DNA from: Propionibacteriaceae bacterium
GTDB lineage: Bacteria > Actinomycetota > Actinomycetes > Propionibacteriales > Propionibacteriaceae
Reading direction: 5' to 3'
DNA: 32,951 nt
Assembly (NCBI GenBank): GCA_031272805.1
Contig: JAISTC010000147.1
Coordinates: forward strand, 1-32,951
Numbering within the stretch: position 1 is the first letter of the stretch; every line of letters starts with the position of its first letter. Shown in pieces: positions 1 to 32,951 of the stretch. The notes under the pieces were generated by a model. That model saw only the letters and a list, made by a program, of their open reading frames with translations. It ran no database searches and was not told where the DNA came from. The translations under genes and the position numbers were made by a program.

Positions 1-545
1 TCTTGGAGGAGGCGGTGGCGCGAGAGGGCGATCGAGCGGTTCTCGATCAGGTAGAACAGGAGGTCGCACTCCTTCGGGGTCAGCTCGACCCGGCCGCCGT
101 CGATCTTGATGTCGCGGGCCGTCATGTCGACGTGGAGGCCTTGGTGACTCCAGATGGAATGCTCGGCCGACTCGCCGTCCGGTTTGTGCGAGCGGGCCAC
201 GATGGCGTGGATGCGGGCCATCAGTTCCTTGGTCGAGAAGGGCTTCGTGACGTAGTCGTCGACGCCGAGGTCGAAGCCGTACAGCTTGTCGTACTCCTCG
301 CCGCGGGCGGACAGGATGATGACGGGGGTCATGGAGAACTTGCGGATTTCCTTGACGGCCGTGAAGCCGTCGAGCCGGGGCATCATCACATCCATCACGA
401 TGATGTCGAAGTCGTCCTCGCGGCAGCGGTTGACCGCTTCCATGCCATCCTCGGCTTCCGTCACCTGGTAGCCGAGGAACTCGGCGTACTCACGGAAACC
501 GGCGCGGATGGCATCCTCGTCGTCGGTGAATAGGATCCGTAGCAT
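1..545 (-). CDS. OmpR/PhoB-family response regulator (partial, 3' end outside window)
   Basis: Transcription factor of a two-component system. Read on the minus strand from ATG at 545, the protein begins MLRILFTDDEDAIRAGF and shows a full receiver domain: acidic pair D8/D9, phosphoacceptor D52 in IVMDVMMPRLDG, the Ser of LSARGEE, and the conserved Lys in DDYVTKPFS. After a short linker the winged-helix DNA-binding domain begins, with the typical LTPKECDLLFYLIENR stretch. The last part of the domain (recognition helix and wing) lies beyond base 1. A good Shine-Dalgarno, GAAGGAG, precedes the ATG. No histidine kinase is visible here; it would be expected just outside the window. Family assignment is secure; the signal and regulon cannot be told. 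Confidence 0.95.
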   Translation of the reverse strand, partial: MLRILFTDDEDAIRAGFREYAEFLGYQVTEAEDGMEAVNRCREDDFDIIVMDVMMPRLDGFTAVKEIRKFSMTPVIILSARGEEYDKLYGFDLGVDDYVTKPFSTKELMARIHAIVARSHKPDGESAEHSIWSHQGLHVDMTARDIKIDGGRVELTPKECDLLFYLIENRSIALSRHRLLQ

Positions 546-807
546 TGGGCTCCTTCGCGGTGTGGCCGCGGGTTTCAGGCTCCCGTGGCGGGGGTGCCAC
601 GTGACTCGCTGAAGGTCATTGTCGCGGGTCAGTTGGATAAATCTGTGAAGTGTTCGTGATGGGTTTGTGAAGCCCGGCCAGCGGGCCGAGGTCCGGGCGG
701 GGATCTCGGGTTCATTTTGTCACGCGGGCGCCGGGCGGGGCGGCCGGTCTCGCCCCGCGCGTGACCCGGCAGCCCCAGGGAAGCCCCGGGGGCTCGGGCG
801 GCGCGGG

Positions 808-813
808 TAGGCT
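808..813 (+). promoter_or_regulatory. -10 box (TAGGCT) for leaderless ychF
   Basis: TAGGCT ends exactly 7 nt before the GTG at 821, so transcription would start at or next to the start codon. No Shine-Dalgarno lies between them. The same geometry recurs before several other genes here. A -35 box is not obvious. Confidence 0.5.
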
Positions 814-820
814 CCTCCCC

Positions 821-1894
821 GTGGCACTGACAATCGGCATCGTCGGACTCCCGAACGCGGGCAAGTCGACCCTCTTCAACGCCCTGACCGGCAACAACGC
901 GCTCGTCGCCAACTACCCGTTCGCGACGATCGACCCGAACGTCGGTATCGTTGGCGTGCCGGAGCCCCGGCTGGCCGTGCTGGCGGAGATGTTCCACTCG
1001 GCCAAGATCGTCCCGGCGACCGTGTCGTTCGTCGACATCGCCGGCATCGTCAAGGGCGCGTCGCACGGCGAGGGCATGGGCAACGCCTTCCTCGCCAACA
1101 TCCGCGAGGCCGACGCCATCTGCCAGGTGACGCGCCAGTTCCGCGACCCCAACGTGACCCACGAGGCCGGGGCCGTCGACCCCGGGTCCGACATCGACAC
1201 CGTGACGACCGAGCTCATCCTGGCCGACCTCCAGACCCTCGAGAAGGCGCTGCCGCGGGTCGAGAAGGAGGCCAAGATCAAGAAGGAGGCGCGGCCGAAG
1301 TACGAGGCGATGGTGGCGGCGCAAGAGGTGTTGGAGCGGGGCCAAGGGCTGTACCTGGCGGGCTTCGACGCCAGCCTGCTGCGCGACCTGTTCCTGTTGA
1401 CGACCAAGCCGTACCTGTACGTGTTCAACTGCGACGCCGGCGACCTGGCCGACCAGGCCCTGCGGGAGTCGCTGGCCGGGCTCGTCGCCCCGGCCGAGGC
1501 GATCTTCCTCGACGCCAAGTTCGAGGCCGAGCTGGCCGAGATGGACGCGGCCGACCGGGCGGAGTTCCTAGCCGACGCGGGCATCGCCGAGCCGGGCCTC
1601 GACACGCTGGCGCGCGTCGGCTACGCCACGCTGGGGCTCCAGTCGTTCCTGACGGCCGGGCCGAAGGAGACGCGGGCGTGGACGATCAAGCGTGGCTGGA
1701 CCGCGCCCGAGGCGGCCGGCGTCATCCACACGGACTTCCAGAAGGGCTTCATCAAGGCCGAGGTCGTGAGTTTCGACGACCTCGTCGCGGCCGGCTCCCT
1801 GGCCGCCGCCCGCGCGGCCGGCAAAGCGCGGATCGAGGGCAAGGACTACGTCATGCACGACGGCGACGTGGTCGAGTTCCGCTTCAACGTGTGA
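821..1894 (+). CDS. ychF: Redox-regulated ATPase YchF (Obg-like P-loop NTPase)
   Basis: Universally conserved Obg-family TRAFAC NTPase that prefers ATP and associates with ribosomes and stress responses. The protein (357 aa) starts at GTG 821 with ALTIGIVGLPNAGKSTLF, giving G1 GLPNAGKS, then the YPFATIDPN switch, G3 DIAGIVKGAS (residues about 68-77), a coiled-coil insertion rich in Lys/Glu, and the C-terminal TGS domain ending in KDYVMHDGDVVEFRFNV. Length is close to the usual 360-365. An in-frame start 60 nt upstream would add a Gly/Pro-rich tail not found in the family, so GTG 821 is chosen; it also fits the leaderless -10 box. Likely a monocistronic housekeeping gene. Confidence 0.96.
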   Translation: MALTIGIVGLPNAGKSTLFNALTGNNALVANYPFATIDPNVGIVGVPEPRLAVLAEMFHSAKIVPATVSFVDIAGIVKGASHGEGMGNAFLANIREADAICQVTRQFRDPNVTHEAGAVDPGSDIDTVTTELILADLQTLEKALPRVEKEAKIKKEARPKYEAMVAAQEVLERGQGLYLAGFDASLLRDLFLLTTKPYLYVFNCDAGDLADQALRESLAGLVAPAEAIFLDAKFEAELAEMDAADRAEFLADAGIAEPGLDTLARVGYATLGLQSFLTAGPKETRAWTIKRGWTAPEAAGVIHTDFQKGFIKAEVVSFDDLVAAGSLAAARAAGKARIEGKDYVMHDGDVVEFRFNV

Positions 1895-2047
1895 TCGACG
1901 GTTCAATGTCCGAGGTGGTGGGCGCGCGACCTGGATGCGAGCAGCATCTCTGAGTCTCGTCGGGGTATGGCCAACAGGGGTGGTGAGGGATTACGCTGGG
2001 GACGCGGGGCGCTCCCCCTGCGAGTCCTGAAATAACGGACCGATTGA

Positions 2048-2071
2048 AAGCGGGGGCTAGGCGCCCCGCTT
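2048..2071. terminator. Hairpin between converging ychF and the small HTH gene
   Basis: AAGCGGGG (2048-2055) pairs perfectly with CCCCGCTT (2064-2071) around an 8-nt loop. No long T run follows. It lies between two converging genes, so it may act as a bidirectional terminator. Confidence 0.5.
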
Positions 2072-2074
2072 CCT

Positions 2075-2111
2075 ATGTCCTGCGGGGGGTGTCGGAGGGC
2101 GCGTCACCGGG
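2075..2111. repeat. Repeat family A, partial copy A1
   Basis: This block (TGTCCTGCG, a G tract, then GTGTCGGAGGGCGCGTCACC) recurs almost identically at the start of copy A2 at 2150. The G run is 6 long here and 9 in A2. It looks like a truncated copy of a dispersed element rather than coding sequence. Confidence 0.75.
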
Positions 2112-2144
2112 CCGTCACGATTCCCCCACTAGCAACGGAAAGAA

Positions 2145-2537
2145 TCATGATGTCCTGCGGGGGGGGGTGTCGGAGGGCGCGTCACCGGGTTTACACTCGG
2201 ACTGCGGGGGCGCGCCTGGCATCTCGGTTCTAGTCGGCCACATGGCCGGCGCCATGGCCTCGCTCGACGCCCCCGCTTCGCTTGTGATGGGGCGTAGGCG
2301 CCTCGACGAGGTCGGCGGCGAAACGGCGAGAGCGAGACGGATCATGGGCCAGGTCGCGCCTTCACTGCGGGCGCGGTCGACCGCCTGGGCAATCCGTGCT
2401 TCCACGTCGGCTCGCTCATCCATCAAGTCCATGATTTCGCGCAGAGCCGTGCCATGGTAACTGGCCAGGGGGACCGGACCGCGCCCCTCGTTCGCGTGCT
2501 CGATCTCATAGAGCATGTCGTCGTTGGATCGTGCCAT
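2145..2537 (-). CDS. Small HTH-like protein with a repeat-encoded C-terminal tail
   Basis: Hypothetical protein of about 130 aa starting MARSNDDMLYEIEHANEGRG from ATG 2537. The first 80 residues look genuine. A charged helix (REIMDLMDERADVEARIAQA) is followed by RSEGATWPMIRLALAVSPP, which resembles the GATWxxIxxALGVS helix-turn-helix of small actinobacterial DNA-binding proteins. From about residue 84 on, the reading frame runs through repeat A2 and past its G9 tract, so the tail (from TSEAGASSEAM onward) is probably acquired rather than ancestral. The ATG is chosen over an upstream in-frame start because TAGACT ends 7 nt before it. Possible regulator; no partner gene is visible. Function unknown. 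Confidence 0.55.
   Translation of the reverse strand: MARSNDDMLYEIEHANEGRGPVPLASYHGTALREIMDLMDERADVEARIAQAVDRARSEGATWPMIRLALAVSPPTSSRRLRPITSEAGASSEAMAPAMWPTRTEMPGAPPQSECKPGDAPSDTPPRRTS
2150..2285. repeat. Repeat family A, copy A2
   Basis: About 122 bp from the G tract to CTTCGCTTGT match copy A3 (2572-2694) with only about six mismatches by eye. The conserved core includes ACACTCGGACTGCGGGGGCG and CATGGCCGGCGCCATGGCC. The first 37 bp also match A1. It overlaps the 3' end of the small minus-strand gene. Confidence 0.85.
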
Positions 2538-2544
2538 CACATGG

Positions 2545-2550
2545 AGTCTA
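2545..2550 (-). promoter_or_regulatory. -10 box (TAGACT, minus strand) for leaderless small HTH gene
   Basis: On the minus strand TAGACT is followed by 7 nt and then the ATG at 2537. No Shine-Dalgarno is present. Confidence 0.4.
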
Positions 2551-2571
2551 GTGCCGCCATGAATGGCCGAC

Positions 2572-2694
2572 GGGGGTGTCGGAGCGCGCGTCACCTGGTC
2601 TACACTCGGACTGCGGGGGCGCGCCTGGCATCTCGGTTTTAGTCGGCCACATGGCCGGCGCCATGGCCAGGCTCGACGCCCCCGCTTCGCTTGT
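2572..2694. repeat. Repeat family A, copy A3
   Basis: Near-identical to A2 and in the same orientation. It is joined directly to the 58-bp repeat B, sharing the bases TGT. It does not overlap a convincing gene. Confidence 0.85.
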
Positions 2695-2749
2695 CACGCG
2701 GCCAAGGGTTCGCCGGGAGCGGTCCAGGGGGTGCTGGGGGTCAAGGGGT
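2692..2749. repeat. 58-bp direct repeat B, left copy
   Basis: Identical over 58 bp to 11502-11559, in direct orientation, from TGTCACGCGGCCAAGGGTTC to GGGGTCAAGGGGT. Together the copies bracket about 8.8 kb containing the kinase/GTPase module and the toxin-antitoxin pair. It could be an attachment-type duplication or a copy of a dispersed repeat. Confidence 0.9.
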
Positions 2750-2872
2750 TGACGCCGCGCCCGGCAGTCCGTCGTTGACCGCGACGAGGTCGCACGACAC
2801 CCCATGAGCCGTCCAGTCGGCGGACGCCGGGCTGTGGGCCGGGTTCGCAGTGATCCACTCGCAATGATCCAT
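2741..2872 (-). CDS. Possible 43-aa small protein
   Basis: Minus-strand frame from ATG 2872 reading MDHCEWITANPAHSPASADW and ending inside repeat B. The composition is balanced, with two Trp and two Cys, and most third positions are G or C, unlike the Arg/Pro-rich shadow frames nearby. There is no clear Shine-Dalgarno or -10 box and I recognise no family. It may be a remnant of a longer gene. Confidence 0.2.
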   Translation of the reverse strand: MDHCEWITANPAHSPASADWTAHGVSCDLVAVNDGLPGAASTP

Positions 2873-3010
2873 GGTGACGGCTCAGAGTGGCCGCCGCAGC
2901 CAGCCGCCACAGGCCCTCTACGCGTGCACCGAGATCAACACAAGGGGAGGTCGTGCCAGGGGGGGGGAGGAGTGACAAGGAAGCAAGGACAACAGCAGAT
3001 GCGTCGCCTC

Positions 3011-3089
3011 GGGCTCCCGCAAGGGGAGCCCTCGGCAACGCGGGACCGTCAGTCCCACTGACGGCAGGAACGACCCCGGGGACTGTTCC
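3011..3089. other. Cluster of three adjacent hairpins (structured intergenic region)
   Basis: Three successive inverted repeats: GGGCTCCC (3011-3018) with GGGAGCCC (3024-3031); CCGTCAGT (3046-3053) with ACTGACGG (3057-3064); and GGAAC (3067-3071) with GTTCC (3085-3089) around the palindrome CCCCGGGG. The first two are perfect 8-bp stems with short loops. This sits in the roughly 430-nt gene-free stretch before the FHA operon, where no convincing protein gene is seen. It could be a structured 5' leader, a small RNA or a terminator cluster. Confidence 0.5.
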
Positions 3090-3298
3090 CTCGGGCCTTG
3101 CCCACACGTTGAACCTGACCGCCCGACGCAGTCCGAGGGGATGTCTCCATTCCCTCGGTAGGTAGTGTCTCGGATTGACGTCGCCCCAAGGGTTGAATCG
3201 TTGGCTTCACTCCCAATAGAGTTGCCGCCACGGCCTCTGAATTCCCGGGCCATTGACAACCGCCGGGCCTCCCGAGGCCGCTGGTCGCGGGAGATTTT

Positions 3299-4273
3299 AT
3301 GACAGTAACCCTTGTTTCACATGCGGGCGTCCTTGCTGTCTCTTGTGTCGTGCTCATAGTCGTCGCGTTCGTGCTCGTGGCGAACGTGTGGAGTCGGTAT
3401 CTCCCGTCCAAGCCATGGGGGGGGGCAATTGATGGCACATTGGACCGGATACGCAATTGGTTGCCCGCTCGCGACCCCAACGGCCGTGGTCTAATCAATC
3501 AGGCGGCGCGCAAGGCGGCTCGAGCCACTGTCGCGTATCCCGTTGGCGGAGTCTGCGGGGGCAGTGATCTTCGCATTGTCGTGCGAGTGGCCCTGCCGGA
3601 TCCACGCCTGGCGGAGAGGTTCAACCACAACCGCCTTGAGTTCGGCAGGCAAGTCCGCGATAAGACCATGGTGCGCGCCCGCTACTTGGCCGACCGGCAG
3701 GGCTGCGTTCTAGCTGCCCCGCGATTCAGTGTCGGCCTGGCTGCCGTCGGCCCTCGGCGAGTTGTGGTGGAGGCCACCTGGCCGGAAGACACTCCGCTCG
3801 CGTTTGTCGACATTCCCCTGGCAGACTCAGAGGTTCGGGAATCGGCGACTCCGCTGCTGCCCGCAGACGGTCAAGCTCGGTCAACCGGGGTTGGCGCGGG
3901 GACGACGGTTATGCACACGGGTCTGGTGACCATCGCGATCGCTGGCCGGTCGGCGATCACCCACTCCGAACTGGTGTGGGGGCATCCCTACAAGATCGGT
4001 CGGGCCTGTGATGGAATCCTGATCCCCGAACTGGCGGCTACTCGCAACATCTCGAACTCTCACCTGACTGCGACTTTCCTGAACTCTCAGCAGTTGGAGA
4101 TTCGCGAACATAGCGGGCCGAGAACCAAGACCAGGCTTCGTTCCGACGGTGCTTGGAAGGTCATTGAGCACGGCGACACGATCGTGGCCGACCTGCCAGC
4201 CGAAGTGCGCCTGGGGGATGGCCGAGTCACCTTGGCTTTCTCCGCTGAGGGACTTGATGGGGGCTCCGCATGA
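3299..4273 (+). CDS. Membrane-anchored FHA-domain protein
   Basis: First gene of the five-gene module, 324 aa. Residues about 8-30 form one hydrophobic segment (VLAVSCVVLIVVAFVLVANV) followed by a basic stretch, suggesting an N-terminal anchor with a cytoplasmic body. The middle (about 65-170) is an alpha/beta domain placed as in FhaA-type proteins, but I cannot confirm that family. The C-terminal 90 residues look like a forkhead-associated domain: YKIGRACDGILIPE followed by RNISNSHLTATF, keeping the phosphothreonine-contacting Ser and the structural His of the usual GR...SxxH pattern. It would bind a phosphorylated partner, presumably a target of the kinase encoded next. The Shine-Dalgarno GGGAGA lies 4-5 nt before the ATG. 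TTGACA at 3253-3258 is a possible -35, but no good -10 follows. Confidence 0.8.
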   Translation: MTVTLVSHAGVLAVSCVVLIVVAFVLVANVWSRYLPSKPWGGAIDGTLDRIRNWLPARDPNGRGLINQAARKAARATVAYPVGGVCGGSDLRIVVRVALPDPRLAERFNHNRLEFGRQVRDKTMVRARYLADRQGCVLAAPRFSVGLAAVGPRRVVVEATWPEDTPLAFVDIPLADSEVRESATPLLPADGQARSTGVGAGTTVMHTGLVTIAIAGRSAITHSELVWGHPYKIGRACDGILIPELAATRNISNSHLTATFLNSQQLEIREHSGPRTKTRLRSDGAWKVIEHGDTIVADLPAEVRLGDGRVTLAFSAEGLDGGSA

Positions 4274-4289
4274 GTAGGACCGTCGCGAC

Positions 4290-6611
4290 ATGAATAAGGT
4301 CATCCGTACCAAGCGTCCGGGCGATGCTGACCACCAGGTCGTCGTGTCAGATCAGCCGCTCGGCGCGAGAGACAAGATACCGAACGGCGACGAGATAGTC
4401 GCGTTTCGAGGCGTCTTCGCAGCCTGGCCGGAATCCGATGAAGAAGGACTGCCGCCGCTCCTGGCCTGTAAGTGCCTTGACGGGCGTGAGACGCATGGTT
4501 TCAAGACGCGCTGGGAGCGTGACGAAGCCTGCAGCCTGAAAGTGGAGAGAATTCGCAGGTGGCTGGATTCGGAGTCCCACCTCGCGCGCTTTGTCGGATC
4601 GGCGATGCACGAGTCTGAGGGAAAATTCGGCACCTGGTATGGCGTATACGAGAGGTACGGCCCTTCCTGCGCCGAAGTGCTGAGGCAGTCGGCTTCTTGG
4701 AGCGCCAACACGGCGGGACCAGAGATCCGCAATCTCGTGGAAGGTATTCTCGTCTCAGGGCTGACCGCCATCGCCGAACTGGCCCTGGGGGAGAACGATT
4801 GGAACACTCCCACGAGTGTCGTTCATCGGGATATTCGATTGCCGAATCTTCTGTTGCGCTCCATGTCGCCAGACGTGCGAGCCGTTCTCCGGGCGGGGCC
4901 GGCGGACCTCGTCCTCATTGACTATGGTCACGCGCTTGATCCGGGCGCTATGGCAATGGATCTCACTCATAACACCCAGATTGTTGCTGGCCCCTACCAG
5001 CCGCCACGTCTGCAGTCGGTGCCCACGCCTCTCTCGGGTCAGAGTCCATTGACCGACATCTTCTCGGTTGCACAATGCGCCGTTGTGGCTGCTACTCGCG
5101 GGCGAAGTTTCGGCTACTGCCGAGCGAACAAACAACCTCTGTCCTGGCCGGTACCTCCTCCTGGTGACGAGACGCCGACTAGATGGCCGGATTATTCGAC
5201 GGTCGTCGTCCCGTCAGATGACCAGTGGTGGGACGCCGTCTCGCCATCTCAAAAGTTAGCGATTGCGGGCCTGCTGCGGGCTTTCGCCAAGAGGGACGCG
5301 AGCTTTGACGCGGTGCTGGCGGATGTTGTGGCAGCGCTTCGACCATGGAACGAGGGATTGGCGGAGCGGGTTCGCAGGGAAGTCGGCCAGCAGGCGTCTC
5401 TGTGGGACTCCGGCCGTGTTAGTCCGCCTCCGTGTGAACCCACGGGGCTAGCCGACGAAGGTCTCACGCCGACCGAATGGGCCGACATGAGCGGCGTCTT
5501 CCTTGAGGCCAGTTCAGCGCGCCAACCATTTGTCCCCGGAGCGGACTGCTTGGCCGACGGAGGCGAGTCGGAGAGGGGCTTGGGTACTCCCTCTTGGGAG
5601 AAGCTGACGGCCCAATTGGGCAGGAGACCCGTGCGTCGACGCCGGACCAACCCGAACAACCCGGACGGAGGATCTCCGGGCCAGGCCGACGCGAATGGTG
5701 AATCGGGCGGTGGGAGCCCTAGCCAGGGGGGATCGCAGGGATCTGATCAGTTCGCTTCACTACAGGACATTGCCGCCAGACTCGGGAAGAGACCGATCCG
5801 GCGTCGGCAGCAGCAGGACGCCCCTCGGCGGCTTGACGCCGCGACGGCGCGCAAGGCGACATCGGCGCTGCCCGACTCCGAACCCGCGGGTCGGCAACGG
5901 GTGCCGGGGCCGGTCGCCGACGGCAGGATCGGTCTGGCCAAGAGCGGTGAGCACGGCGAACAGGGCAGTCCGCGCATTGCATCAGGCGGGAGCGTGAAAC
6001 CTGACGGCGAGGTCACGGAAATCCGGTCGGCAGGTCGAGAAGCGCTGCTGCTGGCCGTCGAGAGCACAGCCGTTCTGCCGGCGGATCTGGTTAGAGGTCG
6101 CCGGGACCACGGGCGGGCCACGAATGATGTGGTTGCGCACCCGATGTCTGCTGCGCGAGCACTGATGGTCGGACTCGCGGTCGTGCTCGGGTTAGTGGTC
6201 GCGGGTCTGCTGCTTTGGGCGAACAGTTATGCGTTGCCGTGGGTCCTGCAAGAAGAACTGGCAACCATGGATTTGGTGATCTGCGCGGTTCCGGCCGCCG
6301 TCGCTGTGTTGGTCCTTCTGCCGTGGTCGGCGGCAGCGCGTACGTACACCATGTTGGCGGGCCGTCAGGCGGTTGGTGTCGCGCTCGGCCTGGTCGCCCT
6401 GGCTGCGTGCGACTTGTGGGCCCGATCCTGCGAGGAGATCACTTACAGATTCGTGCCGACTCGGGCCTGGGACGTGCCGCACTGGAGCCAGGCCCAGTGG
6501 TGTCTGTGGGCGGTGTTGCCGTTCTGCCTCGTGGTCGGGCTGTGCGTCATTCTCCTCATGTGTCGGTGCAACCACAGCGCTGTTGCGGGGAGGTCGTCCC
6601 ATGTTTCGTGA
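4290..6611 (+). CDS. Divergent Ser/Thr protein kinase with four C-terminal membrane segments
   Basis: 773 aa. The N-terminal kinase domain (about 15-360) has candidate VAIK Lys K61 (LLACKCLDG), catalytic loop HRDIRLPN at 179-186 (H179, D181, N186), a metal-binding DYG at 211-213 in place of DFG, and GPYQPPR where APE is usual. The glycine loop is weak. All key catalytic residues are present, so activity is plausible. A long disordered linker (about 395-615) holds two copies of an 18-residue basic motif, beginning SWEKLTAQLGRRPVRRRR (435-452) and SLQDIAARLGKRPIRRRQ (490-507). The C-terminus has four hydrophobic segments (about 625-645, 662-680, 693-711, 736-757). The gene starts 16 nt after the FHA gene and overlaps the next by 11 nt. 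It likely phosphorylates module partners read by the FHA protein. Confidence 0.85.
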   Translation: MNKVIRTKRPGDADHQVVVSDQPLGARDKIPNGDEIVAFRGVFAAWPESDEEGLPPLLACKCLDGRETHGFKTRWERDEACSLKVERIRRWLDSESHLARFVGSAMHESEGKFGTWYGVYERYGPSCAEVLRQSASWSANTAGPEIRNLVEGILVSGLTAIAELALGENDWNTPTSVVHRDIRLPNLLLRSMSPDVRAVLRAGPADLVLIDYGHALDPGAMAMDLTHNTQIVAGPYQPPRLQSVPTPLSGQSPLTDIFSVAQCAVVAATRGRSFGYCRANKQPLSWPVPPPGDETPTRWPDYSTVVVPSDDQWWDAVSPSQKLAIAGLLRAFAKRDASFDAVLADVVAALRPWNEGLAERVRREVGQQASLWDSGRVSPPPCEPTGLADEGLTPTEWADMSGVFLEASSARQPFVPGADCLADGGESERGLGTPSWEKLTAQLGRRPVRRRRTNPNNPDGGSPGQADANGESGGGSPSQGGSQGSDQFASLQDIAARLGKRPIRRRQQQDAPRRLDAATARKATSALPDSEPAGRQRVPGPVADGRIGLAKSGEHGEQGSPRIASGGSVKPDGEVTEIRSAGREALLLAVESTAVLPADLVRGRRDHGRATNDVVAHPMSAARALMVGLAVVLGLVVAGLLLWANSYALPWVLQEELATMDLVICAVPAAVAVLVLLPWSAAARTYTMLAGRQAVGVALGLVALAACDLWARSCEEITYRFVPTRAWDVPHWSQAQWCLWAVLPFCLVVGLCVILLMCRCNHSAVAGRSSHVS

Positions 6612-7854
6612 CTCTGTCTCGCGGTGCTTGGCGATGGTTGGGTTACTGTGCAGCGCAGCGGCTGTGGGGATAGTTGTGACTGTGCTCGGGTTCTTGGATC
6701 TGCGGACGGACGGTGATGAAGCAGTGGACCGGGCGCTGACCATGACGAGCGCAGCCACGTGCGAATCGCCGTATTCTTGGAACCGGCCCACCTGGTTGGG
6801 ATGCGTCGAGACAACTGAGGGGTGGTCTCTCATGAGCGTGTCTGAGTTGGCGCAGGATTCCATGGTTATTGTGGGGAAATTACCCGACCCCACGGTCGGC
6901 TTGGGCGCCAGCGCGAGTCCAGTGATGGGGTTACACAATCTGGATTATCCATGTCTGGACGCATTTGTTCAGATGTGGCAGGGGATTAGTGGATCGGTAT
7001 CGACGGGAGTCAACGCTCAAGCGTTCGGGGGCAGTGATACCGACGTGGCGTGGTCCTCCAGATATGTGCGTGGTCATTCGGTCCGTTGGACAGCGGGGGA
7101 GTTCACTTGGGAACTCCTTGAGGCTGAACAGGATTCGGCTGGTCGTCTGCTATCGCTGGAGCCGTGGACCAGCGGGGTCTTCGACTCCACGACCCGCTAC
7201 GACATTACCCAGTCTAGCGGTGTCGGCCAGACCGGGGTCACGGTGTATTTCCGGGAGTCAGGATGTACGGCGGAATCCCGTTTCGAGTTGGACCTCGAGG
7301 AGAGCGCGTTCTTGGCGAATGTTCGCGCCTCCGACCTCACTCGACTGGACCGGTCAAAGCAAAAGGTCAACGCCACGCTTTATGATGACGTCTTGGGTTC
7401 TTCGGCTTGGACGATCCCGCTTCAGGCCGTGGTGAAGGGCGGATCGGCGAACGAAACAATTCGCTTCAAGGTCCAAACCCCGGGTGGTGATCCTTTGGAG
7501 CAGGGCCAAGGCAACGAAGAGCAGGCAGAGGTGTTTGCGGAGGCCAGCATCGGATTGGGAACGTCGAAGGGATCTCCGGTCTCGTTGCGCCTCGCCGAGT
7601 CAGGCTACTCGCCTACTTGGGGCACTGCAGAGGAGTGCCGCTCTGACCTTCTTGGTGACTACCCGCAGTGGGAATACTTCGGTTGCCAAGCGGCCGACAG
7701 TGGAGTGTGGCAGTTCTACACTGCAAGTTTTTCCCTTGGCGGCGGCAAGGACGTTGTCGTCGAAGCGGATATATTCATTGTGGCCGAGGATGAGACGAAT
7801 GACGTGTGGAACCGCGCTCGTGCTCTGTTGTCGGGCATCGCGGTCGGCCCATAG
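6601..7854 (+). CDS. Single-pass membrane protein with Cys-containing extracytoplasmic domain
   Basis: Not a recognised family. 417 aa from ATG 6601, which has the Shine-Dalgarno GGGGAGG and overlaps the kinase stop by 11 nt. A longer in-frame frame starting at 6373 would lie inside the kinase gene and is rejected. Residues about 9-33 form a membrane anchor or signal anchor. The remaining 380 residues are acidic, rich in Ser/Thr/Gly, with a beta-rich look and scattered Cys (TCESPY, LGCVET, YPCLDA, SGCTAE, EECRSD, FGCQAA), suggesting disulphides outside the cell. Inference: it is the sensory or surface component of the module, coupled translationally to the kinase. Confidence 0.75.
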   Translation: MFRDSVSRCLAMVGLLCSAAAVGIVVTVLGFLDLRTDGDEAVDRALTMTSAATCESPYSWNRPTWLGCVETTEGWSLMSVSELAQDSMVIVGKLPDPTVGLGASASPVMGLHNLDYPCLDAFVQMWQGISGSVSTGVNAQAFGGSDTDVAWSSRYVRGHSVRWTAGEFTWELLEAEQDSAGRLLSLEPWTSGVFDSTTRYDITQSSGVGQTGVTVYFRESGCTAESRFELDLEESAFLANVRASDLTRLDRSKQKVNATLYDDVLGSSAWTIPLQAVVKGGSANETIRFKVQTPGGDPLEQGQGNEEQAEVFAEASIGLGTSKGSPVSLRLAESGYSPTWGTAEECRSDLLGDYPQWEYFGCQAADSGVWQFYTASFSLGGGKDVVVEADIFIVAEDETNDVWNRARALLSGIAVGP

Positions 7855-7892
7855 CACTTGTTGTGCACTCAACGCGAAAATAGGAGCGCCTC

Positions 7893-9068
7893 ATGAAGAT
7901 GATCAACCACTGCCCGATCTGTGCCGCCCAAGTTATTTGGGACGGCGCGGAGTGCAATGTGCGTTATCTCGATGCGCGCGGCCGGGTGCGACACAGGCCG
8001 GGCCCAGACGCGACGCCGCAGGAGCGACACGAATTCGCTGTCCAAGCGTGCCATGAATACTGCCCGAACTTGCATCCTTTGCCGAGCATGCCTGTGGTCA
8101 GTATGGGGGTTTTCGGGTTCACTCGATCTGGCAAGGGCGCCCTCGTCCGTGCGTTGGCTCGGCAAGTCATCAAGCAACCCCTGGCTGACGGATTCTCGAT
8201 CGAGCCTGCAGGACGTAGCAAACCGTTATTGCGCCGACGTTACGGGGACGACCTGCAGCAAACCCCGCTGCCACCGGAAGGCGACCATCCCGCAAGCCTG
8301 TTCTTCGATGTGTGGAGGGAGGAGCGACGGCTCGGAGAGTTTCTTGTTTATGACACAGCGGGCGAGGCGCAGCAGGTTCTATTTACTGAGGACGCCGACT
8401 CGGCGACCTCTCAGTATCGACAGAGATACCCGTTCGTCCCCTTCCTGGATGCGATTATTATCGCCGTGGCCCCAGGGTGCCTCACCGGATTCGAGGAATA
8501 TGATGCGCATATTGATCAGGAAAAATTCGGTGGGGCCAACCAACTTAGCGAGACCCTCGACATCGTCGATACCATCCGCGATTTCTATGAAGAGTTTCCC
8601 TATGTCGAGTTCAAAGATCGGACTATTTTTGTGGTCCTGACCAAGTGTGATCGATACGAAAGAGAACCTTCGTTTCCGCCGGAGCTCCTACTGTCGCGCG
8701 CTGAGCGCCAGTACTCGCCGGTGGCGCGCGCGGCTAAGGGGCGAGGTTTGGATGCGAGCGCCGTACGTATTGATGAATGGATTGGGCAGATCGAAGAAGA
8801 GGGCCAGGTTGTCCGTCAGTTTGTCCTGTCCCATGGGGGGCAGGCTCTGGTCAACAGAGTGGAGAGCCTAGGGGAGACGTACTACGTGGCGCTGTCGGGG
8901 GCAGGCAACGACACCGACACGAGCGCGGAAAGGCCGCAGAGTAAGTTGCACCCACCCGCCCGGGTGGGAGCGCCAGATCGGGCCTTGGACCCCTTCGTGG
9001 CGCTTCTATTCCAGGAAGGGCTTGACGAGCCCGCCGACCGCCCGGATCAGGATGCCAGCCGTGGCTGA
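7893..9068 (+). CDS. Zn-finger / P-loop GTPase (TRAFAC-like, conflict-system type)
   Basis: 391 aa. The N-terminus carries a putative zinc-binding unit: C7-P-I-C10 and C53-HEY-C57, followed by PNLHPLP. The G domain follows: P-loop GFTRSGKG at 75-82, switch motif DTAGE at 154-158, the G4 motif TKCD at 250-253, and a likely G5 ALSGAG near 331. Gly82 replaces the Ser/Thr that normally follows the P-loop Lys and coordinates magnesium, so nucleotide handling may be unusual. The start has the Shine-Dalgarno TAGGAG and sits 38 nt after the previous gene. The following GAP1-like gene overlaps its 3' end. Such Zn-ribbon GTPases next to GAP1-type proteins are known from predicted bacterial conflict and signalling systems; the link here is inference from order and motifs. 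Confidence 0.8.
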   Translation: MKMINHCPICAAQVIWDGAECNVRYLDARGRVRHRPGPDATPQERHEFAVQACHEYCPNLHPLPSMPVVSMGVFGFTRSGKGALVRALARQVIKQPLADGFSIEPAGRSKPLLRRRYGDDLQQTPLPPEGDHPASLFFDVWREERRLGEFLVYDTAGEAQQVLFTEDADSATSQYRQRYPFVPFLDAIIIAVAPGCLTGFEEYDAHIDQEKFGGANQLSETLDIVDTIRDFYEEFPYVEFKDRTIFVVLTKCDRYEREPSFPPELLLSRAERQYSPVARAAKGRGLDASAVRIDEWIGQIEEEGQVVRQFVLSHGGQALVNRVESLGETYYVALSGAGNDTDTSAERPQSKLHPPARVGAPDRALDPFVALLFQEGLDEPADRPDQDASRG

Positions 9069-10647
9069 ACAGCGGCGACTTGAGCGCCTCATGGTGTCCT
9101 GGGCTCAGCGCACGCTGGTCGGAACCAGCCACGGCGCTGTTGCCCGGTCCGCCGGGTGGCGGTGGCCCGTCAGCCACACGAGTTCGGCCTTGGCACCCTT
9201 CTCTTTGTTGGCGATAGGGCACATTCCCGATCAACTGCCCGACGGCTACACGGCCTTGTCCTACGAGCCCCAACACGAGTGGGGAACTGTTGTCGCGCTT
9301 CGGAAGAAGCTGTCGTCAGAACGTGCCGTGAGCGACGCCCGTTTCGTGTCCGAGATCGTCGTGGATCCATTCGACCAGCACGGAACGGCGGAAGGGATCT
9401 CCTTGCAGGACGCCTTGAACTGGATGGACAGCGCGGCGCCAGCTCTCTGGTGGGAAGCCGACTGGTCTCCGAATCCTAATCTTGATCCCGCTGAGATTGT
9501 CACGGGAAAGACCTCCTCGTGCGTGGTCGACCCGAGTTTCGATGAACGGCAGATCCTCTTCTTGCGCTGGTTCTTGAGTTCGCTGCTGACCCAACGACCG
9601 CTGGTGGTGGTCCACGACGAACTCGGCACTCCCCGACCCCTGTTGGACGCCATGCTACGTGTCCTACCGCCATCCCTGGTGCGACAGGTCGGTGTCACGA
9701 CCTACCACTCTCAGCCTGATCTCAGTCCATTCAAGTTGTCTTTTGCGTGGTCTCCGGCCGCGATTCTCAAGCCAGGGCTTCGTCCCGACATGGATTTCCT
9801 TGACTTGGACTCGGCGCCCCTGGCCACGCCTGTGGATGACGTTCTGGGTTCAGAGGAGGTGAAGCTTCTCCTGACGGGCGCAGCAAGAGCAGCCACGGGA
9901 GTGCAAGATGTCAGAGGGCTCGGGGACTATCTTCGGGCCTCCACCCTCCTGTCGCCGTCGGGCTGGGCCCGACCGAGGCGCGGAGGCTCCCCGCCGCGAT
10001 CTGTCGACATGGACACGACGGACTGGCTGACTCAAGACGGCGTGTCTCGTCTAGGCGAGCCAGCATCCAGAGTGCCCCAACCCTTCGGAACACCACCACT
10101 CTCGTCCGCAGTCGCTGCGGAGCGACGGCCTCGGCCCGACCATCTCCTGGGGGGACCAACTGGTCTGAATGGCACTGCGGAAGACGTGACCGTTCCGGTG
10201 GCTCCTCCTCCACCCCGTTCGGCTGCCGTGCCGTTGTCGCCCGTCGCGGAGCAGCTTTCGTCAACTCGGGACCAGCGCACTGGTGATGCCCAAACCTCTC
10301 TTCGAACACGCACGGGCGGTCGTTCTCGTTCCCGACTGGCTTTGGGCCTCGTCGCTGCGCTGATCGGCCTGGCTTTCGGGTTCTTCTTGGGACGCTTGAC
10401 CGACGCGCCGGAACCAAACGTTCCAGTCTGCACCCCGACGGATGCTTCGCCCAGCCCTAGCGTTGCCTCACCGAGCCCTTCCTCGGAGCCCACGGCGGGA
10501 CCGCCACTGGCGAGCACGGCCTCATCCCCATCGACCCGCGCGACGGCTCCTCCCGAGCCTGAGGTGAATCCTGCGGAGAGCGCCGGCGCTCCCGACGTGC
10601 CAGCATCGGGACGCCCTTTGGTCGCCGGAGGAATCACTCCAGGCTAG
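9052..10647 (+). CDS. GTPase-associated (GAP1-like) protein with C-terminal membrane anchor
   Basis: 531 aa if started at ATG 9052. TTG 9022 is also in frame, but its AGGAAGGG is only 1 nt away; GTG 9061 and ATG 9091 are further options. The early segment LMVSWAQRTLVGTSHGAVAR resembles the first strand and the G-x-G-x-VARS turn of GTPase-associated protein 1 N-terminal domains. A central region (LVVVHDELGTPRPLLDAMLR...) is consistent with the middle domain of that family; this is moderate-confidence recognition. A low-complexity linker leads to one membrane segment (about 428-450, LALGLVAALIGLAFGFFLG) and a Pro/Ser/Thr-rich tail of about 80 residues outside. It overlaps the GTPase gene by 17 nt, supporting functional pairing. 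Last gene of the module. Confidence 0.65.
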   Translation: MPAVAEQRRLERLMVSWAQRTLVGTSHGAVARSAGWRWPVSHTSSALAPFSLLAIGHIPDQLPDGYTALSYEPQHEWGTVVALRKKLSSERAVSDARFVSEIVVDPFDQHGTAEGISLQDALNWMDSAAPALWWEADWSPNPNLDPAEIVTGKTSSCVVDPSFDERQILFLRWFLSSLLTQRPLVVVHDELGTPRPLLDAMLRVLPPSLVRQVGVTTYHSQPDLSPFKLSFAWSPAAILKPGLRPDMDFLDLDSAPLATPVDDVLGSEEVKLLLTGAARAATGVQDVRGLGDYLRASTLLSPSGWARPRRGGSPPRSVDMDTTDWLTQDGVSRLGEPASRVPQPFGTPPLSSAVAAERRPRPDHLLGGPTGLNGTAEDVTVPVAPPPPRSAAVPLSPVAEQLSSTRDQRTGDAQTSLRTRTGGRSRSRLALGLVAALIGLAFGFFLGRLTDAPEPNVPVCTPTDASPSPSVASPSPSSEPTAGPPLASTASSPSTRATAPPEPEVNPAESAGAPDVPASGRPLVAGGITPG

Positions 10648-10667
10648 ATTTCTGTTGCAGTTCCAGG

Positions 10668-10683
10668 CCCCGCTTCCGCGGGG
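10668..10683 (+). terminator. Hairpin after the five-gene module
   Basis: CCCCGC (10668-10673), loop TTCC, GCGGGG (10678-10683), 21 nt past the stop of the last module gene. It has no T run, so it is only a weak terminator candidate. Confidence 0.45.
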
Positions 10684-10777
10684 AGGACAATGGTTTGGGG
10701 GACTGTTCTCACGCCACCCCGGTCAGGAGGTTTCGCCTCACCTGGTGGCAGTGATGCACCTGACCTTTCTCCGGCGC

Positions 10778-10783
10778 TACACT
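10778..10783 (+). promoter_or_regulatory. -10 box (TACACT) for leaderless antitoxin gene
   Basis: TACACT is followed by 7 nt and the ATG at 10791. No Shine-Dalgarno is present. It gives the toxin-antitoxin pair its own promoter, separate from the module upstream. Confidence 0.5.
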
Positions 10784-10790
10784 CCACGGT

Positions 10791-11057
10791 ATGACGACGA
10801 CTCTCCCACGGCATACGGTCACGGAAAGCGCGGACTTGGCCGAGTCACTGGCCATGGGTCGCCTCGCCTGGCCTGACGAAACGTCAACGTCACGGCTGAT
10901 TGCGCGCCTGGCCGCGCTGGGGCGGGACAAGCTGAAGGAAGACCCCGAACTGGCCTACCGGGCCCGGCTGGCCAAGGTCACCGCCCTAGCGGGCAAGCAC
11001 CCGTCCAAGCTCGGCCCGTACTACCTCGATGACCTGCGGCAGGAATGGGACCGGTGA
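10791..11057 (+). CDS. VapB-like antitoxin
   Basis: 88-aa protein starting MTTTLPRHTVTESADLAESL. An N-terminal strand plus two helices (SADLAESLAMGRLAWPDETS, TSRLIARLAALGRDKLKED) would fit a small DNA-binding antitoxin with a C-terminal toxin-binding segment. The assignment rests mainly on the 4-nt GTGA overlap with the PIN-domain toxin gene that follows. The exact DNA-binding fold cannot be decided by eye. Antitoxins of this type bind the toxin and repress their own promoter. Confidence 0.7.
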   Translation: MTTTLPRHTVTESADLAESLAMGRLAWPDETSTSRLIARLAALGRDKLKEDPELAYRARLAKVTALAGKHPSKLGPYYLDDLRQEWDR

Positions 11058-11425
11058 CCTCCGACCTGGCCGCGCTTGACGCCGGCGTCGTCATCGCCTG
11101 GCAGACCCCGGAACACAAGTTCCACGCCCGCTCTCTCGAGGCCATCGCTGCGTGGCCGCGCCTCGTGATGCACACGGTGAACCTCGCGGAAGTGCTCGCC
11201 GGACTCGACCGGGACGAGTGGGCCTCAACCATCCGCGACCTCCACGCGATAGGCTGCACGATCCGCGACACGACCGCGCAAGAGTTGGCCGCCGCGCAGT
11301 TCGACGGCAACCTACGAATGACCGACGCCTGCGTGCTGGCCGTGGCCAGAGCACAAGCCGCCGACGCCGTGCTCACCTTCGACGCCCGCCTACGGCGAGT
11401 CTGTGACGCCGATGGCTTCGCCTAA
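11054..11425 (+). CDS. VapC-like PIN-domain toxin ribonuclease
   Basis: About 123 aa if started at GTG 11054 (GTGA overlap with the antitoxin stop, and AGGAATGGGA upstream); ATG 11045 is the alternative. The PIN acidic residues are present in order: the Asp of ALDAGVVIAW, the Glu of VNLAEVLAGL, the Asp of MTDACVLAVARAQ, and the Asp of LTFDARLRRV. These form the magnesium site of the RNase active centre. VapC toxins cleave tRNA or rRNA when released from the antitoxin. The pair lies just inside the right 58-bp repeat and could stabilise the island. Confidence 0.88.
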   Translation: MTSDLAALDAGVVIAWQTPEHKFHARSLEAIAAWPRLVMHTVNLAEVLAGLDRDEWASTIRDLHAIGCTIRDTTAQELAAAQFDGNLRMTDACVLAVARAQAADAVLTFDARLRRVCDADGFA

Positions 11426-11501
11426 GACCCCAGGAGACACCCGCATGGACACTGGACATGGAAGACCTGGCGGCAAACCCTGGGGCTCACACGTGACTGC
11501 G

Positions 11502-11559
11502 TGTCACGCGGCCAAGGGTTCGCCGGGAGCGGTCCAGGGGGTGCTGGGGGTCAAGGGGT
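11502..11559. repeat. 58-bp direct repeat B, right copy
   Basis: Identical to 2692-2749. Here it covers the stop and last 18 codons of the acetyltransferase gene, so the protein ends LTPSTPWTAPGEPLAA, the same peptide the left copy would encode. Placement at a gene's 3' end resembles an integration site. Confidence 0.9.
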
Positions 11560-12118
11560 CGCCGGGGTGGAGTTCGGCTGACCAGCAGGGGCCGGCGTCC
11601 GGGTCGGTGAAGAGGCCGGTGTAGCGGAAGCCGAGGCGGTGGGCGATCCGCGCCGACGGCTGGTTGCCGAGGTAGGCGTGCCACGTCACGGTCGTGGCCT
11701 GCAACGGGTAGTCGGGTGAGAAAGCCGTCGTCACGAGGAGCGCGGTCGCGGCCGTCACGATCCCCTGGCCGCGGTAGGGCACGCCCAGCCACCAGCCGAT
11801 CTCGAGCGTGCCGCCGCCGTGGCGCTTGAGGCCGGCGCAGCCGGCGAACCGGCCGCCCACGCGCATGGCCCAGACGAGTTCTGGCCCTGCCACGGCAGCC
11901 GACGGGGGTGCCGTGGTGGCGGCCTCCCACGTGGCGGCCGTGCTCGCGACAAAGTCGTCCGCGAACTCGCGCGGGTAGGGCGAGGGCACCGTCGTCCAGC
12001 GGGGGATCGACGGGTCCTGGACCAACTCGTAGATGGCGTCGGCGTCGGCCGGCGCCGGCGGTGACAGCAGCAAGGGCACACCCAGATGGGTGGTGGTGGC
12101 CAGTTCCCGGAGGTCCAT
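11504..12118 (-). CDS. GNAT-family N-acetyltransferase
   Basis: 204 aa from ATG 12118, RimJ/RimL-like. It transfers an acetyl group from acetyl-CoA to an amine; the substrate is unknown. Visible are the N-terminal strand LGVPLLLSPPAPADADAIYE, the acceptor-side segment SIPRWTTVPSPY, the strand GTLEIGWWLGVPYRGQGIVT containing the acetyl-CoA pyrophosphate loop (R/Q-x-x-G-x-G/A type), and LGNQPSARIAHRLGFRYTGL near the end, typical of this family. The last 18 or so residues are encoded by direct repeat B and look appended, since family members normally end soon after the YTGLF strand. TAGGCT 6 nt before the ATG on the minus strand suggests leaderless expression. Confidence 0.9.
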   Translation of the reverse strand: MDLRELATTTHLGVPLLLSPPAPADADAIYELVQDPSIPRWTTVPSPYPREFADDFVASTAATWEAATTAPPSAAVAGPELVWAMRVGGRFAGCAGLKRHGGGTLEIGWWLGVPYRGQGIVTAATALLVTTAFSPDYPLQATTVTWHAYLGNQPSARIAHRLGFRYTGLFTDPDAGPCWSAELHPGDPLTPSTPWTAPGEPLAA

Positions 12119-12124
12119 GGGGCC

Positions 12125-12130
12125 AGCCTA
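12125..12130 (-). promoter_or_regulatory. -10 box (TAGGCT, minus strand) for the acetyltransferase
   Basis: On the minus strand TAGGCT is followed by 6 nt and the ATG at 12118. There is no Shine-Dalgarno in that gap. Confidence 0.45.
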
Positions 12131-12261
12131 GCCGTGTCCGCGTGGCCTGGCGGCTGGCCGCCTCATGCCGGTCCCGGCGGTGCGGGACGGCGGTCCGGCC
12201 CTCAGGGACAGTTCAGGGTTGGACGGGGGTTGTGCGGCCCCCGCGGGGGGCGGGTGGGCGT

Positions 12262-12267
12262 TACCGT
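12262..12267 (+). promoter_or_regulatory. -10 box (TACCGT) for the flavodoxin gene
   Basis: TACCGT lies 6 nt before GTG 12274, again with no Shine-Dalgarno. Confidence 0.35.
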
Positions 12268-12273
12268 GATCGG

Positions 12274-12750
12274 GTGACCGAAACTGCCATCGTCTACTAC
12301 TCGAAACACGGCACGACCGCGGCCGTGGCCGCCCGGATCGCCGACCGGCTGGGCGGCGCCACTCTGGTCGACCTGGCGGAGACGCCGGCGCCGGACCTCT
12401 CGGGGTTCGGCCGGATCGTCGTCGGCGGGCCGGTCTACGCCGGCCGGCCGGACAAGCGCGTGACGGCGTTTCTCCAGGCGAACGCAGCCACGCTGCAGGA
12501 CCGGCCGTTGGCGTTGTTCGTGTGCGGCATGGAGCCGGACCCGGCCAAGCGCGAGACGGAGGTCGCGGCGGCGTTTCCCGAGACCCTGCGCCGTCACGCG
12601 GTGGGCGCGTGGTTCGTCGGCGGCGAGTTCCACTTCGACCGGCTGGGTTTCATCGAGCGGGCGATCGTGAAGAAGATCGTCGGAGCGACCGAATCGGTCT
12701 CCGCCCTCGACGACCAGGCCATCGCGGACCTCGTGGCCGCGCTCGCGTAG
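12274..12750 (+). CDS. Flavodoxin-domain protein
   Basis: 158 aa from GTG 12274, starting TETAIVYYSKHGTTAAVAAR. The first loop (YYSKHGTTAAVA) matches the FMN-phosphate loop of flavodoxins and HemG-type flavodoxin domains. A second strand RIVVGGPVYAGRPDKRVTAF fits the isoalloxazine loop, and LALFVCGMEPDP fits the third. It probably binds FMN and acts as an electron carrier or a menaquinone-dependent protoporphyrinogen-oxidase-like protein, but no haem genes are nearby. A longer upstream in-frame extension is Arg-rich and rejected. It converges on the esterase gene with only 10 nt between them. Confidence 0.88.
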   Translation: MTETAIVYYSKHGTTAAVAARIADRLGGATLVDLAETPAPDLSGFGRIVVGGPVYAGRPDKRVTAFLQANAATLQDRPLALFVCGMEPDPAKRETEVAAAFPETLRRHAVGAWFVGGEFHFDRLGFIERAIVKKIVGATESVSALDDQAIADLVAALA

Positions 12751-12760
12751 GCCGTCCGCG

Positions 12761-13720
12761 TCAGCGTGACAGGCCAGCGGCGGGCTGACCCGACGACCCC
12801 GGAAACTCTGAGGGTGTCGCCGATGGGGCCAGACACCGCGCCAGGTGCGCGTCGATCAGGCGCCAGGCTTGGTGGGCGGCTGGGCTGTGGGCGCGCAGCG
12901 TGAAGCCGTGGCCCGAGTCCGGGAAGCAGTAGTAGGCCGCGTCGACGCCCGCGTCCGCCAGGTGGTCCGCGAACGCCGCGGCCTCGGCCCGGAGGGAGTC
13001 GTGGCCGGCGGCCAGGATCAGGGTCGGCGGGAAGCCCATGATGTCGGCTCGGCGGGCGAACAGCGGGGACACGCGCGGGTCGGCCCGCTGGGCGCGGTCG
13101 GGGCAGTACGCCGCGTCGAAGGCGCCGCTGAACCGGGGGTGGAGGGCCGTTCGGGCGACGCAGCCGCGGCCCCTGGGCTTGTTGTCGCCGCCCGTGTAGA
13201 GGTCGAGGACCGGGTAGTCGAGGACGAGGGCTTGGACCGCGACGGGGTCACGCGGTCCGCCCGGCAGGCAGACGGCCGCGGCCAGGTTGCCGCCCGCGCT
13301 GTGGCCCAGCAGGCCGACGCGGGCGGGGTCGATGCCGAACTCGCCCGGGTGGTCTTGGGCGTAGCGGACGACCGCCGCGCACTCCTCCAGCGCTTGGGGG
13401 AATGGCGCCGCCGGGGCGAGGGCGTAGTCGACGCTGACGACTGTGGCGCCGACGGCCTCGGCGAGGCGGGGCAGGTGGCGGTCGTCGAGTTCGGGATGGC
13501 CGAAGACGAAGCCGCCGCCGTGCAGGTCGACGACGAGCGGCCGGGCGGCGTCCGCCCCGGGCTGGTAGACGAGGACCCGGATCCGGCCGGCCGGCGTCTC
13601 GAGCCAGCGCTCCTGGCCGTGTGTCCGCCGCCGGCCGGTACCGGCCCACGGCGTGCGCTCGGCGAACCGCTGGAGCCGCGCCAGCGTGACCACCATCTCG
13701 GCTGGGGTGTGGGTCCGCAT
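12761..13720 (-). CDS. Alpha/beta hydrolase, HSL family (esterase/lipase)
   Basis: 319 aa from ATG 13720; ATG 13726, two codons upstream, is the alternative. Family IV (hormone-sensitive-lipase-like) carboxylesterase. The oxyanion motif HGGGF is in VVDLHGGGFVFGHPE, the nucleophile Ser in GLLGHSAGGNLAAAV, the likely Asp in ILAAGHDSLRAEA, and the His in PDSGHGFTLR. There is no signal peptide, so it is cytoplasmic; the substrate is unknown. A much longer in-frame extension upstream is Arg/Gly-rich antisense sequence and rejected. TACCAT 7 nt before ATG 13720 on the minus strand supports that start. Confidence 0.92.
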   Translation of the reverse strand: MRTHTPAEMVVTLARLQRFAERTPWAGTGRRRTHGQERWLETPAGRIRVLVYQPGADAARPLVVDLHGGGFVFGHPELDDRHLPRLAEAVGATVVSVDYALAPAAPFPQALEECAAVVRYAQDHPGEFGIDPARVGLLGHSAGGNLAAAVCLPGGPRDPVAVQALVLDYPVLDLYTGGDNKPRGRGCVARTALHPRFSGAFDAAYCPDRAQRADPRVSPLFARRADIMGFPPTLILAAGHDSLRAEAAAFADHLADAGVDAAYYCFPDSGHGFTLRAHSPAAHQAWRLIDAHLARCLAPSATPSEFPGSSGQPAAGLSR

Positions 13721-13727
13721 GCCCATG

Positions 13728-13733
13728 ATGGTA
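13728..13733 (-). promoter_or_regulatory. -10 box (TACCAT, minus strand) for the esterase
   Basis: On the minus strand TACCAT is followed by 7 nt and ATG 13720. No Shine-Dalgarno is seen for either candidate start. Confidence 0.35.
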
Positions 13734-13791
13734 GCCACGGGGGCGGGTCCCTGGGGGAACGGGGACAGCCTGATCGGCGACATAGTGCGGG

Positions 13792-14886
13792 CTAGAGGCA
13801 AGCCAGCCAGGCGGCGTAGGCGGCCTTGGCGCGGGCCAGTTGCTCGCCGGTCCACGAGACGTCGCTCCACGCGGCGTCGTCGACGGTCGGAGGATGGTCC
13901 GGGTCGTCCGCAATCTTGATCCACAACGGCCCGCTGGGTTGCTGCGGGCTGGGCACATTCGTCAGGCGACCCGCGACGATCCACCAGCGTTCGCCCACCT
14001 GGAGCCCTTCGCCCACCTCGACCATGGGCAGGTTGTCGTACCGCTGCCCGGTCCACGCCTCGACCTGGTCGACCACGGCCGCCGGGGCCTGCTCGCACGT
14101 GAACGTGTACTCCGGCGCGGCCGGCGACGGCGTCCGCCCAGCCGTCGCCCGGTCCAGACACGCCCACGCCTCGGCCAGTGCCGCCTGCCCCCGCGCGAGT
14201 TGGGCCGCGTCCCACGTGACGTTGCCCCAGTCGTCCGCCCCGACCGGGATGAGCTTGGCCCCATCCGGCTGGACCGGGCTCCACCGATTGGTCAGCCACG
14301 CCGCCCGGTCGCCCAGCGCCAGGTCCGCCTGGCCGACCGGGACGACGCCGTACTGGACTGCCCCGAGCCACCACTGCTCGCCCGGGACGGTGCCGTCGCC
14401 GACGGGGACGACCACGGCGGCGCCGGCCGAGCCCGGCCCGCCGCCGCTGAGAGCGAAGACGGCGTCCAGGAAATCCTGCGGCGCGGCCTCGCAGGTGGGC
14501 GTGAAGGGGGTCGCGGAGGCGGACGGCGATGGGCTGGGCGAGGGCCGGGGGCTGGGCGTGGGCCGGGGTGCGGGGGTCGGCGCGGCGGCGGGCGAGGACG
14601 GGGCAGGCGTCACGCGGGCCGCCGGGCTGGGCGTGGCGCCTGGTCCGCCGCCCCAGATGACAAGGCCGGCCGCACCGAGGACAACCACGGCGACCAGCGC
14701 GGCGGCCCCGCCGATCAGCCAACGGCGGCGCAGCGGCGGCCGGGCGAACGCGGCCGTGATGACCTCGTCGGACACGGGGTCACGCGGCAGGATGGCGCGG
14801 AGATCGGTCCGCCCCTGGGACGACACCTGGCCGCGCCTGGCCGGGGGGATCGGGTTGGCGCGGCGGAAGCGGCGGTACCACGTCAT
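13792..14886 (-). CDS. Membrane protein with two homologous extracytoplasmic repeats, paired with sigma factor
   Basis: 364 aa. A basic N-terminal cytoplasmic part of about 55 residues is followed by one membrane segment (about 56-78, LIGGAAALVAVVVLGAAGLV), a Pro/Ser linker, and two tandem repeats. Repeat 1 begins FTPTCEAAP and ends AEAWACL; repeat 2 begins YTFTCEQAP and ends YAAWLACL. Both contain a GEQWW/GERWW turn, a W(G/S)DV(S)W-like motif and an AQLARG/EQLARA helix. Each opens and closes with Cys, suggesting one disulphide per repeat. It overlaps the sigma-factor gene by 4 nt (ATGA), the arrangement of sigma/anti-sigma pairs, but it lacks the zinc HxxxCxxC motif. It may be an unusual membrane anti-sigma factor or the sigma factor's output. 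Family not recognised. Confidence 0.8.
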   Translation of the reverse strand: MTWYRRFRRANPIPPARRGQVSSQGRTDLRAILPRDPVSDEVITAAFARPPLRRRWLIGGAAALVAVVVLGAAGLVIWGGGPGATPSPAARVTPAPSSPAAAPTPAPRPTPSPRPSPSPSPSASATPFTPTCEAAPQDFLDAVFALSGGGPGSAGAAVVVPVGDGTVPGEQWWLGAVQYGVVPVGQADLALGDRAAWLTNRWSPVQPDGAKLIPVGADDWGNVTWDAAQLARGQAALAEAWACLDRATAGRTPSPAAPEYTFTCEQAPAAVVDQVEAWTGQRYDNLPMVEVGEGLQVGERWWIVAGRLTNVPSPQQPSGPLWIKIADDPDHPPTVDDAAWSDVSWTGEQLARAKAAYAAWLACL

Positions 14887-15410
14887 GACGCCCTCCGGCC
14901 GGCGTGGCGGCCGAGGCTCCGTTTCAGGGCGGTGAGACGGGCGCGCACCGTGACCGGCGACGTCACGAGCAGCGTGGCGCACTCCGCCGTCGTCAGCCCG
15001 TCCCAACCCAGCGCCACGACGAGTTCCCGGTCGGCCGGGGGGAGCGCGTCGACGGCGGCGAACGTGGCGGCGAGATCGGCGGGCAACTCTGGCGGCGGCC
15101 CGTCCGGCGCGGTCGCGGCGGCCTCGGCCAGCCACAGCCCGGCCAGCGTCACGTCGGCGGCGCCCCGCTCGTCGAGGACGCGCCGCGCCGTCAGGAACAG
15201 CCAGCCCGAGGGCGGCGGGTCGAGCCGCGTCTTCCGCCACGCCTGGGCGAACACCGTCGCCGCCACGGCCTCCGCGGCCCCGAGGTCCCCGGTGCGGCGG
15301 CGGGCGTAGGCGACAACGCGGGCGTAATGCTCGGTGTAGTAGGGCGCAAACCGGTCGACGGACTGCGGGTCACGCGGGACCGGCGCTCCGATGATCGCGG
15401 TGTCGGCCAC
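14883..15410 (-). CDS. ECF-type RNA polymerase sigma factor
   Basis: 175 aa from GTG 15410, which has the Shine-Dalgarno AGGGAGG. Region 2 runs from VDRFAPYYTEHYARVVAYAR to GWLFLTARRVLDERG, with a divergent AEAVAATVFAQAW in place of DAEDLVQETF. Region 4 is AVDALPPADRELVVALGWDG followed by LTTAECATLLVTSPVTVRAR, a clear helix-turn-helix for -35 recognition. It is co-transcribed with the two-repeat membrane protein downstream (4-nt overlap). The gene points away from the palindrome array at 15491-15757, which lies just upstream and could influence it. The stimulus cannot be inferred. Confidence 0.9.
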   Translation of the reverse strand: MADTAIIGAPVPRDPQSVDRFAPYYTEHYARVVAYARRRTGDLGAAEAVAATVFAQAWRKTRLDPPPSGWLFLTARRVLDERGAADVTLAGLWLAEAAATAPDGPPPELPADLAATFAAVDALPPADRELVVALGWDGLTTAECATLLVTSPVTVRARLTALKRSLGRHAGRRAS

Positions 15411-15490
15411 GGGGCACCTCCCTTGGACCAACGGGGGGACAAGCGTCAGGGATGCGCCCACCCTAGCGCCCCCACACCATGCCGGCGACA

Positions 15491-15757
15491 GCAACGATCC
15501 ACAGTACCGGTACCGCTGTACCGTTGTTTTTCGCCCCCGAAAGCAACGGTCCACAGTACCGGTACCGGCGTACCGTTGCTTTTTCCTCGGAGAAACAACG
15601 GTACAGCGGTACCGGTCCTGTGGACTGTTGTCTGAAACAACGGTACAGCGGTACCGGTACTGTCGATCGTTGTCTGAAACAACGGTACAGCGGTACCGGT
15701 CCTGTGGATCGTTGTCTGAAACAACGGTACGCAGGTACCGGTACTGGAATGTGTTGT
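15491..15757. repeat. Array of six 37-bp imperfect palindromes at helical spacing
   Basis: Six units at 15491-15527, 15543-15579, 15595-15631, 15637-15673, 15679-15715 and 15721-15757. The consensus begins ACAACGGTACAGCGGTACCG and ends in TGGATCGTTGT; the ends ACAACG/CGTTGT pair. The first two units are in the opposite orientation to the last four. Start-to-start spacing is 52, 52, 42, 42, 42 bp, close to 5 or 4 turns of B-DNA, so all would face one side of the helix. Spacers are 15 nt (T-rich, then A-rich) or 5 nt (CTGAA). The last unit ends 14 nt before the -10 box of the M20 gene and would cover its -35 region. Likely operators for an unknown regulator. Confidence 0.9.
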
Positions 15758-15771
15758 CGGGGGGCGGCTGG

Positions 15772-15777
15772 CATAAT
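15772..15777 (+). promoter_or_regulatory. -10 box (CATAAT) for the M20 peptidase
   Basis: CATAAT is followed by 7 nt and ATG 15785, with no Shine-Dalgarno. The sixth palindrome of the array overlaps where the -35 would lie. Confidence 0.5.
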
Positions 15778-15784
15778 CGCCGGC

Positions 15785-17092
15785 ATGGTTGCGGCTGAAG
15801 ACGAAGTGGTGGGGTTTCTCAGCGACCTCATCCGGATCGATACCCAGAATCCCGGGCCCGGGTTGGCTGGGCCGGGGGAGCGGGTGGCCGCGGACTACGT
15901 GGCCGAGAAGCTCGGCGACGTCGGGATCGAGTGTGAGGTCTACGAGGCCGCCCCGCGCCGGACCACTCTCGTGGCCCGCTGGGAGCCCGACGGGGTCGAC
16001 CGGACCCTCCCGCCGCTGCTCCTCCACGGCCACACGGACGTCGTCCCCGCCGTCGCCGCCGACTGGACCGTGCCCCCGCTGTCGGGCGCCGTCGAGGACG
16101 GCTGCGTCTGGGGCCGGGGCGCGATCGACATGAAGGACTTCGACGCCATGCTCCTCGCCGTCGTGCGCCAGCGGGTGCGCGAGGGCCGCCCGCCGCGCCG
16201 GCCCATCCGCCTCGTCTTCACGGCCGACGAGGAGTGCGGCGGCGTCCTGGGGGCCGTGCCGCTCGTCCGCCAGCACCCGGAGACCGTGGCCGACTGCCGC
16301 CAGGCCGTCGGCGAGGTCGGCGGTTTCTCCGTCACGGCCGACGCGGCCCGGCTCTACCTGGTCCAGACCGCGGAGAAGGGCCTGGCGTGGCTCAAGCTCA
16401 TCGCCGAGGGCCCGGCCGGCCACGGCTCCATGCGCCATGCCGACAACGCCGTGACCGAGTTGGCCGCCGCCGTCGCCCGGCTCGGCGCCCACCGCTTCCC
16501 CCAACGGCTCCACCCCGCCCAGGCGGCCTTCCTCGACGCCGCCGGGGCGGCGCTCGGCGTCGAGATCACGGCGGACAACGTCGAGGAGACCCTCGCCCGG
16601 CTCGGCTCGATCGCCCGGATGGTGGCAGCCACGATGTCCCACACGGTCAACCCGACCATGCTCGACGCGGGTTACAAGGTCAACGTCGTCCCCGGCCGCG
16701 CCACGGCCCAGGTCGACGGGCGCTACCTCCCCGGCCGGCGCGACGAGTTCATCGCGGCGGTCACGGAGGTCATCGGCCCGAAGGTCCGGCTCGAAATCCT
16801 CCACGAGCAGACCTCGGTCGAGGCGGACCTCGCCTCCGCCCTCGTCGGCGCCATGCGGACGTCGATCGAGCGCCACGACCCCGGCGCCCAGGTCGTGCCG
16901 TACCTCCTGTCCGCCGGCACGGACGCCAAGGCGTGGACCGAACTGGGCATCGAGTGCTACGGCTTCGTGCCGCTCCGGCTCCCGGCCGACCTCGACTTCA
17001 CGGGCCTGTTCCACGGTGTCGACGAGCGCGTGCCGATCGAGTCGCTCCAGTTCGGCGTCCGGGTCCTCGACGAGTTCCTCGACCTGGCCTGA
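15785..17092 (+). CDS. M20-family metallopeptidase (ArgE/DapE-like deacylase)
   Basis: 435 aa from ATG 15785. Di-zinc hydrolase of the acetylornithine deacetylase / succinyl-diaminopimelate desuccinylase / carboxypeptidase group. It has the metal motif LLHGHTDVVP (H83, D85), the bridging Asp in GRGAIDMKDFDAML, the catalytic/metal Glu pair in FTADEECGG, and the C-terminal metal His in GLFHGVDERVP. The central lid (from about 185, EKGLAWLKLIAEGPAGHGSM) has the dimerisation-domain G-H-G/S motif. No signal peptide is seen, so it is cytoplasmic. The true substrate cannot be fixed by eye. The upstream array suggests specific transcriptional control. hisF begins 21 nt downstream. Confidence 0.93.
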   Translation: MVAAEDEVVGFLSDLIRIDTQNPGPGLAGPGERVAADYVAEKLGDVGIECEVYEAAPRRTTLVARWEPDGVDRTLPPLLLHGHTDVVPAVAADWTVPPLSGAVEDGCVWGRGAIDMKDFDAMLLAVVRQRVREGRPPRRPIRLVFTADEECGGVLGAVPLVRQHPETVADCRQAVGEVGGFSVTADAARLYLVQTAEKGLAWLKLIAEGPAGHGSMRHADNAVTELAAAVARLGAHRFPQRLHPAQAAFLDAAGAALGVEITADNVEETLARLGSIARMVAATMSHTVNPTMLDAGYKVNVVPGRATAQVDGRYLPGRRDEFIAAVTEVIGPKVRLEILHEQTSVEADLASALVGAMRTSIERHDPGAQVVPYLLSAGTDAKAWTELGIECYGFVPLRLPADLDFTGLFHGVDERVPIESLQFGVRVLDEFLDLA

Positions 17093-17100
17093 CGGCCCAC

Positions 17101-17106
17101 TAGTCT
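17101..17106 (+). promoter_or_regulatory. -10 box (TAGTCT) for leaderless hisF
   Basis: TAGTCT is followed by 7 nt and GTG 17114, inside the 21-nt gap after the peptidase stop. hisF may therefore have its own promoter despite being tightly packed. Confidence 0.5.
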
Positions 17107-17113
17107 GGGCCCC

Positions 17114-17890
17114 GTGTCAGTCGCCATCCGGGTCATCCCCTGCCTCGACGTCACGGGCGGCCGCGTCGTCAAGGGCGTCAACTTCCTCCACCTGCGCGAC
17201 GCGGGCGATCCCGTCGAACTCGCCCGCCGCTACGGCGAGGAGGGCGCCGACGAACTCACCTTCCTCGACATCTCCGCGTCCGCCGAGGGCCGCGCCACGA
17301 CGCGCGACATGGTCCGCCGCTGCGCCGAGACGATCTTCATCCCCCTGACCGTAGGCGGCGGCGTCGCCTCGGTCGAGGACGTCGACCGACTCCTCCGCTC
17401 CGGCGCCGACAAGGTCGGCATCAACACGGGCGCCATCCGCCGGCCCCAGGTCATCGACGAGATCGCCGCCCGCTTCGGCAACCAGGTCCTGGTCCTGTCC
17501 GTCGACGCCCGGCGCGAGGCCGGCCAGCCCTCCGGTTTCGGCGTCACGACGCACGGCGGCCGCACGTCCGCGGGCCTCGACGCGCTGGCGTGGACGAAGG
17601 AGGCGGTCGACCGCGGCGTGGGGGAGATTCTGCTCAACTCGATGGACGCCGACGGCACGACCGCCGGGTTCGACGTGGCGATGATCCGGGCCGTGCGCGC
17701 CATCGCGGACGTGCCGCTGATCGCGTCGGGGGGAGCGGGGAAGGTCGAGGACTTCGTGGCCGCCGTCGCCGCGGGGGCGGACGCCGTGCTGGCCGCGTCC
17801 GTGTTCCACTATGGGACGCTGTCTGTGCGGGACGTGCAGGACGCGCTGGCGGCCGCGGGGTATCCCGTGCGGCGGGCGCTGGTGGGTTGA
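17114..17890 (+). CDS. hisF: Imidazole glycerol phosphate synthase, cyclase subunit HisF
   Basis: 258 aa. With HisH it forms IGP and AICAR from PRFAR and ammonia in histidine biosynthesis. The TIM barrel begins [20 protein letters not shown], including the catalytic Asp of CLDV. Other signatures are [32 protein letters not shown], the second catalytic Asp in [14 protein letters not shown], and [14 protein letters not shown] near the end. Length is standard. No other his gene is present in the window, so hisF is separated from the rest of the pathway here. A REP-like block follows its stop. Confidence 0.97.
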
Positions 17891-17912
17891 GGGTCACGAT
17901 GGTCACGCGTTG

Positions 17913-18001
17913 CCCTGTCAGCCTGAGTTGCCTTGTCATCCTGAGCGGAGCGAAGGATCTCGGTGGCGGAGAGATCCTTCGCTCCGCTCAGGCTGACAGG
18001 G
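17913..18001. repeat. REP-like palindrome, family 1 (CTGAGCGGAGCGAAGG)
   Basis: Arms 17940-17960 and 17972-17992 are perfect 21-bp inverted repeats with an 11-nt loop. An outer 15-bp inverted repeat (17913-17927 with 17987-18001, beginning CCCTGTCAGCCTGAG) encloses them. This type of element is common in intergenic space of many bacteria. It follows hisF and could terminate or protect its transcript. Confidence 0.85.
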
Positions 18002-18041
18002 GGGTGGGATGGCCAGGGGGATGTGTTGGTGGCGGGGGAAG

Positions 18042-18061
18042 ATCCCGGCTTTCGCCGGGAT
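18042..18061. repeat. REP-like palindrome, family 2, single copy
   Basis: ATCCCGGC, loop TTTC, GCCGGGAT, followed by GACAA. The same unit occurs twice, inverted, at 26896-26978. Short GTTGGGATGACAA-like echoes follow in the next 50 nt. Confidence 0.85.
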
Positions 18062-18132
18062 GACAAAGGGAGTTGGGATGACAAGGGGGGTTGGGATGAT
18101 CGGCGGTGGTCTGCTGACGCCGGGGCCACGGT

Positions 18133-18185
18133 GTCGGGCCCTGTGGCTGTCGCTCGTTCCTCGCTCCGTAGCCACAGTGCCCGAC
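18133..18185. repeat. REP-like palindrome, family 3, copy 1
   Basis: GTCGGGC-C-CTGTGGCT pairs with AGCCACAG-T-GCCCGAC around a 21-nt loop containing GTCGCTCGTTCC. An inverted-orientation copy lies at 29914-29966. Confidence 0.8.
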
Positions 18186-18232
18186 CCCATGGCCACGGTG
18201 CCCGACCCCATGGCCACGGTGCCCGGGATGAC
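18176..18232. repeat. 21-bp tandem repeat
   Basis: Units at 18176-18196 and 18197-18217 read (A/G)GTGCCCGACCCCATGGCCA plus C, and a third, partial unit begins at 18218. They extend one arm of the family 3 palindrome and end just before the ribosome-binding site of the dehydrogenase gene. Confidence 0.8.
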
Positions 18233-18244
18233 AGAGGAGTGAAC

Positions 18245-19177
18245 ATGTTGGTTTGGTTGCCGTATGTGACGCGGGCTGAGGCTTTGGAGCGGCTGGGGGG
18301 AGTGCCCGCGGGCATTGAGTTCGACGTGGTCAGCCGGGAGTCCGGGGTGCCGACCGACGGCGCGGACCGCGTGACCTTCTTTGCCGTGCGCAATTTCGAG
18401 GTCGACGTGGCCGACGCCGTCATGGCCCTGCCGGACCGGCCGCGGCTCCGCTGGCTCCAGCTCGCGTCGGCGGGCTACGACTACATCATCGACCGCGTGC
18501 CGCCCGAGATCGGCCTGCTCAACGCCGCGGGCGTCCACGACACCGGCACGTCCGAGCTCGCCCTCGCCCTTGCCCTTGCCCACCTCAACGGCGTCGACCG
18601 CTACGCCCTCGACCGGGCCGACCGCCGCTTCGCGCCCCACTACGGCCGCACCCTGGCCGACCGCCGCGTCCTGATCGTCGGCTACGGCCGCATCGGCGCG
18701 GCCGTCGAGCGCCGCCTGGCCGGTTTCGAGGTGACGGACGTCACGCGCGTGGCGGCCCATGCGAAAACCGACCCCCTGGTCCACCCAGCCGAAGCCCTCC
18801 CCGACCTGCTGCCGAACGCGGATCTGGTCTTCATCACGGCCCCCGCCACGCCGGCGACCCGCCACCTGTTCAACGCCCAGACCCTCGCCCTCCTCCCCGA
18901 CGGCGCGGCCCTCGTCAACACCGGCCGGGGCAGCATCATCGACTCGGACGCCCTGGTCGCGGAGCTCGGCCGGATCACGGCCGCGCTCGACGTCACCGAG
19001 CCCGAGCCGCTGCCGCCCGGCCACCCCCTGTGGGATTCGCCCCACGTCACGTTGACCCCTCACGTCGGCGGTTGGTCCGGCGCGTTCCACGCCCGCTACG
19101 ACCGCCTCCTGCGGCGCCAACTCGACCGCCTGGCGTCCGGCCAGGACCCCGCCAACGTCGTAAGGTATCCGGCATGA
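18245..19177 (+). CDS. D-isomer-specific 2-hydroxyacid dehydrogenase family protein
   Basis: 310 aa from ATG 18245, preceded by AGAGGAGTG. NAD(P)-dependent oxidoreductase of 2-hydroxyacids. The Rossmann motif is RRVLIVGYGRIGAAVERRLA (about 139-158). The catalytic Arg is in LVNTGRGSIIDSDAL, the Glu in DVTEPEPLPPGHPLW, and the His in LTPHVGGWSGAF. The N-terminal substrate domain includes RLRWLQLASAGYD, usual for the family. The substrate is uncertain (glyoxylate, hydroxypyruvate or another acid). An in-frame upstream extension through the REP block is rejected. It overlaps the HIT gene by 4 nt, so the two are probably co-expressed. Confidence 0.92.
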   Translation: MLVWLPYVTRAEALERLGGVPAGIEFDVVSRESGVPTDGADRVTFFAVRNFEVDVADAVMALPDRPRLRWLQLASAGYDYIIDRVPPEIGLLNAAGVHDTGTSELALALALAHLNGVDRYALDRADRRFAPHYGRTLADRRVLIVGYGRIGAAVERRLAGFEVTDVTRVAAHAKTDPLVHPAEALPDLLPNADLVFITAPATPATRHLFNAQTLALLPDGAALVNTGRGSIIDSDALVAELGRITAALDVTEPEPLPPGHPLWDSPHVTLTPHVGGWSGAFHARYDRLLRRQLDRLASGQDPANVVRYPA

Positions 19178-19575
19178 GCGACTGTCTTTTCTGCGGCATC
19201 GCCGCGGGCGCCATCCCCTCGCGCCAGATCTGGGCCGACGACCGGGCCCTCGCCTTCCTCGACATCAACCCCTGGCACCGCGGCCACGCCCTCGTCATCC
19301 CCCGCCGCCACACCGCCGACGGGACCGACGCGACGGCCTGGGCGGACGTGGCCGAGGGGCTGGCCGCCGTCGCCCGACTGGTCCAGGACAAGCTCGGCGC
19401 GACCGGCGTCAACCTGCTGTCGAACGCGGGCGCCTCGGCCGGCCAGGAGGTCTTCCACTTCCACGTCCACGTCATCCCGCGCTACGACGCCAACCCCGGC
19501 ATGGGCGGGCTGATGCGGCGTGACCCGGCCGCCGCCGACGACCTCGACGGCTTGGCCGCCCAGCTCGCCGCCTGA
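19174..19575 (+). CDS. HIT-family nucleotide hydrolase
   Basis: 133 aa starting MSDCLFCGIAAGAIPSRQIW. Histidine-triad proteins hydrolyse nucleoside phosphoramidates or dinucleotides. The triad is intact in EVFHFHVHVIPRYD (H-x-H-x-H). The N-terminal CxxC pair (C4, C7) is typical of the zinc-binding HinT-like subgroup, and WHRGHALVIPRRHT is the usual substrate-pocket strand. ATG 19174 overlaps the dehydrogenase stop (ATGA), with AAGG upstream. Confidence 0.95.
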   Translation: MSDCLFCGIAAGAIPSRQIWADDRALAFLDINPWHRGHALVIPRRHTADGTDATAWADVAEGLAAVARLVQDKLGATGVNLLSNAGASAGQEVFHFHVHVIPRYDANPGMGGLMRRDPAAADDLDGLAAQLAA

Positions 19576-19618
19576 CCGCCGACCGACCCGGACCCAGGAC
19601 CCCAGGATCGAGGACCGC

Positions 19619-21145
19619 ATGGCCGCCACCAGCCTGGCCGACCAGCCGCCCCAGTCGGCCCAGCCGGCCCAGCCGCCCCAGCCGGCCCAGCTGCCCCAGC
19701 TACCCCAGGTGCTCCGCCGCCTGGCGGCACTGCGGGCGGACCGCCTACCCCCGCTCCTGCTGGGCGCGCTGGAAGTCCTGCCCGTCGTCCTCGTCTCCTA
19801 CCTGTTCGTCCCGTTCATCCTCGAGGCCGGCACCCTCCGCCCGTGGAACCCCAACCTGGTCGACTTCGACGTCTACCGCCTCGGCCTCCGCGCGCTGTTC
19901 GACGGCCAGGGCCTGTACGACGTGACGACGAGCTACTACACGCTGAGCTTCGTCTACCCGCCCGCCGCCGCGCTCCTGATGAGCCCGCTGGCGCTCGGCA
20001 CGGAGTTCCTCTGGGAGCTGGCCTGGACCTGCCTCAACTCCTGGGCCCTCGTCGTCATCCTGCGCCGCTGCCGCGTGCCGCGCGGCCTCCTCCTCGTGAC
20101 CGTGGCCGCCGTCGTCACCATCGCGTTCGAGCCGATCCGCTCGACCCTCGGCTACGGCCAGGTCAACACGCTCCTGCTCCTGCTGATCCTGGTCGACCTG
20201 CTGCCGCTGGCGCCGTCCGAAGCAGCCGGCCGCCGCCTGCCCCGCGGCCTGCTCCTCGGGATCGCCGCGACCGTCAAGCTGACGCCGCTGATCTTCCTCG
20301 TCTTCCTCGTCCTGATCGGCGCCAAGAAGGCCGCCGCCTGGGCCCTCGGCACGTTCGCCGCCCTCAACCTGGCCGCCGCCGTCATCCTGCCGCAAGAGAC
20401 CGCCCGCTTCCTCCAGGACCTCCTGGCCGGCCAGGTCGACACGTTTTCGACCTACGCCGAGAACCAGGCGTGGGCGGGCGTCATGGCCCGCTGGTTCGGC
20501 GACTCCGGCGCCGCCGGGCTGGTCGGTTGGGGCCTCGGCGGCCTGGCGGGCCTGGCCGCGGTCATCATCGCCGTCACGCTGTGGCGGCGGGGCGAGCCGG
20601 TCGTGGCGCTGGGCCTCGTCGGGCTCGGCGCCTGCCTGGCGGCGCCCGTCGGCCGCCCGCACCACCACGTCTGGGCCCTCGTCGCCCTCCTCGGCAGCCT
20701 GACGACGACGGTCAAGGTCCCCTCCTGGGCCCGGTCGGGCCTGGTGGCCTGGTCGACCTGGATCGCGCTGTGCCCGGTCCTCGTGTTCTTCCCCCACGCC
20801 GAGGCCAACACGGGCTCCGAGAAGCTGGTCGCCGCGCTGGGCCCGATCGGCGGGACGGCCCTGCTCGTGGCCTGGGCCGTCACGCTGTGGCGGAGCGGCG
20901 CGCTGAAACACCCGTGGCGGGAGTGGCTGAAAGAAGGCTCCTGGGCGGACGCGGCCCCCGAGCCCGCCGCGCTGGACGGTGCGGCCGGCCCGGCCACGCC
21001 CGAACCCGCCGAACCCGCCGAACCCGCCGAACCCGCGGAACCCCCCGAACCCACCCCCGCCGAACCCGCCGAATCCGCCCCCGCCGACCCGGCCCCGAGC
21101 GTGACGGCCCGCCCCAAACGCCCCGGCGGCGCGCATCGCCTCTAG
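19619..21145 (+). CDS. GT87-type polyprenyl-phosphate glycosyltransferase (DUF2029-like)
   Basis: 508 aa from ATG 19619, with GAGGA upstream. Multi-spanning membrane glycosyltransferase (GT-C fold) of the group containing PimE-like alpha-1,2-mannosyltransferases. Typical features are DFDVYRLGLRALFDGQGLYD after the first membrane segment (catalytic acidic residue in the first outer loop), YPPAAALLMSPLA, and GYGQVNTLLLLLILVDLL, the family hallmark. About ten hydrophobic segments are visible. The N-terminus is a Pro/Gln/Ala repeat tract (PPQSAQPAQPPQPAQ...) and the C-terminus a Pro-Glu-Pro-Ala low-complexity tail; both are probably cytoplasmic and disordered. The acceptor, lipid or glycan, is unknown. 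Confidence 0.88.
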   Translation: MAATSLADQPPQSAQPAQPPQPAQLPQLPQVLRRLAALRADRLPPLLLGALEVLPVVLVSYLFVPFILEAGTLRPWNPNLVDFDVYRLGLRALFDGQGLYDVTTSYYTLSFVYPPAAALLMSPLALGTEFLWELAWTCLNSWALVVILRRCRVPRGLLLVTVAAVVTIAFEPIRSTLGYGQVNTLLLLLILVDLLPLAPSEAAGRRLPRGLLLGIAATVKLTPLIFLVFLVLIGAKKAAAWALGTFAALNLAAAVILPQETARFLQDLLAGQVDTFSTYAENQAWAGVMARWFGDSGAAGLVGWGLGGLAGLAAVIIAVTLWRRGEPVVALGLVGLGACLAAPVGRPHHHVWALVALLGSLTTTVKVPSWARSGLVAWSTWIALCPVLVFFPHAEANTGSEKLVAALGPIGGTALLVAWAVTLWRSGALKHPWREWLKEGSWADAAPEPAALDGAAGPATPEPAEPAEPAEPAEPPEPTPAEPAESAPADPAPSVTARPKRPGGAHRL

Positions 21146-21224
21146 TCGGCCGGGTTTCGTCACGATCGTGTAACGGAACTCCGAGTCGGCCGCCGGCAGA
21201 TGGCGCGCCAGCGCGAAACGTGTC

Positions 21225-21230
21225 TAGACT
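21225..21230 (+). promoter_or_regulatory. -10 box (TAGACT) for the peptide transporter operon
   Basis: TAGACT in the gene-free stretch before the binding-protein gene. Here the start codon is about 100 nt downstream, so this mRNA would have a leader, unlike its neighbours. The -35 is not clear. Confidence 0.4.
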
Positions 21231-21242
21231 CACCGAGAACCT

Positions 21243-21290
21243 GGCCGTCCGCGCGTGGAGTGCCTCCTCGGGAACACCACACGGACGGCC
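21243..21290 (+). other. 5' UTR stem-loop before the binding-protein gene
   Basis: GGCCGTCCG (21243-21251) pairs perfectly with CGGACGGCC (21282-21290), and GTGG (21255-21258) with CCAC (21277-21280) inside it. It may stabilise the mRNA or regulate it; no known riboswitch is recognised. Confidence 0.5.
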
Positions 21291-21329
21291 CGATCGAATC
21301 CTCATCAGGTACCGAAAGCGAATCACCTC

Positions 21330-22967
21330 ATGACAACATTCCGTAAGTCGGCCGGCGTGGCCCTGACGGCGGTGGCGGCGGCCCTCGCCCTCACTGCCTG
21401 CGGCGCCGGCAACACCGACAACAAGACGACTTCCTCCGAGACGGCCAGCGCGGCCGAATCCTCGGCCGCCCAGGTCGAGACGGCCAGTTCCGAGCTGATC
21501 GCCGGCACGACCGACAAGGTGACGTTCCTCGACCCGGCTGGGTCCTACGACAACGGCTCCTACCACGTCGAGATCCAGGTCTACCAGTTCCTCTACGGCT
21601 TCAAGCCGGGCGACGCCTCGCCCCAGCCGGACGCCGCGGAGAAGTGCGAGTACACGTCGGACACGGTCCTCCAGTGCAAGCTCAAGTCGGGCCTCATGTT
21701 CGCCAACGGCCACGCCCTGACGGCCTCCGACGTCAAGGTCAGCTTCGACCGCCAGCTCGAGATCTACTACGACAACGGCCCCGCCTCGCTGCTGTCCAAC
21801 CTCGCCTCGGTCGACATCGTCGACGACTTGACGGTCAACTTCAACCTCAAGGCGGGCCCCGACCAGACGTTCCTCCAGATCCTGGCGACCCCGGTCGGCC
21901 CGATCGTCGACGAGGAGGTCTTCTCGGCCACGGAGCTGACCAGCGACGCGGACATCGTCGCCGGTAACGCCTTCTCCGGCCCGTATGTCATCGACTCGTG
22001 GAAGATCAACGACACGGTCCACCTCACCCCGTACCCCGCCTACAACGGCGTTCAGGGCGAGGTCCAGAACGACGGCGTCACGATCACGTACTACTCCGAG
22101 TCGACCAACCTGAAGCTCGCCCTCGAGAACGGCGACATCGACATGGCGCTCCGCTCGCTCACGCCGACGGACATCGAGTCGCTCAAGACCAACTCCAACG
22201 TCAAGGTCTGGGAAGGCCCGGGCGGCGAGATCCGCTACATCGTGTTCAACCTCAACACGATGCCGGGCGACACGGCCGAGCAGAAGCTCGCCGTCCGCCA
22301 GGCCATCGCGTCTGTCGTCGACCGCGAGGCGCTGTCGACCGAGGTCTACAAGGGCCTGTACACGCCGCTGTGCTCCTGGGTGCCGGACGGCCTGCCGGGC
22401 GCCAACACGGCCGCCTGCGACACGTACCCGCTGGACACGGCCAAGGCCGCGCAGTACCTCTCCGACGCCGGCGTGGCGACCCCGGTCGTGCTGAACCTCC
22501 AGTACAACCCGGACCACTACGGCTCGAGCTCCGACCAGGAGTACGCCCGGATCAAGGCCCAGCTTGAGGCTTCCGGCCTGTTCACGGTCAACCTCCAGTC
22601 GACGGAGTGGGTCCAGTACTCGGCCGACCGGTCGGCCGACGTCTACCCGCTCTACCAGCTCGGCTGGTTCCCGGACTACCCGGACGCCGACAACTACCTG
22701 GCGCCGTTCTTCGTCAAGGACAACTTCCTGAACAACCACTTTGACGAGCCGGAGGTCCAGGAGCTGATCGCCAAGGAGCAGACCACGGCCGACGCCACCG
22801 AGCGGGCCAACGTCATCGGCGAGATCCAGACGGTCATGGCCGAGAAGTACCTCTCGACGCTGCCGCTGCTCCAGGGCACGCAGGTCCTGGCCGCCGCCAC
22901 GGACGTCCAGGACATCGTCCTCGACGCCTCGTTCCAGTTCCGCTACGCGACGGTGAGCAAGGCGTAA
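21330..22967 (+). CDS. Peptide/nickel-type ABC transporter substrate-binding lipoprotein
   Basis: 545 aa, SBP family 5 (OppA/DppA-like). The N-terminus MTTFRKSAGVALTAVAAALA is a signal peptide leading to the lipobox LTAC, so the mature lipoprotein is anchored at Cys with a Ser/Thr/Ala-rich spacer. Family signatures are VTFLDPAGSYDNGSYHVEIQ, GLMFANGHALTASDVKVSFD (the W/F-x-DG-x-x-LTA-DV region), LAVRQAIASVVDREAL, and LGWFPDYPDADNYLAPFF near the end. It delivers peptides or related solutes to the permease pair downstream. ATG 21330 is chosen because it starts exactly at the signal peptide; an upstream in-frame ATG at 21255 would bury it. Confidence 0.95.
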   Translation: MTTFRKSAGVALTAVAAALALTACGAGNTDNKTTSSETASAAESSAAQVETASSELIAGTTDKVTFLDPAGSYDNGSYHVEIQVYQFLYGFKPGDASPQPDAAEKCEYTSDTVLQCKLKSGLMFANGHALTASDVKVSFDRQLEIYYDNGPASLLSNLASVDIVDDLTVNFNLKAGPDQTFLQILATPVGPIVDEEVFSATELTSDADIVAGNAFSGPYVIDSWKINDTVHLTPYPAYNGVQGEVQNDGVTITYYSESTNLKLALENGDIDMALRSLTPTDIESLKTNSNVKVWEGPGGEIRYIVFNLNTMPGDTAEQKLAVRQAIASVVDREALSTEVYKGLYTPLCSWVPDGLPGANTAACDTYPLDTAKAAQYLSDAGVATPVVLNLQYNPDHYGSSSDQEYARIKAQLEASGLFTVNLQSTEWVQYSADRSADVYPLYQLGWFPDYPDADNYLAPFFVKDNFLNNHFDEPEVQELIAKEQTTADATERANVIGEIQTVMAEKYLSTLPLLQGTQVLAAATDVQDIVLDASFQFRYATVSKA

Positions 22968-22974
22968 GCCTGCG

Positions 22975-23020
22975 CCCGGCGCGGCGGCGCCCCCACCCGG
23001 GGACGCGCCGCCGCGCCGGG
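22975..23020 (+). terminator. Very stable hairpin between binding protein and permease genes
   Basis: A perfect 16-bp inverted repeat, CCCGGCGCGGCGGCGC (22975-22990) with its complement at 23005-23020 and a 14-nt loop, begins 7 nt after the binding-protein stop. No T run follows. It probably protects the upstream message or causes partial termination, giving more binding protein than permease. Confidence 0.7.
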
Positions 23021-23063
23021 CCCCGTCCAACCCATCCACCCAGTTCCAAGGTCAACCCACTCC

Positions 23064-24179
23064 ATGTCCCAGACGCTTCCGACCACCGCCGGCCAACCGG
23101 CGCCGGCAGCGCCGCCGCCCCCCGCCAAGGCGGCCAAGTCCACCGGCCGCTACGCGGCCCTGCTCAAGTACCTCGCCATCCGCTTCGTCCTCATCATCCC
23201 GACCGTCTGGATCCTCGTGACGGTCGTGTTCTTCCTCATGCGGCTGACCGGCGACCCCATCACCGCCATGCTGGGCGGCAAGGCCACGCCCGAGGAACTG
23301 GCCAAGCGCCGCCACGAGGCGGGCTACGACCGGCCCATCATCGTCCAGTACGGCGACTACCTCTGGGGCGTGCTCCACGGCGACTTCGGCAAGACCGTGA
23401 CGAACGGCAACCGGACGATCGGCGAGGTCCTGACGACGTACGGCCCGGCCACGATCGAGCTGGTCTTCTGGGGCCTGATCGTCGCGTTCGTCGTCGGCAT
23501 TCCGCTGGGCCGCCTGGCCGCCCGCCACTACAACCGGCTCCCCGACGTCCTCATCCGGACGTTCGCCATCCTCTTCTACGCCGCCCCGGTCTTCTTCGTC
23601 GCCCTGGTCCTCAAGCTCGTGTTCTCCCAGGCGCTCCACCTCCTCCCCGTCTCCGGGCGCGCGTCGGTCAAGACGGCCCTCATCCTCGACACGAAGGTCG
23701 ACCCCGACACGCGCATCTACATCGTCAACGCCATCCTCTACGGCGACCCGGCGGTCATCGGCGACGTCCTCAAACACGCCATCCTGCCCGGCCTCGCCCT
23801 GGGGCTGTTGACGGCGGGCGTCTTCATCCGGCTGGTCCGCATCAACCTCCTGCAGACGCTGCGCGCGGATTACGTCACGGCGGCGCGGGCCCGCGGCGTG
23901 GCGGAGGGCACGGTCGTGCGCAAGCACGCCTTCCGCAACGCCCTCATCCCGGTCGTCACGGTCATGGGGATGCAGATCGCCCTCATGCTCGGCGGCGCCA
24001 TCCTGACGGAGACGAGCTTCGAGTGGCAGGGGCTCGGCTACTGGCTGGCCAAGTACCTGACGGCCCGCGACTTCGTCGCGGTCCAGGGCATCGTCACGGC
24101 CATCGCCGTCATCGTCGCCCTGGCCAGCTTCGTCATCGACCTCATCAACGCGTTGATCGACCCGAGGGTGAGGTACTGA
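23064..24179 (+). CDS. Peptide ABC transporter permease (DppB/OppB-like)
   Basis: 371 aa. After a Pro/Ala-rich N-terminus, the first membrane segment is FVLIIPTVWILVTVVFFLM, followed by the long outer loop with GDPITAMLGG and YGDYLWGVLHGDFGKTV, typical of DppB. The cytoplasmic EAA loop is ARARGVAEGTVVRKHAFRNA, which contacts the ATPase. It contains an enlarged loop around LILDTKVDPDTRIYIVNAIL. With the next gene it forms the membrane channel. The gap to the next gene is 1 nt. Confidence 0.95.
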   Translation: MSQTLPTTAGQPAPAAPPPPAKAAKSTGRYAALLKYLAIRFVLIIPTVWILVTVVFFLMRLTGDPITAMLGGKATPEELAKRRHEAGYDRPIIVQYGDYLWGVLHGDFGKTVTNGNRTIGEVLTTYGPATIELVFWGLIVAFVVGIPLGRLAARHYNRLPDVLIRTFAILFYAAPVFFVALVLKLVFSQALHLLPVSGRASVKTALILDTKVDPDTRIYIVNAILYGDPAVIGDVLKHAILPGLALGLLTAGVFIRLVRINLLQTLRADYVTAARARGVAEGTVVRKHAFRNALIPVVTVMGMQIALMLGGAILTETSFEWQGLGYWLAKYLTARDFVAVQGIVTAIAVIVALASFVIDLINALIDPRVRY

Positions 24180-24180
24180 C

Positions 24181-25212
24181 ATGACCGTCGCCCTCGTCCC
24201 CGTGGCCGCCCCCGTGGAACCGCGCCGCAAGTCCAAGATCCCCGGCCTCAACCTGCTCCGCACGACCCACGGCCTGCAGCGGGCCATGCTGCTCATCGGC
24301 TTCGTCCTCGTCGCGCTGTTCGTCCTCGTCGGCCTGTTCGCCCCGCTGCTGGCGCCCTACGGCTTCGCGGAGTTGTTCTCCGGCCAGCTGCCGATGAGCG
24401 GGACCCACCCGCTCGGCACGACCGTCGGCGGCTACGACGTCCTCTCCCGGATCATCTGGGGCTGCCGCACGGCCGTCGAGGTCATCCTCCTGGCCATCGT
24501 CCTGTCGACCGCCATCGGCGTGCCCTTGGGGCTCATCTCCGGCTACGTCGGCGGGCCGCTCGACCGCGTGCTCGTCCTCATCATGGACGCCCTGTACGCC
24601 TTCCCGTCCCTGCTCCTGGCGATCGTCGTGTCGATCACGATCTCCGGCGGCCAGGCGGGCGTCGTCGGCGGCATCCTCTCGGCCGCGATCTCGATCACGG
24701 TCATCTTCATCCCGCAGTACTTCCGCGTCGTCCGCAACGCCACGATCCAGGTCAAGGTCGAGCCGTACGTCGAGGCGGCCAAGGTCGTCGGCGCGTCGCC
24801 GCTGCGGATCATGTTCGGCCACGTCCTCGCCAATGTGTCGCAGTCGATCCCGGTCCTGACGACGCTCAACGCCTCCGAGTCGATCCTGACCTTGGCGTCG
24901 CTGGGCTTCCTCGGCTTCGGCATCGAGCCGACGTCGGCGGCCGAGTGGGGCTACGACCTGAACAAGGCGATGTCGGACGTGGCCAACGGGATCTGGTGGA
25001 CCGGCGTGTTCCCGGGCCTGGCCATCGTGCTCATCGTCACGGGCGTGACGCTGATCGGCGAGTCCCTCAACGACGTCCTCAACCCGCTGCTGCGCACCCG
25101 CGGCGGCACGACCACGGCGGACGAACAGGAGATCGCGGCGATCGTGACGGTCACGCCGGGGGCGGCCGCAGCGGCCCCGGCGGCACCGAACGCAGAAGGG
25201 CAGGCGTCATGA
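24181..25212 (+). CDS. Peptide ABC transporter permease (DppC/OppC-like)
   Basis: 343 aa, preceded by GAGGTACTGAC. It has the DppC-type N-terminal membrane segment (MLLIGFVLVALFVLVGLFAP), HPLGTTVGGYDVLSRIIWGC, and the EAA loop VEAAKVVGASPLRIMFGHVL. The C-terminus, after the last membrane segment, is an Ala/Pro-rich tail of about 35 residues. It overlaps the ATPase gene by 4 nt, indicating coupled translation. Confidence 0.95.
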   Translation: MTVALVPVAAPVEPRRKSKIPGLNLLRTTHGLQRAMLLIGFVLVALFVLVGLFAPLLAPYGFAELFSGQLPMSGTHPLGTTVGGYDVLSRIIWGCRTAVEVILLAIVLSTAIGVPLGLISGYVGGPLDRVLVLIMDALYAFPSLLLAIVVSITISGGQAGVVGGILSAAISITVIFIPQYFRVVRNATIQVKVEPYVEAAKVVGASPLRIMFGHVLANVSQSIPVLTTLNASESILTLASLGFLGFGIEPTSAAEWGYDLNKAMSDVANGIWWTGVFPGLAIVLIVTGVTLIGESLNDVLNPLLRTRGGTTTADEQEIAAIVTVTPGAAAAAPAAPNAEGQAS

Positions 25213-26870
25213 GCGAGAAAACCCTGCTCCGGGTCGAGCACCTGGTCGTCAACTTCAAGACGGACGGCGCCCCCGTCCAGGCCGTCCGCTCGATCTCCTA
25301 CGACGTGGCGCCGGGCGAGACGTTGGCGATCGTGGGGGAGTCGGGCTCCGGCAAGACGGTCGGGTCACGCGCCATGATCGGGCTGCTGCCGGCGACGGCG
25401 GCGGTCCACGGCTCGGCCAAGTTGGAGGGCCAGGAACTCGTCGGGCTCAAGGGCGAGGCCATCCGCCAGGTCCGGGGCGACCGGATCGCCATGATCTTCC
25501 AGGAGCCGTCGACGGCGCTCGACCCGGTCCGGACGGTCGGCTGGCAGATCTCCCAGGCCCTGCGCGTCCACCACCCCAAGATGACGCGCCGCTCCGCCCT
25601 GAAAAGGGCCGTCGAGCTGATGGACCTGGTCGGCATCCCCGACCCCGCCAACCGCGTCCACTCGTACCCGCACCAGTTGTCCGGCGGCCAGAAACAGCGC
25701 GTCATGATCGCCATGGCGATCTCCTGCGACCCCGAGGTCATCATCGCCGACGAGCCGACGACGGCCCTCGACGTCACGACGCAGGCCCAGATTCTCGACC
25801 TGCTCCACGACCTGCGCGACCGGCTCGGCACGGCCATCATCCTGATCACGCACAACATGGGCGTCGTGGCCGACCTGGCGGACCGCGTGGCCGTCATGTT
25901 CCGGGGCGAGCTGGTCGAAACCGGTCCGGCCCGCCAGGTGTTCGAGAACCCGCAGCACCCGTACACGCGCCACCTGCTGTCGGCCGTGCCGCACCTGGGC
26001 CAGGCCCGCCCGGCCAGCATGGACGCCGTGCCGGCGCCCGTCATCACGGACAAGCCGATCGTCGAAATCTCCCACCTCGACATCGACTTCCCCGGCCGCC
26101 TCGGCTCCGGCCCGGTCCACGCCGTCAAGGACGTCACGCTGACCGTGCGCGAGCACGAGATCCTGGCGCTGGTCGGGGAGTCGGGCTCGGGCAAGACGAC
26201 GCTGGGGCGCTGCACGGTCGGGCTGCAGAAGCCGACACGCGGCCAGGTGACGGTCCTCGGGACCGACATCGACCAGGCGCGCGGCAAGGCGCTGCGCGAC
26301 CTCCGCCGCCGGATCGGCTTCGTCTTCCAGGACCCGGCCGCATCCCTCAACCCCCGGCTCTCGGTCGGCGCCTGCATCGCCGAGCCCATGCGGGTCCACG
26401 ACATCGGCACCCCGGCCGAGCGGATCGCCAAGGTCCGGGAACTCCTGGACGCCGTCGAGCTCCCGGCCGACTACGCCCAGCGCTACCCCCACGAGCTGTC
26501 CGGCGGCCAGCGCCAGCGCGTCTCCCTGGCCCGCGCGCTGGTCCTGGGGCCGGAGTTCCTCGTGGCCGACGAGCCGACGAGCGCGCTGGACGTGTCGGTC
26601 CAGGCGCGGGTGCTCGACGTGTTCGTCCGGCTGCAGCACGAGATGGGCTTCGCCTGCCTGTTCGTCACCCACGACCTGGCCGTAGTCGACCTGCTGGCCG
26701 ACCGCATCGCCGTCATGGAGCACGGCGTCCTGGTCGAGCTGGGGACCCCGGACCAGATCCTGCGCCACCCGCAGGAGGAGTACACGAAGACGCTCCTGGC
26801 GGCGGTCCCGGTCCCCGACCCGGCCGAACAGGCGGACAAGCGGGCCATCCGCCGGGCGCTGCGGCAGTAG
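25209..26870 (+). CDS. Peptide ABC transporter double ATPase (DppD-DppF fusion)
   Basis: 553 aa from ATG 25209 (ATGA overlap, GAAGGGCAGG upstream). Two complete ABC domains lie in one chain. Domain 1 has Walker A GESGSGKT near 43-50, signature LSGGQKQRVMIAMA, Walker B VIIADEPTTALD, and the H-loop ITHNMG. Domain 2 has Walker A GESGSGKTTLG near 322, signature LSGGQRQRVSLARAL, Walker B FLVADEPTSALD, and the H-loop VTHDLA. Each is followed by the Opp/Dpp C-terminal motif (ENPQHPYTRHLL; RHPQEEYTKTLL). Both ATP sites look competent. Fused OppDF-type ATPases are frequent in actinobacteria. Last gene of the operon; a REP pair follows. Confidence 0.96.
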   Translation: MSEKTLLRVEHLVVNFKTDGAPVQAVRSISYDVAPGETLAIVGESGSGKTVGSRAMIGLLPATAAVHGSAKLEGQELVGLKGEAIRQVRGDRIAMIFQEPSTALDPVRTVGWQISQALRVHHPKMTRRSALKRAVELMDLVGIPDPANRVHSYPHQLSGGQKQRVMIAMAISCDPEVIIADEPTTALDVTTQAQILDLLHDLRDRLGTAIILITHNMGVVADLADRVAVMFRGELVETGPARQVFENPQHPYTRHLLSAVPHLGQARPASMDAVPAPVITDKPIVEISHLDIDFPGRLGSGPVHAVKDVTLTVREHEILALVGESGSGKTTLGRCTVGLQKPTRGQVTVLGTDIDQARGKALRDLRRRIGFVFQDPAASLNPRLSVGACIAEPMRVHDIGTPAERIAKVRELLDAVELPADYAQRYPHELSGGQRQRVSLARALVLGPEFLVADEPTSALDVSVQARVLDVFVRLQHEMGFACLFVTHDLAVVDLLADRIAVMEHGVLVELGTPDQILRHPQEEYTKTLLAAVPVPDPAEQADKRAIRRALRQ

Positions 26871-26895
26871 GCCCGGCGCTGCCATCACAACCCCT

Positions 26896-26978
26896 TTGTC
26901 ATCCCGGCGAAAGCCGGGATCTTAAGGCGATGTTGTCGAGCGCCGGAGGAAAGATCCCGGCTTTCGCCGGGATGACAA
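26896..26978. repeat. REP-like pair, family 2 (inverted)
   Basis: The 28-nt unit at 26896-26923 (TTGTCATCCCGGCGAAAGCC...) is the exact reverse complement of 26951-26978. Each is itself a hairpin with an 8-bp stem. It lies between the converging ATPase and S4-protein genes, where a bidirectional terminator would be expected. Confidence 0.85.
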
Positions 26979-27000
26979 GGGATGCCGGGATGACAGACGC

Positions 27001-27387
27001 TCAGCGGGACGACCACCCGGTGCGGCCGCGCAATTGGTCGGTTTCCCGGCGCTCGCGCTTGGTCGGGCGGCCGCTGCCGCGGTCGCGGACGGCCGTGGGC
27101 GCGTTCAGGTTGGGGCCCTTGGCGGGCGGCGGCGGGGAGTGGTCCTCGTAGGCCAGGACGGCCAGCGGCGCGCCGACCCGGGTCGTCAGGAGCTGCTGGA
27201 CGACGACGATGCGCTCGCGCCGGGCGTCCTTGACGTGGACGGTCGCGCCGACCGTGACGGGCGTGGCCGGCTTGGCGCGGACGTCGTTGACGCGGACGTG
27301 GCCGGCGCGGCAGGCCGCACCCGCGGCCGTCCGGGAGGGGAACAACCGGACCGACCAGAGCCAAGAGTCGACGCGCGTGCCTTCCAC
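27001..27387 (-). CDS. S4-domain RNA-binding protein (Hsp15-like)
   Basis: 128 aa if started at GTG 27387 (protein EGTRVDSWLWSVRLFPSR after Met). GTG 27390 and ATG 27423 are alternative starts, and none has a clear Shine-Dalgarno. The chosen start matches family members, which begin a few residues before TRVDxWLW. The S4 domain includes RTAAGAACRAGHVRVNDVRA and the turn KPATPVTVGATVHV. The basic C-terminal tail (GSGRPTKRERRETDQ) is typical of Hsp15-like proteins, which bind stalled 50S subunits carrying nascent chains. Function by homology only. It diverges from the ilv leader promoter. Confidence 0.88.
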   Translation of the reverse strand: MEGTRVDSWLWSVRLFPSRTAAGAACRAGHVRVNDVRAKPATPVTVGATVHVKDARRERIVVVQQLLTTRVGAPLAVLAYEDHSPPPPAKGPNLNAPTAVRDRGSGRPTKRERRETDQLRGRTGWSSR

Positions 27388-27435
27388 CACCCCATTGGAC
27401 CACAGACCGGCCCCGTCCAGCATCCGGGCGGCCGG

Positions 27436-27464
27436 TTGACAGGCGGCGATGAGCTTGGCAGAGT
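27436..27464 (+). promoter_or_regulatory. Promoter of the ilv operon leader
   Basis: TTGACA (27436-27441), a 17-bp spacer, then CAGAGT (27459-27464). Seven nt later is the ATG of the leader peptide, so transcription would begin on or next to that ATG. This is the best-formed promoter in the window. Confidence 0.7.
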
Positions 27465-27471
27465 GCTCCCC

Positions 27472-27504
27472 ATGACTTCCATGGTGGTCGTACTCATCGA
27501 CTAG
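27472..27504 (+). CDS. Branched-chain amino-acid leader peptide (attenuator)
   Basis: 10-residue peptide MTSMVVVLID followed by TAG. Five of its ten residues are Val, Val, Val, Leu, Ile, the end products of the pathway. Ribosome stalling at these codons when Val/Leu/Ile-tRNA is scarce would control the terminator downstream. There is no Shine-Dalgarno; the position relative to the promoter suggests a leaderless peptide, as reported for attenuators in other actinobacteria. Confidence 0.75.
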   Translation: MTSMVVVLID

Positions 27505-27561
27505 CGCGCCTCGGCCTCAAGGCGCGCGCCCTCGTCTGCCGGTTGGCAACGGGGGTTTTTT
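27504..27561 (+). terminator. ilv attenuator: leader hairpin and intrinsic terminator
   Basis: Hairpin 1: GCGCGCC (27504-27510) with GGCGCGC (27521-27527). Terminator: CCCTCGT (27529-27535) pairs with ACGGGGG (27549-27555), one G-T wobble, plus inner TGCC/GGCA (27537-27540, 27545-27548), followed by six T at 27556-27561. A long-range alternative also exists: CCGGTTGG (27539-27546) is complementary to CCAACCGG (27579-27586), just before the ilvB ribosome-binding site. Which structure is the antiterminator cannot be settled by eye. Confidence 0.75.
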
Positions 27562-27599
27562 ATTGGAAGAAAGCCAGACCAACCGGTTAGGAGGAGCTG

Positions 27600-29351
27600 A
27601 TGGCACCGAGTAAGACCCCTGCCACCGAAACCATGACGGGCGCGCAGGCGCTCGTGCGCTCGCTGGAGCTGCTGGGCGTCGACGTGGCGTTCGGGATTCC
27701 GGGCGGCGCCATCCTGCCGCTGTTCGACCCGCTGTTCGACGCCAAGATCCGCCACATTCTCTGCCGCCACGAGCAGGGCGCCGCCCACGCGGCCGAGGGC
27801 TACGCGACCGCCACGGGCCGCGTCGGCGTCTGCATCGCGACGTCCGGGCCGGGCGCGACGAACCTCGTGACGGGCCTCGGCGACGCCTACATGGACTCCG
27901 TGCCGATCGTGGCGATCACGGGCCAGGTCGGGTCCGCCTCGATCGGCACCGATGCCTTCCAGGAGGCCGACATCCGCGGCATCACGTTCCCCATCACCAA
28001 ACACAACTTCCTGGTCAAGAAGGCCGAGCTGGTGCCGCAGGCCGTGGCCGAGGCGTTCCACATCGCCGCCACCGGCCGGCCCGGCCCCGTCCTGGTCGAC
28101 GTCACGAAGGACGCGCTCAACGGGCTGATGGAGTTCTCCTGGCCGGCCCCGATCGCCCTGCCGGGCTACCGGCCGACGGTCACGCCGCACTTCCGCCAGG
28201 TGCGCGAGGCGGCGGCCATGATCGCCCAGGCCCAGCGGCCCGTCATCCTGGCGGGCGGCGGCATCGTCAAGGCGGGGGCGGCGCCGGCGCTGCGCGAGGT
28301 TGTGGCCAAGGCCGGGCTCCCGACCGTGACGACGCTGATGGCCCGCGGCGCCCTGTCCGACGCCGACCCGCTCAACTACGGGATGCCCGGGATGCACGGC
28401 GCCGTCGCGGCCGTCGGCGCCCTCCAGCGGGCCGACCTGCTGATCGCCGTCGGCGCCCGCTTCGACGACCGCGTGACCGGCCAACTGTCGACCTTCGCGC
28501 CCGACGCCAAGGTCATCCACTGCGACATCGACCCGGCCGAGATCGGCAAGAACCGGGCCGCGGACCTCCCGATCGTGGGCGACTGCCGGCTCATGTTGGA
28601 GGAGCTGTCGAAGCGGCTGGACGACGTCACGCTGCCCGACTGGTCCGGCTGGCGTGCCTACCTCGACGGGCTCCGGTCCAAGTACCCGACGTGGGCCGGC
28701 GACCCCGACGACGACATCATCCAGCCGCAGGAGGTCATCCGGCGGATTTCCCAGGTCGCCGGGCCGGAGGCCGTGTTCGTCACGGGCGTCGGCCAGCACC
28801 AGATGTGGTCGGCCCACTTCGTCCACCTCGAACAGCCGCGCCACTGGCTGACGTCCGGTGGCGCCGGCACGATGGGCTACTGCGTGCCCGCCGCCATGGG
28901 CGCCCAGGTCGGGCGGCCCGACGCCGTCGTCTGGGGCATCGACGGTGACGGCTGTTTCCAGATGACCAACCAGGAGCTCGTGACCTGCGCCCTCAACGGC
29001 ATCCCGATCAAGATCGCCATCATCAACAACCAGGTGCTCGGCATGGTCCGCCAGTGGCAGACCCTGTTCTACGGCGAGCGCTACTCCAACACGGACCTCC
29101 ACACCGACCGCATCCCCGACTTCGTCAAGCTGGCCGAGGCGATGGGCTGCGTCGGGCTCCGGGCCGAGAAGCCGGATGAGGTCGACGGGGTCATCGCCGA
29201 GGCGATGGCCATTTCGGACCGGCCCGTCGTGGTCGAGTTCGTGGTTTCCAAGGACGCCATGGTCTGGCCGATGGTCGCGGCCGGGGCCAGCAACGACGAC
29301 ATCAAGATCGCCAGGGACCTGGCGCCGAAGTGGGAGGAGGACGACCTGTGA
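27600..29351 (+). CDS. ilvB: Acetolactate synthase large (catalytic) subunit
   Basis: 583 aa. First committed step of valine/leucine/isoleucine synthesis: condensation of pyruvate with pyruvate or 2-oxobutyrate, using TPP, FAD and magnesium. The start has a strong TAGGAGGAG. Signatures are [20 protein letters not shown], the catalytic TPP-activating Glu in [18 protein letters not shown]-region motifs such as [19 protein letters not shown], and the TPP/magnesium motif [20 protein letters not shown]...NN. Length fits the family. It overlaps ilvN by 4 nt. Confidence 0.97.
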
Positions 29352-29887
29352 GCACCGTGCACACGCTGTCCGTTCTGGTCGAGGACAAGCCGGGCGTCCT
29401 GGCCCGGATCGCGGGCCTGTTCGCCCGCCGCGGCTTCAACATCGAGTCGCTGGCCGTCGGCCCGACCGAGCGCCCGGGCTATTCCCGGATCACGCTCGTG
29501 GCCGTGGTCGAATCGGAGGTCCAGTCCGAGCAGATCGTCAAGCAGCTCAACAAGCTGGTCGAGGTCATCAAGATCACGGAGATGGAGAAGGGCCTGGCCG
29601 TCCGCCGCGAGCTCATCCTGATCAAGGTCAAGGCCGAGCCGTCGACCCGGGGCGAGATCCTCCAGATCGTCGAGATGTTCCGCGGCCGCGTCGTCGACGT
29701 CGCGCCCGACACGCTGACCATCGAGGCCACGGGCGGCTACGGCAAGCTCCGGGCCCTGAAAGACATGCTGGAGCCCTACGGCGTCCGCGAACTCGTCCAG
29801 TCCGGCTCCGTCGCCGTCGGCCGCGGCGCCCGCACGATCACGGACCGGTCGAAGTACGACAAGACGCCCAAGAACCAGCGTGACTGA
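29348..29887 (+). CDS. ilvN: Acetolactate synthase small (regulatory) subunit
   Basis: 179 aa from GTG 29348 (GTGA overlap with ilvB). Binds and activates the large subunit and gives valine feedback inhibition. The N-terminal ACT domain is [20 protein letters not shown] followed by [17 protein letters not shown], and the C-terminal second ACT-like domain includes [12 protein letters not shown] and [20 protein letters not shown]. Length is at the longer end for the family (usually about 160-175), with a basic C-terminal tail. Confidence 0.97.
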
Positions 29888-29913
29888 CCGGGCTGGGATG
29901 GAGAGGCCGTGGG

Positions 29914-29966
29914 GTCGGGCGCTGTGGCGACGGAGCGAGGCACGAGCGACCGCCACAGGGCCTGAC
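29914..29966. repeat. REP-like palindrome, family 3, copy 2
   Basis: GTCGGGC-G-CTGTGGC pairs with GCCACAG-G-GCCTGAC around a loop containing ACGGAGCGAGGCACGAGCGA. It matches the copy at 18133-18185 in reverse orientation. It separates ilvN from ilvC and may lower readthrough. Confidence 0.8.
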
Positions 29967-30048
29967 ACCGCGGCCCTGACGCAGACGCCGGCCCGGTCGT
30001 CAGCGCATTAGGATCACGATCGCCAATACTTTCGGAGGAGACATACCC

Positions 30049-31077
30049 ATGGCACACCTGTTCTACGACGACGACGCCGACCTGTCCGTCATCCAGCGGC
30101 GCAAGGCCGCGGTCATCGGCTTCGGCTCCCAGGGCCACGCTCACGCGCTCAGCCTGCGCGACTCCGGCGTCGACGTCCGCGTCGGCCTCAAGCCCGGTTC
30201 CAAGTCGCGCGCCAAGGCCGAGGCGGAGGGCCTGCGCGTCCTGACGGTCCCCGAGGCCGTCCAGGAGGCCGACCTCATCATGATCCTGGCGCCCGACCAG
30301 GTCCAGCGCGGCCTGTACGCGGCCGAGATCGCCCCGTACCTCAAGCCCGGCGCCGCGTTGTTCTTCGCCCACGGCTTCAACATCCGCTTCGGCTACATCC
30401 AGCCGCCCGCCGGCGTCGACGTCTGCATGGTGGCGCCGAAGGGGCCGGGCCACCTGGTGCGGCGCGAGTACGCCGCCGGGCGCGGCGTGCCCGTCGTCGT
30501 GGCCGTCGAGAAGGACGAGACCGGGGGCGCGTGGCCGCTGACGCTGGCCTACGCCAAGGCCATCGGCGGGCTGCGCGCGGGCGGCATCGAGACGACGTTC
30601 ACGGAGGAGACCGAGACCGACCTGTTCGGCGAGCAGGCCGTCCTCTGCGGCGGCATGTCCCACCTGGTCCAGGCCGGCTGGGAGACGCTGGTCGAGGCGG
30701 GCTACCAGCCCGAGGTGGCCTACTTCGAGTGCCTCCACGAGCTCAAGCTGATCGTCGACCTGATGTACGAGGGCGGCATCGCCAAGCAGCGCTGGTCGGT
30801 CTCCGACACGGCCGAGTACGGCGACTACGTGTCCGGCCCGCGCGTCATCGACGCCCACGTCAAGGCCACGATGCGCGACGTCTTGTCGGACATCCAGTCC
30901 GGCGCGTTCGCCGCCCGCTTCATCGCCGACCAGGACGCCGGCGCCCCGGAGTTCAAGGCCATGCGGGCCAAGGAGGAGGCCCACCCGATCGAGGCCGTGG
31001 GTCACGAGCTGCGCCAGTTGATGAGTTGGGTCAAGAAGACCGACGACGACTACACGGAGGGCACCGCCGCCAGGTAA
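30049..31077 (+). CDS. ilvC: Ketol-acid reductoisomerase (NADP+), class I
   Basis: 342 aa. Second common step of branched-chain amino-acid synthesis: magnesium-dependent isomerisation and NADPH reduction of acetolactate. The start has GGAGGAG. The N-terminal Rossmann motif is [20 protein letters not shown], followed by [17 protein letters not shown] with the Ser/Arg contacts for NADPH phosphate. The catalytic region includes [14 protein letters not shown], and the metal-binding Asp/Glu lie in [13 protein letters not shown] and the following helices. It shows the short class I architecture. ilvC is separated from ilvN by 161 nt and a REP element. Confidence 0.97.
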
Positions 31078-31086
31078 GGCTCCCCG

Positions 31087-32082
31087 ATGCGGGTACACGT
31101 TCTCTACACCGGGGGCACGATCGGGATGGTCGAGTCCGCCGCCGGGCTGGTGCCGGGCGCGGACCTGGCCGGCTGGCTGGACGACCTGCTGCGGCGCACG
31201 CCGTGGGCCGAGCGGGTCGCCTACTCCGAGTTCCCGCGGCCGATCGACTCGTCCAACGCCACGCCGCGCGACTGGCAGGCCATCGTCGACGACCTGGCCG
31301 GCCAGCGTGACGCCGCCGACGCATTCGTCGTCCTCCACGGCACGGACACGATGGCCTACACGTCCGCCGCCCTCGCCTTCGCCCTGACCGGCTTCGGCCG
31401 GCCCGTCGTCGTGACCGGCGCGCAGTACCCGTTCTCGGTCGCCGGCTCCGACGCCGCGGCCAATGTCCTGGGCGCGCTCCAGGCGGCGACGTCGGGGCGG
31501 GCGGACGGCGTGACGCTGTTCTTCGGCCACCATCTGCTGCCCGGCGCCCGGGCGGCCAAGGTGTCGACGTGGGCGTTCTCCGGCTTCGAGTCGGCCGGGA
31601 CGGCGCCGCTGGCCGTGGCCGGGGCGCCGTGGCGCTGGAACCCGGCGCCCCCGCCGGGCCGCGGCTGGCCGGACCCGCGGCCCTATGGGCGTCACGACGT
31701 GGTCGTGCTCGACCTGTGCCCGGGCCTGACGGCGGCGCGGCTCGGCCACCTGCTGGAGCCCCGGCCCGAGGCGGTCATCCTCCGCGCGTTCGGCGTCGGC
31801 AACGCGCCGACCGACGAGCCGGGCCTGGTCGGCGTCATCCGGGACACCGTGACGGCGGGCGTCCCCGTCATCGTCTGCTCCCAGTGCTTCGAGGCCCAGA
31901 TCCTCCTCGGGCGCTACGCGGCCGGCGGCGCCCTGGCCGCGGCGGGCGCGGTCGGCGCCGCGGGCATGACCCTGGAGGCCGCCTACGCCAAGACCGTCTT
32001 CCTCCTGTCCCAGGGCCTGGACGGCCGCGCGGTGGGGGAGTGGATCGGGCAGAACCTGGCGGGCGAGCTGACCGAGGAGTAG
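31087..32082 (+). CDS. L-asparaginase (type I-like)
   Basis: 331 aa, starting 9 nt after ilvC with AAGG overlapping the ilvC end. Hydrolyses asparagine to aspartate and ammonia. The first catalytic Thr motif is YTGGTIGM (Thr11, near the start) and the second is VLHGTDTMAYTSAAL. VVVTGAQYPFSVAGSDAAAN follows, as in the family. No signal peptide is seen, consistent with a cytoplasmic type I enzyme. It is probably co-transcribed with ilvC. The unusual pairing may reflect nitrogen or aspartate supply for amino-acid synthesis; this is inference. The PAPPPGRGWPDPRPYGRHD region is more Pro-rich than usual. Confidence 0.9.
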   Translation: MRVHVLYTGGTIGMVESAAGLVPGADLAGWLDDLLRRTPWAERVAYSEFPRPIDSSNATPRDWQAIVDDLAGQRDAADAFVVLHGTDTMAYTSAALAFALTGFGRPVVVTGAQYPFSVAGSDAAANVLGALQAATSGRADGVTLFFGHHLLPGARAAKVSTWAFSGFESAGTAPLAVAGAPWRWNPAPPPGRGWPDPRPYGRHDVVVLDLCPGLTAARLGHLLEPRPEAVILRAFGVGNAPTDEPGLVGVIRDTVTAGVPVIVCSQCFEAQILLGRYAAGGALAAAGAVGAAGMTLEAAYAKTVFLLSQGLDGRAVGEWIGQNLAGELTEE

Positions 32083-32195
32083 AGCCCCTGGGCCCCAGCC
32101 GGTGTCAGCGCCGGAGGGGCGGTCGGTCTGGACGGTGTGGCCGCCATCACTTTGTGGGGTTGTCTGGAACCCTCCCCGTGGTCGTGGTGGCGTGC

Positions 32196-32201
32196 TAGCG
32201 T
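32196..32201 (+). promoter_or_regulatory. -10 box (TAGCGT) for the YbjN-like gene
   Basis: TAGCGT is followed by 7 nt and ATG 32209, matching the leaderless pattern seen elsewhere in the window. Confidence 0.45.
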
Positions 32202-32208
32202 GGCCGTG

Positions 32209-32951
32209 ATGAGCGCGTACGACGACTTCGACATCGACCGCAGCACCGAGCAGGCCTGGGTCGACTTCGAGGCGCGCCTGGCCCAGATCCTCTCCATGAT
32301 GGACGCGACCGAGCCGCTGACCGTCTCGACGCACGACGCCGCCGACGACCTGGCCGGCTACGTCAAATTCGTCGCCCCCGGGCGTGACGAACTCGTCGCC
32401 CTGGTCCCCGGCAACGCCCTCCTCCCGAGCGAGCACCGGCTGACCGCGGGCCAGATCGACACGCTGCTGCAGGACGGCTGGAACCCGCCCGAGCCGGGGG
32501 CCGAGGACGACCGGGCGACGCATTTTTGGACGACCGGCCGCCAGGACGACTCCGACGACCTGGCCGCCCGCGCCGTCCACATGCTGCGCGAGGTCTTCGG
32601 CGTCCACCACCCCGTCTTCCTCGCCGCCGACGTCCTGGCCGAAATCCTCCAGCAGGCCGGGCCCGTCGACCTCGACGACCCCATCTCCTCGCTCGACCTC
32701 GTCCCGCGTGACCACGACGACTACACCGCCGTCCTCCCGGTCAACGCCGCCCATCTGGCGGTCCTCGTGACCCAGGTCCTCGCGGCCATGCCGGAGATCA
32801 CGCCGATGCGCGACGCCGACGGCGACCTGGCGATGCGCGTGGGCTCGGCCATGGTGTTCGTGCGCGTCCCGGCCGACGGCCAGGAGGTCCTCGTCTTCGC
32901 GCCGGTCGTCCACGACGTCGACGGGCGCTCCCGCGCCATGGAAATGCTGAA
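32209..32951 (+). CDS. YbjN / TY-Chap-like domain protein (partial, 3' end outside window)
   Basis: At least 247 aa are visible, open at the right edge. The protein begins MSAYDDFDIDRSTEQAWVDF and is acidic. Two similar alpha/beta stretches are present: residues about 15-115 (WVDFEARLAQILSMMD ... YVKFVAPGRDELVALVPGN ... TAGQIDTLLQDGW) and about 180 onward (LAVLVTQVLAAMPEI ... AMVFVRVPADGQEVLVFAPV). This resembles actinobacterial proteins with type III secretion chaperone / YbjN-like domains, but I am only moderately sure. The function of these is poorly known. Long antisense frames over this region are Arg/Gly-rich shadows. Confidence 0.55.
   Translation, partial: MSAYDDFDIDRSTEQAWVDFEARLAQILSMMDATEPLTVSTHDAADDLAGYVKFVAPGRDELVALVPGNALLPSEHRLTAGQIDTLLQDGWNPPEPGAEDDRATHFWTTGRQDDSDDLAARAVHMLREVFGVHHPVFLAADVLAEILQQAGPVDLDDPISSLDLVPRDHDDYTAVLPVNAAHLAVLVTQVLAAMPEITPMRDADGDLAMRVGSAMVFVRVPADGQEVLVFAPVVHDVDGRSRAMEML

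Follow-up and report, generated by a model that had tools for sequence, protein, structure and literature searches.

A plus-strand gene module with a membrane kinase, a DO-GTPase-like protein and a GAP1-like protein in a Propionibacteriaceae bacterium

Introduction

GTPase/GAP1 pairs have been described as predicted conflict systems, among them a kinase-bearing theme, in the parts of the source covered here (Kaur et al., 2020, PMC7159879). PP2C and vWA neighbours are said there to be usual in this third (kinase) theme, and not universal. The main text of the same paper contains no occurrence of FtsW, RodA, transpeptidase or penicillin, and FHA appears in it only for effectors of vWA systems and in a reference.

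Three other actinobacterial arrangements are close in logic, as far as the sections covered describe them. The PstP-RodA-PbpA-PknA-PknB-FhaA/FhaB locus clusters a kinase with an outer part, FHA proteins, a phosphatase and RodA/PbpA (PMC6554272). Control by the MviN pseudokinase, FhaA and PknB brings the logic of a kinase, a (pseudo)kinase and FHA to a membrane protein that builds the wall (PMC12599244). Streptomyces conservons (Cvn) are operons with a membrane sensor kinase and a GTPase (PMC8510531, PMC13343842). Here a module is described that shares features with each of them.

Results

Layout of the module

The window (the whole 32,951-nucleotide stretch that was analysed) contains five tightly packed genes, some of them overlapping, on the plus strand at 3299..10647. 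The ORFs were confirmed as real, and membrane segments are present in four of the five proteins; both points had been made in an earlier sequence-only reading, which described five consecutive plus-strand genes with overlaps or short gaps. That reading saw no effector nuclease or toxin, and Pfam and further profile scans of the five proteins likewise found no nuclease, toxin or pore domain. Profile searches of the window yielded neither a SEDS nor a PBP gene. PP2C was found neither in the window with our own one-sequence profile nor in 20 window proteins with Pfam, and no vWA neighbour was found among the window proteins scanned by Pfam.

Kinase and outer sensor

The second gene (4290..6611, plus strand) encodes a Ser/Thr-type kinase of 773 aa with four C-terminal TM segments. 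The catalytic motifs HRD...N and DYG are kept (HRDIRLPN and DYGHA), HRD and DYG having been noticed before, and the protein has the sequence features predicted for a catalytically active kinase with TM helices. It weakly matches PD-T4-6, a defence kinase model. The third gene (6601..7854, plus strand) encodes a TM-anchored outer sensor protein of 417 aa. Its homologue is the C-terminal ectodomain of a kinase from a Herbiconiux plasmid. Because kinase and sensor are one fused protein on that plasmid, the split pair of the window very likely works together.

GTPase and GAP1 protein

The fourth gene (7893..9068, plus strand) encodes a DO-GTPase-like GTPase of 391 aa with N-terminal zinc-ribbon-like cysteines. 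It has no Pfam match of its own. Its Herbiconiux homologue was found by tblastn (E 6e-18) and scores 21.1 bits for DO-GTPase2, under the cut-off of 27. An iterated profile of our own and the trees group both with DO-GTPases of GAP1 loci, including members above the cut-off (for example L159 and L167). The window protein is accordingly assigned, by homology, to the DO-GTPase family (TRAFAC), and the earlier description as a Zn-finger GTPase is refined to a Zn-ribbon DO-GTPase. The Walker B region reads DTAGE in the window and departs from this in Herbiconiux (NTAGD); we read the Glu of DTAGE as the published conserved Walker B Glu of DO-GTPases. The P-loop Lys of GTPases is usually followed by Ser/Thr. 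This residue is missing in both the window and Herbiconiux proteins, so GTP switching is uncertain.

The GAP1 gene lies downstream of the GTPase gene (9052..10647, plus strand), as in DO-GTPase/GAP1 systems. It encodes a short form of 531 aa with one C-terminal TM segment and a Pro/Ser-rich tail. The suggestion that the fifth protein is GAP1-like holds by a narrow margin: GAP1-M scores 25.0 bits against a Pfam cut-off of 24, and there is a Herbiconiux homologue. Pfam GAP1-N gave no match at E 1; conservation with the Herbiconiux protein extends to the N-terminal region. The group A protein in the GAP1 position had no profile support as GAP1; our own GAP1 reference profile is too weak to judge by, having also failed the L037 GAP1 that Pfam GAP1-M matches.

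First gene

The first gene (3299..4273, plus strand) encodes a membrane-anchored protein of 324 aa with an N-terminal TM helix (residues 1-19) and an alpha/beta domain at about 90-175. Its C-terminal region had been taken for an FHA reader, which was unconfirmed in the window. The protein has no Pfam match, FHA found no support from Pfam, hhalign, shuffled HMM or BLAST, and only GR and SxxH residues are FHA-compatible. A single-sequence AlphaFold model (mean pLDDT 45) gave a helix at 2-34 and a beta-alpha-alpha-beta-beta arrangement at 92-160, with the C-terminal half without resolved fold; Foldseek with this model returned nothing at E <= 0.001. One further genus has the same gene order without the outer domain, and there the first position is held by a weakly FhaA-like protein. 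A second FhaA_N-like match (G058) has a kinase match nearby and no GTPase match around it.

Repeat-bounded segment

A 66-bp direct repeat flanks the module. The left copy (2689..2754) is a possible island end, and the right copy (11499..11564, 95%) overlaps the 3' end of a GNAT gene (11504-12118, minus strand). These are the only two copies in the whole assembly. The GC content of the module DNA is 62.5% against 71.8% downstream. Because of the repeats and the lower GC, the module looks like a mobile island. The segment also contains a PIN-domain (VapC-like) gene (11045..11425, plus strand; Pfam PIN 45.9 bits), preceded by a short ORF (10791..11057, plus strand) that is antitoxin-like by position only. 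Around the YchF gene, stretches of 3.6 to 17 kb from 12 relatives were compared with 15 window genes. Only YchF itself was shared, and L113 had in addition a 58% response-regulator match about 12 kb away; no empty site was therefore obtained.

Relatives of the module

A cluster on the Herbiconiux plasmid contains homologues of the kinase, sensor, GTPase and GAP1 protein at 25-30% identity. In the five-part pathway proposed earlier, the membrane kinase, external sensor, Zn-ribbon GTPase and GAP1 partner thus belong together, and the FHA reader has no support from the sequence. A comparable set with more genes occurs in Herbiconiux, a member of a different family, and this is the only such other lineage found. 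The GTPase had no match in 18 further genomes of the genus; of the remaining relatives searched, only G672 and G866 gave one. Plasmid searches with the window kinase and first protein found nothing. Pattern scans of genome contigs gave 25 and 42 matches and a scan of viral contigs gave 19, none confirmed as relatives. A search with profile A1 was empty (0/121), which says little because A1 also misses the G439 GTPase; its companion search took in 3 genomes only.

Branch of the window GTPase

A tree of 37 selected rows gave the branch containing the window GTPase support of 95/87; the rows were taken from the 105 of a larger tree, with G439 and other long branches left out and both groups thinned. 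Long branches, the window's included, meet in the 105-row tree. The branch tally includes G439 and L179, for which the 105-row tree alone gives the position, with support of 91 and a very short branch. Because its GTPase did not pass the length filter, L178 is excluded from trees and tally alike.

In 21 of the 26 branch members the gene immediately upstream of the GTPase gene encodes a kinase or pseudokinase, against 0 of 73 other DO-GTPases. In the Fisher counts, related loci enter as independent ones, and the pseudokinase and SEDS profiles were trained on branch members, which favours the branch. For this count, the kinase domain had to lie on the same strand (E <= 1e-3), with no more than 1,200 bases between its end and the start of the GTPase domain. 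Herbiconiux, the window, L173, L174 and L179 fail this rule. A recount by gene adjacency (kinase ORF end <=450 bases) again gave 21/26, with Herbiconiux in and L169, L173, L174, L179 and the window out. The window fails the recount since the sensor gene lies between kinase and GTPase; in L174 the kinase match and the GTPase are within one ORF, and L168 qualifies weakly (E 9e-6, 432 bases). At three loci outside the branch (L164, L165 and L172) there is an upstream kinase match that adjoins the GTPase by neither rule. With a broader kinase profile, kinases were seen at several loci beyond the branch, never immediately before the GTPase.

Just downstream, 11/26 branch members have a gene for a SEDS cell-wall polymerase, against 0/73 other DO-GTPases; in some relatives a penicillin-binding protein accompanies it. 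No downstream SEDS gene was found in the other 15, including the window, G672 and G439, and L157 and L162 have tubulin genes instead. The SEDS-like proteins of L151, L152 and L159 had no Pfam match, and that of L153 scored under the Pfam cut-off. The recognisable extra genes of the branch, a minority of the neighbouring genes there, are wall-building enzymes, kinases, PP2C (present in the Herbiconiux relative), vWA (present in the Nonomuraea locus) and tubulin. Among the extra genes of the surveyed relatives, the one that recurs most clearly encodes a SEDS peptidoglycan polymerase rather than a nuclease or toxin, a pattern pointing to the cell envelope.

Discussion

The locus resembles the third (kinase) theme of DO-GTPase/GAP1-N2 systems in having a Zn-ribbon DO-GTPase followed by GAP1, an actinobacterial host, a TM-helix kinase and a membrane setting. 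It differs in that no PP2C or vWA was found nearby, and in its separate outer sensor, its TM protein with an unproven FHA end and its short GAP1. Pfam found no FNIII match in the five module proteins or five neighbouring proteins, and the window is therefore not filed under a typical GAP1-N2 system. The make-up of the PstP-RodA-PbpA-PknA-PknB-FhaA/FhaB locus, as described in the sections covered, is mirrored by the Herbiconiux relative (PMC6554272). That locus has PASTA kinases in the same sections; in the window no SEDS/PBP or PP2C was found. The MviN system has no GTPase in the text covered, unlike the window, and its pseudokinase is part of MviN (PMC12599244). Conservons, in the parts described, use a histidine-kinase-like sensor, a roadblock protein and a small Ras-like GTPase (PMC8510531, PMC13343842). 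None of the five module proteins has a Pfam match to histidine-kinase-like, roadblock or small Ras-like GTPase domains. To our knowledge, the PstP-RodA-PbpA-PknA-PknB-FhaA/FhaB locus is without DO-GTPase or GAP1.

With about even chances of being right, the module belongs to the DO-GTPase/GAP1 systems as a divergent and probably mobile member, its branch having a kinase (or pseudokinase), a DO-GTPase and GAP1 as core, and it would switch a membrane machine. The outer domain (6601-7854) and the membrane part of the kinase would form one transmembrane receptor. An envelope signal would alter kinase activity, and the kinase would phosphorylate module partners or host proteins. The phosphorylation state would then set the DO-GTPase/GAP1 pair, with GAP1 tethered at the membrane, and the pair would switch the machine. 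In some relatives the machine would most likely consist of a SEDS peptidoglycan polymerase and its penicillin-binding protein. For the window, the module would have to act in trans on envelope machinery of the host itself, that of the cell wall or another.

A predicted conflict (defence) system, in which an invader or envelope damage is sensed and growth is stopped or the cell killed, has a substantial though lesser probability. It is what has been proposed at family level for DO-GTPase/GAP1, in the sections covered (Kaur et al., 2020, PMC7159879). It would fit the mobile context (66-bp flanking repeats, lower GC, no GTPase match in 18 other congeneric genomes, a relative on a plasmid), the weak PD-T4-6 match and the PIN gene, which would be effector or passenger. 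The five proteins, however, lack any nuclease, toxin or pore domain detected by the scans, and what can be recognised among the branch extras, a minority of all neighbours there, is wall-building enzymes, kinases, PP2C, vWA and tubulin. A developmental or envelope-stress module without wall-enzyme output is improbable. It would be a membrane relay of the conservon kind, in which GTPase/GAP1 targets gene expression or the assembly of the cytoskeleton, and the tubulin-like genes of L157 and L162 would suit it, as would the pairing of sensor kinases with small GTPases in conservons in the text covered (PMC13343842). The missing conservon domains and the SEDS linkage in 11/26 branch members argue against it. 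That unrelated genes are merely adjacent is very improbable. A similar five-part set is found in only one other lineage, and the GTPase is otherwise confined, among the relatives searched, to G672 and G866; but there are gene overlaps, and a member of another family has homologues of four of the genes in one cluster, its kinase and sensor being fused, a homology by which a chance neighbourhood is already disfavoured.

For the preferred reading, a switched membrane machine, the linkage to SEDS and wall enzymes in some relatives hints that the module may control wall growth. More tentatively, and doubtful as it stands, kinase/pseudokinase, DO-GTPase and GAP1 modules could be a second, GTPase-based control of actinobacterial peptidoglycan synthesis. 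They would be a mobile, SEDS-gating parallel to the PknB/FhaA/PstP/RodA/PbpA locus, and the window copy would be a receptor-bearing satellite acting on host polymerases.

The Herbiconiux fusion indicates which two window proteins should form the receptor. The branch pattern would also suggest a role for the pseudokinases in front of the GTPases. DO-GTPase/GAP1 systems were previously described as predicted conflict systems, and a branch with an adjacent kinase or pseudokinase and, in 11/26 members, a SEDS gene gives them a testable target, the cell-wall machinery.

Module genes and encoded proteins

Five plus-strand open reading frames were found at the positions claimed in the sequence-only reading: the genes for the first protein (3299-4273), the kinase (4290-6611), the sensor (6601-7854), the GTPase (7893-9068) and GAP1 (9052-10647, with ATG 9052 assumed as start). 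The kinase gene shares its last 11 bases with the sensor gene, and the GTPase and GAP1 genes share 17, provided that GAP1 starts at that ATG. The membrane segments proposed for four of the five proteins were borne out by hydropathy, in the first, second (n = 4), third and fifth; a single hydropathy hit in the GTPase lay inside its fold and was left out of this count.

The window GTPase had no Pfam match of its own. It matched a Herbiconiux plasmid protein (E 6e-18), and an iterated profile built from it linked up with the DO-GTPases of GAP1 loci. Its membership of the DO-GTPase/GAP1 class is supported by homology and by the tree described below. The fifth protein, read earlier as GAP1-like, passed Pfam GAP1-M marginally (25.0, cut-off 24), and its place in the same class is supported by this pass plus homology. 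The P-loop of the GTPase (8115-8138) reads GFTRSGKG, and that of the Herbiconiux GTPase (L032, 9986-10996) GLPRSGKD. In both, the Lys is not followed by Ser/Thr, which may alter the binding of nucleotide or Mg.

The HRD/DYG kinase was recovered with motifs HRDIRLPN and DYG; the Pfam scan gave it no kinase-domain match, and it weakly matched a defence-kinase model (E 5e-5). No family assignment was found for the sensor or the first protein. The first protein had been read as FHA, and every FHA test run gave no support. Its single-sequence AlphaFold model (mean pLDDT 45) starts with a membrane helix at the N terminus and contains a small alpha/beta domain; the C-terminal half has no resolved fold.

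Flanking repeats

The module and a PIN-domain gene preceded by a short ORF are bounded by a 66-bp direct repeat (left copy 2689-2754; right copy 11499-11564, overlapping a GNAT gene at its 3′ end). The two copies are 95% alike and are the only ones in the assembly (88.8% complete). GC content is 62.5% in the module, 67.6% upstream and 71.8% downstream. None of the scanned proteins was recognisable as an integrase, and no empty site was found. The segment looks like an integrated element with the 66-bp repeats as its ends. The short ORF and PIN-domain (VapC-like) gene occupy 10791-11425, directly 3′ of the module. The gap ahead of the module holds a 136-bp repeat at 2163-2707, present as two copies (92%) with a spacing of 409.

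Distribution and GTPase trees

The window GTPase had zero matches in the 95 other genomes of 96 searched. A two-row GTPase profile strongly matched its own genome and G672 among 391 genomes of the order, with six marginal matches (E 0.004 to 0.01); among 198 genomes of the family, its own genome, G672 and G866 were matched. Kinase-TM, GTPase and GAP1 genes adjoin one another in G672 and G866 (one genus) and in G439. A profile of FHA type, itself weak, found nothing near these three modules (G672 offers a contig of just 6.3 kb). Across the class, GAP1-M matched 49 of 394 genomes and a four-row GTPase profile 49 of 374.

Two GTPase trees were built, one of 105 rows and a more careful one of 37 chosen rows. 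The window and Herbiconiux GTPases pair in both (support 100/99 in the 37-row tree), and this pair groups with G672 and locus groups A and B in a set of 15 rows (support 95/87), apart from the 22 other DO-GTPases. The tree has long branches, and a warning from the program states that long ones, the window's included, meet; the tree is therefore support for this placement, not proof.

Gene neighbourhoods in the branch

A kinase or pseudokinase is encoded next upstream of the GTPase, on the same strand, in 21 of 26 branch loci; the count is 0 of 73 for loci outside the branch and 0 of 6 for second GTPases. The loci are not mutually independent, and several share one genus. Domain distance and gene adjacency both gave 21/26, from sets differing by one locus. 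SEDS (FtsW/RodA-type cell-wall polymerase) genes lie ≤6 kb downstream in 11/26, 0/73 and 0/6, respectively; the Herbiconiux SEDS is upstream and falls outside this count. Twelve control loci around YchF had zero matches to the six profiles tested on them.

Group A (L166, L167, L170 and L171; one genus) has the window's gene order minus the outer domain, plus SEDS/PBP: a protein with a weak FhaA alignment (hhalign E 0.0016), followed by kinase-TM and DO-GTPase, a protein in the GAP1 position, then SEDS and transpeptidase. The Pfam scan of this group covered L166 and L167. SEDS and transpeptidase are separate neighbours in L166 and fused in L167 (13210-16179), L170 (6079-9015) and L171 (2792-5851), as in Herbiconiux (L032, 2764-5445); the fusions were called by Pfam in L167 and L032 and by our own profiles in L170 and L171. 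The unassigned Herbiconiux protein between SEDS-PBP and PP2C (L032, 5498-6661) has an N-terminal part that by eye is apparently beta-rich.

The kinase metal-binding motif is DYGHA in the window, DFSHA in 4/4 group A kinases, DLGHA in Herbiconiux, DLSHA in Nonomuraea and DFQHA in L157. Six group B proteins encoded next upstream of the DO-GTPase (L155, L156, L157, L159, L160, L161) carry HRQ, HRN or HRA in place of HRD, and look like pseudokinases because the HRD aspartate is lost. In group B, the SEDS-like proteins of L155, L156 and L178 pass the Pfam cut-off and that of L153 scores below it; those of L151, L152 and L159 had no Pfam family match, and the call in these three and L160 was based on our own profile.

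Comparison with published systems

DO-GTPase/GAP1 systems were defined by Kaur et al. (2020; PMC7159879), with GAP1-N2 systems falling into three themes, marked by tubulin, by HSP70, and by an active kinase accompanied by PP2C and vWA. Tubulin-like genes in some branch members (L157, L162) match the first. In Nonomuraea gerenzanensis, an 11.85-Mb record filed with plasmids, a vWA gene (L206, 850-3072) matches the kinase theme; it lies upstream of the genes for a kinase-like protein (HRR, DLSHA) and a DO-GTPase. The typical GAP1-N2 features FNIII, PP2C and vWA were not found among the window proteins scanned.

In a term search of the main text of PMC7159879, FtsW, RodA, transpeptidase and penicillin were all absent, and FHA occurred solely in connection with vWA-system effectors and among the references; HRD-less proteins upstream of DO-GTPases are not mentioned in the text covered. 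The system is likewise absent from the titles and abstract openings of the papers that a library search returned on SEDS, pseudokinases and GTPases in actinobacterial peptidoglycan work. Within these sources, the kinase-DO-GTPase-GAP1-SEDS link appears unreported. A DO-GTPase has been predicted to act in membrane-related stresses (PSP paper, PMC11237479).

The mechanism of the module is one that we infer, and a role in wall control is read from the relatives, not from the window itself. The window module is best read as a previously undescribed variant of the known DO-GTPase/GAP1 class.
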